From positions 124,001 through 188,000 of the forward strand of contig JAQQAL010000010.1 of assembly GCA_028532855.1 (NCBI GenBank): a stretch of 64,000 nucleotides of DNA, given 5' to 3'. This document shows positions 1 through 64,000 of this stretch, in pieces (positions within the stretch are counted from its first letter, which is position 1; the number at the start of each line of letters is the position of its first letter). This stretch comes from Candidatus Thalassospirochaeta sargassi. GTDB lineage: Bacteria > Spirochaetota > Spirochaetia > UBA9216. Both the position numbers and the translations under genes were made by a program. The notes under the pieces were generated by a model that was not told the DNA's origin, did no database searches, and saw only the letters and a program-made list of their open reading frames with translations.

Positions 1-1217
1 ACATCAAGCCGGCCGTTTATTATTGGTAGTTCGTTTGTAAAATTGACGGTACCCTGAAAAGCTGCTGAGCCGGGTGCCGAAGAAACCCTTGATTCGGCAA
101 TATTAATAATTCGATTTTGTCCATTGGCGGAGAGAGATGCATTGACGGGGGAATCTAGGAGACCGGCAATATTTAAAATATTCAAATCTGCGCTGTAGCT
201 TAAATCATCATCTTCTCTGATATATCGCAGATAGGCCTCACCGTTGACAGACGCATCCAGGAAATTGCTGAAATCATTAAGAAAACCGCTGGTTTCGAAA
301 TACTTATTAAAAATGAAATCCTGTGCCTGCAGGGACGCGTTGAAAACTCCACTCTCAAACTGAGCTGAAATATCAAGATCAACCGGGATGTTATCACCCG
401 TCTTTACTATCTTCAGGCTGCCTGATTCATCATACTGGAGATTCCATGCGATTCTATCAATAGAGACTATATTGCTATGAAAGTTTTTGGTTCGCAGGTT
501 GACATCCGCCCAGCTGAAATCCGAAGAAAGCCTGCCGTTCAGGCTCAGTTCGGTCTCCAGATTCAGGCTGTTGAATGGCAGGCTGTCTACCGGTACTGCT
601 GCTGAAGTATATATGTTCGACCTGAGCGAAATAATCAGGTCGTTTTCCGGTGATTTACTCAGGGTGAAGAAGATTTTGCTGAGCTCTGCTGAAATTTCTT
701 CGGTTATGATTTTTATGCTGAGATTGCGCCCCTTGATAAAGAAATCGTCAGGCAGGAGGAGTCCGTTTTCTGACTGTAGATTGTTTCCGTTTCCGGAGAA
801 TCCCTCAAGAATATCAATAAGTTCGGCATTGTGGGTGCTGTTATAGCTGACCCTGCTGTTTACGAGCAAAAGCCCTCTGAACGCATTGAGTGGATTTTTA
901 GACCTGTATCTGAATAAATCAAAGCTCAACCTCAGTCTTTCAATCTCCAGAAGGGGTTCCTGGGGTTCTTCAGTCGACAATATTGTAAAGTCTCTAATTT
1001 CAAATGCGTGCAGGATTGATGGTGATATACTGCTGTATGTGATTTTATGTCCCAGTCTGTCTTCGAGCAATTCGATTGTTCTGATTTTACCATCGGTTAT
1101 AATTTTCCCGAGGCTTATTCTTACAGGAAAAACCAGAATTATCAGTGAGCTTAGTAGAATTGCCGTTATTAGTAGTTTAAAGCCGAAGCTCCTGGTAAAC
1201 TCAGGTTTCAGAACCAT
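1..1217 (-). CDS. TamB/AsmA-like envelope protein, N-terminal part
   Basis: The frame is open on the minus strand from an ATG at 1217 to the window edge (405 codons), so the C-terminus is missing. It is preceded by a GGGAGAG ribosome-binding site. An N-terminal membrane anchor (about residues 11-32, FKLLITAILLSSLIILVFPV) is followed by a long polar region of alternating beta-strand-like segments and no enzyme motif. This matches the start of AsmA/TamB-family proteins, which form beta-rich lipid-conducting bridges between inner and outer membrane. The assignment is by architecture only; a spirochaete-specific periplasmic protein is the alternative. Confidence 0.6.
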   Translation of the reverse strand, partial: MVLKPEFTRSFGFKLLITAILLSSLIILVFPVRISLGKIITDGKIRTIELLEDRLGHKITYSSISPSILHAFEIRDFTILSTEEPQEPLLEIERLRLSFDLFRYRSKNPLNAFRGLLLVNSRVSYNSTHNAELIDILEGFSGNGNNLQSENGLLLPDDFFIKGRNLSIKIITEEISAELSKIFFTLSKSPENDLIISLRSNIYTSAAVPVDSLPFNSLNLETELSLNGRLSSDFSWADVNLRTKNFHSNIVSIDRIAWNLQYDESGSLKIVKTGDNIPVDLDISAQFESGVFNASLQAQDFIFNKYFETSGFLNDFSNFLDASVNGEAYLRYIREDDDLSYSADLNILNIAGLLDSPVNASLSANGQNRIINIAESRVSSAPGSAAFQGTVNFTNELPIINGRLD

Positions 1218-1275
1218 TCTCTCCCAACCATAATCATTTTAACTTACACCAAATAAGCTATAAAGTCATAAGTAA

Positions 1276-1311
1276 TTGTGTAAAAACACACAATACTTTA
1301 TTATCGGTATT
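1276..1311 (+). promoter_or_regulatory. Sigma-70-type promoter of tmk, near-leaderless
   Basis: TTGTGT (1276-1281), a 17-bp spacer and TATTAT (1299-1304) form a good -35/-10 pair. The expected transcription start is at about 1311, essentially on the ATG at 1312, and no Shine-Dalgarno sequence is visible. Confidence 0.5.
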
Positions 1312-1929
1312 ATGAATGAAAAGCGGAAGATTCTGAAAGATTTTATTGTCCTTGAGGGACTTGACGGAAGCGGTACAACCACACAGTTGAAGTTATTGAC
1401 TGAAGCGCTGTTATCCCATGGTTCTAGCGTTTTCTCTACCTGTGAACCGAGTCCGCTTCCTACCGGAAAGATTATTCGCCAGGTTCTGGAAAAGGAAATC
1501 TCTGTAGAGGCCGAAACCCTTGCCAGGATGTTTTCAGCCGACAGGTACGAACATCTGTATGGAAAATCAGACGGTATAATAAAACATCTTAAGGATGGAG
1601 ATGTTGTAATTACCGATCGTTACCTCTTTTCTTCACTGGCTTATCAGTCGCTTGGATGTGATTTTGATTTTGTAAAGCAGCTAAACCCCTATCCCCTGCC
1701 TGAATATCTGGTTTATGTTGATGTAACACCTGAGACCTGTCGGGAAAGAATGACCGGAAGGGAGCTTGAAGAGCTGTTCGACGGTGATGATATCCAGATG
1801 CGGATAGTTTCTAATTATGAGCGCGGAATGGCTGCATTTCCCGAAAGCGGTATGAAATTGCTGAGAATTGACGGACATCAGGGGCCTGATGAAATATGCA
1901 GTGAAATCCTTGCGGGTATCGGCCGATAA
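1312..1929 (+). CDS. tmk: Thymidylate kinase
   Basis: Phosphorylates dTMP to dTDP with ATP in dTTP synthesis. The P-loop GLDGSGTTTQ lies at about residues 16-25 and the DR(Y) motif TDRYLFSSLAYQ at about residue 100. At 205 residues from the ATG at 1312 it matches the usual size. An upstream ATG at 1276 would add 12 residues but lies on the predicted -35 box, so 1312 is preferred. It overlaps the start of the next gene by about 40 bp, suggesting cotranscription. Confidence 0.92.
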   Translation: MNEKRKILKDFIVLEGLDGSGTTTQLKLLTEALLSHGSSVFSTCEPSPLPTGKIIRQVLEKEISVEAETLARMFSADRYEHLYGKSDGIIKHLKDGDVVITDRYLFSSLAYQSLGCDFDFVKQLNPYPLPEYLVYVDVTPETCRERMTGRELEELFDGDDIQMRIVSNYERGMAAFPESGMKLLRIDGHQGPDEICSEILAGIGR

Positions 1930-2539
1930 TAAAGATGTGAAGAAATGTCTGATAGTAATTCTTATTCTGGCTGTTCTGCCCATCTCCGGGCTCTACTCAT
2001 ATAAACTGCTCTATGCTGAGCAGTTTTATAAACTCTATCACTCGCATCTGATCCAATATCCGGAAGACAGTGCTGAAAATATCTATTATCTTGAGACAGC
2101 GCTTAAAAGACCCTTTGTTAATCCGCTGAACGCTATGGGTATCATTAAGAATGAAGAGGAATGGGAAAGGTACCGTGTCCTTTTTACAATGCACGTTAAT
2201 CTGAAGCTTATTGAACAGTACCGGTTGCTTGCGCTTAAATTCGATAAATTCGACGCCTATTTCTATAATTATCCATGGAAACAGGAAAACCTGAGAAGCC
2301 TGCAGATGGCTGAGCTTTATTATAAAGATGCGCTTTATTACTGGGACAGGGTTCTTGAACAGGTTGAGCTTCTTGATGAGCTGAAATACATATATATTGA
2401 AGGGATTGAGTACTGGGAAGATGAACTTTTTAAGATCAGATCCGGCGAAATTGATTATAAAGAATTTGTAAATGATGATCTTGAAAGATTATATGAGGTG
2501 CGTGCTGCTTTTGAGGCTATGGGTCCGGAAACTTATTAA
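1889..2539 (+). CDS. Conserved single-pass membrane protein, function unknown
   Basis: About 216 residues from ATG 1889, which follows AGGGGCC; an upstream ATG at 1868 is also possible. One hydrophobic segment near residues 19-39 (CLIVILILAVLPISGLYSY) is followed by a helical, acidic and tyrosine-rich domain with many YY/YW pairs. The gene starts inside tmk and reads the same way, so it is probably translationally coupled. I do not recognise a functional family. The topology suggests an anchored periplasmic helical protein. Confidence 0.6.
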   Translation: MKYAVKSLRVSADNKDVKKCLIVILILAVLPISGLYSYKLLYAEQFYKLYHSHLIQYPEDSAENIYYLETALKRPFVNPLNAMGIIKNEEEWERYRVLFTMHVNLKLIEQYRLLALKFDKFDAYFYNYPWKQENLRSLQMAELYYKDALYYWDRVLEQVELLDELKYIYIEGIEYWEDELFKIRSGEIDYKEFVNDDLERLYEVRAAFEAMGPETY

Positions 2540-2549
2540 ATTCAGATAA

Positions 2550-3677
2550 TCAGCGATTGTCGCTCAGGGTGTTATGAACCTTCCAGAACTGTTCAAAGTT
2601 ATCCAGAAAAAGTTTTGTCAGCACAGGATCGAAATGCGTTCCGCTGTCTTTTCTAAAGGTTTCAATCACTCGTTTCTTCTCCCATGCGGGTTTATACACC
2701 CTGGGGCATGCTAGAGCATCGAAAACATCGCCTATAGCTGTTATTCTGCCGTAAAGGTTTATTTCATCTCCTTTTAAACCGTTAGGGTATCCGCTTCCGT
2801 CCCATTTTTCATGATGATGAAGGGCTATAGCCGCTGCAGCTTTCAGGGTTTTACGGTCGGAATGCTTCAGCATTTCGTAACCCAGGGTCGTATGACCCAT
2901 CATTATTTTGCGCTCTTCATCATTAAGCGGGCCGTTTTTAAGAAGAATGGAATCAGGTATAGCGATTTTTCCAATATCATGCAGTGGAGAAGCTGTCTTA
3001 AGCAGCAGGGCTTCGGTTTCACTTAGACCGTAGAGTTCAGCGAGGATTCTTGAATATTCAGCTACCCTCTTAACATGGTTTCCGGTTTCCTTTGATCTCA
3101 TTTCACCGGTTTCAGCAAGGGTGAAAATTATCTCCCTCTGGGTATTTTCCATCTCTTCCTGAAGCATGACTGCTTCAAGCTGATTACCTGCGTAGCTTGC
3201 TGCAAGCATAAGATGCTGCTGATCCTTTTTGGTGAATTTTTTTAACGGTGTAAGACTGTTCAATACCTGAACAACGCCTATCATATTTCCGTCGCTGTCT
3301 CTTATCGGTAATGCAATGATGCCGTATGTTGTATAGCCTGTTTTTTTATCGACCTCTTTATCGAATCTGGGATCAGAATAGGGATCGTTGATTATCAGGG
3401 GTTCGCCGGTTGTGGCAACCTCACCTGCTATGCCGTTGTTCCTTGATATTTCTATCCTGTCTACACCGTGGGCAACACGTGTCCAGAGAATATCCTTTTT
3501 TTCATCCAGAAGCCACACAGTACATCTGTCGGCCGATACAACATCCCTTCCAAAATCAGCAATAAGTCGTAATATTTTATCGACGCTTCTTTCGCTTGCA
3601 ATCTTTGTGAGGTAGTCAAAAATAATTCCGAGGAGTTTTACTGCCGTCGGTCGGTTTACTGTTTTGTTGTCTTCCAC
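2550..3677 (-). CDS. GAF / HD-GYP domain cyclic-di-GMP phosphodiesterase
   Basis: A GAF sensor domain spans residues 20-175 (DRCTVWLLDE ... IALPIRD). An HD-GYP domain follows at 195-360 with HDIGK, the helix HHHEKWDGSGYPNGLKG, and GDVFDAL. These residues bind the di- or tri-metal centre that cleaves c-di-GMP. The protein has 375 residues, no transmembrane segment and no receiver domain, so it is a cytoplasmic phosphodiesterase whose signal would be a small ligand on GAF. It is convergent with the preceding gene (10 bp gap) and stands alone. Confidence 0.85.
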   Translation of the reverse strand: MEDNKTVNRPTAVKLLGIIFDYLTKIASERSVDKILRLIADFGRDVVSADRCTVWLLDEKKDILWTRVAHGVDRIEISRNNGIAGEVATTGEPLIINDPYSDPRFDKEVDKKTGYTTYGIIALPIRDSDGNMIGVVQVLNSLTPLKKFTKKDQQHLMLAASYAGNQLEAVMLQEEMENTQREIIFTLAETGEMRSKETGNHVKRVAEYSRILAELYGLSETEALLLKTASPLHDIGKIAIPDSILLKNGPLNDEERKIMMGHTTLGYEMLKHSDRKTLKAAAAIALHHHEKWDGSGYPNGLKGDEINLYGRITAIGDVFDALACPRVYKPAWEKKRVIETFRKDSGTHFDPVLTKLFLDNFEQFWKVHNTLSDNR

Positions 3678-3734
3678 TGTTTACAGCATACTAAAATAAA
3701 GTACAAAAATAAAGTGTAAATAGTATAGAAATAA

Positions 3735-4997
3735 TTATAAGCTGTTTCTAATACTCAATGCAACTGCATGAGCCGATGAAAAAGCGAACTGCAGGTTAAA
3801 CCCACCGCTGTCGCCGTCTACATCAATTACCTCACCGGCAAAATACAGTCCGGGAATTATACGGGATTCCATTGTTGCTGGATTTATCTCGGTTTTATCA
3901 ATACCGCCTGCTGTACACATCGCCCTGTTGCGCCCCTCAAGTGAAGCTATGCCGAATTTCAGTGATGTGAATGCAGCTATAAGTTTTTTTCTGTCGTTGC
4001 TGGAAATTTCAGCAATTTTTGAGTTTGTGGAGGCTGATGCACCGGAAGATGCAAACACGGCGGCTGTCAGTCTCTCAGGAATTCCTGCTCGTATAAAGAA
4101 CTGCTTAACACCGCTCTTACCGTGATTTGCGCAGAATTCCAGGAAGTCAGCTGATGCTTGATCAAAACTCCTGTCGCAAAGCAGATTTATTCTGATCTCA
4201 TCGCCGGGGTTGAGGTTCCGGCTGTTATCAATAATTACGGGACCGGACATTCCCTTATGGGTGAACAGAAGTCTCCCGGTGTATTCATCCTGCTTTGAGG
4301 TGTAACGAAACAGGCTGACGCTGCAGTCTGCGGTAATTCCGGCGCAGGCGGTAAAATTCCTGTATTCAGCTCTGTCGGCGATGATACCGGTAAGTGAGGC
4401 TTTAGGGGGTATAATACTGTGACCGAGCTTTTCAGCCAGACTATAACCGCTGCCGTCTGATCCGGTTGTTGGATATGTGAAACCGCCTGTGCTTATCAGA
4501 ATATTCTTTGATTCCGCTTCAAACCCGTCAGCTCCGCAAGATCCTGCAGAATATACCCGGAATCCGGAGTCGATTTTTTCTATTCGGTTGATTTTGCAGT
4601 CGAAATACAGGCGGGCGTCTGAATTCCTGCACAGGTTCAGCAAGAGGTTCAACACTTCTGCCGCGCTCTGTGATGCAGGAAACACCTTGCCGTCTTCCCG
4701 GGGTTTCAGTTTGAGCCCTGCTGATGCGAAATAATCAATCAGATCTGTGTTGCTGAATGCGTAAAGGGATTTTCTAACGAAGCGTGTTGCACTTGTGCTG
4801 CCGTAGTGTTTAATAAACTCATTAACAGGCGTCTCATTGGTGATATTACATTTGCCCTGCCCGCTGATTAGAAGCTTTTTTCCGGCACTTCCGCCGCCTT
4901 CTACAAGAAGGGTTTTAAAACCCGCTTTTGCAAGTTCGGCGGCCGCGAATAAACCGGCAGGCCCTGCTCCTATTACAATTACATCTGCATGATACAT
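3735..4997 (-). CDS. HI0933-type FAD/NAD(P)-binding flavoprotein
   Basis: At 420 residues it has the length of the YhiN/HI0933 family (about 400). The N-terminal dinucleotide fold VIGAGPAGLFAAAELAKAG binds FAD. GKKLLISGQGKCNITN is the family signature, and the C-terminal GLYFAGEVIDVDGDSGGFNLQ motif closes the FAD site. The physiological substrate is unknown for the family. Monocistronic on the minus strand, divergent from the next gene. Confidence 0.85.
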   Translation of the reverse strand: MYHADVIVIGAGPAGLFAAAELAKAGFKTLLVEGGGSAGKKLLISGQGKCNITNETPVNEFIKHYGSTSATRFVRKSLYAFSNTDLIDYFASAGLKLKPREDGKVFPASQSAAEVLNLLLNLCRNSDARLYFDCKINRIEKIDSGFRVYSAGSCGADGFEAESKNILISTGGFTYPTTGSDGSGYSLAEKLGHSIIPPKASLTGIIADRAEYRNFTACAGITADCSVSLFRYTSKQDEYTGRLLFTHKGMSGPVIIDNSRNLNPGDEIRINLLCDRSFDQASADFLEFCANHGKSGVKQFFIRAGIPERLTAAVFASSGASASTNSKIAEISSNDRKKLIAAFTSLKFGIASLEGRNRAMCTAGGIDKTEINPATMESRIIPGLYFAGEVIDVDGDSGGFNLQFAFSSAHAVALSIRNSL

Positions 4998-5065
4998 ATT
5001 TTCTGATAATAGTATTACATAAGCGGATAATCAACACCGGAGCGGTGGCGGGAGTAACCTCGAGA

Positions 5066-5094
5066 TTGACAGCACAGCAGATTAGGTGTAATTC
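5066..5094 (+). promoter_or_regulatory. Sigma-70 promoter of the HAD gene, leaderless
   Basis: TTGACA (5066-5071), 17-bp spacer, TAATTC (5089-5094). Transcription should begin around 5101-5102, next to the ATG at 5103, with no Shine-Dalgarno sequence. Confidence 0.5.
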
Positions 5095-5102
5095 TTATAT
5101 GT

Positions 5103-5846
5103 ATGAAACAGAATAATACTGCAGCTTTTTTTGATATTGACGGGACCCTTTACCGGGATTCACTCATGATAGAGCATTTCAAGAAACTTCTTAAATATGA
5201 TATTCTCGATGAAGCTCTTTGGCATATAAACGTTAAACACACCTATGAGAACTGGAAGAAACGGCGCGGGAATTACGATGATTACCTGTTGGAACTCGCA
5301 AAAATTTATACCAAGGCTCTGGCAGGGCTTGAAAAAACCAAGATGGATTTTGTCACCGATCAGGTTATAAAGCTGAAGGGTGATAAGGTGTATATGTATA
5401 CCAGAGATAAAATTGAACAGCATAAGCAGAATGGACACCTCGTTTTTTTCGTTTCCGGAAGCCCGGACTATCTGGTAAGCAGGATGGCAGAACTTTACGG
5501 AATCACCGACAGCATCGGTACAAAGTATCATCTTGATGAAAACGGGCGATACACCGGTGAAGTCAGCGCGATGTGGGACTCGGAAAGCAAAAAGCAGGCT
5601 ATAAGATGTCTCTGCGGAGAATACGGCATAGATCTTAATCGCAGTTACTCATACGGCGATACGAACGGTGATATCTCAATGTTTCGAATGACAGGAAATG
5701 CAGTCGCAATTAACCCGACGAGGGAACTGATTTATCAGCTTAAAAATGATCCGGAACTCTCAACAAAAGTCAAAATCAGGGTAGAACGCAAGGATGTCGT
5801 ATACAAGTTGGATTCTGCCGTAGAGATAAGCTATCCTGAAATCTGA
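5103..5846 (+). CDS. HAD-IB family phosphatase
   Basis: Motif I is FFDIDGTLYRDS (nucleophile Asp in DxDGT), motif II is FFVSGSP at about residue 117, and motifs III/IV are the Lys-containing stretch followed by YGDTNGDISMF. A helical cap lies between motifs I and II. The family (SerB-like, subclass IB) hydrolyses small phosphomonoesters such as phosphoserine, but the substrate cannot be told from sequence. 247 residues. The last 16 bp overlap the end of the convergent rbgA gene. Confidence 0.8.
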   Translation: MKQNNTAAFFDIDGTLYRDSLMIEHFKKLLKYDILDEALWHINVKHTYENWKKRRGNYDDYLLELAKIYTKALAGLEKTKMDFVTDQVIKLKGDKVYMYTRDKIEQHKQNGHLVFFVSGSPDYLVSRMAELYGITDSIGTKYHLDENGRYTGEVSAMWDSESKKQAIRCLCGEYGIDLNRSYSYGDTNGDISMFRMTGNAVAINPTRELIYQLKNDPELSTKVKIRVERKDVVYKLDSAVEISYPEI

Positions 5847-6730
5847 AGATCGCTGAATATATCCGGGCTGTAGCGCGAATCGGCAGGATCCGGAGATTCG
5901 AAGCTCATTCTTCCGAGTTTGCCGTCTCTGATTTCGCGGATAATAATGTTGCAGGCTCGTTCGAAGTCGACTACACCACCCTTTCTAATCATTCCCCGAC
6001 TGCGTCCTATCAGTTCAATAAGCGCCTCTTCTTCCAGAGGCATATCATCTTCTTCAAGATTGTATCGACTGGCAAGCCTGTCCGGGTATGCGTTTCTAAG
6101 CATCAGCAGGGCCGCCGAGGCTATCATGTAGCTGTCTAGAATGGAATCCTTTATACATCCCATTACAGCAAGCCTGAACCCGGTTTCGGGTTCGAACTTA
6201 TGCCATAGTATGCCCGGAGTATCTATCAAGGTCATTGTATTAGACACAACAATGCGCTGAAAATCCCGGGTGTGCCCGGGTTTATTCTGTACGGATGTTT
6301 TTTTCTCTTTTTTCAGTGCATTGATAATTGTAGACTTCCCTACATTAGGCACCCCTGCTACAAGCACGTTTACCTTGTTTCCGCTTTTACCTGTTTCTTT
6401 TTCAGCAATCTGTCTGCATCTGCTGAGGATTCCTGTAACGGTCTTCGGTTCCGTGGATGTTACAGCGGCGGCATGATAGCCAGAGGCTTCAAATTGTTTA
6501 ATCCAGGCGGCAGTAAGCTCAGATTCGGCAAGATCCGACTTATTCAACACAAGCAAAACCGGTTTTTCTGCTGTAATTTCTTCAAGCAGCGGGTTTCGGC
6601 TTGCCTGTGGGACTCTTGCATCAAGGATTTCTACTACTATATCGATTCTGTTTATCTGTTCTTCTATCAGCCTTCGGGTCTTATTCATATGCCCTGGAAA
6701 CCATTGTATCTGTCTATGTACCTGTCTCAT
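5831..6730 (-). CDS. rbgA: Ribosome biogenesis GTPase RbgA/YlqF
   Basis: A circularly permuted GTPase of 299 residues. It opens with IQWFPGHMNKT, then the G4 motif NKSD (about residue 62), then G1 GVPNVGKST (about 128) and G3 DTPGI (about 170). This order is diagnostic of the YlqF/RbgA family, which helps late 50S subunit assembly. A C-terminal helical domain binds rRNA. The start is supported by CGGAGTAG upstream of the ATG. Confidence 0.9.
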   Translation of the reverse strand: MRQVHRQIQWFPGHMNKTRRLIEEQINRIDIVVEILDARVPQASRNPLLEEITAEKPVLLVLNKSDLAESELTAAWIKQFEASGYHAAAVTSTEPKTVTGILSRCRQIAEKETGKSGNKVNVLVAGVPNVGKSTIINALKKEKKTSVQNKPGHTRDFQRIVVSNTMTLIDTPGILWHKFEPETGFRLAVMGCIKDSILDSYMIASAALLMLRNAYPDRLASRYNLEEDDMPLEEEALIELIGRSRGMIRKGGVVDFERACNIIIREIRDGKLGRMSFESPDPADSRYSPDIFSDLQISG

Positions 6731-6906
6731 ATCTACTCCGCTGAGGAAAGTATACAGTATTATTCCGGCTTAGGCTACGAACTGAAATAACTGGACAACC
6801 GACTGTAATTTGGTTAGAATCACCGCGGATTAAAAACAGACTGAAGAGAGGCGGTGGCGCTTAAATAGTCGTTTAAAAAACATAACCATCTCATCAGGGT
6901 GTTTGC

Positions 6907-8121
6907 ATGATTAGACGTAATATTCCAAAAAACTATCTGTTCGTATTTTTTTCAAATGTACAGTTTACCTCCGGTCTCTGGATGATTTACCTTGCCGGCA
7001 GAGGTTTTTCACTGATAGAACTTGGACTGCTTGAAAGTATATTCCATATAAGTTCAATGATATTTGAGATCCCTTCAGGTGCTCTTGCTGATCTGATTGG
7101 GAGAAAATACTGCCGTCTCAGCGGTCGTCTGCTCTATTTTATCAGTCTTGTACTGATGTGGACTGCTGACACCTTTCTGCTTCAGGCCGCAGGTTTTGCC
7201 GTCTGTGCATTCGGTTATAACCTGGAATCAGGTGCCGGCGAGGCCTTTACCTATGATACGCTGAAGGTGCTGGGTGAAGAAAACCGCTATAAGCGTATTG
7301 CGGGTTTTGTTGAGGTGGCTTTTCAATCCGGGATGATAATATCCTTTGCAATAGGCGGTCTCACGGCTACCAATCTGGGCTATGACTGGGTTTTTATATT
7401 CAGCGGAGCAGCAGCTATTATTTCATTTCTAATGGGTTTGACGTTTCAGGAGCCGGATTTTAGAACCGGCGTAATCCATAAAAGTCAGGATGAAAAGCAG
7501 CCGAAAAACCTTAAAACATTCGGTAAAATCCTGGTAGACAGCGTAAAACTGATTAAATCACGACCGCGTATTATGTTCATGATTATATTTTCCGAAACTG
7601 TGCTAACTTTCACGACAAGTCTCTTCTTCTATATCCAGAACTATTTCAAAGGAAGCGGTCGAACTGAAACCTACATTGGAATTGTTTATGCTGTTTCTGC
7701 AGCCCTATCGGCGACATCTTCGATATCGGCTGAATGGATTGAGAAAAAGATCGGGCAGAAGCGACTGTTTGTTATTCTCCTCGCCATGCTTTCGCTTTGC
7801 CTGTGGGGAGTTGCTGTCAGCCCGTTCAAGGCTGAGTTCTACATCGCATGCGGTTTTATAGAAGGTGTTACATTTATTGTTGTATCAGATTTTCTGAACA
7901 GGATGATTCCGTCCGAAATTCGCGCTACGGTGCTGTCCTTTCAAAGTATGACGTTCAGCCTGATGATGGTAATTCTATTTCCGATTATCGGAACCCTGGC
8001 AGAACTCTACTCATTCAGGACAGCATTTATTATGATGGCTATTGCAGCAAGTGGGCTGACCTCCGTCTATACAATTATGAGCGTGCTCAGAGGTCGGAGG
8101 ACTACCTCCGAAGAAGCATAG
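6907..8121 (+). CDS. Major facilitator superfamily transporter
   Basis: 404 residues with about 12 hydrophobic segments. After TM2 it carries the MFS loop motif GALADLIGRKYCRLSGR, with a second cytoplasmic half-motif at AEWIEKKIGQKR. The substrate is not evident; the subgroup contains drug-efflux-like carriers. The start has GGGTG seven bases upstream. Transcribed alone on the plus strand. Confidence 0.75.
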   Translation: MIRRNIPKNYLFVFFSNVQFTSGLWMIYLAGRGFSLIELGLLESIFHISSMIFEIPSGALADLIGRKYCRLSGRLLYFISLVLMWTADTFLLQAAGFAVCAFGYNLESGAGEAFTYDTLKVLGEENRYKRIAGFVEVAFQSGMIISFAIGGLTATNLGYDWVFIFSGAAAIISFLMGLTFQEPDFRTGVIHKSQDEKQPKNLKTFGKILVDSVKLIKSRPRIMFMIIFSETVLTFTTSLFFYIQNYFKGSGRTETYIGIVYAVSAALSATSSISAEWIEKKIGQKRLFVILLAMLSLCLWGVAVSPFKAEFYIACGFIEGVTFIVVSDFLNRMIPSEIRATVLSFQSMTFSLMMVILFPIIGTLAELYSFRTAFIMMAIAASGLTSVYTIMSVLRGRRTTSEEA

Positions 8122-8166
8122 GCTTCATATCCGGATCTTCGACAACATACCATTGTTTTCCAAAGC

Positions 8167-8487
8167 TTAGCGCCGGATGTATTTCATCGCTTTCCGGGCA
8201 GTAAAAATCTCATCATAGTTCTTTGGTTTCCACCTGGTCAGGATGTGGTGGTGAACCTCAGCCTTATAGATATACCATTCCTCCCAGAATAGTCTGTCCT
8301 GTTTTTCATCATCAGGAATTGCATTGACAATGATAAACTCATCGTTTTTACGCAGTTCCCAGTTATGTTCACTGTAGGGATTAATCTGAATATCATCGCT
8401 TAGAAACAATTCATTGATAGACAGGTTCATCTCTGCGAAATAGTTATCGGCACCGATGGATGCCAGATATTGGGTAAGTTGTTTCAT
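8167..8487 (-). CDS. Small acidic hypothetical protein
   Basis: 106 residues, no signal peptide or membrane segment, rich in Trp/Tyr and acidic residues (LFWEEWYIYKAEVHHH). A perfect GGAGG lies before the ATG, so translation is credible. It sits downstream of the catabolic operon (75 bp gap) but has its own ribosome-binding site. I do not recognise the family. Confidence 0.6.
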   Translation of the reverse strand: MKQLTQYLASIGADNYFAEMNLSINELFLSDDIQINPYSEHNWELRKNDEFIIVNAIPDDEKQDRLFWEEWYIYKAEVHHHILTRWKPKNYDEIFTARKAMKYIRR

Positions 8488-8561
8488 TGGATACCTCCAA
8501 AAAATTTATCATATTATTTTAACATATCTATCGGGTATGATGTTTAAAAATCAACGGTTGT

Positions 8562-9590
8562 TTAAAAATCAACCACAACCTTTATGACTGGTTCATCAAT
8601 TGCCTGTGCTCGATCAAAGGCTTTTTCAATTTGATTCAGGGGGAAACGATCAGTGAGTAGAAGCTCCGCTTTTATTTCTCCTGTTTTAAGCAGATCAAGA
8701 GCAATTGGAAAGCCCCAGTTGGGTATTGCATGGGATGTCTTCAGATGTTTTTTCTGGAAATGCAGTTCGTTTGCGCTTATCTGAAGGATGTCATCTTTAA
8801 AGTTGATGCCGTTGTAAATGATGTCGGCTCCGAACCCGGCCAGTTCAATTCCGTCCGGAATGAGCGCAGGCGGTGCCGTAACAACAACCTTCCTGAAACC
8901 TGCAGGATAATCTTCCTTTACACGGTTTTTCCATTCCGTGTCGGCTGTATCAATGCAGCGGGTAGCTCCTATACTCTCAGCAGTCTTTTTACGTATTTTT
9001 CCGCGGGTGGTGTCGAAGTTACGCCCGGCAACTACGATATTGCGCGCACCGCTTTTTTCAATAAGCTTGATAAGTCCCAGCCCGATAATTCCAGGGCCGA
9101 TGATAAGAACATCATCGCCCAGGCTGACTGCTGCTTCTCGCCATAAATCCAGTGAAACAGTCAGGGGTTCAGCAAGGGCTGCTTCAGCATGACTGAGGCC
9201 GTCGTATTTTATCGCCATTAAATCAGGTACCGTAAGATATTCAGCCATACCAGCGTAATCATCCATATAGGTTAATATGTCCGTACAGGCTTGAGGATTC
9301 TGGTTAAGACATTGTTCGCATATCCCGCAGGCTATGTTGTTCTGGACAACTACATTATCACCGGGTGACAGATGCCTTACCTCTGCACCGACTGATTCAA
9401 TTACCCCGGCAACCTCATGTCCCAGGGCAAGCGGGCTGCCGCCGGGAAAATCCCGGTAATAGTGAATATCAGTCCCGCAGATTCCGCAGGATTTTACTTT
9501 TATCTGCACATCCCGGGCTCCCAGCTCAGGGGTTTTCTTATCAAGTATTGAAATTGTCTCTGGAGCGGTTATCCAGGCTGATTTGAACAT
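8562..9590 (-). CDS. Zinc-dependent medium-chain alcohol/polyol dehydrogenase
   Basis: 342 residues, family MDR/sorbitol dehydrogenase. Catalytic zinc ligands are seen in CGICGTDIHYY and GHEVAG; structural zinc cysteines in CGICEQCLNQNPQAC; the NAD(P) Rossmann motif is IGPGIIGLG. It would oxidise a secondary alcohol of a sugar alcohol or reduce the matching ketose. Last gene of the catabolic operon. It starts 22 bp inside the PfkB kinase gene with GAGGAAAAAAT before the ATG. Confidence 0.85.
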   Translation of the reverse strand: MFKSAWITAPETISILDKKTPELGARDVQIKVKSCGICGTDIHYYRDFPGGSPLALGHEVAGVIESVGAEVRHLSPGDNVVVQNNIACGICEQCLNQNPQACTDILTYMDDYAGMAEYLTVPDLMAIKYDGLSHAEAALAEPLTVSLDLWREAAVSLGDDVLIIGPGIIGLGLIKLIEKSGARNIVVAGRNFDTTRGKIRKKTAESIGATRCIDTADTEWKNRVKEDYPAGFRKVVVTAPPALIPDGIELAGFGADIIYNGINFKDDILQISANELHFQKKHLKTSHAIPNWGFPIALDLLKTGEIKAELLLTDRFPLNQIEKAFDRAQAIDEPVIKVVVDF

Positions 9591-10525
9591 ATTTTTTCCT
9601 CGATTTCAGCAATATGCGGCATGGCCGGTGCTGTTCCAATTTTTGTTACTGAAAGTGCTGCCGTTGCTGTTGCAAAAACAGCGGCGTCAACAATTGATTT
9701 TCCAGAAGCCAGTGCAGCGGCAAGTCCGCCGTTGAATGCGTCTCCTGCGCCTGTCGTGTCTATCGCCTCCACATGAAATGCCGGTACCGTTTCGGTTATG
9801 CTGCTGTTTTTTATGAAGCAGCCCTGCTCTCCCATGGTGATGATTACTGTTTCGACTCCTGATTCTATAAAATAGTCAGCAGCTTTCTCTGCTGAGCTGA
9901 AGTCGGTAACCTCTATGCCTGAAAGAATGGACGCTTCGACCTCGTTTGGGGTTATTATGTCGAAGAGAGAAAGAATCTCCCTGCCTATTTTTCGCACAGG
10001 GGCCGGATTAAGAATAGCTGTTTTAAGATTGTTTTTCAATGAACTTGAAGTTTTGGAGCGAAAAGCCTTTACAGCAGGTTCAAGCACATCAATATTTGTT
10101 TCAAGCTGTGTGAGCAGTATCGAACTTGAGGATATAACCTCTTCAGCAGCAGACATATTTTCCGGACTAATATTTTCACACGCGCCGGGGTTTACCAGGA
10201 TACTGTTTTGCGATGTTTTTTCGTCTACAAGTATCAAAGCAGTACCGGTAGGTTCGTCGGCATCCTCAAACAGATAATCTGTATTCATCCCTTCTGAAGC
10301 ATAAAATTCGCGGGCAATGCTGCTGAATAAATCCCTTCCCAGTTTGGTTATGAATACGACATTTCCACCCGCCCTGTGAGCAGCTGCTGCCTGATTTGAG
10401 CCCTTGCCTCCGGGCCCCATTTTAAAGGAACTCCCCAAAACTGTTTCGCCGGGAAGGGGTAGATGATCCGCCCGGCCCATTAAATCTACTACAAAACTTC
10501 CGAGAACTGTAATTCTGTTATTCAT
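9569..10525 (-). CDS. PfkB/ribokinase-family sugar kinase
   Basis: About 318 residues from the ATG at 10525, where the ribokinase fold begins (MNNRITVLGSFVVDLMGR). An upstream in-frame start would add 27 residues inside the previous gene and is less likely. Substrate motif GPGGKGSNQAAAAHRAGG and the C-terminal anion-hole/catalytic motif DTTGAGDAFNGG are intact. It phosphorylates a sugar, ribose-like by resemblance. It overlaps the aldo/keto reductase stop by 8 bp. Confidence 0.85.
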   Translation of the reverse strand: MNNRITVLGSFVVDLMGRADHLPLPGETVLGSSFKMGPGGKGSNQAAAAHRAGGNVVFITKLGRDLFSSIAREFYASEGMNTDYLFEDADEPTGTALILVDEKTSQNSILVNPGACENISPENMSAAEEVISSSSILLTQLETNIDVLEPAVKAFRSKTSSSLKNNLKTAILNPAPVRKIGREILSLFDIITPNEVEASILSGIEVTDFSSAEKAADYFIESGVETVIITMGEQGCFIKNSSITETVPAFHVEAIDTTGAGDAFNGGLAAALASGKSIVDAAVFATATAALSVTKIGTAPAMPHIAEIEEKICSNQPG

Positions 10526-11519
10526 ATCGTGTATACCTGTTGATAAAACTGTAAGGATACGGGGTGCCCGTCGATGACACCTTATTAAGCACTGCTTCAT
10601 CCTCATCTGAAAGGGAAAGCTCTACTGCCTTAAGATTGTCTTTCAGCTGATCCATTTTGCGCGCTCCTATCAGAGGGAAGATGCAAGGCGTCTTTTTCAG
10701 AAGCCAGGCAAGACTAATCTGACTTGCCGGGCGATCATACTTTTCTGACAATTCAATCAGCCTGTCAATAATGCCGTAGGTAAACTCACCCCCGCGCTGT
10801 TCTTCGTTGTCGTCCCAGCGGTCGCCCACACCGGCCCTGCTGTCAGCCGGGATTGCCCTGTCACGGCGGTATTTACCGGAGAGCCAGCCGCCTGATAGCG
10901 GTGACCAGGCAAGAATGCCCAGGTTGTTTTCTTCACATACAGGCAGAAGCTCCCATTCCGGGCTTCGAACAAGCAGGCTGTATTCAAGCTGAACAGAAGA
11001 CGGTTTAATCCTGTTTTTCTGCTCAGCATCACAGATAGTTTTCGTTATTTGCGATGGGGTGTAATTAGACAGGCCGTAATTACGGATTTTACCGTCCCTT
11101 ACAAGGATGTCCATGCTGAGGCTTACCTCATCAAGCGGCGTCATTCTGTCAAAGCAGTGAATCTGCAGCAGATCTATGTAATCGGTATTAAGTCTTTTCA
11201 GACTTTTTTCCACCGACTGTAAAATATGTTTACGGCTGAGACCGCTGTCATTTACACCATCTCCGGTAGGGAAAAAGATCTTGGTGCCAAGAATAACATC
11301 GTCCCGCTTAGGGTTGTCTTTCAGCCAGATCCCGGCTATTTCTTCCGCCCGGCCTTCATTGTATGAATCGGCGAGATCAAGATAGTTACCGCCCTCTTCT
11401 GTGTAATAATCAAGAAGTTCGAACGCATCTTTTTCCGCTACGCTCCATCCCAGGGTCTGAAGACCGAATGCGATTCTGCTCATTTTAAGTCCGGTTGAAC
11501 CGAAATAATTGTATTCCAC
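10518..11519 (-). CDS. Aldo/keto reductase
   Basis: A 333-residue TIM-barrel NADPH reductase. The catalytic tetrad is visible: Asp and Tyr in YLDLADSYNEGRAEE, Lys in ILGTKIFF, His in LLQIHCFD. The C-terminal cofactor motif is FPLIGARK. The start is a GTG that shares one base with the stop of the preceding kinase (TAGTG), with GGAGG upstream, so translation is coupled. It probably interconverts carbonyl and alcohol forms of the imported sugar. Confidence 0.85.
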   Translation of the reverse strand: MEYNYFGSTGLKMSRIAFGLQTLGWSVAEKDAFELLDYYTEEGGNYLDLADSYNEGRAEEIAGIWLKDNPKRDDVILGTKIFFPTGDGVNDSGLSRKHILQSVEKSLKRLNTDYIDLLQIHCFDRMTPLDEVSLSMDILVRDGKIRNYGLSNYTPSQITKTICDAEQKNRIKPSSVQLEYSLLVRSPEWELLPVCEENNLGILAWSPLSGGWLSGKYRRDRAIPADSRAGVGDRWDDNEEQRGGEFTYGIIDRLIELSEKYDRPASQISLAWLLKKTPCIFPLIGARKMDQLKDNLKAVELSLSDEDEAVLNKVSSTGTPYPYSFINRYTRYE

Positions 11520-13051
11520 TATTTTCCTCCGTTCAGGCTGCTGATTTTCTTAAAGCTGGTTTTCAGGTTTTCATAACTGTCATGGAAAATGGGAACCATC
11601 TTCCTGTACAGCTCAACCTGATCTTTTTCGGGGGTTACGGGATTCTCCCGTGTAATAATTCTTCCAGTCTCGGATATACTTTTAAAAACACCTGTTCCAA
11701 TCCCGCCGATCAGTGCCGCACCAAATGATTTTGAATCACGGCTGTGATTATTGTTTACTATCCTTATATTCAGAACATTCGCCAGGATCTGCTTTTTTAC
11801 AAGGCTCCGGGTGAGTGCTCCGACAGCAATCAGTTCTTCCGCTGATATTTCGCTAACAAGAGAATCCATTATAAGCTTAAGATTCATCGCTATTCCCTCG
11901 AATGAGGCCCGGAAGAAGTCGCTGCGGCTGTGATCCATTTTCAGACCGAGCATTACCCCGGCTGCATCCGGATTCCAGTGAGGACTTCGTTCCCCGCTGA
12001 GATATGGCATGAACATCAAGCCTTTGGCTCCGGGAGGAGAATTAAGGATTGACTGATCAATAAGCTCGTTAACATGTAAATCCTGCTCACGTGCCTGAAT
12101 ATTCTCAACGCCGGCAATTTGAGAGTTTATCCAGTTAATGGTATTACCCGCTGCCTGCATTGTCCCGCAGGGCATTGTTTTACCTTTTTCAAGATGAGCC
12201 CAGTTGAAGGTTCTGAGCTTATCATCATAATGCGGCCTGTTTTTTGTCAGTCCTATCCAGGCGGATGTCCCGAGATACAGGAAAGCATCGTCCTGTGTAA
12301 TACAGCCTGCACCGATATTTGAACACAGCCCGTCGCCGGCGCCGGTCACAACGGGAGTGCCGGGAAGCAGCCCCATTTCGGCCGCGGCTTCAATACTGAT
12401 TGTTCCGGCAATATCGGTGGAAGCAAGGGGTTCGGGGAGTATATCCTTACTGATTCCTGAAATAGAGAGGATCGTATCAGACCATTCAAATGAATTGAGA
12501 TCAAACATATTTGTTCCGGATGCATCCGAGTAATCAGTGACGATATTACCTGTCATCTTGTAAATAATGAAATCCTTGGCCTGGATCACCTTTGCTGTTT
12601 TGCGGAATATTTCAGGATTATTGTTTTTTATCCAGAGAAGTTTTGAAAGCGTGTATGAAGGACTAATACGATGACCGGTAATCGAATAGAATTGTTTTTC
12701 ATCAATCGCAGCATGAATAGCTTCGGCCTCGTTTTCGGCACGCATATCCGCCCATATAATTGAGTTTGCAAGCGGAATGCCATCCTTGTCAATGCACAGG
12801 CATCCCATCATCTGACCGCTGAAAGAAACGGAATTGATTGATTTTTCATTTATGCCGTTCAGGACACCTCGTGTAGATTCACATACTGCTCTCCACCAGC
12901 TGTTTGCATCCTGCTCAACAATATTCCCGTGTCTGTATTCGGTTTTATAGCCTGAAAACCATGATTTTAAGATTTTTCCTTCGGTATCATAGACTACCGC
13001 AAGGTTTCCGGTCGTTCCCAGGTTGTGGGACAGTATCAGTTCCTGATCCAT
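11519..13051 (-). CDS. FGGY-family carbohydrate kinase (xylulokinase-like), copy 1
   Basis: 510 residues. The N-terminal ATPase-fold motif is SHNLGTTGNLAVVYD, the substrate-loop region VSFSGQMMGCLCID, and the hinge phosphate motif TPVVTGAGDGLCSNIGAG. FGGY kinases phosphorylate ketoses or polyols. It is closely similar along its length to the next FGGY kinase (same GQMM.CLC.D, NWxxS and PYLxGERSP blocks), pointing to a tandem duplication with diverged specificity. Confidence 0.85.
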   Translation of the reverse strand: MDQELILSHNLGTTGNLAVVYDTEGKILKSWFSGYKTEYRHGNIVEQDANSWWRAVCESTRGVLNGINEKSINSVSFSGQMMGCLCIDKDGIPLANSIIWADMRAENEAEAIHAAIDEKQFYSITGHRISPSYTLSKLLWIKNNNPEIFRKTAKVIQAKDFIIYKMTGNIVTDYSDASGTNMFDLNSFEWSDTILSISGISKDILPEPLASTDIAGTISIEAAAEMGLLPGTPVVTGAGDGLCSNIGAGCITQDDAFLYLGTSAWIGLTKNRPHYDDKLRTFNWAHLEKGKTMPCGTMQAAGNTINWINSQIAGVENIQAREQDLHVNELIDQSILNSPPGAKGLMFMPYLSGERSPHWNPDAAGVMLGLKMDHSRSDFFRASFEGIAMNLKLIMDSLVSEISAEELIAVGALTRSLVKKQILANVLNIRIVNNNHSRDSKSFGAALIGGIGTGVFKSISETGRIITRENPVTPEKDQVELYRKMVPIFHDSYENLKTSFKKISSLNGGK

Positions 13052-13053
13052 AA

Positions 13054-14550
13054 TTATGACCTTGATATTCTCCCGAATGATGATTTCAGATCATGGTAAA
13101 GCTCAACAAAAATATCAGAATGATCTTTATAAAAATCGCCAAGTTCAGGATCGGGCTGGATGCTTTCGATAACCGGGTTCATTTTTTCTACTATCTCAAA
13201 TCCCGGATATACGCCCGCGCCGACCCCTCCTATTACGGCAGCACCCATACTTGTCGCTTCGGACAGAAGTCGGGGTATTTCAATTGTAAGGCCGAATATA
13301 TCGGCAAAAATCTGCCGCAGTACCCTGCCGTTTGCTCCGCCGCCGATGAATTTAATCGATTTAAAGTTTGAACCGGCCTTCATGATCCGGAGTGATTCAT
13401 TCAGGTTCATAGCAATACCCTCAATAACGGCTCGAGTCATATCCTTTTTTTCACTGCTGAGATCAAGTCCTATGAAACAGCCCCTGGCATCGCTGTCCCA
13501 CCAGGGTGAGCGCTCGCCAAGAAGGTACGGCAGGAAAAAAAGTCCTCCGGCGCCGGGAATTGATGCGTCGGCAAGTTCATTCAACTCTTCGAGTGATTCG
13601 GCTTCGGTATTGCCCTGCATTAGTTTGCTGAACCAGTTTAAAGAGCTTCCGGCTGTCTGCATCGTGCCGCAGGGCTGGTAAAGGCCCTTGATTGGATGGG
13701 CCCAGGTAAAGGTTTTCATTTCGTCATCTGCCAGAACCCTGTCGCTGGTAATGGAAACCCACGACGATGAGCCCATATAGCAGTATGCCTGTCCTATATC
13801 ATAAGAACCGGCCCCCACTGTAGCGCAGCCCCCGTCGCCCGCCCCTGCTGCTACCGGGGTACCCTCGGGTATGCCGGTGGCGGCTGATGCTTCGGTGGTA
13901 ACGGTTCCGATTATCGAATCGGATGAAACTGTTTTCGGAAAAAGGGCCGGGTCAATTCCGGCGGATTCAATTATCCCTGTGGACCAGTCCAATTCTTTGA
14001 GATCAAAGGCGTTGGTTCCGGAAGCATCATTGTAATCTGTTACAAACTGACCTGTAAGCTTCAGGTTCATATAGTCCTTGGCCTGAAGCATCTTAAAAGT
14101 ATCTTTGAATACCTCCTGCGCGTTGTCGCGAATCCACATTAGCTTAGTTAAGCTGTATGAAGAACTAGGCCTGTGTCCGGTTATTCTGAAAATATTCTCA
14201 AATCCATTTTTCTCAATGAGTGTTGCAGCCTGGGCTTCGGAGCGCTGATCACTGTATATCAATGCGTTTTTCAATGCCCTGCCTTTTTTATCAACACAAA
14301 GGCAGGCCATCATCTGGCCGCTGAAGGAAACAACGGCCAGCTCGTCCGTGTTTATTCCTGACAGGACCTTTCTTGATGAAATACATACTGACTGCCACCA
14401 GTCTTCAGGGTTCTGTTCCGCCATCTTGCCGTCTGAATAGTAAGTGTCGTAGCCTTCGGTACAACTGCTAATCATTTTACCTGAGTCGTCGAAAAGCGTT
14501 GCCTTATTCCCGGATGTACCGAGATCATGCGCCAGTATGTATCTTTTCAT
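13054..14550 (-). CDS. FGGY-family carbohydrate kinase (xylulokinase-like), copy 2
   Basis: 498 residues with AHDLGTSGNKATLFD, VVSFSGQMMACLCVD, TPVAAGAGDGGCATVGAG and FLPYLLGERSPWWD, all expected of an active FGGY kinase. The ATG overlaps the permease stop by one base (TAATG) and the next kinase starts 2 bp after its stop. Substrate unknown; the paralogue next door may act on a second sugar or on the product of a dehydrogenase step. Confidence 0.85.
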   Translation of the reverse strand: MKRYILAHDLGTSGNKATLFDDSGKMISSCTEGYDTYYSDGKMAEQNPEDWWQSVCISSRKVLSGINTDELAVVSFSGQMMACLCVDKKGRALKNALIYSDQRSEAQAATLIEKNGFENIFRITGHRPSSSYSLTKLMWIRDNAQEVFKDTFKMLQAKDYMNLKLTGQFVTDYNDASGTNAFDLKELDWSTGIIESAGIDPALFPKTVSSDSIIGTVTTEASAATGIPEGTPVAAGAGDGGCATVGAGSYDIGQAYCYMGSSSWVSITSDRVLADDEMKTFTWAHPIKGLYQPCGTMQTAGSSLNWFSKLMQGNTEAESLEELNELADASIPGAGGLFFLPYLLGERSPWWDSDARGCFIGLDLSSEKKDMTRAVIEGIAMNLNESLRIMKAGSNFKSIKFIGGGANGRVLRQIFADIFGLTIEIPRLLSEATSMGAAVIGGVGAGVYPGFEIVEKMNPVIESIQPDPELGDFYKDHSDIFVELYHDLKSSFGRISRS

Positions 14551-15500
14551 TATACTGAAGCTTTACGTCTCTGGTCGATCATTACTGATACTACAATGAG
14601 TACACCAACAGAAATCTGAAGGATAAAGGGGTTGATTCCAAGCAGGTTTCCGCCGTTGCGGATAATAGCAATAAGCAATGCACCAAGAACTGTTCCGATG
14701 ATTGTGCCGGAACCGCCGCTGAGCGAGGCTCCCCCTACAACAGCCGCCGCTATCGCATCAAGTTCATATCCTGTCCCGGCTGTAGGAATGCCGTTTGAGA
14801 GTCGTGAGGTCATAAGGATTCCTGCAATGGCGCACATAAAACCTGATATCCCGTATATGAAGTATGTCAGTGTTCTGATATTTATTCCTGAAAGGCGGGC
14901 TGCTTCAGGGTTGCTGCCGAAGGCAAAAAGGTTACGCCCAATTACAGTTTGCGAAGTAACGATAAAGGTAGCAATAATCACAAGCAGCCAGACAAAAAAC
15001 AGCGACGGCATGCCGAGAATTGTAATCTGGGCAAAATTAGAAAATGTCCGGGGAAGACCCGCAATCATTCTCGCATTTGAAATCAGCATAACTATACCGC
15101 GGGCTGCAGTCATCATACCGAGTGTCGCAATAAAAGGCGGTACCTTTCCATCATAAACAATAATGCCGTTAATAACACCTAATAGGGTGCAGACGACCAT
15201 TGCAACAATTATGGCCAGAAAGATAGGCAGGCCGCTTACCATCAGCATAGAACTTATTATACTAGCAACACCGAGAATTGAACCGACAGAAAGGTCGATT
15301 CCGCCGGATATAATAACGAATGTCATGCCTATGGCAACAACACCGATAATAGATGTCTGTCTGACAAGGTTTTTGATATTGTTTGCGGTCAGGAATTTGG
15401 GTGAGAATATCGCCAGCAGTATTATTATGGCGATGAGAATCAGGATGAGGTTTCCCTCGGCAATTTTACCTTCTTTAAATTTATTTATCAGTTTCTTCAC
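14550..15500 (-). CDS. Sugar ABC transporter permease (RbsC family)
   Basis: 316 residues, about 8-10 hydrophobic helices, with the conserved RbsC-type stretches VIISGGIDLSVGSILGVAS near the N-terminus and YELDAIAAAVVGGASLSGGSGT near the C-terminus. It forms the membrane channel for the CUT2 transporter encoded with the ATPase and binding protein upstream. Confidence 0.9.
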   Translation of the reverse strand: MKKLINKFKEGKIAEGNLILILIAIIILLAIFSPKFLTANNIKNLVRQTSIIGVVAIGMTFVIISGGIDLSVGSILGVASIISSMLMVSGLPIFLAIIVAMVVCTLLGVINGIIVYDGKVPPFIATLGMMTAARGIVMLISNARMIAGLPRTFSNFAQITILGMPSLFFVWLLVIIATFIVTSQTVIGRNLFAFGSNPEAARLSGINIRTLTYFIYGISGFMCAIAGILMTSRLSNGIPTAGTGYELDAIAAAVVGGASLSGGSGTIIGTVLGALLIAIIRNGGNLLGINPFILQISVGVLIVVSVMIDQRRKASV

Positions 15501-15511
15501 TGTTTTCTCCT

Positions 15512-17005
15512 TTATTTAATGCCGGAAGCATGTTTGAGTATTCGTTCTTCAGAAAAATCCTTCCGGTCCAGTACTGCCGTCAGGTTTCCCTCGTAGATAA
15601 CAGCCATTCTGTCTGAAAGTCCCATAACCTCAGGCAGGTATGAAGAGATAAGGATGACAGCCTTTCCGGCTGCGGCAAGCTCTTCCATCAGCTTGTATAT
15701 TTCGCGCTTTGCCCCAACATCGATTCCGACTGTCGGTTCATCGAAAATAAATATATTGCTGTCGTTGCACAGCCATTTTCCAATAACTACCTTCTGCTGG
15801 TTTCCGCCGGAAAGGTTTCCGACAGTCTGCCGTCTTGAAGGAGTTTTTATACTCATTTTGTCGATATATTTGTCAGCACGGGAATTTTCTTGCTTTTTAT
15901 CTACAAAGCTGAATCTATTAATATCCTTGTAGGATGACAGATTGATATTGTGCTTAACTGAAAGAGCCAGAGCCAGGCCCTGTTCTTTACGATCTTCAGG
16001 CAGAAATCCTATTCCTTTCTTGATACCGTCTATCGGGCTCTTCGGTTTATAGGGTTTTCCGTTAAGCTCTATGCTTCCTGATGTCAGCTTGTCAGCACCG
16101 AATATGGCCCTCATAATCTCGGTCCGGCCTGAACCGACAAGACCGAAGAAGCCGAATATTTCTCCTGCTTTGACATCGAATGAAATGTTCTGAAAATTTC
16201 CTTCACGGGTGAGGTTTTTAACTCTGATGACATCGTCACCGGGTGACTGGTGACCGATGTTGTACATTTCAGTAATATTACGCCCTACCATCTTATTGAT
16301 GAGCTGATCTTCATCAATTTCTTCAACGTCGGTTGTATCAACCCACTCGCCGTCCTTAAATATTGTAACCCTGTCGCATATATCAAAGATCTCTTCAAGC
16401 CTATGTGAAATATATACGATTGCAACATTTCTTTTTTTCAAGGTTTTAATTATATCAAAAAGTATTTCAACTTCTTCGTTTGTAAGCAACGCCGTAGGTT
16501 CATCAAAAATGACAAGCTTCGAATTCAGGTGAACTGTTTTGGCAATCGCGACCATCTCCTGCATTGCCGGAGAAAGCTCGGAGATTTTTTTTCGTGGATC
16601 GATGACAATTTTTAAATCTTTGAGTGTTTTCTCAGTTTCTTCATAGACATACTTCCAATTTACTAGTCCGCTTTTCTTTTTTGGGAGATTACCTATAAAG
16701 AAATTTTCTCCAATACTCAAATCCATCGCCAGGTTGAGATCCTGATAAACGGCTGCAAGACCAAGTCTGCCTGCCTGTATTATGTTGTCGATAATGACTT
16801 CATCACCATTAATCTTAATTGAACCGCTGTTTTTCTGATGTACACCCATCATTATCTTGATAATGGTAGATTTACCAGCTCCGTTTTCGCCGATTAAACC
16901 ATGTACTTCCCCGGGATAAACAGAAAAGTCAACGCCCTTAAGAGCCTTGACTCCCGGAAAATCTTTTACTATCTGATTCAGCTCAATAAATGCTGTATCG
17001 CCCAA
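15512..17005 (-). CDS. Sugar ABC transporter ATPase, two domains (RbsA family)
   Basis: 497 residues with two nucleotide-binding domains. Domain 1 has Walker A GENGAGKST, signature LSPAMQEMVAIAK and Walker B VIFDEPTA. Domain 2 has GLVGSGRTE, LSGGNQQKV and IFDEPTVGID. This double-ATPase form is typical of CUT2 importers (ribose, xylose, AI-2 type). The ATG follows AGGAGG. Confidence 0.92.
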   Translation of the reverse strand: MGDTAFIELNQIVKDFPGVKALKGVDFSVYPGEVHGLIGENGAGKSTIIKIMMGVHQKNSGSIKINGDEVIIDNIIQAGRLGLAAVYQDLNLAMDLSIGENFFIGNLPKKKSGLVNWKYVYEETEKTLKDLKIVIDPRKKISELSPAMQEMVAIAKTVHLNSKLVIFDEPTALLTNEEVEILFDIIKTLKKRNVAIVYISHRLEEIFDICDRVTIFKDGEWVDTTDVEEIDEDQLINKMVGRNITEMYNIGHQSPGDDVIRVKNLTREGNFQNISFDVKAGEIFGFFGLVGSGRTEIMRAIFGADKLTSGSIELNGKPYKPKSPIDGIKKGIGFLPEDRKEQGLALALSVKHNINLSSYKDINRFSFVDKKQENSRADKYIDKMSIKTPSRRQTVGNLSGGNQQKVVIGKWLCNDSNIFIFDEPTVGIDVGAKREIYKLMEELAAAGKAVILISSYLPEVMGLSDRMAVIYEGNLTAVLDRKDFSEERILKHASGIK

Positions 17006-17022
17006 ACCAATCCTCCTGATTA

Positions 17023-17052
17023 CTAAAGTCCCGGGCAGGCCCGGGACTTTAG
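17023..17052 (-). promoter_or_regulatory. Strong intercistronic hairpin between binding-protein and ATPase genes
   Basis: CTAAAGTCCCGGG and its exact complement enclose a 4-base loop (13-bp perfect stem) 8 bp after the binding-protein stop. No U-run follows on the minus strand, so it is better read as an mRNA 3'-end stabiliser or processing site. That would keep binding-protein mRNA in excess over transporter mRNA. Confidence 0.6.
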
Positions 17053-17060
17053 TGGTACTC

Positions 17061-18077
17061 TTAGTATTTTTTCATTGAGTACGGGTCAAGTACTCCCTGA
17101 ACGTCTGAATCATTTACGTTTTCTTTTGTAACTGCAACAACGCCGGTGTTAACAAATTCGGGAAGTGAACCGCCTTCAATAACCTTAACTGCGGAATCAA
17201 CACCCTTGTATCCCATTCCGTAGGGATCCTGAACCATGATGGCTCTAAGAACGCCTGCTTTGATAGCTGCTACCTCTTCGGGGTCTGAATCATAGCCTGT
17301 AAGGATTATCTTGTTCTGTAGTTTCTGTTCGCCGATTGCCCTTGCTGCACCGTCTGCAGAGTGGTTGTTGTCAGCGAAGATACCGATAAGCTCATCACCA
17401 TAGGTAGTAATAAGGTCTTCAGTTGCGCTTAGAGCCTTAACTATATCGTTATCGATGTAGCGTGGTTCAAGAACCTCTACATCCGGAGCAAGTTCGTTCA
17501 GTCTTGCAGTGAAACCGCCGTCTCTATCGGTAAGTACCTGAATACCTGCCATTGCGCTTACGATACCTACTTTGCCCTTAAGAGCAATGCCCTCGGCTTT
17601 CATGTATTCAACCATCTTTTCGGCTGCCATTGCACCGCCTACAAGGTTGTCTGTTGCAAGAAAAGAATGAACCTTGTCTGTGTTTACCTTGTTGTCGACT
17701 GTAATAATGGCAATACCTTTATCGTAAGCCATTTCAAGAGCCGGTACAGTTGCATCTGAACTTGTTGAAGCAATCACGATACCGTCGGGGTTAGTTGAAA
17801 TTACATCCTCAAGGATTGTTACCTGCTGGGCAATATCTGCTTCTGAGGGCGGTCCGTAAGTGGTTACGTTAACCAGATCCGGATTTTCAACCTCGTAGTT
17901 TAATGCGCCTACCAGTAGATACTGCCAGAAGTCAGAGTCAGTTGCCTTTATAATAACTGCTATTTCATAGGGTTTTTCTCCTGCGGGGCCTGCAGCCTCC
18001 TGCTGTCCAGCGGCGAAAACCATAGCTGTCATACATATGAGTACTGCAACTAAACTGAGTTTTGCGAAAAATTTCAT
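17061..18077 (-). CDS. Periplasmic sugar-binding protein (RbsB family)
   Basis: 338 residues with an N-terminal signal sequence (FFAKLSLVAVLICMTAMVFA) ending in AAGQQEAAG without a lipobox cysteine, a pattern I associate with spirochaete binding proteins. It is a type I periplasmic fold with IAVIIKATDSDFWQ, VIASTSSDATVPA, and LTGYDSDPEEVAAIKAG at the ligand hinge. First gene of the operon, with AGGAGG before the ATG and a sigma-54 promoter upstream. Confidence 0.9.
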   Translation of the reverse strand: MKFFAKLSLVAVLICMTAMVFAAGQQEAAGPAGEKPYEIAVIIKATDSDFWQYLLVGALNYEVENPDLVNVTTYGPPSEADIAQQVTILEDVISTNPDGIVIASTSSDATVPALEMAYDKGIAIITVDNKVNTDKVHSFLATDNLVGGAMAAEKMVEYMKAEGIALKGKVGIVSAMAGIQVLTDRDGGFTARLNELAPDVEVLEPRYIDNDIVKALSATEDLITTYGDELIGIFADNNHSADGAARAIGEQKLQNKIILTGYDSDPEEVAAIKAGVLRAIMVQDPYGMGYKGVDSAVKVIEGGSLPEFVNTGVVAVTKENVNDSDVQGVLDPYSMKKY

Positions 18078-18124
18078 TTTTTTCCTCCTAATTATTTACT
18101 TCCCAGGGAAGCTGATAACACATA

Positions 18125-18141
18125 TGCAAATTGTATGCCAA
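18125..18141 (-). promoter_or_regulatory. Sigma-54 (-24/-12) promoter
   Basis: On the minus strand TTGGCATACAATTTGCA gives GG and GC separated by exactly 10 bases, as required for RpoN. It lies 48 bp upstream of the binding-protein ATG and drives the operon down to 8562. The neighbouring gene encodes the cognate type of activator. Confidence 0.85.
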
Positions 18142-18221
18142 TTATAAAAATGCATAAAATTCAACAAAAAAGATGAAATCAGCCTGATTTCCGAAAAAAT
18201 TTAATATATTGTGAGAAGGAT

Positions 18222-18252
18222 ATGTCTCAAATTACTACATGTAGTAAGACAT
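18222..18252. promoter_or_regulatory. Upstream activator site for the sigma-54 regulator
   Basis: A perfect 16-bp palindrome TTACTACATGTAGTAA (18232-18247) is nested in a wider inverted repeat ATGTCT...AGACAT. It sits about 90 bp upstream of the -24/-12 promoter, the usual distance for enhancer binding. The half-site ATGTC(T/C)-N6-ACTACAT recurs at 20252-20270 in front of the regulator gene. Confidence 0.6.
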
Positions 18253-18263
18253 GTAGCGCACAA

Positions 18264-20240
18264 TCAACGGTAATCTTCTACAGATATTTTGTATTTTCTT
18301 AGTTTGTTATAAAGCGTTGATCGTGCAACCCCCATCTCAGCGGCTGCAGATCGCAGATTCCCACGGTGCTTGGAAAGCAGATTCTTGATATAATCGAGTT
18401 CTACCTCATTAATGCCGTTTGAACGACTATTCCCGAATCCCATCTCTGCCGGAACTGTTCCCGCATGGGCTGTATCTGGAAGATTTGAAATAATTTTAGG
18501 AGGAAGTGCTGAGGTTTCAATCAACTCATTCTCACAGATTATAACCGCCCTTTCAATAGTGTTTTCCAGCTCCCTGATATTTCCAGGCCATGTGTAGCTG
18601 TTTATTACGTCAATTGCACCGGAACTGAATCCGTCTATATACTTTCCGGATTCTTTTGAAAACCTTTTGAGAAAGTGTGTCGCCAGCAGCAGTATATCGC
18701 TTTTACGCTCTCTCAGCGGAGGCAGGACTATCTGAAGTACATTCAAACGGTAGTAGAGATCATTTCGAAAGTTTTTAAGCTTAATCTCATCATCCAGGTT
18801 TTTATTTGTAGCGGCTATAATTCTGACATCAACCCTGTTCGGGTGACGAGCGCCTATACGAAGAACATTGCCTGTTTGAAGAACCCGAAGAAGGTTTGTC
18901 TGAGCATCAAGCGGCATCTCTCCTATTTCATCAAGAAAAAGGGTTCCGCCGTCCGCAAGCTCGAATTTGCCCGGGTTTCCGTTTTTCTTGGCACCTGTGA
19001 AAGCACCGCCCTCATAGCCGAATAGCTCAGATTGTATCAGTTCGCGCGACAGAGCGCCGCAGTTTATGGCAACAAAGGGTTTATGCTTTCGTTCGCTGCT
19101 GTTGTGTATTGACTGGGCAATAAGCTCCTTGCCGGTGCCGCTTTCTCCGGTAATCAGGACATTAGTCGTATTTCGCGCGGCAAGTTCGGCCAGTTTCAGC
19201 ACATCAGAAACCTCCCGTGATTCTCCGATTATGTCGCTGAAGCTGTAGATAGCGTTAGAACCGCCGGCGATAGCTGCAAAATGCCTGATTGAAGCAGGTT
19301 CCCTGAGTCTGAGCACCATACCGTCTGTGCTGTCGCCGTTTTCAATAAAAGCGGAGGAAAAACCGATGTATGTATGCCTGCCCTTTATTTTTACCGGTAT
19401 TTCATAGTTTTCAAATTCCTGCCTTTTGGCGAATGTGTCATTGAAATCATGATTGCAGTCCATTATTTCGGAAAGCTTCAAGCCGGTCCAGTCACCGCGG
19501 TTGGAAAGAATCTGCTGTGCCTTCTCATTATTCTGTATTATCAAACCCTCTTTATTGATGACAATAATTCCGGTATCAAGCAGGTCTAGGATAGTTCTCT
19601 GCTGCAAGACCAGGTTCTTTCGTTCTTTTAGGACTTTCTTCATTTCCATTTCACGTTCAATCGCATAGGCGGTAGAGGAAACCATGCCTAATGAATGCTC
19701 ATGACCTATATTTATGGGACATGACAGGTTCAGAACCCCGATAATTCGGTTATACTGTCTGATAGGAACGGTGTTGCAAAACCAGTTGTGGTTATCTTTA
19801 AGCCAGTGCTCGGCACCGATAATCTGTACAGGTTTGCCGGTTACTAGAGCAGTTCCTACTCCGTTTGTACCGCAGTTCTCTTCAGAATGAATAGAGCCGG
19901 GAATTGGAAAGTTTTTCATCTTTTTTAATTCGTCGTTGTAAAAACTATCTAGAACTACCCCGTCTTCATCTGTTATTGTAATTGTTGTACGGCTGTTTCG
20001 TATTATTCTATAAAGTTTATGCAGATGAGGCATTGCAGCTTCAAGCATATCCTTTCGGTTTTGTATCCGTCTGTTAAGCTCATTTTTATGAACCATCGAG
20101 ACCCCGTTAAATAAAGGGTCAACCTTTAAACTTCTGCTTCGTTCCCAAGATTCCCTAATCAGGTTGCGAATCTTTTCCTGGTCTATTTTTTCCCTGTTGA
20201 TTGCATAGGCATGCCACAATTCGAGCGTTTCAATTCCCAT
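18264..20240 (-). CDS. Sigma-54-dependent transcriptional activator (AcoR/DhaR type)
   Basis: 658 residues. An N-terminal AcoR-like sensor region (ESWERSRSLKVDP, GAF with GTNGVGTALV) is followed by a PAS-like segment, a AAA+ domain (Walker A GESGTGKEL, GAFTGA loop that contacts sigma-54, Walker B GGTLFLDEIGEM) and a Fis-type helix-turn-helix at the C-terminus (AAAEMGVARSTLYNKLRKYKI). It presumably senses the sugar or an intermediate and activates the operon on its downstream side and possibly deoC. Confidence 0.92.
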   Translation of the reverse strand: MGIETLELWHAYAINREKIDQEKIRNLIRESWERSRSLKVDPLFNGVSMVHKNELNRRIQNRKDMLEAAMPHLHKLYRIIRNSRTTITITDEDGVVLDSFYNDELKKMKNFPIPGSIHSEENCGTNGVGTALVTGKPVQIIGAEHWLKDNHNWFCNTVPIRQYNRIIGVLNLSCPINIGHEHSLGMVSSTAYAIEREMEMKKVLKERKNLVLQQRTILDLLDTGIIVINKEGLIIQNNEKAQQILSNRGDWTGLKLSEIMDCNHDFNDTFAKRQEFENYEIPVKIKGRHTYIGFSSAFIENGDSTDGMVLRLREPASIRHFAAIAGGSNAIYSFSDIIGESREVSDVLKLAELAARNTTNVLITGESGTGKELIAQSIHNSSERKHKPFVAINCGALSRELIQSELFGYEGGAFTGAKKNGNPGKFELADGGTLFLDEIGEMPLDAQTNLLRVLQTGNVLRIGARHPNRVDVRIIAATNKNLDDEIKLKNFRNDLYYRLNVLQIVLPPLRERKSDILLLATHFLKRFSKESGKYIDGFSSGAIDVINSYTWPGNIRELENTIERAVIICENELIETSALPPKIISNLPDTAHAGTVPAEMGFGNSRSNGINEVELDYIKNLLSKHRGNLRSAAAEMGVARSTLYNKLRKYKISVEDYR

Positions 20241-20251
20241 GAAATCATTCT

Positions 20252-20270
20252 ATGTCCAGAAACACTACAT
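20252..20270. promoter_or_regulatory. Second copy of the activator half-site
   Basis: ATGTCC-N6-ACTACAT matches the 18222-18240 half-site with identical spacing. It lies in the divergent gap between the regulator and deoC. The role (autoregulation or deoC activation) is inferred. Confidence 0.45.
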
Positions 20271-20358
20271 TGGCAAGGAAAATTTGAAATATTTTATGTA
20301 ATGACATATTGACAATACACTGCTTTTAGATCAAAGCTGAATGAAAGGAAGGATGAAT

Positions 20359-21027
20359 ATGTTAAAAAAAGAAGATTTTGCAGCAATGACTGATCTTGCA
20401 TGCGTAAAGACCAATACAACAATTAAAGAACTTGAAAAAATGACAGAACTTGCCAACCGTTGGGACTTTATAGGAATCTATGCTCTGCCGGCACATAACG
20501 AATATATAAAACAAAGATTAAAAGCTGATTCGTCAACTTTCATTGGCGGTGCAGTAGGATTCCCTTCCGGGGGAATAAGCACAGCCATGAAAATCAGGGA
20601 AACACGGGAGTTAATCGGTTTCGGCTGTGGAGAAATCGATATGGTTATTAACCAGACATGGCTGAAAGCCGGTATGGAAAAGGAATATACAGAAGATATC
20701 GCGGGTGTCGTAAAGGCTGCCGGCGGAAAGATAGTTAAAGTTATAATTGAGGTTGGCTACCTGACTGATGAAGAGATCTATAAGGCGTCAAAGCTTGCGG
20801 CGGAGGCAGGTGCGTCCTTCATTAAGACAGCAACAGGCTGGCCTGAAACAGGAGCCGATTTTAATAATATAAAGATAATAGACCGGGCGCTAAGCGGTAC
20901 CGGATGCGGAATAAAGGCTGCCGGTGGAATCCGGGACGCAGAAACCGCCGTTAAAATGATAGAGCTTGGTGCAACAAGGTTTGGATGCAGCCTCGGTTCT
21001 GCTGAGGCTATCATCGAAAGTCTGTAA
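20359..21027 (+). CDS. deoC: Deoxyribose-phosphate aldolase (DERA)
   Basis: 222 residues from the ATG at 20359, chosen because GGAAGG lies 4-10 bases upstream; ATGs at 20341 and 20353 are poorly placed. Catalytic residues are visible: Asp in GEIDMVINQ, the Schiff-base Lys in FIKTATGW, and the proton-relay Lys in GIKAAGGIR. It reversibly cleaves 2-deoxyribose 5-phosphate to glyceraldehyde 3-phosphate and acetaldehyde. Its position beside the regulator suggests it handles the phosphorylated product of the operon. Confidence 0.88.
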   Translation: MLKKEDFAAMTDLACVKTNTTIKELEKMTELANRWDFIGIYALPAHNEYIKQRLKADSSTFIGGAVGFPSGGISTAMKIRETRELIGFGCGEIDMVINQTWLKAGMEKEYTEDIAGVVKAAGGKIVKVIIEVGYLTDEEIYKASKLAAEAGASFIKTATGWPETGADFNNIKIIDRALSGTGCGIKAAGGIRDAETAVKMIELGATRFGCSLGSAEAIIESL

Positions 21028-21060
21028 AAATCCACTCTTAAATATAAAAAAAAGCTAATA

Positions 21061-21140
21061 TTGACTTCCCAATTAATCCGATATAATCTATAGTGGTCAG
21101 TAGCAGAAAAAAAGCATTGTTGCCACTATATATAGCGTGT
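21061..21140 (+). promoter_or_regulatory. Promoter and candidate NrdR boxes of the ribonucleotide reductase gene
   Basis: TTGACT (21061-21066) and TATAAT (21082-21087) are separated by a short 15-bp spacer. Two A/T-rich sequences, GATATAATCTATAGTGG (21080-21096) and CCACTATATATAGCGTGT (21123-21140), resemble the ACACnATATnnTGTGT type of NrdR box. Their centres are about 42 bp apart, four helical turns. They are also partly complementary to each other, so a hairpin is the alternative reading. Confidence 0.4.
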
Positions 21141-21167
21141 TACAAAAGAAGAACTGGGAGGTCCTTT

Positions 21168-23408
21168 ATGTCAAAATGGGAATGGAAACAAAAAATAAGC
21201 AGAGAAATATTTGAAGCTAAATACTGTCTGCATCACGAAAAAAGTCCTGAGGAAGTATTTAGATTAATCTCTGAAGAAACAGCCTCTGTTGAAACAGATA
21301 AAGAAAAATGGGCCGGAGAGTTCTACAATGAGCTGGTAGATGGCCGCCTAATCCCGGCTGGAAGGATCCTGGCAAATGCCAGACCCGAAAGTAAAATGAA
21401 GAATTATAACAACTGTTTCACTATAGATATAGAAGATTCCATGGAAGGAATCTATGAATCACTGAAGGAGGACGCCGCAATCAGCAAAATGGGAGGCGGA
21501 GTCGGCTTCGATATCTCAAAACTCAGACCTAAAGGCGCCCCTCTGTCCAGCGGCAGCGAATCTTCAGGCGTAATATCATTTCTTAGAATTTTTGATCAGT
21601 CAGCAAAGACTATAATGACAGGAGGGCAGCGTCGATCAGCCCATATTGCACTACTTGATATATCGCATCCAGAGATTGAAGACTTTATCACTGTAAAAAA
21701 AGGTGACAGCAACGGCGAACTCACCCAATTCAATATCTCGGTAAAGGTCAGCGATGATTTTATCCAGGCTGTCAAGAATGACGACGACTGGGATCTTGTT
21801 TTCGACGGCAGGGTCTATAAAACAGTAAAAGCACGCTACCTCTACGAGATGCTGGCCAAAAACGCCTACACTCATAACGAGCCCGGCATATTCTATGCAG
21901 ATACCGTAGAACGCTTTAACAACGGTTACTGGGCATTCAAGATGGACAGGGTTAACCCCTGCGGCGAGCTTGTAATGCCGCCCTACTCACTATGCTGTCT
22001 CTCGGCAATCAACCTGACCAAGTATATTGATAATCCCTTTACCGATAATGCTGTTTTCAACTTCGAGCAGTTCGCGAAAACAGTCAGTGTAGGCGTAAGA
22101 TTCCTTGACAATATTCTCGATGTCACCGAATATCCGCTGGAGAAAATAGAAACCTTTTCAAAGCAGTGGCGGCGAATTGGTCTGGGAATAACCGGTCTGG
22201 GAGATGCCTTCACAATGCTGGGGGTTAAATACGGATCCAGAGACTCTAAAGATATAGTTGAAGAAATAGCGGCAACCCTTCGAAACGAATCCTACCTCGC
22301 ATCAGCTGCAATCGCAGCAGAAAAAGGAACTTTTCCTGCTTATGATGAAGAAAAATATCTGCAGGCGGAATTTATCAAGAATCTTCCCGAGCAAATAAGG
22401 TCGGAAATAAAGAAGAACGGTATAAGAAATGTTCAAATGAACACTATTGCTCCAACCGGCACAACATCTCTGTCTGTCGGCCAGAACTGCTCCTCGGGAA
22501 TAGAACCAATCTTCGCCCTCACCTACAACCGGACAATCAGAACCGGTGTTGCAGATCAAACCGTTACCGAAGAAGTATCCGACTACGCCTATAATATGTA
22601 TCGCGATATAACCGGTAATGATGATGTTCCTGAATACTTTGTAACTACCCTTGAAATTGATCCATATGATTCAATCGACGTACAGGCCGCGTTTCAAAAG
22701 TACATTGACCACTCAATTTCAAAGACCCTGAACCTCCCGGACGGAACAAGTTTTGAGGAGTATCAGAACCTCTTTATGTACGCCTACGACAAAGGACTTA
22801 AGGGGTTCACAACCTTTAACCCTAACGGCTCAATGAAGGGAATACTCGAATACTCAAACAAGGACTCTGAAGAGCCTATACACACACATCACGCCCCTAC
22901 AAGACCCTCTGAGCTACCCTGCGACATCCACAGAGTGCGTGCCGGACGAAACAGCATTATCGTGATAGTAGGTAAGCTTAAAAACAGCCTGTATGAACTA
23001 TTTGTTATCGATGATCCCGAATCAAAAATAGACATAGAAACAGAGAAAAAAACCGTGGTACGCAAAGCAGGCGGTGGACGATACGATCTTGTATATCTGA
23101 ACGGATCGGAAGAAATCAAGCTTCAGAACTTTACAAAGGAGTTTGACTCACCAAATTCTTCGCTTGCCAGGTTCATATCAATGTCGCTTAGGCACGGTAC
23201 TCCACTGCAGTTCGTTATCAACCAGCTGCAGAAAGACACAAACTTTACCGACTTTGAACGCTCAGTAGCCCGTGTACTTAAAAACTACATCAAGGACGGG
23301 GAGGAAGTAATAACATCAGATGGTGAATGCCCAGAGTGCAAACAGCGTCTAACCTACGCCGACGGCTGTATAACCTGCTTCAACTGCGGCTATTCACGCT
23401 GCGGCTGA
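21168..23408 (+). CDS. nrdJ: Adenosylcobalamin-dependent (class II) ribonucleotide reductase
   Basis: 746 residues from the ATG at 21168, preceded by GGGAGGT; the frame is open further upstream without support. It reduces ribonucleotides with a B12 radical. Seen: active-site region YNNCF near residue 80, GGGVGFDISKLRP, the NPCGEL motif, and TGTTSLSVGQNCSSG. The C-terminus carries two CxxC-like pairs (CPECKQR, CITCFNCGYSRC) for zinc binding or thiol delivery. No N-terminal ATP cone is seen. It needs no oxygen and no separate radical subunit. Confidence 0.92.
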   Translation: MSKWEWKQKISREIFEAKYCLHHEKSPEEVFRLISEETASVETDKEKWAGEFYNELVDGRLIPAGRILANARPESKMKNYNNCFTIDIEDSMEGIYESLKEDAAISKMGGGVGFDISKLRPKGAPLSSGSESSGVISFLRIFDQSAKTIMTGGQRRSAHIALLDISHPEIEDFITVKKGDSNGELTQFNISVKVSDDFIQAVKNDDDWDLVFDGRVYKTVKARYLYEMLAKNAYTHNEPGIFYADTVERFNNGYWAFKMDRVNPCGELVMPPYSLCCLSAINLTKYIDNPFTDNAVFNFEQFAKTVSVGVRFLDNILDVTEYPLEKIETFSKQWRRIGLGITGLGDAFTMLGVKYGSRDSKDIVEEIAATLRNESYLASAAIAAEKGTFPAYDEEKYLQAEFIKNLPEQIRSEIKKNGIRNVQMNTIAPTGTTSLSVGQNCSSGIEPIFALTYNRTIRTGVADQTVTEEVSDYAYNMYRDITGNDDVPEYFVTTLEIDPYDSIDVQAAFQKYIDHSISKTLNLPDGTSFEEYQNLFMYAYDKGLKGFTTFNPNGSMKGILEYSNKDSEEPIHTHHAPTRPSELPCDIHRVRAGRNSIIVIVGKLKNSLYELFVIDDPESKIDIETEKKTVVRKAGGGRYDLVYLNGSEEIKLQNFTKEFDSPNSSLARFISMSLRHGTPLQFVINQLQKDTNFTDFERSVARVLKNYIKDGEEVITSDGECPECKQRLTYADGCITCFNCGYSRCG

Positions 23409-23573
23409 TATTTACTAAGAGTCAGGGCGTCCGGGCGGGCCAGTCGGGGCCGGGACTTTAAACCGGGTTCCCGGTTTAAAGTCAGCCCTGCGGGCTCCCC
23501 TTATGTCCCTGACGCTGAAGCTCCTGTGGAGCTTTTAGCGTTTTGCTTCGCAAAACATCCGGCTTAATTAAGC
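23409..23573. repeat. Hairpin-rich intergenic repeat between convergent genes
   Basis: Several strong stems follow one another: GACTTTAAACCGGG paired with its complement (about 23455-23484), AGCTCC/GGAGCT and GTTTTGC/GCAAAAC. The motif GCGTCAGGGA (minus strand, about 23500-23510) recurs at 63418-63428 beside other GC-rich stems. This suggests a dispersed palindromic repeat that also serves as a two-way terminator. Confidence 0.45.
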
Positions 23574-24080
23574 CTATATTGATTTTACAGCCTTCAATGC
23601 TGAATCAAAATCTGGGTCCTGTGTAATTTCAGGAACCTGTTCGGTATAGACAACCTTACCGGCTGTATCTACGACGACGACTGCTCTTGAAAGCAGGCCT
23701 CTTATGGGGCCGTCGGTTATAAGAACACCATAATCTTTTCCAAAATCGGGAGTCCTGAAAACAGAAGCATTCCTGACTTTCTCCAGCCCCTCACTCTCAC
23801 AGAAACGGCCGTGAGCAAATGGCAGGTCTGCTGAAATACAGAGTACCTCTGTATTCTCAAGATTGTTAAGTTCAGAGTTGAACTTACGGACTGAAGCTGC
23901 ACATACTGAGGTGTCAAGGCTCGGGAAGATATTAAGAATCAGCTTTTTGCCGGCGAAATCAGAGAGTTTAACCTCTGACATGTCGGTTGATGTAAGAGTG
24001 AATGACGGTGCATCAGCTCCTGTCGCCGGAAGAGTTCCAATAGTATTAATTTTATTTCCTTCTAATGTAATTTCAGACAT
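23574..24080 (-). CDS. tpx: Thiol peroxidase (Tpx)
   Basis: 168 residues. The peroxidatic cysteine is in LDTSVCAASVRKF (about residue 60) and the resolving cysteine in GRFCESEG (about residue 94), the atypical 2-Cys arrangement of Tpx. It reduces hydroperoxides with thioredoxin. Divergent from the candidate selenoprotein gene; the two may share redox control. Confidence 0.92.
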   Translation of the reverse strand: MSEITLEGNKINTIGTLPATGADAPSFTLTSTDMSEVKLSDFAGKKLILNIFPSLDTSVCAASVRKFNSELNNLENTEVLCISADLPFAHGRFCESEGLEKVRNASVFRTPDFGKDYGVLITDGPIRGLLSRAVVVVDTAGKVVYTEQVPEITQDPDFDSALKAVKSI

Positions 24081-24147
24081 GTAGATTCTCCTTTATATTT
24101 CTATGATGCTATTAAGATAATAATAAAATTTGAATAAGTAAACTTTA

Positions 24148-24176
24148 TTGACATTGATGCTATATATGTCTAAACT
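24148..24176 (+). promoter_or_regulatory. Sigma-70 promoter of the small TGA-containing gene
   Basis: TTGACA (24148-24153), 17-bp spacer, TAAACT (24171-24176). It ends 16 bp before the ATG, with AGAGGA as ribosome-binding site. Confidence 0.6.
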
Positions 24177-24192
24177 AATATAGAGGATTTTT

Positions 24193-24384
24193 ATGGATGA
24201 AACATTATTAATGGTCTTAGCTCTTGCCGGTTGGATTATTCTTCAGAGGTGGATACTTCCCAGGTTCGGGGTACATACATGAATGAGCCCTAAGGGCAGC
24301 TGCTCGGTCGAGCAGGAAAAAGATGAAACCGAGAAAACGGTTGTTGAAGTCAAAAAGATTGATATAGACAGTCTTGATGACTAA
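24193..24384 (+). CDS. Candidate small membrane selenoprotein (in-frame TGA)
   Basis: The frame gives 63 residues if TGA 24280-24282 is read as selenocysteine: an N-terminal helix MDETLLMVLALAGWIILQ, then RWILPRFGVHT-U-MSPKGSC, then an acidic tail ending DIDSLDD and TAA. The next ATG follows the TGA directly and in the same frame. Twenty-three bases after the TGA the stem CTGCTC-GGTC-GAGCAG places a GGTC loop as in bacterial SECIS elements (loop about 16-37 nt from UGA). A promoter, a ribosome-binding site and a terminator bracket the whole unit. Alternatively two separate tiny ORFs of 29 and 33 residues. Confidence 0.6.
24283..24317 (+). promoter_or_regulatory. Putative bacterial SECIS hairpin
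   Basis: Directly after the in-frame TGA. The apical part is a perfect 6-bp stem CTGCTC/GAGCAG with loop GGTC, similar to the GGUCU apical loop of E. coli fdhF. A lower GCCCTAAGGGC stem may extend it. Confidence 0.5.
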
Positions 24385-24389
24385 AAAAG

Positions 24390-24436
24390 AGGAGCAAATT
24401 GCCTGCAGGATGCAAGTTATCAGGCTCCTTTTTTTT
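24390..24436 (+). terminator. Rho-independent terminator
   Basis: AGGAGC pairs with GCTCCT around an inner TTGC/GCAA stem and is followed by eight T. It ends the small TGA-containing gene 5 bp after its stop. Confidence 0.8.
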
Positions 24437-24437
24437 A

Positions 24438-24466
24438 TTGAAATATAAAAACTCTGGATTTATAAT
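24438..24466 (+). promoter_or_regulatory. Sigma-70 promoter of the FG-GAP lipoprotein
   Basis: TTGAAA (24438-24443), 17-bp spacer, TATAAT (24461-24466), 55 bp before the chosen start. Confidence 0.55.
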
Positions 24467-24520
24467 TAGATATTCGCTACTTGTTATGCACCCTGGTTCA
24501 GAAGAATAATGGGGTTTCAA

Positions 24521-25660
24521 ATGAAAAAAAAAGTAAAAAAAAATATTTTAGTTCTAATATTTATTGTGTTGCTGAGTTCCTGTTCGCAGTTTAATAATCA
24601 GCCTGAAACAATATTAACTCCAGATATCTCAGACAGTCTGGCATTTGGTCGTAAAGTTGCGATATCAGGTGATATCGCGCTGGTAAGTGCAGTACTGGAT
24701 AACTACGATGGGACACATGAATTGTATACAGGGTCAGTCTATGTATTTGAAGGTGGCGATGAAGAATGGTCTCACACACAGAAACTAACTGCATCAGATT
24801 TAGCCGACGGGGACAGATTCGGGTCGGATATTGCTATTTCGGGAACAACTGCCATAATAGGTGCCTGCTGTGCCAATGGTGATAAACTTAATGAGGGTGC
24901 TGCGTATATCTTTAAACAGGAGAACGGTGAATTCTCTCAAGCGCAGAAACTGACGGTTTCAGACGCAGATACGGATGATAATTTCGGGACCCGGGTTACA
25001 ATATACGGTGATACTGCGGCAGTTGCAGCGCCCGGCAAAAGTTCCAGCTCTATTTCCGGGGCTGTTTACATATTTGAAAAATCCGGTGGCACATGGATCC
25101 AGAGTCAGATGCTGACAGTCGAAACGAATGAGAACCTGGGAACCTCCCTCGATTTATCCGAAGAATATCTCTTTGTCGGTTCAGAGTCTGATGATCTCTA
25201 TGGATCAGTCTATGTATTTGAATATGACGGAGACAGCTGGATTCAAGGTTCAAAAATTTCAGCATCAGACCAGGGCTCATCAGATTTATTCGGAGGTGAT
25301 ATTGCGTTTTCAGAAGATACACTTATAGTCGGGGCTGCAGGCAATGATGATAACGGTGCAGATTCAGGCTCCGCGTATATATATCAGGAAAGTAGTGGCA
25401 ACTGGAGTCAAATCCGGAACCTGCTTCCGGATGATGGGATTGACGATGCCTGTTTTGGAACCTCGGTAGCAATCTACTCCGATACAGCCGTGATAGGATG
25501 CGCCGGTGCCGTATATATCTACTCACAGAGCTCCGGAACCTGGAGCAGCACCAGGAAAATTACCAATACAAGTGAGCACTTCGGCGAATCAACAGCAATC
25601 GATGAATCAGTATTGATTGTAGGTTGTGCAGAATCAGCATATATCTATCAGCTGGATTAG
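24521..25660 (+). CDS. FG-GAP repeat lipoprotein
   Basis: 379 residues from ATG 24521 (GGGG six bases upstream); ATG 24509 would add four residues. A lysine-rich start, a hydrophobic stretch and lipobox LLSSC make it a lipoprotein. At least six repeats of the type FGxxxxxxxDTxxxGA (for example FGSDIAISGTTAIIGA, FGTRVTIYGDTAAVAAP) predict a beta-propeller with repeated acidic calcium-type loops. Such domains mediate surface binding. No enzyme motif is seen. Confidence 0.75.
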   Translation: MKKKVKKNILVLIFIVLLSSCSQFNNQPETILTPDISDSLAFGRKVAISGDIALVSAVLDNYDGTHELYTGSVYVFEGGDEEWSHTQKLTASDLADGDRFGSDIAISGTTAIIGACCANGDKLNEGAAYIFKQENGEFSQAQKLTVSDADTDDNFGTRVTIYGDTAAVAAPGKSSSSISGAVYIFEKSGGTWIQSQMLTVETNENLGTSLDLSEEYLFVGSESDDLYGSVYVFEYDGDSWIQGSKISASDQGSSDLFGGDIAFSEDTLIVGAAGNDDNGADSGSAYIYQESSGNWSQIRNLLPDDGIDDACFGTSVAIYSDTAVIGCAGAVYIYSQSSGTWSSTRKITNTSEHFGESTAIDESVLIVGCAESAYIYQLD

Positions 25661-25678
25661 ACATATATTTCAATCTGC

Positions 25679-26881
25679 TCATCTACTCGTGCGTTTTTTG
25701 AGTCTGCCATATCTTTTATTCAAGTCCGGAAGGTGCTGCGCAATTCTAAAACGCTCCATCGCAAGCATTTTCTCGGTTATCTCCAGAGCTGTTTCAGGCT
25801 TGTGCGCCCTGTGTTCGTAGTATTTGGCAAGCTCAGTTGCAGCAAAAATACTCCTGCCGTCAGCCCAGAGTTTCTCCCAGATCATAATTGCCTGCTCCCA
25901 GCGGTCTGTGCGCTTGAAAATAAGGCTGAGCTCTATGCCGGCCCTGTAATTACCGGCCCCCCAGGCCTGTTTCAGCACTTCTACTGCAGCTTCAGGCCGT
26001 TTTTCAATGAGCATTGAAGCAAGTCCAAGCTGGTCGAAGAAATCTGTTGTTCCTGCACCAGTGTCATTTCCCGGACCTGGAGTACCCCCGGCTGCTTCAT
26101 CAAACAGCTGCTCATGGACAGTAAGAAGCTCGGCAAGGCTTGCAATATCCTCAAGGTGGTGTGCTATAACGCCCGCAATTGTATCCCATCGGCCTGTGCG
26201 GACAAAATCAAAATACAGGTCGGGAATCATGAACCCTGGAACGTCAAGTTCGCGGTGTTTATCAAGTATGCGGGTCTCAATATCGCCTAATGAACAGCTT
26301 CCAATTATATTTTTCCATAGCCTGCGCGAGCTGTAAAGTAAATCAAGCTGGTACCCGAACTCTGCCTTAATGCCGTTCATCGAAAATCGGGTGTTAAGCA
26401 CGTTTGCATCAAATGATTTTCCGTTGTATGAGACATATATACGCTCAGGACTTATAAAATCTTTAAGCCGGTCCAGAAAGGCGGGCTCTCCCGGAAAATC
26501 AGAAAGAAATATCTGGGTGATTTGAAAATTATCTGTGCCCGGTACAAGTTCACCAAAACCCGCAAGAAAGATAATGTTACCGGCGCCCGCACTGAGCCCG
26601 GTGGTTTCAGTATCGTAGAATATTAAGTCTGATGCAGGGATTTTCCGGTCCGGGGATTGGATTTTGTTTAAGAGTATGCTTGAAACGTTCTGGGGCAGTG
26701 CATTTTTTATTACACTCACCTTCTCATAGACCATATCTTCAACCTTGTTCCACCCGTTTTCAAGCAGCACCTCTCCTGCATCAGATTGTTCTGGTTTTGC
26801 AGTTCGAGAATCCTCATCCGGCGTTGCTGCCGACTGCTGCTTTATTGCATCAAGTCTGCCGCGAAGGTCTTTCAAGTCCAT
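25679..26881 (-). CDS. mrfB: MrfB/YprB-like exonuclease with C-terminal repeats
   Basis: 400 residues. A DEDD-type RNase H-fold exonuclease core runs from residue 85 (FYDTETTGLSAGAGNIIFLAG, then VSYNGKSFDANVLNTRF) to about 240 (IAGVIAHHLEDIASL). A helical TPR-like C-terminus follows. In Bacillus subtilis MrfB works with helicase MrfA in a UvrABC-independent repair of mitomycin C adducts. Here the ATG directly abuts the stop of the helicase gene. Confidence 0.8.
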   Translation of the reverse strand: MDLKDLRGRLDAIKQQSAATPDEDSRTAKPEQSDAGEVLLENGWNKVEDMVYEKVSVIKNALPQNVSSILLNKIQSPDRKIPASDLIFYDTETTGLSAGAGNIIFLAGFGELVPGTDNFQITQIFLSDFPGEPAFLDRLKDFISPERIYVSYNGKSFDANVLNTRFSMNGIKAEFGYQLDLLYSSRRLWKNIIGSCSLGDIETRILDKHRELDVPGFMIPDLYFDFVRTGRWDTIAGVIAHHLEDIASLAELLTVHEQLFDEAAGGTPGPGNDTGAGTTDFFDQLGLASMLIEKRPEAAVEVLKQAWGAGNYRAGIELSLIFKRTDRWEQAIMIWEKLWADGRSIFAATELAKYYEHRAHKPETALEITEKMLAMERFRIAQHLPDLNKRYGRLKKRTSR

Positions 26882-29167
26882 CTATCTGCCCAGCCACTCC
26901 TGAAAAAAGGTGATTATCCGGGATTTTTTATTATGGGTAACCGGTTCTTCATCATCCGGACCGATACATGATGGGCAGCCGAATTCACAGCTGCAGTTGG
27001 TAATCCGCTCATACGCCGCCATAAGAATTTTATCCGATTTGGAAGCAATTCCCTCAGACAAACCCGTTCCGCCGGGGTAATTGTCGTATATGTATATGCA
27101 GGGCTCATCGAAATGAGGGTCACGGAGCCGCTCAGCCACGCCCAGATCATGAGAATCACAGAGAAGAAATACCGGGCAGACGTTTTTAATCAGACTGCCT
27201 ATTCTGCCAATTACGTGTTCCTTAAGCTCGTCGGGTATTCTGTCGAATGATGCGCCCGCCTTGCTTCCCTCACTGAAGATGAATACTGCGCTTCTGGTAT
27301 GCATCTCTTCTTCAGGAAGAAATATTTCACCGAAACCAACATTTTCATGGCTCATATATTTTATTTTCTTAAATTTGGCAACCTGTTTGCGAACAAGCAC
27401 ATCGCCCTCTGCCAGGGCGCAGCCGGAAAGTTCGGTACGCTTATCCTCTTCTAAAACTTTTATGTCGGTTTTAACTACGGCATCGGTATAATAATTCAGG
27501 TTTGACTGTGCTACATAGCATTTCTTGTTATCTATGTCGAGTTTTCTAACCTGGTACTGCTCGCCGCGATGAATATATACAGCCTTATCGTAGATCATTT
27601 CCTTCGCGGATGGTCTGTCCATCTCGCCTATGACGATATTTTTACCGCCGGTTTCGTCGATGATTACGACATTTTCGCTCGTAGCGCTTCGGAGTGAGAT
27701 GCTTTCTGCCGGATAACCACGCTCAGACCAGTAGTATTTACCGCCGGTAAGTCTTATCACTCCCTCTTCTTCAAGATACATCAGGAGTTCTTTTGACTGG
27801 CGGCCGAAATCTTCATCAGGAGCAAAGGGCAGTTCGAAAACAGCGCATCTGAGGTGATCAAGGGCAATATAGATGTTGTCGGGGTCTATTAATGCCGATT
27901 CGGGATTTTTGCCGAAGAAGTAGCCGGGGTTTTCAATAACGAACTGATCAACAGGCGATGCAGAGGCGATAAGAACAGACAGTGAGGATGTTGCACGGCG
28001 TCCCGCACGTCCAGCCTGCTGCCATGAAGATGAAATACTGCCGGGAAAGCCGGCCATTATGGATGCATCCAGCCCGCCGATATCGATTCCAAGTTCAAGG
28101 GCGTTTGTTGAAACAATTCCCTGAATGCTGCCGTCCCGCATACCGCGTTCAATTTGACGCCTTTCGCTTGGCAGGTAACCGCCGCGGTAGGCCTCGACAC
28201 GTATTCTGCTGTTGTCAGTGAAAATGTTCGACAGGCGTTTGTTAATGTAGGATGATATAAGTTCGGTGCGTATTCGGGATCGGCAGAATACTATTGTTTT
28301 TATTCCGCGGCGTAGAAATTTCAGTGCAAGATTCTGAGATTCAAGCACCACACCCCGCCTTATCCCCTGCACGGGGTCAACAAGCGGTGGGTTATACAGT
28401 ACAAAGTGTTTCTCGCCCGACGGTGCACCGTTGTTGTCCACGAGGCTTACCGGGGCTTCCAGGATGTTTTCTGCAAGCTCTTTAGGGTTGCCGATAGTTG
28501 CTGAACAGCAAATGAACTGCGGGTCAGAGCCGTAGAAGCGGCAGATGCGCCTCAGGCGGCGAATGACGTTGGTTACATGCGAACCGAATACACCCCGGTA
28601 GATGTGAACCTCATCAATGACAATATATTTAACGTTGCTCAGGAATTTAATCCATTTGGGATGGTTAGGCATAATGCCGGTATGAAGCATATCCGGATTT
28701 GTAATAATTATACGACCGCCGTCCCGTGCCGCAACCCTTATAGAGGCTGGCGTATCTCCATCGTAGGTAACGGTTTTAACAGGAAGACAGGCTGTATCTA
28801 TCACCTCGTTAAGCTCTGACTGCTGATCCTGCGACAGTGCCTTTGTCGGGAAAAGATATAGGGCCCGTGCCTCAGGGTTTTTTAGCAGGTCGTTCAGTAC
28901 CGGCAGGTTGTAGCAGAGGGTTTTTCCCGATGCCGTCGGTGTTACAACAACTGTATTTTTACCGGCGGTAACATTATCCCAGCATTCACGCTGGTGTGAA
29001 TAAAGCTGTTCTATACCACGGCCTGTATAAATTTCTTTTAAAACCGGTTCAACATCATCCGGAAAATCTGCATAACTTCCTTCCCGTGCGGCAATTGTCT
29101 CCCAATGTGTGATATTTCGCTTAAAATCTCTATCATCTTTTATCGTCTTAATAAGGTCGCTGAGCAT
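26882..29167 (-). CDS. mrfA: MrfA/YprA-like DEAD-box helicase with DUF1998 domain
   Basis: 761 residues. Helicase motifs in order: Q-like YSHQRECWDNV, I TPTASGKTLCYNLP, II VIDEVHIY, III CSATIGNP, V STNALELGIDIGG, VI QQAGRAGRR. The C-terminal DUF1998 region carries four cysteines (NCSCEFGCPSCIG) expected to bind zinc. The coupling to mrfB supports a role in repair of bulky or cross-linked DNA. Confidence 0.85.
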   Translation of the reverse strand: MLSDLIKTIKDDRDFKRNITHWETIAAREGSYADFPDDVEPVLKEIYTGRGIEQLYSHQRECWDNVTAGKNTVVVTPTASGKTLCYNLPVLNDLLKNPEARALYLFPTKALSQDQQSELNEVIDTACLPVKTVTYDGDTPASIRVAARDGGRIIITNPDMLHTGIMPNHPKWIKFLSNVKYIVIDEVHIYRGVFGSHVTNVIRRLRRICRFYGSDPQFICCSATIGNPKELAENILEAPVSLVDNNGAPSGEKHFVLYNPPLVDPVQGIRRGVVLESQNLALKFLRRGIKTIVFCRSRIRTELISSYINKRLSNIFTDNSRIRVEAYRGGYLPSERRQIERGMRDGSIQGIVSTNALELGIDIGGLDASIMAGFPGSISSSWQQAGRAGRRATSSLSVLIASASPVDQFVIENPGYFFGKNPESALIDPDNIYIALDHLRCAVFELPFAPDEDFGRQSKELLMYLEEEGVIRLTGGKYYWSERGYPAESISLRSATSENVVIIDETGGKNIVIGEMDRPSAKEMIYDKAVYIHRGEQYQVRKLDIDNKKCYVAQSNLNYYTDAVVKTDIKVLEEDKRTELSGCALAEGDVLVRKQVAKFKKIKYMSHENVGFGEIFLPEEEMHTRSAVFIFSEGSKAGASFDRIPDELKEHVIGRIGSLIKNVCPVFLLCDSHDLGVAERLRDPHFDEPCIYIYDNYPGGTGLSEGIASKSDKILMAAYERITNCSCEFGCPSCIGPDDEEPVTHNKKSRIITFFQEWLGR

Positions 29168-29393
29168 GGCGATATGTTAGCACAAAAGAACAGGGCTGTC
29201 TTTATTATTTGTGTTTTACCCAGATACCGGTATATTCAGGTACCGGTAATTTTTTTCGGTACTATCATTCTTTCTTATGTCTATTTTGATAAAAGATACC
29301 ATGCACTAACAAAAGATTTTTAAAAATATACTATTGTAAGTGCTTGCTAACATATAGTACAATTATGAAATCAAAGCATTCGGGAGGTTCTGT

Positions 29394-29972
29394 TTGCCGA
29401 AGATTATTTCAGAGGAAAAGATATTCAGAGCTGTTTTAAAAGTAATAAGCGAGAAAAGCTATATTGGTGCATCGACCAAACAAATGGCGGAGGAAGCCGG
29501 CGTAAGCGAGATTACCCTCTTTCGAAAATATGGGACAAAAGCAGGAATTGTAAAAACTGCCGTGAAATACATGGTTGATATTAATAAGATAGCATTCGAA
29601 ATCAGGTATACCGGCAATTTGAACGCTGATCTTATAAGGGTGGTTGATATCTTTCGGGACATGATTAATAAGAATATTCATTTTATGATTGTATTGTTCT
29701 CTGATTTGCCTAGAGTTGAAGAACTTAGGGATGTTCTGGAGTTACCGGGGAGTATAACAGAGAGTTTTGGGGAAATGATAAAAGAATATCATAATGAGGG
29801 TTTTCTGTTCGAAGAACATCCGCGGCAGACAATGAGCGCCCTGATTGGTCCACTGATCTACGACAGGATACTATCTGGAGTGATGAATAAGAATATTTCT
29901 AATCAGATGGAGAGCCGGGAGTATGTGAAACTATTCTTAACCGGAAGAAAAAAGAAAGTTATCAGAATATAG
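29394..29972 (+). CDS. TetR-family transcriptional regulator
   Basis: 192 residues starting at TTG 29394, with GGGAGG seven bases upstream; no ATG fits this frame. The N-terminal helix-turn-helix (VISEKSYIGASTKQMAEEAGVSEITLFRKYGTKAGI) is typical of TetR. The ligand domain is generic. It stands alone, so the target may be its own promoter or a distant gene. Confidence 0.8.
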   Translation: MPKIISEEKIFRAVLKVISEKSYIGASTKQMAEEAGVSEITLFRKYGTKAGIVKTAVKYMVDINKIAFEIRYTGNLNADLIRVVDIFRDMINKNIHFMIVLFSDLPRVEELRDVLELPGSITESFGEMIKEYHNEGFLFEEHPRQTMSALIGPLIYDRILSGVMNKNISNQMESREYVKLFLTGRKKKVIRI

Positions 29973-29991
29973 CAGTACCAGTGTAGTGTCG

Positions 29992-30846
29992 CTAATTATT
30001 TTTTACAGCCTGCTTAAAAAGTTTAATCCATTCTTCATCATCTGAAGGAATAAATTTAAGAAGGAATCCTCCCTGATGACAAAAAACAGTATTTGACGGG
30101 GAAGTTTTAGAAAAATCAACTATTTTATGGCCATAATCGGTTCTGTAGAAGGTCAGCACATCGGGATTTTTATTATCAAAAGAAAGAATTGATGAGACAT
30201 TGTTCTTATCAACTATTTCTCCGGATGCGGACCGCAGTGCTGGAACCAATTCTTTGGGAGGTTTATTCAGGTATTTCAGAATGTTAATATTTAATACAGT
30301 CGTTATTTCAATATTACCAGTCTGTTTAAGCCAGTCAGATGCCATAGCTTTTTGGATCTCAAAATTAATCTTATCTTCAAGACCAGCAATAAATATTCTC
30401 AAAATTAGCATTGGATCTTCTTCAAAGGTTTTTAACACAATCTGCTGACTGAAGGTTAGATAGTCTCTGCTCTCATCTAAAACATCAAAATCATTAAGGC
30501 TCATCGGCCCGTTTCTATCGACCTTTGAAACAAGTTCTATATACCTGTGGAGCTCCGTATTTTTCAGATGAGCGAAAAATTCATCGAAAATAAGTAATGC
30601 AGCACAGTCAAGATCTTTATCCTGATGATGATCAAAAAGATTTCTGCTGATGTCAAAAACAAGGCCGCAATCAATGAAATATGTGTCATCAGCCAATTTT
30701 TCCGCACCGGCCATTTCTGCTGCTTTGAGAGAGTCAACTCTTGTTATCGAATCTGGCTCTTCTTCAAGATGAATTGCAAGCAATGCTGACGCCAGAAGTT
30801 CATCCATATGGGCCTTGCCGTCGTGTATAATTATTTTATAGGACAT
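29992..30846 (-). CDS. MYG1/UPF0160-like metal-dependent hydrolase
   Basis: 284 residues with the MYG1-type motifs IHDGKAHMDELLASALL near the N-terminus and FDHHQDKDLDCAALLI at about residue 90. The clustered His/Asp residues are expected to bind divalent metal as in DHH phosphoesterases. Eukaryotic MYG1 is a 3'-5' RNA exonuclease; the bacterial substrate is unknown. Confidence 0.65.
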   Translation of the reverse strand: MSYKIIIHDGKAHMDELLASALLAIHLEEEPDSITRVDSLKAAEMAGAEKLADDTYFIDCGLVFDISRNLFDHHQDKDLDCAALLIFDEFFAHLKNTELHRYIELVSKVDRNGPMSLNDFDVLDESRDYLTFSQQIVLKTFEEDPMLILRIFIAGLEDKINFEIQKAMASDWLKQTGNIEITTVLNINILKYLNKPPKELVPALRSASGEIVDKNNVSSILSFDNKNPDVLTFYRTDYGHKIVDFSKTSPSNTVFCHQGGFLLKFIPSDDEEWIKLFKQAVKNN

Positions 30847-30931
30847 ATGTTCTCCAAATATAATGGTTTGACTATAACAGATGGTTTGTTTATAAGGAAT
30901 CTACTGTTTTTTAGTGAATTGTTATAGTATT

Positions 30932-31606
30932 TTATACTACTTCAAGTAGTATGAGACCGTTGATTAATTTGCGCCTGAGAATGAAATCAAATCGATTTAT
31001 ATCCATACACATAAGAAAATCAGTATACGGAGCAAAGGTCTCTTCGACGAATCCCCTTCCGGTGCCGTTTCTGAGTTTGACTATCACGTCTTCAAAAGAT
31101 GAGTTTTCTCCAGTTAGTCTTGCTTTAAGATAGTCAGCAAAAACCCAATCTTCTTCACCGTATAAGGTATCTTTTGGTGCTGTGCAGTAGATATTTACTG
31201 TCTGAATTTTATTGTCATATATGTGATTGAGCAAGGCTTGAAGATTTACAAAACTTCCAACAACGACCTCATTATCAACTGGTTGAGCAAGAACGCCCCT
31301 TGTGCCGTTTGTAGTTGTATGAATAACAACATTCCTGGAAAAATCAGAACCGGCTATTTCAGTCGGAGAATTTCCGAAATTGAAGCCTTCGATTTTATAT
31401 CCTTCGCGCTCTCCAATTAAGATTGAATTCTTATTCGCGTTTTTAAGCTGCCATGAGTGTTCGATTGATTCCGACAGTATGTATTTAAGCGGATTTTTTT
31501 CCTGAATATAGTAGGCGGTAGAGAATGCACGAAAAACATCAACAACAATAGTAAATCCTTCGATTTTTTCCGTATTTGAATCAGGGGCAATAATATTTAT
31601 TTTCAT
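30932..31606 (-). CDS. 2-phosphosulfolactate phosphatase-like protein (ComB family)
   Basis: 224 residues. Family blocks VVDVFRAFSTAYY, GEREGYKIEGFNFGNSPTE and HTTTNGTRGVL match ComB, which dephosphorylates 2-phosphosulfolactate in the sulfolactate/coenzyme M pathway. No other gene of that pathway is nearby, so the real substrate may differ. Confidence 0.75.
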   Translation of the reverse strand: MKINIIAPDSNTEKIEGFTIVVDVFRAFSTAYYIQEKNPLKYILSESIEHSWQLKNANKNSILIGEREGYKIEGFNFGNSPTEIAGSDFSRNVVIHTTTNGTRGVLAQPVDNEVVVGSFVNLQALLNHIYDNKIQTVNIYCTAPKDTLYGEEDWVFADYLKARLTGENSSFEDVIVKLRNGTGRGFVEETFAPYTDFLMCMDINRFDFILRRKLINGLILLEVV

Positions 31607-31736
31607 ATTTTCTTTCCGGAATAAAATTCATATATTTGCGGCTTAATGACTGATGCATCAGAAGCATAAGCTGCATTATGCATCTGCATGACTTTATTCG
31701 GCAGTTTATCAATGCCGGAACAGGCTTTAAGGCTTA

Positions 31737-32273
31737 TCATTCAGCTATATATGCTCCGACTATTTCTGCAATGAACATTGTGTGAAAATCTCGGTTTGCA
31801 CTATGATAATCACTTCCTGCATCCTGAGGATAAAATTCAGTTTTTAAATCATCAGGAATATTATTTTTATCCTGCAGCTGGGAATAAAGAACTTTACATT
31901 CAAGTGTCAAAGGAAGTTCTTTTATGCCGGGAACATCAACATTTTCGCTTTCAATAAAGGTTAAGCCGAGTTCTTTTGCTTTATCATAGTCTCTGCCACT
32001 TTTTGTACCGCAGAATCCAAGTATTTTCCCGGCCTTGTCCTCCATCGGGATATTTACCGTAAACTCTTTCTTATTTACAATCATGTCATGAGTATATCGT
32101 CCTGTTCGAATAAAAGCTGTAAAAATCAGTTTATTCCATTCAAATCCAACCTGACCCCATGCAACTGTCAGGCTGTTTACCCTGTCGTTTAACCTGCACG
32201 TTATAAGTATACCTGTTTTAAGTTGGCTCATTATGTGATTCATATGCTTGTAAATATCAATTTTATTATTCAT
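31737..32273 (-). CDS. Flavin reductase-like (FMN-binding split barrel) protein
   Basis: 178 residues. The N-terminal KTGILITCRLNDRVNSLTVAWGQVGFEW and the NIPMEDKAGKILGFCGTKSGRDYDK stretch are typical of the flavin reductase/FlaRed family. It binds FMN and may reduce flavins or act as an NAD(P)H oxidoreductase. Monocistronic or cotranscribed with the DUF1697 gene 27 bp upstream. Confidence 0.75.
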   Translation of the reverse strand: MNNKIDIYKHMNHIMSQLKTGILITCRLNDRVNSLTVAWGQVGFEWNKLIFTAFIRTGRYTHDMIVNKKEFTVNIPMEDKAGKILGFCGTKSGRDYDKAKELGLTFIESENVDVPGIKELPLTLECKVLYSQLQDKNNIPDDLKTEFYPQDAGSDYHSANRDFHTMFIAEIVGAYIAE

Positions 32274-32300
32274 TTATCCCTTCGATATAAGATGTGATGT

Positions 32301-32828
32301 TTAGTCTAAACCGGCCAGATATCTGGCCGTGTTAACATTTCTTACAGTCATAAAATGATATAGTTTTCTTCCAATCAATTTATTTAACTGACTTTTATTG
32401 TAATCTTTCTTCATTATATGCCAGATTATAGCTCCATTACAATAAATAAGATCGGTATATTTCCTGTTAACTGGTATTTCATCCAAAGTTTTTTCTGAAT
32501 CTATTTCAGGGAATAAATATGCAACATCGGTTTTCTGGTCCTTGTTGTTCTGCCATTCGTCAGGTATAACAGATTCAATATGAATAATTTCTTCAGAGGT
32601 TTTAATAAGCGTGCGAATATTTAAAGCGAATTCTTCGAATAGTGTTTTTGAGATAGATTCTGAAACAATTTCCCTGCTAAGATCAGTTTCAAATATTATA
32701 TTACCTGAATTAAGATATGTTTCTACATTCATATATTTCATTGATTCGAGCAAAGTTCTCAGTCGCTTCATATCTACTTTATTTTTTCCGCCGACATTTA
32801 TTCCTCTCAGCAGTGCAATGTATTTCAA
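32301..32828 (-). CDS. DUF1697 protein
   Basis: 175 residues opening with MKYIALLRGINVGGKNKVDM and YLNSGNIIFET, the DUF1697 signature. Function of the family is unknown. It follows the lipoprotein gene by 3 bp and is likely cotranscribed. Confidence 0.8.
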   Translation of the reverse strand: MKYIALLRGINVGGKNKVDMKRLRTLLESMKYMNVETYLNSGNIIFETDLSREIVSESISKTLFEEFALNIRTLIKTSEEIIHIESVIPDEWQNNKDQKTDVAYLFPEIDSEKTLDEIPVNRKYTDLIYCNGAIIWHIMKKDYNKSQLNKLIGRKLYHFMTVRNVNTARYLAGLD

Positions 32829-32831
32829 GAC

Positions 32832-34577
32832 CTACTCCATGTAAATATCTGGCCATTTATCAAAATTACGCTCAAGAACTTCATAATTAAATGTTGCTAT
32901 TACCCAAACATTGTTTTTAGATTTAACATCATAGGTGATTATATCACCATTAGGCCAGACGAATTCTGTATATAAACGGTTGGTATCAGGATTTGATTTG
33001 GATAAAGACTCTGCAAGCATATGGTGATTCTCAGTATAACCGGGAAAAAGAACAAGAAGACCAAGATCTTTTTTCTTTGCATCATTGAAAGCCGCAATTG
33101 ATAGTGATGGATTTAAATTATAGATATACCAACCTTCTGAGTAGGCCGTGGGTTCTGCCCATTCAGGAATAAAAACGTGTTGATCGCTGCAGGCAAAATT
33201 TCTGAAAACGCCGGTGTTGTTCCAGTCTTTATAGTCACCCCGGCCATGCAGATGGAAACAATCTCTGTAGTCTGTTATTCCATCGGAAAGAATCAAGGTT
33301 GTAGGTCTCGCTACAATCATAGAACTTTTACCTCTGTAGACCCCTCCTGCGGAGAGGAGGTACCCCGGTCCGCCGCTGAAAATTTCGGGTGAGGCTTCCG
33401 TCCCTCTTCCTAAACGTGCAAAATATGGAAAATCTTTTTCTTTAATCAGATTCAACGTTTTATCTGGAACACGATAAGGCATAATTGCTGCATAAAATGC
33501 GGTATGAAGCCTATCCGTGATGGGAAGAATCTGGAAATCAGGATCATCAATACTTACCCAAAGCCGTGAGAGCATCGACGTATCATCAGCCTGAATGGAT
33601 GTTGTCCCGGCCTTTTGGGGCTGACGCCGAAAAGGAACGCAGCGCCTCATATCAAGGCTGCCCAGTGCGTATTTGAACATAATTGTATCAAGTACTTCCT
33701 GTGCCTTTGATGATAGCGGTTCTTCAGCAAATGCTTCCAGATTCATCAAGGCTGTTATTGTGTAGCCGGAATACGGTAAAGAGTTGAACTCAAATAATCC
33801 TGCATCTATCAATTCATCCAGAAAATCCATCAGAAAGGTTTCAACACCGTTTGTTCGATTATTATACTGCGGATCGGTATTGCCATAGACATCGCGTAAA
33901 TATTGATTTTTCAGGTACCTGCTGCCTTCCGTCATTAGAATATGGTTTTCAGTATCAGGAACAATATTCAAACTGCCGGGAACGTGGGCTCTGACCTTGT
34001 TCCCGGATTCTATCAAAAGGTTATTTAGTAAATGGTCTCTTGTTTCCGGGTACAAAAGTCCGGGCTTGTTACCGAATTTATATAAAATTGCAGTCAGGGG
34101 CACTTCCGTAAAATCATAGTCGCCGCCCTTTCTAAGAGCCCAGGTTGATCCGCTTTCCGACCATGGCTCTACAGCTTTATTGAGGAGATAATTATTGACC
34201 GAATCGATATCAATACCCATAATCAGTTTTGCCAATATAATCCTCGGAGCTTTTATCTTGGCACCCTGCTTATTCCATTCCGGAATATCTTTTTGAGCCC
34301 AATAACTAATCAGGTTTTTGACGACTCTACCTGAAAGGTCATTTTTACCGTATTCATCAATAAGCGCGGTAGCTCTTTCTGTGGACCCTATTGGAATCTC
34401 AATATTGCCTGGAGATAAATCAACCGCGTTAATTCTTCCACTGAAGAGGTGGGTCGACGTACAGCTATTCAGGCTGAAAAACAAGATAAAAAAAGCGGCA
34501 ACTGTGAGATTCAGATGAAGAGAATTATTAAAATTCCAATAATTCAAAATATTTTTTAAAAAAATTTCAATTTTCAT
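32832..34577 (-). CDS. Large predicted lipoprotein, possibly alpha/alpha-toroid carbohydrate-active
   Basis: 581 residues with an N-terminal hydrophobic segment and lipobox FFSLNSC (Cys near residue 39; the true start may be downstream of the annotated one). The rest is Trp/Tyr rich with helical first half and beta-rich second half containing HLHGRGDYKDW. This shape resembles polysaccharide lyase or heparinase-like enzymes, but no family signature was recognised, so the function is left open. Confidence 0.55.
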   Translation of the reverse strand: MKIEIFLKNILNYWNFNNSLHLNLTVAAFFILFFSLNSCTSTHLFSGRINAVDLSPGNIEIPIGSTERATALIDEYGKNDLSGRVVKNLISYWAQKDIPEWNKQGAKIKAPRIILAKLIMGIDIDSVNNYLLNKAVEPWSESGSTWALRKGGDYDFTEVPLTAILYKFGNKPGLLYPETRDHLLNNLLIESGNKVRAHVPGSLNIVPDTENHILMTEGSRYLKNQYLRDVYGNTDPQYNNRTNGVETFLMDFLDELIDAGLFEFNSLPYSGYTITALMNLEAFAEEPLSSKAQEVLDTIMFKYALGSLDMRRCVPFRRQPQKAGTTSIQADDTSMLSRLWVSIDDPDFQILPITDRLHTAFYAAIMPYRVPDKTLNLIKEKDFPYFARLGRGTEASPEIFSGGPGYLLSAGGVYRGKSSMIVARPTTLILSDGITDYRDCFHLHGRGDYKDWNNTGVFRNFACSDQHVFIPEWAEPTAYSEGWYIYNLNPSLSIAAFNDAKKKDLGLLVLFPGYTENHHMLAESLSKSNPDTNRLYTEFVWPNGDIITYDVKSKNNVWVIATFNYEVLERNFDKWPDIYME

Positions 34578-34639
34578 AATGGAATAATAAATTATAGCAT
34601 TTCCTTTTCAAATTTTTCAGCAAAATTGTGTAATCATAT

Positions 34640-35020
34640 TTAACTAAGAGCAATAATTATACTTGTTATTAGTTGAATTAATGCTACTGGTGCCCATATA
34701 CGTTCAATCTTACTGGGAGTTATAGTATTCATTACTGCTCCAGCAAGATTGAAAGCAACCACTATCCAAATTGCAATCTTTGAAAATTGCAGCATACCAG
34801 GTAGAATCAGTTCGGCTCGGGATAAAACAATTATCGCTATAAATGTCAGAATTAAAATATTAAGAATAGCTAACAGTCTCATTCTGGGTGGATATTTACC
34901 TGAGAATTTTCCACCCATTGAGGCTGCTCCCCAGGGTAGACCGGCAGCAAGGCATGTCTGAAATAATATTACAATTATAGATAACCCTGTAAAAATTTTT
35001 GCTGATAATACAACAAGCAT
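34640..35020 (-). CDS. Small four-helix membrane protein
   Basis: 126 residues with four hydrophobic helices and few charges (LPWGAASMGGKFSGKYPPRMR between TM1 and TM2). Function unknown. It follows the Rieske-type ferredoxin gene by 29 bp and may be cotranscribed with it. Confidence 0.65.
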   Translation of the reverse strand: MLVVLSAKIFTGLSIIVILFQTCLAAGLPWGAASMGGKFSGKYPPRMRLLAILNILILTFIAIIVLSRAELILPGMLQFSKIAIWIVVAFNLAGAVMNTITPSKIERIWAPVALIQLITSIIIALS

Positions 35021-35049
35021 TATTCACCTCCATCGTAGGTATAAAGTAT

Positions 35050-35409
35050 TCAGTCAAAAAAATGCAATAGAGGATCATCATCTTCTTCTTCCTCTGGCAG
35101 GGGTTTAGAAGTGATCATGATAACATCACCATCTATTTTCAGTCCATATTTTTTTAATCTTGAAGCATTCTGATTAAGACATTCTCCAGTGACCAGATTG
35201 AATTTCCATCCATGTCTAGGACAGGTTGCTATATCACCAGAAATATGGCCTTTAGTTATATCTGCTCCCTGATGCTTACATCCAACTTCGATTGCATAGA
35301 ATTCTGAATTATTATCTTTAATTATTCCAACTTTTTTACCCAATATGGTAACACTTTTAATTCTATTATTCTTAAAATCATTTATATTAGCCGCTTTTAT
35401 GTAATCCAT
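35050..35409 (-). CDS. Rieske-type [2Fe-2S] ferredoxin
   Basis: 119 residues. The cluster ligands are in GCKHQGADI (C-x-H) and CPRHGWKFNLVTGECL (C-x2-H), the standard Rieske spacing. Soluble, so it probably acts as an electron carrier or regulatory ferredoxin. The C-terminus is unusually acidic (EEEEDDD). Confidence 0.88.
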   Translation of the reverse strand: MDYIKAANINDFKNNRIKSVTILGKKVGIIKDNNSEFYAIEVGCKHQGADITKGHISGDIATCPRHGWKFNLVTGECLNQNASRLKKYGLKIDGDVIMITSKPLPEEEEDDDPLLHFFD

Positions 35410-35484
35410 GTTTTTCTCCTCTTTTGTATTTCAACACTGTATCTTGCGTGAATCGTGCGGCATCGAATATCCGCTGTTATTTTT

Positions 35485-36123
35485 TTATTCGGGTATTTTT
35501 GTAATTTTGAAAATATATGCATACCCTTTTTTTATAAAGTTTTCTCCTCTCATTTCGTTTAGAACTTTTTCTATATCAATAGCTGTCCCGTCTTTTTTAA
35601 TAAAATAATCATCTAAATCTTTATCAGTGATATTAAACTTGTCACCATATCTTTTGACTACAGCAATTAATTCATAGTCTTGATCAGTATAAGCGATACT
35701 TGCATCACCATGACTGTTGTTACAGACTAATAACCCCATATCCTTTAAATATTTTTTGCAGGATTGTGATATGAAACCTGCATAAAATGAAAACATAATA
35801 TCGAATGCCGACTCATTAATTGGCAAATTACTTGTGTAATCAGCTTGAAATGCATTTATTGAAGGTGGGCCATCATAGATTTTATTGAGTTTGATATAGT
35901 CCAAGACAGCTTCATTATTAAAAAAACTGGATATTCTTTTATCTGCATCAATATAAGTCATCTTCCTTATATAAAATGAGGGTGAAATATGAACGAAACT
36001 GCCGGGGTAAATACAGTTTTGTGGCTTATATAAGTCATTTATTTTTTTGAATAATTCTTTTCTTTCATCACTTTTATCAATAAAATACTGCTTATACAAT
36101 TTCGGTATTTCAATTTTTTGCAT
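35485..36123 (-). CDS. Hypothetical protein, weakly methyltransferase-like
   Basis: 212 residues. A FVHISPSFYIRKMTYIDADKR segment followed later by AFDIMFSFYAGFISQSCKKYLKDMGLLVCNN resembles the acidic and post-IV parts of class I methyltransferases, but the glycine-rich SAM loop is missing. Possibly a divergent or inactive member. Confidence in the function is low; the ORF itself is convincing. Confidence 0.5.
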   Translation of the reverse strand: MQKIEIPKLYKQYFIDKSDERKELFKKINDLYKPQNCIYPGSFVHISPSFYIRKMTYIDADKRISSFFNNEAVLDYIKLNKIYDGPPSINAFQADYTSNLPINESAFDIMFSFYAGFISQSCKKYLKDMGLLVCNNSHGDASIAYTDQDYELIAVVKRYGDKFNITDKDLDDYFIKKDGTAIDIEKVLNEMRGENFIKKGYAYIFKITKIPE

Positions 36124-36313
36124 ATGAGCTCCAAAAAGTGACAGATAAGTATCTCAAAATAGATGACGCTGCTTCTAAACGTGAACTTTTATAGTCCATA
36201 ATAAACGGGATATAAAAGTAATCGCGAAACAACACATTCAGCATAGGTTGAGGATAATTAAGTATTTCATTTACCAGCTCTGACAATGTTTCTCCTGAAC
36301 TCAACCATTTCAA
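36110..36313 (-). CDS. Short hypothetical ORF
   Basis: 67 residues between two minus-strand genes, overlapping the following gene by 14 bp and the DUF1801 fragment by 47 bp. No recognisable motif. It may be noise in a decayed stretch. Confidence 0.25.
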   Translation of the reverse strand: MKWLSSGETLSELVNEILNYPQPMLNVLFRDYFYIPFIMDYKSSRLEAASSILRYLSVTFWSSYAKN

Positions 36314-36458
36314 TTATAAGCTCACAAGGGATTGGTCTGTTTATAGGAAATTGAATTGAACCTTTACCCTGTTTATAGATAGTCAACTTATCTGAGATTT
36401 TTTCAATAGTAGTTGGGTGTGGATAAAATCCCACGTGCTTTTTATATCCACCAATCAT
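36267..36458 (-). pseudogene. C-terminal fragment of a DUF1801/YdhG-like protein
   Basis: 63 residues that begin at YKKHVGFYPHP and run through KGSIQFPINRPIP, which is the second half of DUF1801 proteins (about 115 residues). The N-terminal helical half is absent from the 280 bp upstream (36459-36740), where I see no other gene, so this is a truncated remnant. Confidence 0.6.
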
Positions 36459-36691
36459 AATCTGTTGTTCTCTTTTCCCGTTTTTAACTAAAGCTAGTCA
36501 TCAACAGTTTTGAATTCAGACATAACAACTCCGTTATAAAGCTCTGAAACCATACTATCCTGCAGACTGAGCTTCTATTCTTTACGGCTATAGAATAACT
36601 CAATTTCTGCTGTATGTAAATCTTTGAATCACTCCTGCCTGCTCAACACCCTCTATATTTCTTAATTCTGGCTATATCTGCGGATGGCGAC

Positions 36692-36719
36692 AAAAAAAGC
36701 GTGTCCGGATGGACACGCT
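36692..36719 (-). terminator. Rho-independent terminator of the second sugar operon
   Basis: AGCGTGTCC and GGACACGCT form a perfect 9-bp stem around a 4-base loop, followed on the minus strand by seven T, 22 bp after the binding-protein stop. Confidence 0.88.
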
Positions 36720-36740
36720 ATGAAATATTTTTAACATATT

Positions 36741-37667
36741 CTACTGGAAATCAGCCACATTTTCTTTTGTGATCAGGGTATGACCAACAATGATTTCAGA
36801 AGGAACATCTTCTCCGTTAGCAAGCTTTACAAGGGCATCCATTGCTGCTAAAGCCTGTGCCTCAGTGCTCTGAGATACAGTAGCTGAAAGACGGCCTTCT
36901 GCTACTGCTGCAAGAGCATCATCAGTTGCATCTACACCGAAAATCTTAATTTTGTCGAGCATCTTGGCATCTTCTACAGCCTTGAGTGCTCCCATGGCCA
37001 TACCGTCGTTATTAGCTACGATGGCTACAAGCTCAACACCGGTCTGCAGCCAGTTTTCTGCAAGTTTGAGTGCTTCATCTGTTCTCCAGTTTGCCGACTG
37101 TTCATAAACAACTTCAATGTCGGGATAGTCTTCAAGTATGTTGTAGTAACCTGTTGTTCGTCCTATCTGCCCGTCTGAGCCCAGGGGGCCAAGAAGAAAT
37201 GCAATCTTTCCCTTGCCGCCGATAGCTTCGACAACATATTTCATTTCGATCTCGCCGCCTTCAACATGCTCTACGCCTACAAAAGCGTCAGCTAGCTCCT
37301 GATTAGTAATCTTCTGATTGATTGTAACAATAGGAATACCGGCTTTGCTAGCTGCAGTTACAGCAGGTTTAATTCCATCTACTGATGCAGGTTCAATAAG
37401 TATACCAGCGTATCCCTGGTTAATAGCGGATTCAACCTGGCTTATCTGCTTTGAAACATCCTGGCCGCCGTCAAAAACTACAAGCTCTACGCCGAGATCC
37501 TCAGCTGCTGCCTTTACTGCATTTGAAAGTGTAATAGTGAATGAATTCGTCATATGACTCATCATCAATGCATACTTGTCTACTCCGTTTTCCTGCTGTC
37601 CGCCTGAAAATACCGCAGTGGACATGACCAGCATTATTGCCAGTACCATAAGAATCACTTTTCTCAT
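36741..37667 (-). CDS. Periplasmic sugar-binding protein (RbsB family)
   Basis: 308 residues; signal sequence MVLAIMLVMSTAVFSGGQQE without lipobox cysteine. Type I binding fold with ILIEPASVDGIKPAVTAASKAGIP, IVANNDGMAMGALKAVEDA and IFGVDATDDALAAVAEG. Last gene of the two-component/ABC operon, and the only binding protein for two permeases. AGGAGG precedes the ATG. Confidence 0.9.
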   Translation of the reverse strand: MRKVILMVLAIMLVMSTAVFSGGQQENGVDKYALMMSHMTNSFTITLSNAVKAAAEDLGVELVVFDGGQDVSKQISQVESAINQGYAGILIEPASVDGIKPAVTAASKAGIPIVTINQKITNQELADAFVGVEHVEGGEIEMKYVVEAIGGKGKIAFLLGPLGSDGQIGRTTGYYNILEDYPDIEVVYEQSANWRTDEALKLAENWLQTGVELVAIVANNDGMAMGALKAVEDAKMLDKIKIFGVDATDDALAAVAEGRLSATVSQSTEAQALAAMDALVKLANGEDVPSEIIVGHTLITKENVADFQ

Positions 37668-37725
37668 AACTAAACCTCCTGTATTATGAGTAAATGTTTA
37701 TATAAAACGGTTTACCGTACAACGG

Positions 37726-38688
37726 TTATGCCGTTCTTTCCTTGCTTTTTACATCAAGAAGCACTGCAACAATTATTATCGCGCCCTTGATGACTAATTG
37801 ATAATGCGAAGAAACATTCAAAATATCGAGTCCGTTTCCGATCACGGCTATAAGAAGAGCTCCAATTACTGTGCCATACCAGCGTCCGGAACCTCCCGAC
37901 ATACTTACCCCGCCAATAATTACTGCGGCAATTGCGTCGAGTTCATAAGACTGTCCGGCAGTAGGAATTCCTGAAACTGTACGGGACGCTAGAAGCAGTC
38001 CGGCAAATCCGGCAAAAAGTCCTGAAATCATGTAAACCATGATTCTTATTTTTTCAACTTTAATCCCTGAGAATGCAGCCGAGATTTCGTTTCCGCCGAT
38101 TGCATAAACCCTGCGGCCAAAAACAGCCTTAGTCAGAATGTACGCGCTGACTATCGTTATCACAATAAAGTAAACAACTAATAATGGAATGGTATCAAAG
38201 AGGAATGCTCCAGCTATATTCTCGAAGGCATCAGTAACACCGAAAACCGGTGCTCCTTTGCTGACTATAAGAGCTACTCCCCTAATCATTGTCATCGTGC
38301 CCAGCGTAACTATAAACGGCGGAATATTACCGTATGCGATTCCTACTCCGTTGAACCAGCCGATAAAAAGGCCAATTACCAGAGCTAGAATAATTGGAAC
38401 TATCAGGGGGTATTCTCCAGGATGGGCAAAGCTGGCCGCAACAACTCCCGTCAGCGCAACTATTGAGCCTACTGAAAGATCAATACCTCCGGAAATGATA
38501 ACAAACATCATTCCCATGGCAAGAATGCCATTAATAGAAGCCTGCTTGAAAATATTCATCAGATTCGCAGGCCGTGCAAAGGCATTAGGAGACAGGATCA
38601 TAAGTATTGCAAGAATTACTACGAAAACAATAACAATTCCAAGCTCGCGCATAAGCTGCACATTCATAATATTATTCAGTTTCTTCAT
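37726..38688 (-). CDS. Sugar ABC transporter permease (RbsC family)
   Basis: 320 residues from ATG 38688, which is preceded by GAGGAAAAG inside the ATPase gene (17-bp overlap); an upstream start at 38757 lacks support. Conserved FVIISGGIDLSVGSIVAL and YELDAIAAVIIGGVSMSGGSG blocks identify the CUT2 permease. Confidence 0.9.
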   Translation of the reverse strand: MKKLNNIMNVQLMRELGIVIVFVVILAILMILSPNAFARPANLMNIFKQASINGILAMGMMFVIISGGIDLSVGSIVALTGVVAASFAHPGEYPLIVPIILALVIGLFIGWFNGVGIAYGNIPPFIVTLGTMTMIRGVALIVSKGAPVFGVTDAFENIAGAFLFDTIPLLVVYFIVITIVSAYILTKAVFGRRVYAIGGNEISAAFSGIKVEKIRIMVYMISGLFAGFAGLLLASRTVSGIPTAGQSYELDAIAAVIIGGVSMSGGSGRWYGTVIGALLIAVIGNGLDILNVSSHYQLVIKGAIIIVAVLLDVKSKERTA

Positions 38689-40204
38689 CTTCTTTTCCTC
38701 TATTAAATTGAGACGCGTAATGCATAATTTTTTCCTGAGAAAAATCTTTACGTTCAAGTTCCCCGGTAATTCTGCCTTCCGCCATAACTAGTATTCTGTC
38801 CGCAACACCCATAACTTCCTGAATCTCCGAAGATATCATCAGAACCGATTTCCCCGCTTTCACAAGCTCTCCTATCAGCAGATAGATGTCCCGCTTTGCT
38901 CCGACATCTATTCCTCGGGTCGGTTCATCCATAATGATGATCTGAGGATCTGTAAGCAGCCATTTTGCAATAACTACCTTCTGCTGATTACCGCCGCTCA
39001 AAGATTGGACTTTATTCTTTTTTGAAGCAGCTTTTACGCCGAACTTGACAATGCTCTTATCTACAACCTCATCCTCTTTATGCCTGTTAATTACACCCCG
39101 TGGAAATAGCTTATCAAGAGAAACAATCGTTATGTTATCCTCTATTGAGGCGATAAGATTCAGGCCGGTCTGTTTCCGGTCTTCAGTAATTAGAGCGATT
39201 TTATTCTTAATTGCATCGCCTGTCTGCCTGATTTTTACATCCTGCCCATTTATGAAGAGGCTTCCTTCCGCACTTTTATGAACACCGAACAGTGCTTCGA
39301 CAAGTTCGCTTCTACCGGCTCCTACGAGGCCGGCTATGCCGAGGATTTCACCCCGTCTCAGGTTAAAATTGACATTCCTGACCTTTGGTTTAAAGCTGTA
39401 ATTATTTACCTCCATAACTACTTCACCAATCTCGGCTTCAGTTTTAGGAAATATCTCAGTAAGCTCACGTCCAACCATCAGTTTAATCAGCTTATCTTTA
39501 TTCAGATTTGAAGCGTTGTCGCTGGATACAAATTGACCGTCACGTAATACCGTAATTGAATCTGCAATACTGAAAATTTCTTCCATCTTATGAGAGATAT
39601 AGATAATGGCGACGCCGCTTTCCCGCAGCTTCCTTATTTGTTCAAAGAGTATATCAACCTCTTTTTCGGTAATAGCGGAGGTTGGTTCATCCATGATGAT
39701 GATTCGGGCTGATATGGAGATTGCTTTTATTATCTCTACAAGCTGAGACTGCGCGACACTCAAATCACGCATCAGGGCTGATGGTTGGATGTCGATTCCT
39801 ACAGCATCAAAAAGCTTCTGTGTTTCGTGCCTCATCTGCTTCTTATTGACTATGCTGAGGATTCCGCTTGTCCCTTTTTTTATTTCACGGCCAAGGAATA
39901 TATTCTCTGACACGTCCATATCAAGAACCGGGTTGAGCTCCTGATGAATCATTGAAATACCTTTTGCCATGGCTTCCTTGGGATTGCTGTTGACTATCTT
40001 AGCCCCATCAAGATAAATCTCGCCGCTGTCGGCTGAATGAACTCCCATCAGAATATTCATCAAGGTGGATTTACCTGCTCCATTCTCTCCCATTAAAGCA
40101 TGAACTTCACCAGGCTGAATCGAAAGCTGTACATCATTAAGAACCTTAACACTGGAGAAACTTTTATTGATATTTTTCATTTCAAGTATCGGAACTGACA
40201 CCAT
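38672..40204 (-). CDS. Sugar ABC transporter ATPase, two domains (RbsA family)
   Basis: 510 residues with both ATPase cassettes intact: GENGAGKST, LSVAQSQLVEIIKA and IIMDEPTSA in the first; GLVGAGRSE, LSGGNQQKVVIAK and IIMDEPTRGID in the second. It would power the permease and binding protein that follow. Compare the degenerate paralogue at 41254-42690. Confidence 0.92.
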   Translation of the reverse strand: MVSVPILEMKNINKSFSSVKVLNDVQLSIQPGEVHALMGENGAGKSTLMNILMGVHSADSGEIYLDGAKIVNSNPKEAMAKGISMIHQELNPVLDMDVSENIFLGREIKKGTSGILSIVNKKQMRHETQKLFDAVGIDIQPSALMRDLSVAQSQLVEIIKAISISARIIIMDEPTSAITEKEVDILFEQIRKLRESGVAIIYISHKMEEIFSIADSITVLRDGQFVSSDNASNLNKDKLIKLMVGRELTEIFPKTEAEIGEVVMEVNNYSFKPKVRNVNFNLRRGEILGIAGLVGAGRSELVEALFGVHKSAEGSLFINGQDVKIRQTGDAIKNKIALITEDRKQTGLNLIASIEDNITIVSLDKLFPRGVINRHKEDEVVDKSIVKFGVKAASKKNKVQSLSGGNQQKVVIAKWLLTDPQIIIMDEPTRGIDVGAKRDIYLLIGELVKAGKSVLMISSEIQEVMGVADRILVMAEGRITGELERKDFSQEKIMHYASQFNRGKEDEETE

Positions 40205-40294
40205 GAAACCCCTTTACGGCTTTATTGATGGTTATTCTAACAGCCCGCAAACGTTTTCGCAATGTGATAGATTATAGAATTATGATGACAGATT

Positions 40295-41257
40295 TTAGAT
40301 TTTTGATGGTTTAACCCTGTTCTGGCGAAGTGCACCATCCATGAACAAAGCGGTCAACAGGACAATGCCTTTGAATATATATCGGTAATATTCCCCGACA
40401 TTGAAAATTATCAGGGTATTTCCAAGGATTTCTATGATCAGAACACCTATGACAATATTAAGAATATGACCCCGTCCACCTCTGAATCCGATTCCTCCAA
40501 TTGCTGCAGCCGCGAGTAGATCCAGTTCAATAGATATTGTGGCAGTAGGCTGAGCAGACCCTACCTTCGAAAGAAGAAGAATTGCAGCAATTCCGTAAAA
40601 AAAACCCGAAAGACTGTAAACAATCATCTTTATCTGTCCTGCATTTATCCCGCTGTATTCAGCGGTTCGTTCATCCAGACCAATGGCATAGATATATTTC
40701 CCGAGATAAGTCTTTCTTAGGATATAGGATGCTATTAATATACATGCAAATAGAATCAGCAGTGGATAAGGGATGCCCAGTAATGTTTTTTTGTCAAATC
40801 TCAGGAGATTTTCTGGAATTCCATAAACAGGTCTTCCATTGTTAAAGACATTGGCTGTTCCCCTGTATATAACCGACAAGGCTGTTGTGATAATAAACGG
40901 ATGTATTCTAATTCTGGCACATAATGCTCCGTTCAGCAGACCTATCAGGCTTCCGAAGATAATTATAATAAATCCGGCGGCTGTAGCGGGAATCTGGAAA
41001 TCAGTTATCAATTTTGCAGCTGCCATTCCGAGCATGGCAACTATTGCCCCGATAGAGAGATCGATCCCTCCGCTGATTAGAACAATCCCCATTCCAATTG
41101 CCAGGATAGCCGTTATCGACGACTGTCTGCACAGGGTAATAAAGTTGCGAAATGAAATAAAATTCGGCATAAATATCTCAAGGAGGATCAATTCTACCGC
41201 CAGGATTATGAGAATTAATACAAGATTACTGTTGAATAAACGTTTTAGCTTTATCAT
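40295..41257 (-). CDS. Sugar ABC transporter permease (RbsC family), second copy
   Basis: 320 residues with VLISGGIDLSIGAIVAMLGM and IELDLLAAAAIGGIGFRGGRG, the RbsC-type blocks. The ATG overlaps the preceding ATPase stop in ATGA. Paired with the degenerate ATPase, so either it works with the intact ATPase downstream or it forms an unusual transporter. Confidence 0.88.
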   Translation of the reverse strand: MIKLKRLFNSNLVLILIILAVELILLEIFMPNFISFRNFITLCRQSSITAILAIGMGIVLISGGIDLSIGAIVAMLGMAAAKLITDFQIPATAAGFIIIIFGSLIGLLNGALCARIRIHPFIITTALSVIYRGTANVFNNGRPVYGIPENLLRFDKKTLLGIPYPLLILFACILIASYILRKTYLGKYIYAIGLDERTAEYSGINAGQIKMIVYSLSGFFYGIAAILLLSKVGSAQPTATISIELDLLAAAAIGGIGFRGGRGHILNIVIGVLIIEILGNTLIIFNVGEYYRYIFKGIVLLTALFMDGALRQNRVKPSKI

Positions 41258-42690
41258 ATTGCCGATCTCCTGATAATTCTGTCGCAGAAGCCGTCCAGCT
41301 CGGCATAGTCCGTTGAAATAAAGATAACACCGGTTCCAGGCTTTCTAAGCGATTCTATTCGTTGATAAACAGTTTTCCGGGTTAATAGATCAGCCCCGCG
41401 AACAGGATTTTCGAGAATGAAAATCTTAACTCCGCTTAGAATTCTCATATGCAGGGCCAGAATGAACTGGAGATCCTTTTCAATAAATTTGACCGGAATC
41501 GATAACTCCCTGTCGGGAAACCCTGTGCCATTGAGATACTTATTCACAATATATTTTTCAGCCGCCGACGGAATGTGGCCGGCAATTCCAGCTGATAGTC
41601 TGGCTGCGCACACAGCCAGATTCTCTCCGGCGGTCAATTCCATGAAAAAAAGTTTATCGAAGACCTTATCAGAGACCAGCCCTATACCCGCTCTGACAGC
41701 ATGATACTCCTCTGTTATATTCACCTTTTCACCATCAACTAATATCAATTTATCCACATCAGGGGATGCTCCGCTTAATACATCCATCAGGGTAGAGGAT
41801 GCATCCTGAACAGGGTCGTATATACCCAGAATTTCCGCGCTGTGTAGAACAAGATCTGTATCCTCTCCATCAACTGAAGATGATAAATCCCGTACCTCAA
41901 GCAGTCTGCGGCCAACCGCGGACTGTTCTTTCTTAATAGAAAACCTATCGGTGTATTTTCCTCCTATTATGAGGCTGGCTGCAAGCTTCGGATTATAATC
42001 AGCCTGATGAACAATACCCTGAAGTTTTCCGTTTCTGACAATGCCGGTTCTGTCAAAGGTTCTTAAAAACGGAGCGATTTTATTGTAAGTGATCACAAAA
42101 CCAAGGCCTTTACTCCTGAGTATGTTTATAAATTGAAAAAGTTCCCGCTGTTCTTTATCGCTGCAGAATTCGATAATTCTATCCAGGAGAATAAGCCGGG
42201 CCCCTTCAATATAAGCCTTCAAAACAGCTATCTCCCAATGAACGGCAGGCGACAGTTCGGATGCGGCTGTATCCGGGTTGAGCATTGGGAAAAACTCGGT
42301 TAGCGTCAATTCAACCAGCTTCTCCTTATTTCCCGGATTTTTAAACAAATCCCAGATATGGCGTTTGAATAAAATCGACATATTCTCTGAAATACTCAAG
42401 TTTCCGATTAACCTGTTTTCATTTTTAACAATAAATACACCATGTTTCTCTAGTAAAGGCTTCGAAATTTTCTGTCCATCAAAATCAAATCTAATACCGT
42501 CGAGAAAGATCTGTCCGCTTTTTGCGGTTATTTCTCCTGATAAAACCTCGGTCAATGTGCTTTTGCCAGAACCGTTGAGGCCTATCAAACCGAAGAGTTC
42601 TCCGCTGAAAACCTGCAGCCTGAATTTGTTTAAAGCGGCTTTAGCTGTATCATCTGTAGACAGGTTCCTGATTCGAAGCAGTTCTTTCAT
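41254..42690 (-). CDS. Degenerate RbsA-like ABC ATPase
   Basis: 478 residues arranged as two ATPase domains. Domain 1 keeps Walker A GLNGSGKST, but the signature is LSPAVHWEIAVLKA and Walker B reads LILLDRIIEF, with Arg-Ile-Ile in place of the catalytic Glu motif DEPT. Domain 2 has lost the P-loop (IYDPVQDASSTL), the LSGGQ signature and DEP (IFILENPVRGAD). RbsA proteins normally keep at least one competent site. It may act as a regulator or sensor subunit, or rely on the intact ATPase at 38672-40204. Confidence 0.8.
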   Translation of the reverse strand: MKELLRIRNLSTDDTAKAALNKFRLQVFSGELFGLIGLNGSGKSTLTEVLSGEITAKSGQIFLDGIRFDFDGQKISKPLLEKHGVFIVKNENRLIGNLSISENMSILFKRHIWDLFKNPGNKEKLVELTLTEFFPMLNPDTAASELSPAVHWEIAVLKAYIEGARLILLDRIIEFCSDKEQRELFQFINILRSKGLGFVITYNKIAPFLRTFDRTGIVRNGKLQGIVHQADYNPKLAASLIIGGKYTDRFSIKKEQSAVGRRLLEVRDLSSSVDGEDTDLVLHSAEILGIYDPVQDASSTLMDVLSGASPDVDKLILVDGEKVNITEEYHAVRAGIGLVSDKVFDKLFFMELTAGENLAVCAARLSAGIAGHIPSAAEKYIVNKYLNGTGFPDRELSIPVKFIEKDLQFILALHMRILSGVKIFILENPVRGADLLTRKTVYQRIESLRKPGTGVIFISTDYAELDGFCDRIIRRSAI

Positions 42691-42693
42691 CGC

Positions 42694-43734
42694 TTATTTC
42701 TCGTTTCTCGGGAGCAGTATTTCAATCATTGCACCGAAACCCTCTGTGCTGTACATGTGCAGACCGAATTCTTCTCCATACATCATTTTGATACGGCTGT
42801 TCACATTAGTTAGAGCAATACCCATTCCGGCGGTTTTACTTTTTTCGGTTTTTACAGTTTTCCAATCTCTAAAAGAACTATTCACCTTCTCCAGGATTTC
42901 CTCGGATGTTCCTATTCCGTCATCACTGATTTCTATCAGCAGCTGCTCATCGGTTAACCTAGTTCTGATAGAAACCAGTCCTTTTTCAAGTTTTGTTTCC
43001 AACCCATGATAGATTGAATTTTCGACGATAGGCTGAAGAGTCAATTTGGGAAGCCTGCAAGCGAGAGTTTCATCCTCATCATCCTCGATATCAATCCTAA
43101 GTTCAAATCTGTTGTTGAACCTGTATTGCTGAATTTTAAAGTAGCTTTTGATGTTTACAAGTTCACTCTCAAGGCATACCTCATTCTCCCAGTGACTGAC
43201 ACTATAGCGGAAGATCTTCGACAGAGCCTCAGTCATCTCTGCCAATTCAGTAACGCCTTCAGCCATCGCATGTCCGCGAATGCCATCAAGGACATTGTAT
43301 AAAAAATGCGGATTAATCTGGCTTTGCAGCGCCTTGAGCTCAGCTTCTTTTTTAAGGATATCAGCTGTGTATTCTCTATCAACAGATTCTTTAAGTAGAT
43401 GAACAAGCTCCTGGAAATTCATCGATAAGGCTGCGCCGTTCGATTCTATTTCAAGCGCTTGGAATAGATTATTGTCTCCCCTGGTTAGTAATTCAGTGGT
43501 TTCTTCTACTTTTTTCATGGGGGTGTAAACTCTATTAATTATCAAAAACAGATTTATAAGGTATGTTGCGGAAATAACACATAATAAAATGAGATTAATT
43601 CGTCCCTCTAAAATATTCATATTGTAAAGAATAAAAACTAACGGGATAGATGCAGTCAAAAAGACCATAAGTAATAAATAATTTTTTAAACCGCCGGCAA
43701 TAGATCGGCTGTTTTTTTTCCCGGTATCAACCAT
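42694..43734 (-). CDS. Sensor histidine kinase, LytS/YesM type
   Basis: 346 residues. Two N-terminal membrane segments (YLLLMVFLTASIPLVFILY and LILLCVISATYLINLFLII), a short HAMP-like linker, the His_kinase phospho-acceptor QSQINPHFLYNVLDGIR, and HATPase boxes LQPIVENSIYHG and DDGIG. There is almost no extracellular domain, so it may sense through the transporter. Its start overlaps the response regulator by 8 bp. Confidence 0.9.
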   Translation of the reverse strand: MVDTGKKNSRSIAGGLKNYLLLMVFLTASIPLVFILYNMNILEGRINLILLCVISATYLINLFLIINRVYTPMKKVEETTELLTRGDNNLFQALEIESNGAALSMNFQELVHLLKESVDREYTADILKKEAELKALQSQINPHFLYNVLDGIRGHAMAEGVTELAEMTEALSKIFRYSVSHWENEVCLESELVNIKSYFKIQQYRFNNRFELRIDIEDDEDETLACRLPKLTLQPIVENSIYHGLETKLEKGLVSIRTRLTDEQLLIEISDDGIGTSEEILEKVNSSFRDWKTVKTEKSKTAGMGIALTNVNSRIKMMYGEEFGLHMYSTEGFGAMIEILLPRNEK

Positions 43735-45349
43735 AGATTTTTCTATACATATTGGGTTTTATTCCGACTGTTCTTGAGAAAACCCTGCTGAAATAGCGAA
43801 CATCCTTATAACCCACCCTCTCACTGATTGCCATTATTGTGTCATTGCTGGAAACGAGCAGATTTTTTGCTGTATCAACGCGTTTCTGAAGGAGGTACTC
43901 TTTAAAATTTATACCCGTCTCTTTTTTAAATAAACTGCTGAAGTAGACTGGATTTAGCCCCGCCTCTTTCGCAACAATGTTGAGGTCTATATTTTCTGAA
44001 AAATGCTCATCGATATATTCTTTGGCAATCCTAATAGGTTTGTAGTCTTTAACACGCTTTGACGATAGCAGCGCTTTCATGGTTGCAGTATATAATTCCG
44101 CAAGCTGCGATGACAAGCGATCTATGCTGCCTGAGCTGGAAATGGCTCTCTCTGTATCAACAAGTAGAGCATCTGTATCAATATCATCTGCTGAGATTAT
44201 TTGGAACTGTTTTATAAAAGATTCAGCTGTAAATCTAAATAGTCTGAATACAGTCTCAGGATTCAGGATTTTGCGGGAGAATCCAGGGGGAATAACAGCG
44301 CTCAGGAAAATATTTTGAATATCGGACGCTGCCCCGGAATCAACTGCACTTTTTATCTTGTTTTCAAGATCTTTCATGTTAAAAAGTGGAAGTTCCTCAT
44401 CAGCTGAAGGTACCAACCGTTTCTCAAGAATTTTTCCGAAGCCCCTTAGAATTCGGTCTTTTCTCGCAAATTCCGCTTCATCGTAGCTTTGGTGCAGATG
44501 TTCGATTTTTGAAACAGCTTTACCGGGACATAGAGTTATTCTCCAATCCCCATATTCTGAAACCTTCTGAGTGGCCAATTCGTGAAGGTGTTCCAGATCC
44601 CTGAAAGAAAGTCCGCTGCTGCTTTTTACATTTAATATAAAAACCAGGCTGAAATCTCTGTATTCGCAAAGCATTTCGTATACATGTTCCGCAATATATG
44701 AAGACACTGCCGATTCAGTTTTCTGAAGAATAGTATCTACTGCTTTAACACTCTCTATTTCCTGGTCGGATTTACTATGGTCGACCTGAAAAATAATAAC
44801 CTGAAAATGATGGTTGTTAAAGAAAACCGAGTAACGATCTCCGAATAAGGGCAGATCAGCGGGATCTATTCGGAATCCCTTATCTGCAATTTCAGATGCT
44901 AGCTTCTTTTTCAAAATTTCCCGGGTTTGAATTAATTCTCTCTGAAGGTTGTTCTCCTGTTCATGCTTCTCTTTCTTTGCCTCTTTTTTTTCGATTACTT
45001 TTAAAATAATCTGCTCCAATTCATCTTTAGAAACAGGTTTCAGGAGATAATCCTCAGCACCGAATTTTAATGCTCTCTGAGCATACTCAAAATCTCTGTA
45101 TCCGCTTACAATAATAAAGCTGACATCCGGATCAATATCCCTGCTTTTCTCTATGAGTGTAATGCCGTCATAGCCCGGCATCCGGATATCGGTTATAACA
45201 ATATCGGGTTTGAGTTCTTTTATCAGACTGTATGCTTCTAAAGCGTTATATGCAGTTCCTGCTATCTCTATCCCGTACTTTTCCCATGGAAGAATATTCG
45301 CTATAAGCTGACACACTCTGTGTTCATCATCTGCTATTATCAGTTTCAA
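43727..45349 (-). CDS. AraC-type response regulator (YesN type)
   Basis: 540 residues: receiver domain with DDE acidic pocket, phospho-Asp in VITDIRMPGYDG and Lys in LLKPVSKDE; a long central region; C-terminal double helix-turn-helix of AraC type (IDLNIVAKEAGLNPVYFSSLFKK, then DVRYFSRVFSRTVG). First gene of the operon, so it likely autoregulates and controls the sugar transporter below. Confidence 0.92.
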   Translation of the reverse strand: MKLIIADDEHRVCQLIANILPWEKYGIEIAGTAYNALEAYSLIKELKPDIVITDIRMPGYDGITLIEKSRDIDPDVSFIIVSGYRDFEYAQRALKFGAEDYLLKPVSKDELEQIILKVIEKKEAKKEKHEQENNLQRELIQTREILKKKLASEIADKGFRIDPADLPLFGDRYSVFFNNHHFQVIIFQVDHSKSDQEIESVKAVDTILQKTESAVSSYIAEHVYEMLCEYRDFSLVFILNVKSSSGLSFRDLEHLHELATQKVSEYGDWRITLCPGKAVSKIEHLHQSYDEAEFARKDRILRGFGKILEKRLVPSADEELPLFNMKDLENKIKSAVDSGAASDIQNIFLSAVIPPGFSRKILNPETVFRLFRFTAESFIKQFQIISADDIDTDALLVDTERAISSSGSIDRLSSQLAELYTATMKALLSSKRVKDYKPIRIAKEYIDEHFSENIDLNIVAKEAGLNPVYFSSLFKKETGINFKEYLLQKRVDTAKNLLVSSNDTIMAISERVGYKDVRYFSRVFSRTVGIKPNMYRKIYG

Positions 45350-45453
45350 CAGAACTACCTCCGGAATATCACAGATTATATCATAGCTTTACACAATGGT
45401 AGTAATGATAATTATGTATTATTACTTCGCAAAAAATAAAACTTAAATGATTC

Positions 45454-46221
45454 TTATTGATATCCGTTCCAGCTTGCATACCCGAGATAAAGACCATTGA
45501 GATATGAGATAACGAATATTGTAAGAATAAGTAAAAGGTAGATAACAATAAATGCAATATCTTTCTTCAGCCAGGGTACTTTCCTGAAATAAGTTCTCTT
45601 TCCATTTATACAAAAGCCTCTTGCCTCCATGGCAAGGGAGATACTTTCACAGCGCCGGATATTTATCGCAAGAAGAGGGATTATCGCTTTAAATATATTG
45701 AGAGATTTTCCCTTCTTTATCCGATATGAAGCATCAAGACTAATTTTATCCCTTTTAATATCGGAAATAAGATTCATGGCAGACAGAAGTGCATAGGCTA
45801 TCCCCGGTGGAAATGATAATTGCTGCATAAGACTTAGAATCAGCTCCTGGGCAGGAGAGCTCATAGTAAACAGCAGCCCGGATAAAATGATTATAATGAC
45901 CCTCATTGCAAGCAGGCTCCCTATTCTTAGCCCGGTTGCTGAAAATTCAAATCCGAGAAAGACCTGAATATTATCTCCCGGCGGTCTCTGGCCCCATAGA
46001 CCATTCATCCATATAAGCGAGAGTGCAAACAGACTGAATGGAATAAGAACAGGAATCTGCTTTAGACTGAATCCCCTGAAAAAGATCCCGCTTAATATAA
46101 GAGTGGTTAAAAGTATCATGGAAGTATGAATGTTACTCGAAAGAAGGGCGGATATTAGAAATAATATATTTATAAGCAGCTTACCGGAAGGATTAAATTG
46201 ATTGAGTACAGGAGTTTTCAC
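45454..46221 (-). CDS. ykoC: ECF-type transporter membrane protein (YkoC-like)
   Basis: 255 residues with six hydrophobic helices and the coupling-helix sequence IRRCESISLAMEARGFCINGKRT characteristic of ECF T-subunits (CbiQ family). GTG start overlapping the ATPase stop by one base (TAGTG). With the linked ATPase, S-like protein and binding protein it builds a thiamine-precursor importer. Confidence 0.85.
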   Translation of the reverse strand: MKTPVLNQFNPSGKLLINILFLISALLSSNIHTSMILLTTLILSGIFFRGFSLKQIPVLIPFSLFALSLIWMNGLWGQRPPGDNIQVFLGFEFSATGLRIGSLLAMRVIIIILSGLLFTMSSPAQELILSLMQQLSFPPGIAYALLSAMNLISDIKRDKISLDASYRIKKGKSLNIFKAIIPLLAINIRRCESISLAMEARGFCINGKRTYFRKVPWLKKDIAFIVIYLLLILTIFVISYLNGLYLGYASWNGYQ

Positions 46222-47699
46222 TATAATTCAACTCCCCATTCATTCAATTCTTCTGACGAATGTACAGAGAGCTCAGACGGAGTTCCGTCAAACACAACAG
46301 CACCTGCATTAAGGACAATTATCCTTTGAACTAAATCTTCAAAAAGAGCAAGGTCATGGCTGACAACAACTACTGTTTTTTCATTTTCTTGAAGTTCCTT
46401 TATAGTCTGAACCAGCTCTCCGGCGGTTTTCGAATCCTGGCCGAATGTCGGCTCATCAAGTAGGTAGAGCTCTCTCTCTTTTGTTAAAAGGGAGATTAAT
46501 GAAAGCCTTCGTTTCTCTCCGCCAGAAAGGGTAAACGGATTTTGATGCCGTTTGTCATAAAGACCATATCTCTTAAGCAGTACACTATCCTGAACCTCTT
46601 CCTGAACAGTCGGGTATACAAACTGATGCTCGGGATTCTGAAACAGATAAGCCGGCGCATCCTTCAATTTAAGTTTCTTTCCGGGGGTACGGTATAGTTT
46701 TCCGTCTATACTAATTGATCCTGTCTGAAGATCAGAGAGGCCAATGAGACTCTGTAATATAGTACTTTTACCGCAGCCGTTTCGCCCGACAAGGGCAGTA
46801 AACTCACCTCTTTCTATCTTCAGATCCAGGTTTTTTATTATTTGTTTTCTCTGATAACCGATAAATGAATTTTTAAACTCAAGAGCGGGCTTTTTCTCGG
46901 CTTGGCATTCATTTTGAATATTTACAAAGCCGCCGCTGCCACAGCTCCTGCCCTCTTGTTCCGGAAGCCAGACTCCCATTTTAGTAAGCAAATTCCGTTC
47001 ACGGGTCAGTACATCAATACCTTGTTCATCAAAAATAATCCTGACCTTTATGACAAGTACAATCACACGTTCAAAAAGATCCAGAAACAACTTTACGTGG
47101 TGTTCAACAAGCAGGAATCCCTTTTCAGGACTGAGCCATGATCGAAGCGCCTTTCGAAATTCTTTTCTTCCGGTTGGATCCAGATGTGCGGTTGGTTCAT
47201 CCATCACCAGCATTCGGCTTTCAAGTAAAGTTGTTGATGCAGCAGCGAGAACCTGCTGCTCGCCTCCGCTGAGAGTCTGAATACTTTGCTCCCTTTTGGA
47301 AAATCCGAATCTTTCGAATGATTTATCAATAAGTCCCTGCATTTTTGACGGTTCTACCTGCAGATTTTCAAGCCCGAAGGCTGCTTCTTCTTCAGGGTAC
47401 TGCAGACAGAACTGATGAGAGGGGGTTTGAAACACCACACCGAATATTTTGATAATCTCATTTCGAGTCATTTCTTCGGCAGGCTTACCATTAAAATAAA
47501 CATCGCCATCGGCGAAATAAATATCATAGGCTGTATAAAGTCTCAATAGAGCCAGAAGCAGGGTGGATTTTCCTCCTCCACTGGGCCCCAGGATCAGAAT
47601 ACGTTCGTCACTTGAAAAATCAAGATTTATGTTTGATATAATCGGCCGCTGATCTTTTCTATAACGAAAGCTGAAATCCCGGATTGAGACTTTGAACAT
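46221..47699 (-). CDS. ykoD: Fused double ABC ATPase of an ECF transporter (YkoD-like)
   Basis: 492 residues with two ATPase domains of the cobalt/ECF type: GPSGGGKST, LSGGEQQVLAAAST, LVMDEPTAHLDP, then GRNGCGKST, LSGGEKRRLSLIS, YLLDEPTFGQD. The fusion is the typical YkoD form. It energises uptake of hydroxymethylpyrimidine or thiamine. Confidence 0.9.
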   Translation of the reverse strand: MFKVSIRDFSFRYRKDQRPIISNINLDFSSDERILILGPSGGGKSTLLLALLRLYTAYDIYFADGDVYFNGKPAEEMTRNEIIKIFGVVFQTPSHQFCLQYPEEEAAFGLENLQVEPSKMQGLIDKSFERFGFSKREQSIQTLSGGEQQVLAAASTTLLESRMLVMDEPTAHLDPTGRKEFRKALRSWLSPEKGFLLVEHHVKLFLDLFERVIVLVIKVRIIFDEQGIDVLTRERNLLTKMGVWLPEQEGRSCGSGGFVNIQNECQAEKKPALEFKNSFIGYQRKQIIKNLDLKIERGEFTALVGRNGCGKSTILQSLIGLSDLQTGSISIDGKLYRTPGKKLKLKDAPAYLFQNPEHQFVYPTVQEEVQDSVLLKRYGLYDKRHQNPFTLSGGEKRRLSLISLLTKERELYLLDEPTFGQDSKTAGELVQTIKELQENEKTVVVVSHDLALFEDLVQRIIVLNAGAVVFDGTPSELSVHSSEELNEWGVEL

Positions 47700-47702
47700 C
47701 CT

Positions 47703-48263
47703 TTATGCCTGTCCTATGGCAAAAGAACTTAGAGCCCCGGTTTTTACTAATCCGTCACCAATAATTTTACTGAAGACACCGGAAAACAGTGCAGCTGAGA
47801 GCAATCTGACACAGAGCATTATTCCCAGCATCGGAAGGGCATAAGAGCTGTAGTTATAATAGATGTAATTATAAATGAAGGTGAACAGAGCCGCTATGCA
47901 GCCTGAGAGAATCAGGGTCCAGAGATTATACTTTTTGTATCCGGTTACAAGGAAAGCAAGTTCACATCCGGCTCCCTGAATAGATGCCCCGAGCAGCATG
48001 GAGACTCCCATGGGGGTTCCCAAAACAACTTCTCCAAGAGCTGCCATTATCTCTCCGGCGAAGGCTATACCGGGCTTTCTTATTATGTACATGGCACAGG
48101 TAGCTCCCATGAACCATATACCGTAGACCATATCAAGTCCAATAGGGCCGGCTGCGGCTGTAGCTACTCCCCACACAGCTATTCCTCCCAGGTAAATTGA
48201 TCCGAAAACAAGCCCAAGCAATGCAAGCAGGAGCAGATCTTTCATTTTCCAGGATTTAGTCAT
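47703..48263 (-). CDS. ykoE: Substrate-specific membrane subunit (YkoE-like)
   Basis: 186 residues, five to six hydrophobic helices, with GIAFAGEIMAALGEVVLGTPMG and GCELAFLVTGYKKYNLW, typical of YkoE-family S-components. Its place between the TPP riboswitch and the ATPase supports thiamine or hydroxymethylpyrimidine specificity. Confidence 0.85.
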   Translation of the reverse strand: MTKSWKMKDLLLLALLGLVFGSIYLGGIAVWGVATAAAGPIGLDMVYGIWFMGATCAMYIIRKPGIAFAGEIMAALGEVVLGTPMGVSMLLGASIQGAGCELAFLVTGYKKYNLWTLILSGCIAALFTFIYNYIYYNYSSYALPMLGIMLCVRLLSAALFSGVFSKIIGDGLVKTGALSSFAIGQA

Positions 48264-48275
48264 AATAAATTTCTC

Positions 48276-48875
48276 CTAAAGTTGAATATTTTTGTTAGGG
48301 ACAGAAGGACTGCCCTTTGATAGCGTTAGGTGGAATACAGTATGAATGCCTCCACGTACAGAGGTTTCGAAGGCTTCCTCAAGAGCAGTGAGCAAGGTAC
48401 CAAGAGGCCCGTCAAGCCGTGTGCAGTAATGGGCCCTGGATATTTCAAGCTGATTTTTACTTTGTACACCTGCAATTGTGTCTTCTATTACCGACAGATG
48501 AGTATCTGCGCCAAGAGGATAATACGACCACAGACATGATACCGGGATATCGTACACTGAACTTAAGTCCGTAATAATCTCGTCTGTTGTATCCGCGGGT
48601 ATTGTTTCAGGAACATCCCCCTCGCAGCCGAAGGAAAACAGCAGATTTGCAACTGTATGTCCTTCAGGCTCAAAGGCTCTCCCTATAATTTCAGTTACGT
48701 AATCGAAGACTCTTCGTCTGCTTCCCTGTATGGTAGTGCCCATATCATCGGTAAGGACTGCAAGATTTCGACGATCACTTTCTTTAACTGCGTTTAAAAT
48801 GAGATCGGCAAATTTATCCTGCATAGGATAGACCCCAAGATGCGCACCGTATATACCGGTGGAACAGCATTTCAT
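48276..48875 (-). CDS. ykoF: Thiamine/HMP-binding protein (YkoF-like)
   Basis: 199 residues with two tandem ferredoxin-like halves (GAHLGVYPMQDKFADLIL and LWSYYPLGADTHLSVIEDTI). YkoF of B. subtilis binds thiamine and precursors in the cytoplasm. First gene after the riboswitch, 12 bp ahead of ykoE. Confidence 0.85.
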   Translation of the reverse strand: MKCCSTGIYGAHLGVYPMQDKFADLILNAVKESDRRNLAVLTDDMGTTIQGSRRRVFDYVTEIIGRAFEPEGHTVANLLFSFGCEGDVPETIPADTTDEIITDLSSVYDIPVSCLWSYYPLGADTHLSVIEDTIAGVQSKNQLEISRAHYCTRLDGPLGTLLTALEEAFETSVRGGIHTVFHLTLSKGSPSVPNKNIQL

Positions 48876-48956
48876 TAATAACTCCGTCGAATAGAGCTGA
48901 TTTATAGAAGGGGTATTTTAAGAATTGGAAAAATTATGCGGCCAAAATATGATACT

Positions 48957-49035
48957 CTTCCCTACGTCAGCATTATCTGAATCAGGTTATGAGGGTATTG
49001 ACGATAAGTCTTCTCAGCCTTGCGGCTCCCCTTGA
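48957..49035 (-). promoter_or_regulatory. TPP riboswitch (thi box)
   Basis: On the minus strand, GGGGAGCC and GGCTGAGA (P1/P2 and J-region) are followed by ACCCTCATAACCTGATT, CAGATAATGCTGACG and TAGGG, the near-invariant thi-box core, ending about 80 bp before ykoF. It should repress expression when thiamine diphosphate is abundant. A -35-like TTGCAA with TTTATT lies upstream near 49060-49085. Confidence 0.95.
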
Positions 49036-49169
49036 ATACATCTATTCCTGAACAATAAAACATATATACTCTTATTTTGCAAGCAGCTTTATTAAAAGAA
49101 TTTCAAAAGTTCAGATAGGTATAGACATTGTTACAGCATTTGTTTTTTCTCACGTTTCATCCATCTGTA

Positions 49170-49583
49170 TCAACACCGCTTTGTAATTGCAGTCTTAGCG
49201 ACCAAATCTTTAATGCAAAGTCCCCGGTGGACCTGCTTAACCGTGTGTTTTACGCCCTTGCAGCTTCGTATTTTAACAAGATAATCATTTAGTTTTGCTG
49301 TTTTCATTACAATGTAGTCTATTGGGTTATTAAGAGAAGCAAATAAAGGGATACCTCTACCTAATAAAAGCGAGGCCTTAGAAATAATCATTTCATCAAT
49401 AAGATCATGTTTTAAAAAGCTCTGAATAGTTTGCCCGTCATCTATATACAAATTCAGGAAACGACTTTTATTTAATTTTGATACTATATCAGGAATTTCT
49501 CCTCTAACAATTTCAGCTTGTTCGGATAAATTTCAGGAATTACTTTTAGAATATTGCTCAGTACAAATACTTTCTTATCGTAT
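49170..49583 (-). pseudogene. RibD C-terminal/dihydrofolate reductase-like protein, frameshifted and truncated
   Basis: The minus strand encodes KKVFVLSNILKVIPEIYPNK, then in a shifted frame AEIVRGEIPDIVSKLNKS and LYIDDGQTIQSFLKHDLIDE, continuing to LLGRGIPLF. This is the C-terminal half of the COG0262 (RibD_C) family. One frameshift lies near 49515, and the upstream part is cut off at 49583 by an IS3-family element. It may be the remains of a distal cassette. Confidence 0.65.
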
Positions 49584-49872
49584 TGACCTATCCCCTAATT
49601 TCGAACACTCGTAGGATTAGTTTTCTGCCTATTTAGTATATCCTCATACTGACTTGGCGTCATTCCTTTTAATCGTTTTTGAGGACGTTCTTCGTTGTAT
49701 TCTACCCGCCATTCTTCAATTATCTCTCTGGCAGAATCCAATGATTCAAAATAATTTGAGTTTAAACATTCATATCTGAATGTCCCATTAAAACTTTCTA
49801 TATGGCAGTTATCTATTAACCTGCCTGGACGTGAGTAAATTATTATTACTCCTTTTCTAAAACACCATTCAT

Positions 49873-50292
49873 CTAAATCCTGACTTCTGAACTCTGGTCC
49901 TTATCGCATTTGAAATAATCAGGGTAGCCATTTTCTTCACAAACGAATTCTAAAATATCAGAAACATCTTTACCTGTGATTGAAAATGCGGGATAGATTA
50001 CCGGTGCTTTATTCGTTACAGGATCAAGCACTGTTAGTATTTTCAACTTACGGTTGGAGTTAACTGAATCTGTTACAAAATCCATGGTTAAAACTTTCAT
50101 AGGTTCAGCTGGAAGTTCAACAGGTACTCGTTCTTCACAGGCAATCTTTGCTCTACGTCTTCGCCGATTTAGCTTTAATCCTTGTTGATTATATATTCTC
50201 TCAGTTCTCTTATGATTTATATTAAGACCTTGTTGCCGTAATTTTAGATGGATCATTCCACAACCATATTTTGAATTCTTTGATAGAATCAT
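49873..50292 (-). pseudogene. IS3-family transposase OrfB, central fragment
   Basis: 139 residues covering the HTH_21 and first DDE region (LNINHKRTERIYNQQGLKLN, LTMDFVTDS). The frame breaks after KCDKDQSSEVRI; the rest (EFRSQDLDEWCFRKG ... ERPQKRLKGMTP) continues in another frame to about 49606. Not functional as it stands. Confidence 0.8.
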
Positions 50293-50432
50293 TTATATTG
50301 CTTCAATAATTTCCGAGTCATTATTAGGTTTGGGTTTATATAAATATGTTGAACGTGCAATACAGGCCAGCCTGCAGGCTCGTCTGATTGATAACCCGAA
50401 GCTATGGATTAAATGGTCAACCATTTCTCTTT

Positions 50433-50717
50433 TTACTCCGGGTTGCAGAACTTTTTTATGAGCTCCTTTTGGGCCATGCTATCAAGTGATAAATCAGCTA
50501 CCAGCTTTTTTAAATTTGCATTTTCTTCTTCAAGCTGCCTGAGTCTGACAATTTCTTTTGCAGACATTCCACCGTATTTTTTCTTCCAGTTATAAAAGGT
50601 GTTTTCGCTGATCCCGTACTCTCGGGCAACATCTTTTACTTTTTTACCGGATGAGTGTTCATACATTATTCTTACAATCTGTTCTTCTGTAAATCGCTTT
50701 TTCATTTCAGCCTCCAT
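50433..50717 (-). CDS. IS3-family transposase OrfA
   Basis: 94 residues: helix-turn-helix VKDVAREYGISENTFYNWKKK and coiled coil RLRQLEEENANLKKLVADL. Complete, but its OrfB partner is broken. Confidence 0.85.
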   Translation of the reverse strand: MEAEMKKRFTEEQIVRIMYEHSSGKKVKDVAREYGISENTFYNWKKKYGGMSAKEIVRLRQLEEENANLKKLVADLSLDSMAQKELIKKFCNPE

Positions 50718-50785
50718 TCTAATTATTGGCTGAAAACTAATCTACCCTGTGGTACAGTTTTTGGGGGATAGGTCAAAATATATAT

Positions 50786-51415
50786 TTATTTACTTTTTAG
50801 CTTTTCTAGATCCATGCTCGTCAATATCTCAAGATTTTCTGAGATTTTTTCCGCATCCCAATCCCACCATTTTAACTCCAATAGAAGTGAAATTATATCA
50901 TCAGAAAATCTCTTTTTGATTACAGTAGCAGGATTACCTCCAACAATTGTATAAGGTTCTACATCATTTACAACGACAGACTTTGAAGCAATTATTGCTC
51001 CATTGCCAATATGCACTCCTGGCATAATTAAAGAGTCATACCCAATCCAAACATCATTTTCAATAATTGTGTCACCTTTGTTGGGTAATTCTGCTAGCTC
51101 TGGTGTTACTTTTTCCCATCCATTTCCAAATATTTGAAAGGGATAAGTACTGAAACAGTTAGTTTTATGGTTAGCACCATTCATTATAAATTTTGTTTTA
51201 TGAGCAATTGCACAGAATTTCCCAATAATTAATTTATCACCTATAAACGGGAAATGATATAATACATTTTTCTCAAATTCTTCAGAATTTATAGGGTCAT
51301 CATAATATGTGTAGTCACCGATAATAATGTTAGGATTTTTAATTATATTATTTAAGTAACAAATTTGATTAAACCCTTTCATTGGATGTGGATCTGTTGG
51401 TTTTGGTCCATTCAT
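50786..51415 (-). CDS. Vat-like xenobiotic acetyltransferase
   Basis: 209 residues, left-handed beta-helix (hexapeptide) acetyltransferase. The pattern YHFPFIGDKLIIGKFCAIA, catalytic His in FIMNGANHKT, FGNGWEKVTPELAELPNKGD and DVWIGYDSLIMPGVHIGNG aligns well with streptogramin A acetyltransferases (Vat) and CatB-type chloramphenicol enzymes. It transfers acetyl from acetyl-CoA to a drug hydroxyl. Substrate not proven. Distal cassette; its attC side is cut off 10 bp past the stop by an IS. Confidence 0.85.
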   Translation of the reverse strand: MNGPKPTDPHPMKGFNQICYLNNIIKNPNIIIGDYTYYDDPINSEEFEKNVLYHFPFIGDKLIIGKFCAIAHKTKFIMNGANHKTNCFSTYPFQIFGNGWEKVTPELAELPNKGDTIIENDVWIGYDSLIMPGVHIGNGAIIASKSVVVNDVEPYTIVGGNPATVIKKRFSDDIISLLLELKWWDWDAEKISENLEILTSMDLEKLKSK

Positions 51416-51486
51416 TTAAATTCCCTTTGTTGTTGCGAGTCACAGACGACGGGCCTAAAATCTATGTTTTAAACCCCTTATTTCTT

Positions 51487-51575
51487 AGAACGTTCGCGGA
51501 TATACGACGTTCGGCGGAGCTGAATGTGCCGAAGGCCAAGTCCGGAGAGCGCAGCGTATATTAGCTGTTATAGGC
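51487..51575 (-). repeat. attC-like site (GFA cassette)
   Basis: Left arm AACGTTCGCGGATATACG, right arm CGTATATTAGCTGTTATAGG, complementary with bulges; an inner GCCGAAGGC lies near the CAAGTC box. It follows the GFA gene in its reading direction. Confidence 0.65.
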
Positions 51576-51660
51576 ATTAAGCGCTGGCATGTAGTAATAT
51601 AACGAGCAATGGCGGCGAACGATACTGGGTTTCTTGTAAATTTAGGTTTTCTACACATTT

Positions 51661-52065
51661 TTATTCTTTTGGTAAATCCTCATAGTGTGGAATCTTTTCA
51701 AGGTAGTGATCCCAATTAGCTTTTTCATTTAAATAGATATGGCCAGTAGGAACTATTTCTATATCTGTGTCCAGACTTCCAGCAGGAACAACAAGTAGTT
51801 TACCATCCATTTGTATACTAGGTAGCGCAGAGCTACAGTTTGGACAAAAGCTCTTTATGTGTCCTGAATTATTGTGGTTATACGTTTTTACATTTTCTTC
51901 TCCTCTCAACCATTTTAACGTTGCTGTTGTTGAAAAAATATTTGAAGCATGAACAGACCCAGTATCTTTACGACAAGATTTACAGTGACATAAAAAGAAG
52001 TTTTCAAAATTTCCTCTTATCTCATATTTAATTTTTCCGCAAAGACACGATCCTGAATGTATCAT
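51661..52065 (-). CDS. GFA-family (glutathione-dependent formaldehyde-activating-like) protein
   Basis: 134 residues from ATG 52065, preceded by GGAGG; the frame extends further upstream without support. Zinc cysteines appear as SCLCGKIKY, CHCKSCRK and CPNCSS, the GFA/CENP-V fold. The family is often found in integron cassettes. Enzymatic role uncertain. Confidence 0.85.
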   Translation of the reverse strand: MIHSGSCLCGKIKYEIRGNFENFFLCHCKSCRKDTGSVHASNIFSTTATLKWLRGEENVKTYNHNNSGHIKSFCPNCSSALPSIQMDGKLLVVPAGSLDTDIEIVPTGHIYLNEKANWDHYLEKIPHYEDLPKE

Positions 52066-52137
52066 TTTTCCTCCAATCCGAGCCGCCGGGGTAGCAATTT
52101 TTTTCTTTTGTATCAAAATACAAAGAACTTATTGCCT

Positions 52138-52219
52138 ATAACGTTCCGGGGTTATAGAACGTTTTTCGAATCAAACTGTGGGGAAGCCCTGAGCCCGAAT
52201 GGGCGAAGTATATAGCCCC
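52138..52219 (-). repeat. attC-like site, truncated by an IS
   Basis: ATAACGTTCCGGGGTTATA ... GCATATAGCCCC-type arms closely match the intact site at 55751-55840, but the terminal TGTTAT box is missing because an IS3 element begins at 52220. Confidence 0.65.
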
Positions 52220-53378
52220 TGGAATTCCCCCAGTTCTGTAGACATTCTTAACTTGCCATAGGAGCCTTTTCAAAATCAACAGGTGATCGCCGATTTAAGT
52301 GTTCATGCCTTCTTTTTCTGTTATAAAATACTTCAATGTAATCAAAAATATCTTTCCGAGCATCTTCTCGTGTCAGATATTTTCTTCTACGCGTTCGTTC
52401 TTTTTTCAAGCTGTTGAAAAAAGATTCGACGGCAGCGTTATCGTAACAGTTCCCTCGACGACTCATACTCTGAATGAAATTGTTGTTTTTATAAAACCGA
52501 TTCCAATCTCTGCTCGAATATTTAGTCCCCTGATCTGAATGAATAATAACTTTGTTTTTTGGTCGACGTCTCCAGAATGCTGAAAGCAGAGCCTGAACAA
52601 CAATATCTCGGTGAAGAGTATTTTGCATCGACCAACCAATAATTCTTCGAGAGCACAAATCCATTACTACCGTCAGATATAACCAGCCTTCACTGGTTGG
52701 TATATAAGTAATATCTGTCACCCATGCAACATCTATTTCATCATAGTTAAAATTCTGTTGCAGATGATTTTCAAGCGTAACTGATGGCTTGCCTTACTTA
52801 TAGCGCCGCATTTTTAATCCAATTTCTGCCTGGATTTTATTCTCACGCATGATTCGAGCTACACGATTTAATCCGCAAACCTCGCCAGATTCACGTAGGT
52901 CTTCAAATATTCTGGGGCTGCCGTAAACTTTATCACTCTCATCCCAAAAATGTTTTATTTGCTTGAGAATACGCTCGTCTTCTATCTGGCGCGCCGACTT
53001 CGGTTTATTCAACCAGGCATAGATACCGCTGCGATGAACTTTCAGATTTGCGAAGAATGCCGCGGCTTTTTTTAGGATGTCACGCTCCTCGGTGACCCGC
53101 CGCAACTCGGATTGGGGTCTTTGAATTTCTTTTTCTTGAGCAGACATCTGTTGCTCAGCTTTTATTGATTTAGGATTCCTTGGAGCTGCCTTGAGCCACT
53201 TGTATAAGCTATGTGTCGAAACGCCTAAACGCTCTCCGACTTCCCTTACTGAATAGCCGCGTTCAACAATTTGAGTAACAGCTTCCTTCTTAAATTCATC
53301 CGTATACCTGGATTTTCCCATCTACATCTTCTCCTCATTTTGAGTTTATCAGATGGCTACGATTTCGGGGGAATTCCA
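52220..53378 (-). mobile_element. IS3-family insertion sequence, decayed
   Basis: 1159 bp with perfect inverted ends TGGAATTCCCCC. The left flank is attC sequence, the right flank an unrelated transposase fragment, and the flanking bases (CCC and GTT) show no target duplication. So sequence between the original flanks was lost after insertion, probably by IS-mediated deletion. Confidence 0.85.
52248..53321 (-). pseudogene. IS3-family transposase, OrfA-OrfB fused by deletion, with nonsense mutation
   Basis: Residues 1-90 are OrfA (YTDEFKKEAVTQIVERGYSV ... ERDILKKAAAFFA). It then jumps directly into OrfB at NLKVHRSGIYAWL, about 20-30 codons short of a normal element. OrfB runs to MRRYK-stop-GKPSV (TAA near 52794), where a TAC tyrosine codon is expected, and continues in frame to the end (VTDITYIP, HSDQGTKYSS, NAAVESFFNSLK carry the DDE residues). 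Not functional. Confidence 0.85.
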
Positions 53379-53584
53379 GTTCTTTATGAAGCGCATGCGA
53401 AATTTCATACTCATTATACCAATATCTTAACATCCTCTCTGATGGATAACCAAGCTCTCGGATGGCGACAGTTGCTTTAAAATCATACTGGATATAAAGC
53501 ATTACTGCTTTTATCCATTCTTCATAAGAATACATGAACTACCTCCTAAGTAGTCCAAGAATATGTCCGCACCCCCAAACCTGA
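53379..53584 (-). mobile_element. Remnant of a second IS3-family element
   Basis: The minus-strand frame from 53535 encodes EEWIKAVMLYIQYDFKATVA and IRELGYPSERMLRYWYNEYE, the start of an OrfA helix-turn-helix, cut at 53379 by the end of the other IS. Only this 5' part survives. Confidence 0.7.
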
Positions 53585-53802
53585 TGTTTTAGAACGGTGA
53601 TGACACATCGCCAACGCTTCATCCAGAGCCCAAAGTCAAATCCGGCAAAATATCGAAGCACGAATCCGTGCCCCCACAACCGGGGCCCTTTGCAGTTCGG
53701 GCAGCTTCCGGGATTTTCCCATAAAAATTGCCTGCCATACTTTTGAATTCTTTCTAAATATAACCGACAAATAAATAACGTTTTTATCCCCTTGGGGAAG
53801 TT

Positions 53803-53985
53803 TTAAGCAGCGGGAAGCGCCAACTTCATAACCACTGCTTTTTTGTCGGCATTCTTGTTTATGGATTCTGTAATTTTATTTAATTCTATTTGATATTTTT
53901 CAGGCTGGTTTGTTCAATTTAATTTGAGATTCTACAATTCTCTTAAATACGAGCCAGGACGGCGAGTGGAAATTTCCATCTGCCC
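53803..53985 (-). pseudogene. Decayed small cassette ORF
   Basis: The minus strand reads GNFHSPSWLVFKRIVESQ ... NKPA, a stop, then after a one-base shift EKYQIELNKITESINKN ... MKLALPAA. It looks like a frameshifted protein of about 60 residues. Family not recognised. The rest of 53585-53996 holds no other gene that I can see. Confidence 0.35.
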
Positions 53986-53995
53986 AAATATTTAA

Positions 53996-54070
53996 AATAA
54001 CGTTCCGCGAATATGCAAAGAAGCAATTTGGGTGAAGCGAAGCGGAACCGCATATTCGCTGTTATGCGCT
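53996..54070 (-). repeat. attC-like site (DUF4386-like cassette)
   Basis: Left arm ATAACGTTCCGCGAATATGC pairs with right arm GCATATTCGCTGTTATGC; the centre has AGCAATTTGGGTGAAGC. One of the clearest copies. Confidence 0.75.
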
Positions 54071-54763
54071 GGTCTGTTTTTGAGGGTTGTTTGAACTCAT
54101 CTTTAAAAATGTTATGACGAGCAAAATACAAAATACATACCATGGAATTAAGGATATTAATGAAAAAATTAAACCTATCGTACCAAAGTTTGCCGGAATT
54201 GACATAAAAAATGCTGATATTAATGCCAATATCGCAGTAGCTTTTGAAAAAATTGTACTTTTAAGCATAGCAAATCCAATTAAGAATAAAGTGATACAAC
54301 CAAGAAAGTAGTAGGTAACATAAGAGGTACCCTTCCACTCAAGCAACATATTCTGCGCTGATGCGATAAGACTTGTTTTAACAATTTCGTGGGTAGCTGA
54401 AAGGTATTCCCTACTTAGGAAATACATTTCTACTGATTTATTTGACGCAATATATGCTATTAATGCAATCGATCCCAGAATAAAAGCAATGGTAATCGTA
54501 TTTGTGTTGGTTTTATATAATGAAATTAGAATTGAAAAGTAGATAAATACTAGAATAATATTATTAAAAAGATATAGAAGATCCATATGAATAAGACCTA
54601 ATAGTGAATTTGAATTGAATAGTTCAATCCAGCCCAATGCTGTATTCGGATGAGAACTCAATCCAAATACGATTATTTGTACAGGGATAATAATTAACAT
54701 AATCAATGTTAAAATGGCTGTTGTTTTATACATTGGTTTCCAATTTTTATTTTCAAGTATCAT
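54062..54763 (-). CDS. Cassette-borne membrane protein, DUF4386-like
   Basis: 233 residues, about six hydrophobic helices (TTAILTLIMLIIIPVQIIVF first). The pattern and size resemble DUF4386 proteins. AAGGAATAAAA lies before the ATG and the stop falls within the right arm of its attC, a typical compact cassette. Function unknown. Confidence 0.7.
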   Translation of the reverse strand: MILENKNWKPMYKTTAILTLIMLIIIPVQIIVFGLSSHPNTALGWIELFNSNSLLGLIHMDLLYLFNNIILVFIYFSILISLYKTNTNTITIAFILGSIALIAYIASNKSVEMYFLSREYLSATHEIVKTSLIASAQNMLLEWKGTSYVTYYFLGCITLFLIGFAMLKSTIFSKATAILALISAFFMSIPANFGTIGLIFSLISLIPWYVFCILLVITFLKMSSNNPQKQTSA

Positions 54764-54802
54764 TTTTATTCCTTTCTGGTTTGTGTTTAAAACAGACTTG
54801 CA

Positions 54803-54824
54803 GATAACGTTTCGCTGTCATGTT
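54803..54824 (-). repeat. Collapsed attC-like site
   Basis: ATAACGTTT joins directly to CGCTGTCATG: the outer boxes are kept, but the whole central palindrome seen in the other copies is missing. Confidence 0.5.
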
Positions 54825-54871
54825 CAGTAAAAAAAGTCGGTGTGATTGGTACTATTTTTTCTCATGTTTTC

Positions 54872-55717
54872 CTATTCAACGGATTGATATGTAGGCCCTG
54901 ATTTAATATTGTCAAAATAGACCATTCCAAGACTGTCAATGTCATTTGATCTATAAAGTCCTATATTGAGATAATTTCCAGCTTTATTAAAGCAATTTCT
55001 TGCAGTATATCTAGATACTCCGGATTCTTCAATTTTGTTTCCATCAAGCCAGAATTCCATAAAACCATTATCAGTGGTTGACCAATATATCCTGCTTTTT
55101 ATATGATGCCATTCCCCTTTTTCTATGGGCATAGCGGCAATATACGAAACATGATTAATTTCAAAGGAATATACCGCAATTATGAATTCTCCATTAATGT
55201 AGTTATATGATAAAGGCGGTGAATGGGCTGGATATGTATTCCATGATTGACCGATTGCAGGATCAGGTTGATCATGAAACTGCCCAATAATCTGAAATCC
55301 ATCACTTTCAACATAGTTATTATCTATTTTAAAGTACCAGGAATAATAGATTTCTTTGCCTTCCTGGGCAGTCGACTTTAACTTGATCTCACTCCTGGCG
55401 GTTTCGCGGCCAGTGTCTGGAGAGAGCCAGTAATCACCATCTGCACCTATATAAAAACGTCCTGAATAATTTCCACCATTAGAAGGGGTATCATTTGAAA
55501 TTTTAAAATGTGGCTCACCATCATATGTAGTTTCGGTGTAGCTTGCTATCCATGGAGAATGATTACTGTCTTCAAAATCCAGATCAATATATACAAGTTC
55601 ACCATAATCATAGGAAACTATATTTGTCTTACAGCTGAAAAAAATAACTACAAGGCATACTACAAGGCATATACAGACTAATCTTAATTTATTGTATTTA
55701 TTAGTATTTTTTTTCAT
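54872..55717 (-). CDS. Lipoprotein with polysaccharide-lyase-like jelly-roll domain
   Basis: 281 residues from ATG 55717, preceded by AAGGAAGTG. Signal peptide with lipobox VIFFSC. The body matches PF14099-like heparin-lyase-type beta jelly rolls (ETARSEIKL, IYYSWYFKIDNN, FQIIGQFHDQPDP, KGEWHHIKSRIYWS, GFMEFWLDGNKI). It probably binds or cleaves an acidic or plant/algal polysaccharide at the surface. The reading frame extends to 55753, but that start would lie in the cassette end. Confidence 0.7.
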   Translation of the reverse strand: MKKNTNKYNKLRLVCICLVVCLVVIFFSCKTNIVSYDYGELVYIDLDFEDSNHSPWIASYTETTYDGEPHFKISNDTPSNGGNYSGRFYIGADGDYWLSPDTGRETARSEIKLKSTAQEGKEIYYSWYFKIDNNYVESDGFQIIGQFHDQPDPAIGQSWNTYPAHSPPLSYNYINGEFIIAVYSFEINHVSYIAAMPIEKGEWHHIKSRIYWSTTDNGFMEFWLDGNKIEESGVSRYTARNCFNKAGNYLNIGLYRSNDIDSLGMVYFDNIKSGPTYQSVE

Positions 55718-55750
55718 ATCACACTTCCTTATCCCAGACTTTTTATTGAA

Positions 55751-55840
55751 CATAACATTTCGGGGTTATATGACGTTTTCTGAAGCAAAATGTGGCGCAG
55801 CCCGAGCCCGAATGGCCGAAGCATATAGCCCCTGTTATGT
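55751..55840 (-). repeat. attC-like site (YefM-YoeB cassette)
   Basis: Left arm ATAACATTTCGGGGTTATAT pairs with right arm ATATAGCCCCTGTTATG; the centre contains CCCGAATGGCCGAAG. The toxin stop is 15 bp away. Confidence 0.7.
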
Positions 55841-55854
55841 GATGATTACTCTGG

Positions 55855-56115
55855 CTACTCATAATGTGTCCACATCCTCAAAACTTTTACAATTTTATCA
55901 TCTTCTAAGACCTGGTATACAATTCGATGCTGGATATTTATTCTACGTGAAAATGAACCTGTTAAATCACCTATCAATTTTTCATAAGGTGGATAATCAC
56001 TAAATGGATCATTTTTAAGAACCTCTAAAACCTTTTCAGCTTTATCTTTTAGATTTGATGATTTTAATTTCCTTGCGTCTTTTTGTGCTTGTTTTGTAAA
56101 TAATAATTTATACAT
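55855..56115 (-). CDS. yoeB: YoeB/Txe-family mRNA interferase toxin
   Basis: 86 residues. RelE-fold toxin with KLIGDLTGSFSRRINIQHRIVYQV and the C-terminal catalytic HYE (THYE), with Arg in RRINIQHR. It cleaves mRNA on the ribosome. The ATG lies at the end of the antitoxin gene (TAA/ATG contact). Toxin-antitoxin pairs are common stabilising cassettes in chromosomal integrons. Confidence 0.92.
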   Translation of the reverse strand: MYKLLFTKQAQKDARKLKSSNLKDKAEKVLEVLKNDPFSDYPPYEKLIGDLTGSFSRRINIQHRIVYQVLEDDKIVKVLRMWTHYE

Positions 56116-56357
56116 TACCAGTCCAATTCGTCTGATAAATCATCAACAGGTGTTTTCATTCCTTCTACTATTGATTCTCGCATCCCAGGAATTGATGAAA
56201 GGTACAATGTTTCTTGAATACTATGCCAATCTTCTTCACCTACTAAGATAGCATTTGATTCTTTTCCAGTTATTTCAACCGGTTCATGGGTTGAATTCAC
56301 TCTCTGTACTAAATTATACAGGTCTTTTCTAGCATTTGTAACATTAATACTACTCAT
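56115..56357 (-). CDS. yefM: YefM/Axe-family antitoxin
   Basis: 80 residues with the Phd/YefM N-terminal fold (INVTNARKDLYNLVQRVNSTHEPVEITGKES) and an acidic C-terminus that wraps the toxin (DDLSDELDW). It binds the operator upstream and neutralises YoeB. GGAGGTG precedes the ATG. Transcribed from inside its own cassette, judging by the operator and a TATATT -10 like box at about 56391-56396. Confidence 0.92.
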   Translation of the reverse strand: MSSINVTNARKDLYNLVQRVNSTHEPVEITGKESNAILVGEEDWHSIQETLYLSSIPGMRESIVEGMKTPVDDLSDELDW

Positions 56358-56367
56358 AACACACCTC

Positions 56368-56385
56368 CGTACGCATACCCGTACG
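56368..56385 (-). promoter_or_regulatory. YefM-type operator
   Basis: Two CGTACG hexamer palindromes 12 bp centre to centre (56368-56373 and 56380-56385) just upstream of the antitoxin ribosome-binding site. This mirrors the paired TGTACA palindromes of the E. coli yefM operator. Confidence 0.65.
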
Positions 56386-56430
56386 TGTTAATATACTCTT
56401 ATTATCATTATAAGTCCAGAGTAAATTTCA

Positions 56431-56574
56431 CATAACGTTCCGCGAATATGCGAATTTGCTTCGGCCCCTTGAGGGCTTGATAAAAGCTGGGAAAAGTATA
56501 ACATACTTTTTTCAGATTTTATCAAAGGCAATTTGGGTGGTGCCGAAGGCGGAACTGCATATGCGCTGTTATGT
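56431..56574 (-). repeat. attC-like site (Nif3 cassette)
   Basis: Left arm ATAACGTTCCGCGAATATGCG pairs with right GCATATGCGCTGTTATG. The 144-bp length comes from an extra inner hairpin (TTTGATAAAA ... TTTTATCAAA). Confidence 0.7.
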
Positions 56575-56643
56575 ACAGTATAATTTACGGGTTCTCCGGT
56601 TACGAAGAATAATTGTACATGAATGTACAATTATTCTTATTTC

Positions 56644-57504
56644 CTATTCGGCATTTAACAAACTAAAATCATCTCTGAATTCAAAATTAACACCAATCTC
56701 TTTAAAAAAATCAATAAACTTAATCATAGCTGGTCTTTCAGTTGCATAATGAGTACCACCAATTAAATTTAACTTAAGAGTTTCATTTAATTCATGAAAC
56801 TTTTTATTTGATTCTTGAATAAAAGGTGCTGCCCATCGATGTTCTACAGTTCCTGAAAGGATCGTGTCACACCCTTTATCATATGCATATTGTAAAATCT
56901 CGGGCTCATCTCCCCCTCCTGCAATGACTGCAATTCTTTCAACAAATTCGATATTCTGCACTTCTGTCAAAAATGGTCTTTCTATTCTATTTTTTGCTAA
57001 ATTAGAAAAGTCCTTAAAGCTTTGTTTTTTTATAGTTCCTATTAAAGCTGTTGGTGCACCGAAATAATCATAAAAATATTCTTCGACATCAATGTCACAA
57101 AGATTAGCGAGACTTACAGATGTTCCGTATTTTCCATGAGTATCAAGAGGTGCGTGTGCTACGTAAATTGAATTGTTTGATGATTCCAATTTCTCTAATA
57201 ATTCAGAACGTATCGGTTGTAAACCTCTTTCATCTTCAAAATAATTAAAATTGTGATGAGTAATTATTAAACAATCCTTTTCATCAGAAATCGCATTTAC
57301 AATTTCTTCAGTAATAAAAACGACTGTATAAACTTTTTCAATTTTAACTGAATTTTTAGAAAAGAGAGCAGTCTTTTTATTTAGGAAATCAGGGTTTATG
57401 AATTTTTTATTTTCATCAGTCACAGCCCATGCGACTAAATCCTCTGAATGTTTTGGAATATTAAATTCTCTATCTAATTTATTTACAATTTCATTTATTT
57501 CCAT
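56644..57504 (-). CDS. Nif3-like dinuclear metal protein (DUF34)
   Basis: 286 residues. Metal-site features LIITHHNFNYF, YVAHAPLDTHGKYGTSVSLA and IAVIAGGGDEPEILQYA, followed by the second half SGTVEHRWA and IGGTHYATERPA, match the NIF3/YbgI family. It probably acts as a metal-dependent hydrolase or metal chaperone; substrate unknown. A conserved hairpin lies in its 5' region at 57526-57551. Unusual as cassette cargo. Confidence 0.8.
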   Translation of the reverse strand: MEINEIVNKLDREFNIPKHSEDLVAWAVTDENKKFINPDFLNKKTALFSKNSVKIEKVYTVVFITEEIVNAISDEKDCLIITHHNFNYFEDERGLQPIRSELLEKLESSNNSIYVAHAPLDTHGKYGTSVSLANLCDIDVEEYFYDYFGAPTALIGTIKKQSFKDFSNLAKNRIERPFLTEVQNIEFVERIAVIAGGGDEPEILQYAYDKGCDTILSGTVEHRWAAPFIQESNKKFHELNETLKLNLIGGTHYATERPAMIKFIDFFKEIGVNFEFRDDFSLLNAE

Positions 57505-57525
57505 TTTATCTCATCTCAATAAAGT

Positions 57526-57551
57526 TTTTCAGGCCATGGACGGCCTGAAAA
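57526..57551 (-). promoter_or_regulatory. Hairpin ahead of the Nif3 gene
   Basis: TTTTCAGGCC-ATGGAC-GGCCTGAAAA, a perfect 10-bp stem. Similar 6-base loops (ACGGAT) occur in hairpins at 58791-58814 and 60957-60974. Confidence 0.5.
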
Positions 57552-57580
57552 CCGATGTCGAACCCGTAAATTATATTGTA

Positions 57581-57678
57581 CATAACGGCCGGCCATATGC
57601 GAAGTTGCCGTCGGGAGCTTGCGACCAGAGGCAATTTGGGTGAAGCCGAAGGCGTAACCTCATATTCCTTGTTATATG
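57581..57678 (-). repeat. attC-like site (cassette lost to IS481)
   Basis: Left arm CATAACGGCCGGCCATATGCG, right arm CATATTCCTTGTTATATG; inner GAAGTTGCC pairs with GGCAATTTGGG. Only about 33 bp of its cassette remain before the IS. Confidence 0.7.
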
Positions 57679-57711
57679 ATGCCCTGCGCCGGCTACAGAA
57701 AAGCCCCGGAG

Positions 57712-58750
57712 TGTGTGACTCACACACATAGTTTCAACTTTTAGTATGTTTCCTCAGTTGAAGATCCAAGTAATAATTCTGTTCCTGAATCCGTTCAGTC
57801 GACTTCAAATAGTTAAACTCAATTTCATCCCAGTATGGTGTTTTCTTTGATCTATCACCGACACGATCAATTGGTGATAATCCATTAAGGGAGCCATGAG
57901 GACGATTCCAGTTGTAATAGTGCTGCCATTCACTCAATAGTTGGTCGATTTCTTCAAGACTCTTATTTTCAAAATCAATTGTGGGATAAAACTCCTGCAA
58001 ATCTGTTTGTTGCGAACGTTCAACTTTTCCATTTAAGTGAGGTGATGCTGGTTTTATCGGTCGAAATTTTATACAATATTCCTGAAGCCTTTCTTGAACC
58101 TTAAATGCGAAAAATTCTTTACCTCGATCAGTTTGAAATCTTTGAATTGGGAATGGCATCTCTTCAATAACACAATCTATAAAATCTAAAGTATTTTTTG
58201 CTGTTCTGCGACTATAAACCCGTAATACACGATATCGAGAGCAATCATCAATTGCAGTGTATTGATAGCAACCGTTTTTTATTTTGCATACATCCATTTG
58301 GACACGTTCTCCAGGAATTGCTTTTTCATAACGTTTATATTTCTTTTCCCTTTTAGGACGTCTCAAAGGTTTCACATCTAATTGAGAAAGTACTTTGTGA
58401 ATAGTTGCCCGAGATAGAGAAATATTGTGCCTTCTTTTAAGTTCAGATTGGATTCTACGATTTCCAAGATTGCTTTTTTTACGCATCGAGGAAATAATTT
58501 CAATAGTCTTTTCAGTTAATTTCTGATTGGGGCTATTCTTCGGACGACGACTGTTAGACTCAAGTCCAGTCACACCATTTTCCTTATACCTAGCAACCCA
58601 TTTTCTTAATGTTGGCCGAGAAATCCCATAACGCCTACAAGTTAAACCAGCATCATTCACTTGAAGATAATACTCTACCCACTGTAATCTTGCTTTCATC
58701 TGTTTATTCATATGCTAATTATAATTGAAAGCATGTCTATGAGTCACACA
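57712..58750 (-). mobile_element. IS481-family insertion sequence, apparently intact
   Basis: 1039 bp with 11-bp inverted ends TGTGTGACTCA. It carries one complete transposase. The flanks (CCGGAG left, CCTTG right) show no duplication, and the body of the next attC is missing, so a deletion accompanied or followed insertion. Confidence 0.85.
57734..58711 (-). CDS. IS481-family transposase
   Basis: 325 residues. An N-terminal helix-turn-helix (YGISRPTLRKWVARY) is followed by HTH_32 and the rve core with all DDE residues: QMDVCKI, FQTDRGKEF and NGKVERSQQTD. It ends in the usual FNRPHG-like YNWNRPHGSLNG. No frameshift, so the element may still be active. Confidence 0.92.
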   Translation of the reverse strand: MNKQMKARLQWVEYYLQVNDAGLTCRRYGISRPTLRKWVARYKENGVTGLESNSRRPKNSPNQKLTEKTIEIISSMRKKSNLGNRRIQSELKRRHNISLSRATIHKVLSQLDVKPLRRPKREKKYKRYEKAIPGERVQMDVCKIKNGCYQYTAIDDCSRYRVLRVYSRRTAKNTLDFIDCVIEEMPFPIQRFQTDRGKEFFAFKVQERLQEYCIKFRPIKPASPHLNGKVERSQQTDLQEFYPTIDFENKSLEEIDQLLSEWQHYYNWNRPHGSLNGLSPIDRVGDRSKKTPYWDEIEFNYLKSTERIQEQNYYLDLQLRKHTKS

Positions 58751-58762
58751 CCTTGTTATACG
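58751..58762 (-). repeat. attC-like site remnant (Mrr cassette)
   Basis: Only the outer CCTTGTTATACG box survives beside the IS481 end; it matches the right end of the intact site at 61006-61150. Confidence 0.6.
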
Positions 58763-58790
58763 ATGAAACGGGATTTTTAAAATAATCAAA

Positions 58791-58814
58791 CTTTCTACCA
58801 CGGATGGTAGAAAG
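58791..58814 (-). terminator. Hairpin after mrr, terminator-like
   Basis: CTTTCTACC-ACGGAT-GGTAGAAAG is a perfect 9-bp stem 10 bp past the mrr stop, followed on the minus strand by TTTGATTATTTT. Confidence 0.5.
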
Positions 58815-59267
58815 TACTAAATAATTAATCTTCTGGGAAATAATCACTATCTATTTTTTTAACCTCATATATTTTTTCAACTGAAACACCAACATTGTAT
58901 TGTATCATCAAAGAAAGTAACTTTTCTTGATTTATTAAGATAATGCTTTTATGAGTTCCGGCTAGTACTTGCTCTGTATTTGTTGGAAAATCTGTTGATG
59001 TTATGAAAACCCCTTTTGTAACACCTCTTAAATCAAGAGAACCTACAAAATCTCTTACCATAGATGCTGACACTTTATTACCACCGGTGAAGCGTTTTGC
59101 CTGAAAATAAATTTTCTCAATACCTAACGCATCTTGGCTAATAAAACCATCTATCCCTCCATCTCCACTTCTTCCAGTAACTTGGCCTTTTCCATATCCC
59201 ATTTTTGATAATAAATCTAAAACTAAAAATTCAAAAAAAGCAGGAGTATTTCTTTCAATTTTATTAA

Positions 59268-60467
59268 GGGCACCTCTAAAAACTACCCGAAAAACCTTCT
59301 GCTATGCTAATTGAAACATAAGCAGCTCTTTTGTCATTGCATCGGTATTCCGATACATCCATCATCCTATAATTTTCCATTATGTAGGGCATATTTGAAT
59401 ATACCTCATCATATTATAAACAAGATTATTTAATCCTATAACAGTTTCCGCTCTTTCCTGACCTATATACCTGATAAAATTCCCCTGCATAGAATTAACC
59501 ATAAATCCAAACACGTGTTCCACTCTCGCTCGTGTCCTGGATTTTTTACGATTCTTTAATATTTGTTTTTCGGTCAATGGATTATTTCGATACCCTTTTT
59601 CATGTATTCGATTTCTTATTTTCAATTCAGACAATATTTCTTTTATCGGTGCTCCAGAGTAAGCACTGTCAGCATATAATTCATGATGCGAATCCGATTC
59701 TTCCAATAACTCTTCTAATACTTGTGAATCATGTAGTTCGGCACTGGTGACTGCATAATTTTTTATTAACTTCGATTTACGGTCAATTTTTATATGATTC
59801 TTATAACCGTAATGCCTTTGGCCGCCCTTCGTCGTCCATCTGGCATTCACATCTTTCTGCCTTAATTTATTATCTGTCCAGTCTTTAGGAACTTCGCCTC
59901 CTTTGATTTCTTTATTTCATCTTTGTTATTTCGCTGCTTTGGCACTTCAACGAATGAAGCATCTACTATCGTTCCGGATTCCAGTAGAATCCCTTCCTTT
60001 ATCAGATAATTCCTGAATTGTTCAAATAATAAATCCAGTTTCTTTGATTCAACGAGCTCTTCTCTGAAATGCCAGATTGTTTTTTCATCGGGCACTTTAT
60101 CATCAAGATTTAATCCAAGAAATCTCATAAACGATAATCGATCCATAATCTGATATTGCATCTGCGAATCTGATAGATTATATATTCTCTGCAGCACCAG
60201 AATCTTAAACATCATTACATAATCAAACGGAGGTCTCCCGCCCGGACCCTTCGCTTCTTTTTTCAGTATCCGGTTTAATTTATGTCGAAAGTTTTCCCAG
60301 GGAATCATTGCATTTAATTTCTGTAAAGGATCACCATGCTGTGATAATTCTGATAATCTTAAATCTTCAGTGAAAAAACCTTTCTGCTTCGACATCTTGT
60401 CCTCCCGTAAGTAAAGCATACCAGATTTTAGAAATATATTAAATTCTCCTAGTTTTTAGAGGTGCCC
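59268..60467 (-). mobile_element. IS5-family insertion sequence inside mrr
   Basis: 1200 bp, perfect 18-bp inverted ends GGGCACCTCTAAAAACTA, flanked by a TTAA duplication (59264-59267 and 60468-60471). The clean duplication indicates a recent insertion. Confidence 0.92.
59380..60419 (-). pseudogene. IS5-family transposase in two frames
   Basis: The first frame (60419-59862) has the DUF772-like N-terminus (SELSQHGDPLQKLNAMIPWE) and GTIVDASFVEVPKQ. The second (59850-59380) has HYGYKNHIKID, ELYADSAYSG and RARVEHVFGFM. The frames meet near 59910, where a -1 shift in AAATCAAAGGAGGCGAAG would restore KGGEVPKDW. No slippery heptamer is evident, so a disabling indel is more likely than programmed frameshifting. 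Confidence 0.75.
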
Positions 60468-60956
60468 TTAAGTAATTCTTCTCCTAAATCAGCATGTATA
60501 ATCCCTATTCCTTTTTCAAGAAGTTCATTCGGTGAAAGATCATCGTTTTGATCTTCAATATTCTCATCTATTATCTCATCAACCTTCTTATTTCTTCTCT
60601 TTCGAAATTCTTGAAACTCCGGAAATCTATTCAAAAATTTAACATTAATTTCCGCGGGATTTTCATTTACTACTGATTTGCCTTTTTCACTTATTTGAAC
60701 ATATCCACGTTTTGGATCTTCAAGCAAACCTGCTTTTTTTAAATATGTTCTAGCCCAACCTACGCGATTATCAATTACATGTTGTTGTCCACTTGGGAGC
60801 ATTTCCACTCTTTCATCTTCTGAAATAGCGAAATGCTCGATCATTCCTTCTATTACATCTTGCATCCGGTTTTGTCCCGAATGGTCATTTAAATATTGAA
60901 GCAGTGGTTTCATAATTGTTTGATAATCTGGAATACTCATTTATTTCCCTTCTTCA

Positions 60957-60974
60957 CTGGCCACGGATGGCCAG
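60957..60974 (-). promoter_or_regulatory. Hairpin in the mrr 5' region
   Basis: CTGGCC-ACGGAT-GGCCAG, a perfect stem 16 bp before the mrr ATG with the same ACGGAT loop as the hairpin after the gene. Confidence 0.45.
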
Positions 60975-61005
60975 CTGTTTTTTTATTTAATCATCCCGTT
61001 TTTTC

Positions 61006-61150
61006 GTATAACGTCCGGGCATATGCGAAGTTGCCAGAAAACAGCGCAATAAATATTAAAAACTCAAAGTACAATTCATTTTATAGAATTGACTTTCTGG
61101 CAATTTGGGCGAAGGCCGAATGGCCGTAGCTGCATATGCCTTGTTATACG
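61006..61150 (-). repeat. attC-like site (ORF-less cassette C1)
   Basis: Left arm CGTATAACGTCCGGGCATATGCG, right arm GCATATGCCTTGTTATACG; GAAGTTGCCAGAAA pairs with TTTCTGGCAATTTGG in the middle. Confidence 0.75.
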
Positions 61151-61433
61151 ATCTTGCTTCTTTGCCATGCCCCAGCCAGACAACTTATTCGGTCATTCAA
61201 ATATGAAACATTATGAAAACCGAGTCGCCCCCAATTCATGCTAATAAGCATGAACGCACTGCTTCTGCGAACAAATCAAACCGCTTTATTTTATTCCACC
61301 ATAACCTGATGGAAAAAGCAACAATAAAAAATTACAGGAATCGAGCAAGATTACCTAGTCAACAAATATAGCCTAATCATTTTCTTAATTCTTTCCGCAC
61401 CTCTTGTCTGGCGCTGGCATGCTTCAAGCATGT
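61151..61433 (-). other. ORF-less cassette C1
   Basis: About 283 bp with no ORF above about 10 codons behind a start on the minus strand. It shares with C2 and C3 a block AATCAANCCGCTTTATTTT (61274-61292) and TTACAGGA 63 bp further, and with C2 also a GTCGCCCC stretch. A non-coding RNA or regulatory cassette is possible. Confidence 0.55.
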
Positions 61434-61521
61434 CGTATAACGTCCTGCGGTTAAGCGAAGTTGCGCATAGCAATTTTGGCAAAGGCCGTATGGCCGTAGC
61501 CGCTTAACCGCTTGTTATACG
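61434..61521 (-). repeat. attC-like site (ORF-less cassette C2)
   Basis: Left arm CGTATAACGTCCTGCGGTTAAGCG, right arm CGCTTAACCGCTTGTTATACG; centre CAATTTTGGCAAAGGCCG. Confidence 0.75.
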
Positions 61522-61802
61522 CCCGTGCTGCTCCGCTATGCTCACAGCCGAACAACTTATTTAGTTGATTGATGACGAAACTGTATGAAAACGGTGTCGC
61601 CCCTACAAAAGCTTAATGACGAACAAATCGTCATTAACGAACAAATCAATCCGCTTTATTTTATTCAAACACGACCTGCAGGAACAAGCAACATAAGGAA
61701 AGTTACAGGACGCAGATAAGATTTGCTAGTTAATAATTACCACCAAACTTCTACTTTCTTACCGCTCCATCAGGTTCGGCGATGGCATGCTTCAAACATG
61801 GC
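61522..61802 (-). other. ORF-less cassette C2
   Basis: About 280 bp, no convincing ORF. It carries the block AATCAATCCGCTTTATTTT (61644-61662) and TTACAGGA 64 bp later, with extra similarity to C1 at AACTTATT, ATGAAAAC and GTCGCCCC. It also holds a direct/inverted GAACAAATC pair around CGTCATTAA. Confidence 0.55.
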
Positions 61803-61966
61803 GTATAACGCCCGCGAATATGCGAAGTTGGAGCGGTTCGGCGCAGCCGATTGACACAGACTTTTGCTTCCGTCATGCCTTAATCTTTACTACCAGCAAA
61901 ATCTGTGACAAAGCTCCAATTTGGGTGAAGGGCGTATGCCCGAAACCGCATATTCGCTTGTTATAT
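61803..61966 (-). repeat. attC-like site (ORF-less cassette C3)
   Basis: Left arm CGTATAACGCCCGCGAATATGCG, right arm CGCATATTCGCTTGTTATATG; GAAGTTGGAGC pairs with GCTCCAATTTGGG; the 164-bp length reflects a long central spacer. Confidence 0.75.
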
Positions 61967-62212
61967 GCCGTACTATCTGCTCTGCCCCAGACCAGCCCTC
62001 TTCAAACTCCTGGTCATGCCTCTTGCCTCTTTTTATCTTCAGCGAAATAATCAATCCGCTTTATTTTCTTCAATAATCACCTACCAGGTTTTTATGTCGG
62101 TGATGAACTACAGGATAAAAAGGAAATATGCTAGTAAATCATACCTCTTAAAACCTTGCCCACCTTCCTTCTTCTCTTCGGCTGGTCCTGTCTTACTTCT
62201 GTATGGCATAAT
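61967..62212 (-). other. ORF-less cassette C3, first in the array
   Basis: About 245 bp. The AATCAATCCGCTTTATTTT block (62049-62067) and CTACAGGA 64 bp later keep the C1/C2 spacing; the GTCGCCCC stretch is absent. No ORF supported. Its start near 62214 (GGCATAATAAC) is inferred from complementarity with its attC end at 61957-61990. Confidence 0.5.
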
Positions 62213-62294
62213 AACTCATATTTATCCTCATGTAATACATGCGCATAACCTGCCACATTATACCATATAGCGAAGGAAATGCACGGGTGTTGTT
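62213..62294 (-). other. Putative attI region
   Basis: The 82 bp between the recombinase stop and the inferred start of the first cassette. It contains GCGCATAAC (62241-62249), which resembles the outer attC boxes. Assigned by position only. Confidence 0.35.
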
Positions 62295-63359
62295 TTACCA
62301 GCTGTCTAGCGGGCTGCGGATTCGGTTTATATCTTTTTTTGTAACATGTGTGTATATTTCTGTTGTTTTGGAACTTTTATGTCCGAGAAGTTCCTGGATG
62401 TATCGCAGGTCTACTCCGTCTTCAAGCAAGTGGGTCGCAAAGGCGTGGCGCAGTGAATGAATGCTGACGTTTTTTACTATGTCTACCCTGCTGCATGCAG
62501 TTTTAAACACTACCTGAGCGGTTCTGATGCTTAAGTGGGTATGTTCTTTTGCTCCTGGGAAAAGCCATTCCTGTAGAAATACTCTGTTTTTATAGCGCTC
62601 ATATATTACTGCAGCTTTTTCTGAGAGCATGACGTATCTACTTTTTTTTCCTTTAGAGTTCCTGATATGAATCATCATTCTTTCAGTATCTATATCTGTG
62701 TTTTTCAGGTTTACAGCTTCGCTGACTCTAAGTCCGGCACTGTAAATCAGGGAAAGAAGAAAATGATGTTTTATATTCATGGTTCCTTTTTCAATAATGA
62801 GTTTAACCTCATTTCTTGAAAGGATGTCGGGGTAATTTTGTGTTTTTTTTGGTAGTGGGATTTTATCTGCAGGGTTACGTTTTATAGTTTTAAGACCGTG
62901 GTTGTAGTAACATTTTAAGGCACTTATGCATTGTGCAATCCAGGCGCTTGAGCAGCCGGTAAGGTTTTTCATTTTTTCTATATATAGGGTGATATCCTCA
63001 GTTGTGATTTCTTCAGGTTTTAAACCTGTCCTCTTGAAAAACCATTGTATTTGATTCTGGTATACAGTAATTGTTTTAGCACTGTAATTTTTTAGTTTCA
63101 TCCATCGCAGCATTTGAACTATTGGTGTTTCACGCCCCTGTCTCCAGGCTGGTTTTGCGGGGTAATTAAAAAGACCTGTGTTATATATTTCCTTGAGAAA
63201 GAGTTGGGTGTTTGAATCGCGGTTTGGATATATCCAGATTTTATCATCCGGGAGCCATTTCCGTCCTGGTATTTTCTTTATAGCGTTTATTATTTGCTCG
63301 TTGTAGTCTGCTGAGACCGAAAGATAATCCCTGTTTTTTTCGGTTATTTTTATTATCAT
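62295..63359 (-). CDS. Tyrosine recombinase heading the cassette array (Xer-like spacing)
   Basis: 354 residues. The N-terminal 45 residues (PGRKWLPDDKIWIYP) resemble a HARP-like DNA-binding motif. A SAM-like core-binding domain follows (about 75-165), then the catalytic domain with Arg in SAGLRVSEA (about 211), Lys in SKGKKSR, HSLRH (His 301/Arg 304), LLGHKS (His 327) and Tyr in EIYTHV (about 336). It ends RIRSPLDSW, as IntI proteins do. The two arginines are about 93 residues apart, as in XerD (about 99) and unlike IntI1 (about 134), so the IntI-specific insertion seems absent. Confidence 0.85.
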   Translation of the reverse strand: MIIKITEKNRDYLSVSADYNEQIINAIKKIPGRKWLPDDKIWIYPNRDSNTQLFLKEIYNTGLFNYPAKPAWRQGRETPIVQMLRWMKLKNYSAKTITVYQNQIQWFFKRTGLKPEEITTEDITLYIEKMKNLTGCSSAWIAQCISALKCYYNHGLKTIKRNPADKIPLPKKTQNYPDILSRNEVKLIIEKGTMNIKHHFLLSLIYSAGLRVSEAVNLKNTDIDTERMMIHIRNSKGKKSRYVMLSEKAAVIYERYKNRVFLQEWLFPGAKEHTHLSIRTAQVVFKTACSRVDIVKNVSIHSLRHAFATHLLEDGVDLRYIQELLGHKSSKTTEIYTHVTKKDINRIRSPLDSW

Positions 63360-63409
63360 GTTTTTACCTTAATTAAATTATATCATATATTGGCGGTTTT
63401 ACCGGAAAA

Positions 63410-63512
63410 AGTCTTACGCGTCAGGGATGGAAGCGGTATCCCTGTGAAACAGGATTCAAGCGGACAGCCCGACCGCTGCCGGCGCTTCGGCGGCTGTGGT
63501 GACGCCCGGCTT
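63410..63512. repeat. GC-rich hairpin repeat
   Basis: Contains GCGTCAGGGA (shared with the repeat at 23409-23573) and stems such as GCCGGCGCTTCGGCGGC. Lies between the divergent recombinase and aldo/keto reductase genes. Confidence 0.4.
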
Positions 63513-63519
63513 CTTATGT

Positions 63520-63525
63520 TATAAT
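63520..63525 (+). promoter_or_regulatory. -10 box of the aldo/keto reductase, leaderless
   Basis: A consensus TATAAT ends 6 bp before the ATG at 63532, which places the transcription start on the ATG. No Shine-Dalgarno sequence and no good -35. Confidence 0.45.
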
Positions 63526-63531
63526 GCTTTT

Positions 63532-64000
63532 ATGAAATATAGAGATTTTGGAAAGACGGGTGCTGAGGTTTCGGTGCTTGGGTTTGGCTGTATGAGGCTT
63601 CCTCTTGTTGAGGGGTCTGATACTGATGTTGATTTTGAGGAAAGTCGGCGGATTATCAGGCGCGGGATTGATTTGGGCGTAAACTATATAGATACTGCAT
63701 GGCCGTACCATAATGGAATGAGCGAGGAGATTGTCGGGCGTGTTCTTGAGGATGGTTACCGGGAGAAGGTTTATATTGCTACCAAAATGCCGTCGTGGCT
63801 GGTGAAAGGTCGGGAGGATATGGATGATTTTCTTGACAGGCAGTTAGAGCGGCTTCAGACTGATTATATTGATTTTTATCTGATTCATACTCTTAATAAG
63901 ATGTCGTGGTCGAAGCTTAAGGAGCTGGGGCTGTTTGATTTTATTGAGAAGGCTAAGGCCTCAGGAAAGATAAGGCATATTGGTTTTTCTTTTCATGATG
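63532..64000 (+). CDS. Aldo/keto reductase, N-terminal part
   Basis: 156 codons to the window edge: MKYRDFGKTGAEVSVLGFG, catalytic Asp and Tyr in YIDTAWPYHNGMSEE, Lys in VYIATKMPSW, His in DFYLIHTLNK. Resembles the AKR subgroup with C-terminal 4Fe-4S domains, but that end is outside the window. Confidence 0.85.
   Translation, partial: MKYRDFGKTGAEVSVLGFGCMRLPLVEGSDTDVDFEESRRIIRRGIDLGVNYIDTAWPYHNGMSEEIVGRVLEDGYREKVYIATKMPSWLVKGREDMDDFLDRQLERLQTDYIDFYLIHTLNKMSWSKLKELGLFDFIEKAKASGKIRHIGFSFHD

Follow-up and report, generated by a model that had tools for sequence, protein, structure and literature searches.

A small spirochaete membrane protein with an in-frame TGA as a candidate selenoprotein associated with a HesB-like selenoprotein

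One frame on the forward strand of the window (the whole stretch of 64,000 nucleotides analysed here, to which all coordinates refer) extends over 24193-24384 and is interrupted only by a TGA at 24280-24282, which raises the question of whether this codon ends a short peptide or is read as selenocysteine (Sec) within a longer protein. An earlier note on this DNA had proposed the latter, and its description of the frame was borne out: the gene comprises 63 codons and a terminal stop TAA at 24382-24384. The 63-residue product, MDETLLMVLALAGWIILQRWILPRFGVHTUMSPKGSCSVEQEKDETEKTVVEVKKIDIDSLDD, is laid out as a hydrophobic helix (residues 3-21), the segment QRWILPRFGVHT-U-MSPKGSC and a charged tail, with the TGA at the position of Sec30. 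The promoter, ribosome-binding site and terminator that the note had placed around the frame are likewise all present by sequence on the forward strand. The promoter is sigma-70-like (TTGACA-17-TAAACT, 24148-24176) and agrees with the consensus at 10 of 12 positions, which makes it a consensus match only; the ribosome-binding site AGAGGA (24182-24187) lies before the ATG, and the terminator (24391-24436) consists of GGAGC at 24391-24395, GCTCC at 24424-24428 and then T8. The terminator scan missed this element because its loop is longer than 8 nt; a similar hairpin and T run are found in L010.

The genome to which the window belongs (G000) contains selA, selB, selC and selD, all four of the genes that the note had listed to be checked. 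SelB scores 282 bits over its curated cut-off, the selD match reaches 354.8 bits and the tRNA-Sec 68.6 bits, and selC, selA and selB lie together in this order on contig C14. The first relatives of the small gene came from two contigs of 'Spirochaetales bacterium' genomes in a public genome collection, at 67-71% identity and with the TGA at the same place. The organism itself is not Treponema denticola, which the note had brought in; the relatives within its genus are MAGs labelled 'Spirochaetales bacterium'. Searches of whole genomes, many of which are probably draft or metagenome assemblies, detected the gene in 6 of 98 close genomes and, in a draw of 393 genomes from across the phylum, in 28, the window's genome belonging to both sets. 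Altogether, 33 genomes of the spirochaete phylum carry the gene at 39 homologous loci, six of these genomes having a second, more divergent copy. L077-L084 form this second, more divergent paralogue group, and several of them have a longer N-terminus. All 33 carrier genomes have a tRNA-Sec above the Rfam cut-off. In the phylum draw the gene was present in 28 of 94 genomes with tRNA-Sec and in none of the 299 without it (Fisher 1.2e-19), and among the close relatives, where a tRNA-Sec was counted as true at 58 bits or more, in 6 of 18 with it and 0 of 80 without it; the Fisher tests ignore phylogeny, and relatedness was not corrected for.

Every one of the 39 loci has TGA at the site and keeps the residues downstream of it, so that the outcome named in the note as a refutation, homologues that stop here and lack the tail, was not encountered. 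Across the 38 aligned members P23, G26, T29 and the Sec position do not vary, the C-S-[LV]-[DE] residues past the TGA are conserved at the protein level, and the start codon stands 29 codons ahead of Sec in most homologues. We also looked for homologues with Cys in place of Sec, as the note had suggested, and obtained none from the phylum genomes searched, from plasmids or from viral contigs. Nor did a 38-row profile find a Cys form in 64 chosen genomes, which include Sec-using genomes without a hit as well as genomes of the same genus or family without tRNA-Sec. Other phyla were reached only by the close-relative scan, and viral contigs and plasmids yielded no relatives of the small protein at all.

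Past the TGA, close homologues differ chiefly in the third position of codons (18 of 32, 49 of 86, 16 of 34 and 69 of 120 in four groups of close homologues), implying that the sequence downstream of the TGA is coding. It could still be translated separately, as tandem peptides: a membrane peptide of 29 residues would end at the TGA and ribosomes would re-initiate at the adjacent ATG to make a second peptide of 33 residues, an arrangement suggested by the ATG directly after the TGA in the window and in 28 other loci. However, the codon after the TGA in 10 of the 39 loci is CTA, CTT, CTC, CTG, ATA, ATC or GTA, and the downstream residues and the hairpin described below stay conserved in these loci nonetheless, so that stopping and restarting cannot explain the conservation. 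Since it also gives no account of the TGA in 39 of 39 loci, of the restriction to genomes with tRNA-Sec or of the covarying hairpin, we rejected this reading as scarcely tenable. The frame would also be open if UGA were read as Trp or Cys, by leaky readthrough or by a changed genetic code. But 170 ORFs of at least 150 aa in the fetched loci end at TGA and 9 of the 39 family genes themselves end with TGA, which indicates that these genomes use TGA as an ordinary stop; moreover, the distribution of the gene follows tRNA-Sec, and the TGA was never seen replaced by a Trp or Cys codon. The chance that UGA is read in this way seems negligible.

Downstream of the TGA lies a hairpin of the bacterial SECIS type, CTGCTC-GGTC-GAGCAG (24300-24315, forward strand), with a stem of 6 bp and the apical loop GGUC at 24306-24309. 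The note had put the hairpin 23 bases past the TGA, which is right for the start of the loop but not for the stem, which starts at 17 nt. According to the published bSECIS model, the loop has 3-9 nt with a G in its first two positions, the stem has 4-16 bp, the distance from the UGA is 16-37 nt and the minimum free energy is at most -7.5 kcal/mol (PMC13188914); the window hairpin, at -9.4 kcal/mol with its flanks, satisfies this model in loop, stem, distance and energy. A loop containing GG is found at +17 to +23 in 36 of the 39 loci, the exceptions being L077, L079 and L083, which have other loops, and the stem is mismatched in a few loci. A GG loop at the right distance, on a stem of 5 or more contiguous pairs, is present in 29 of the 39 homologues, compared with 1 of the 170 ordinary TGA stops; when 6 or more contiguous pairs were required, the counts were 25 of 39 and 0 of 170.

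The two arms of the hairpin also vary together. In 17 sequences of equal length, pairing was found in 92.4% of cells and the covariation score was 0.460 against 0.232 in shuffles, none of the 500 shuffles being as high, and the score fell to 0.05-0.20 in controls in which the partner was slid. With the 3' arms swapped between 36 loci, only 143.8 pairs (sd 7.7) were formed instead of 231 of 252, although the register was chosen per sequence in this test, which biases it toward the observed value. Two loci among the closest class relatives illustrate the exchanges: in L034 (the same locus as L015) a C-G pair has become U-A by a compensatory change, and in L035 (the same locus as L016) a U-A pair has become C-G through two amino-acid changes, S to P and E to G. 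A TGGAY loop is common in the family and recurs in the HesB selenoprotein genes of these genomes. An Rfam scan gave no match at the SECIS site.

Because short membrane peptides are common and the hairpin stands just behind the stop codon, the gene could be thought to encode nothing more than an ordinary membrane peptide of 29 residues, with the hairpin serving as an RNA element for regulation or stability and the downstream frame left untranslated. The third-position differences, the protein-level conservation of C-S-[LV]-[DE] and the rarity of a comparable hairpin at ordinary TGA stops (the single case mentioned above) speak against such a peptide, which we consider practically ruled out. Decoding of the UGA as Sec is, by contrast, strongly supported, albeit without any experiment. 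The note's proposal of a selenoprotein with a SECIS-like hairpin thus gained support from the machinery, the unbroken retention of the TGA and the covarying hairpin, and we are nearly certain that the small protein is a selenoprotein, even though this judgement is made from sequence and neither protein nor 75Se evidence exists.

What would such a protein look like? A single transmembrane helix is predicted for residues 3-21 (24199-24255, forward strand) from hydrophobicity and from an AlphaFold helix with a pLDDT of about 82. The AlphaFold model as a whole contains this helix only, at a mean pLDDT of 58, and the short tail is predicted with low confidence, as if it were disordered. The helix is preceded by D2/E3 and followed by R19 and R24, from which we infer that the C-terminus is probably cytosolic. 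Past the Sec, the TGC codon of Cys37 (24301-24303, forward strand) would supply a possible resolving thiol. The note had correctly placed this Cys seven residues from the Sec, while the five intervening positions of its motif have to be corrected to four (U-M-S-x4-C). The pair is also not fixed across the family: a Cys is kept in 37 of the 39 loci at a spacing that varies from 4 to 7 residues, and its absence from L079 and L084 indicates that a Sec-Cys bond is not universal.

In the window the nearest candidate for a partner is a divergent thiol peroxidase gene (Tpx; 23574-24080, reverse strand; PRK00522, E 1.6e-72), at which the note had hinted as a functional neighbour. The small protein might serve this enzyme, 112 nt away, but in none of the five relatives compared did a Tpx homologue turn up near the gene, and none recurred beside it in the wider set, so that we regard Tpx as merely a neighbour and a role in its service as very improbable; the conserved partner is instead a HesB-like selenoprotein. 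An adenosylcobalamin-dependent ribonucleotide reductase gene (NrdJ) lies at 21093-23408 and is near the small gene only in the window, L031 and L032. We discarded NrdJ as a partner, because its retention in only three members of the genus is plain synteny. Just past the selenoprotein terminator, 24509-25660 encodes a predicted lipoprotein that is 383 residues long and contains repeated VFE/YIY blocks.

The HesB/IscA-like gene has an in-frame TGA of its own, within GxGUGGP, and in the phylum draw it was present in 26 of 28 carriers of the small gene compared with 4 of 66 other Sec-using genomes. No HesB selenoprotein was detected in two carriers of the phylum draw and two of the close-relative set, and the small gene is absent from four HesB-selenoprotein genomes. 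In 15 genomes (families f51, f70, f78, f80 and f83) the small gene lies directly downstream of the HesB-like gene, mostly at a spacing of 9-24 nt. HesB-like TGA genes were seen upstream of the small gene in L055, L058, L060-L068, L070, L071, L074 and L076. In the window's genome the HesB-like selenoprotein gene is on another contig (G000:C17:112302) and not adjacent to the small gene. The HesB-like proteins of L068 and L100 matched TIGR01911/NF038090 with best E-values of 4e-13 and 5e-14, under the curated cut-offs. The HesB-like genes upstream of the small gene do not reach the TIGR01911 cut-off and may therefore be overlooked or shortened by annotation pipelines. Both the single hydrophobic segment and the association with the HesB-like selenoprotein are, at the level of sequence evidence, established.

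Several loci contain further genes. L068 has an apparent operon in the order ArsR-type regulator, HesB(Sec), small gene and thioredoxin, and L055, which like L068 belongs to f78, has the first three of these in the same order. The L068 regulator is of the ArsR/SmtB type and matches NF033788; regulators of this class sense metals or reactive sulfur species. Within the f78 operons, the DCNVNKMV stretch of the regulator contains a Cys that is conserved. Downstream of the small gene, L061, L063, L064, L066, L067, L071 and L072 encode a predicted lipoprotein that is conserved and about 180 residues long, the L071 copy having no match in Pfam, and several loci have a gene for a Lon-like protease, named from sequence only, upstream of HesB.

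Taken together, we consider it well founded, as the best overall explanation, that the gene encodes a membrane selenoprotein whose UGA is decoded as Sec and which has an inferred HesB-linked role. The product would be a single-pass protein of about 40-65 residues, for which the in-frame UGA would be translated as Sec with the help of SelB, tRNA-Sec and the SECIS hairpin that follows shortly after it. Its motif would be [LF]PxxGxxT-U-[MLIV], in most members with a Cys 4-7 residues past the Sec; an N-terminal transmembrane helix would precede the motif and a charged tail follow it. This tail is probably cytosolic, as inferred from the basic residues that follow the helix, and would share the cytosol with HesB and thioredoxin, which are both expected there. 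It is probable that the small protein is functionally coupled to the HesB-like selenoprotein, a function inferred rather than observed. The selenol at the cytosolic face of the membrane may work with the soluble HesB/IscA-like protein by exchanging electrons, chalcogen or metal, and may react with a HesB-bound substrate such as a disulfide, a persulfide, a metal or a cluster; an internal bond between Sec and Cys37 could then be re-reduced by thioredoxin. That the chemistry is of this thiol/selenol redox kind is inferred and can be offered only tentatively.

The main functional rival to redox chemistry is that the Sec/Cys pair acts as a metal or Fe-S ligand by which the IscA-like HesB selenoprotein is tethered to the membrane to deliver a cluster or metal(loid). 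The IscA-like nature of HesB and the ArsR/SmtB-type regulator at the start of two f78 operons would suit such a ligand, while the second ligand, the Cys, is absent in two members and varies in its spacing, and the L068 operon, with its thioredoxin gene, points rather to redox. The HesB-like selenoprotein already known, identified in Methanococcus by mutagenesis and 75Se labelling, has no assigned function (PMC11097638). We think a ligand role unlikely, though not to be dismissed. A bolder proposal, that the family exists only with Sec, without a Cys version anywhere, and acts as the HesB-like selenoprotein's obligate partner at the membrane, appears doubtful to us; if true, the two selenoproteins would form a module with chemistry that sulfur cannot replace.

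Comparison with known proteins indicates that the decoding mechanism is already known while the protein family and its HesB association are, as far as these sources show, new. The small protein had no match in Pfam, NCBIfam or PDB and none above a curated cut-off in the profile libraries, where weak hits (PF04602, ATP synthase subunits) fell below cut-off and look like membrane-helix noise, and no such protein is among the 119 families of a 2026 selenoprotein inventory. A widespread, unlisted selenoprotein family is thereby added, and it hints at the reason for which it would escape screens that depend on Cys homologues or on longer ORFs. According to PMC12013277, Cys homologues seem to exist for all known selenoproteins, and the method of that study can miss selenoproteins without them; the present family, for which no Cys form was found, would be a case of this kind. 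The orphan HesB-like selenoprotein in turn gains a conserved membrane partner, accompanied in some genomes by a thioredoxin and an ArsR-type regulator, which makes its role testable.

With the bacterial selenoproteins decoded by bSECIS elements, the small protein shares the in-frame UGA, the genomic SelB and tRNA-Sec and a hairpin whose loop-start G lies 16-37 nt past the UGA, but it matches no listed family and no Cys form was found. TsoA, TsoC, TsoX, TsoY and the other motif selenoproteins of the 2026 inventory are also of unknown function and come from comparative genomics, yet their NCBIfam models match none of the 38 aligned members. Cys homologues were for a long time believed to be missing for the glycine reductase selenoprotein A (GrdA) as well; unlike the small protein, GrdA has a CxxU motif and belongs to a known enzyme complex, and Cys homologues of it have been reported (PMC12013277). 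Although the HesB-like selenoprotein (TIGR01911 / NF038090) is a soluble, IscA-like protein of about 100 residues without evident similarity to the membrane peptide described here, the two co-occur, are often encoded in the same operon, and have in common the TGGAY loop and a Sec with a downstream Cys.
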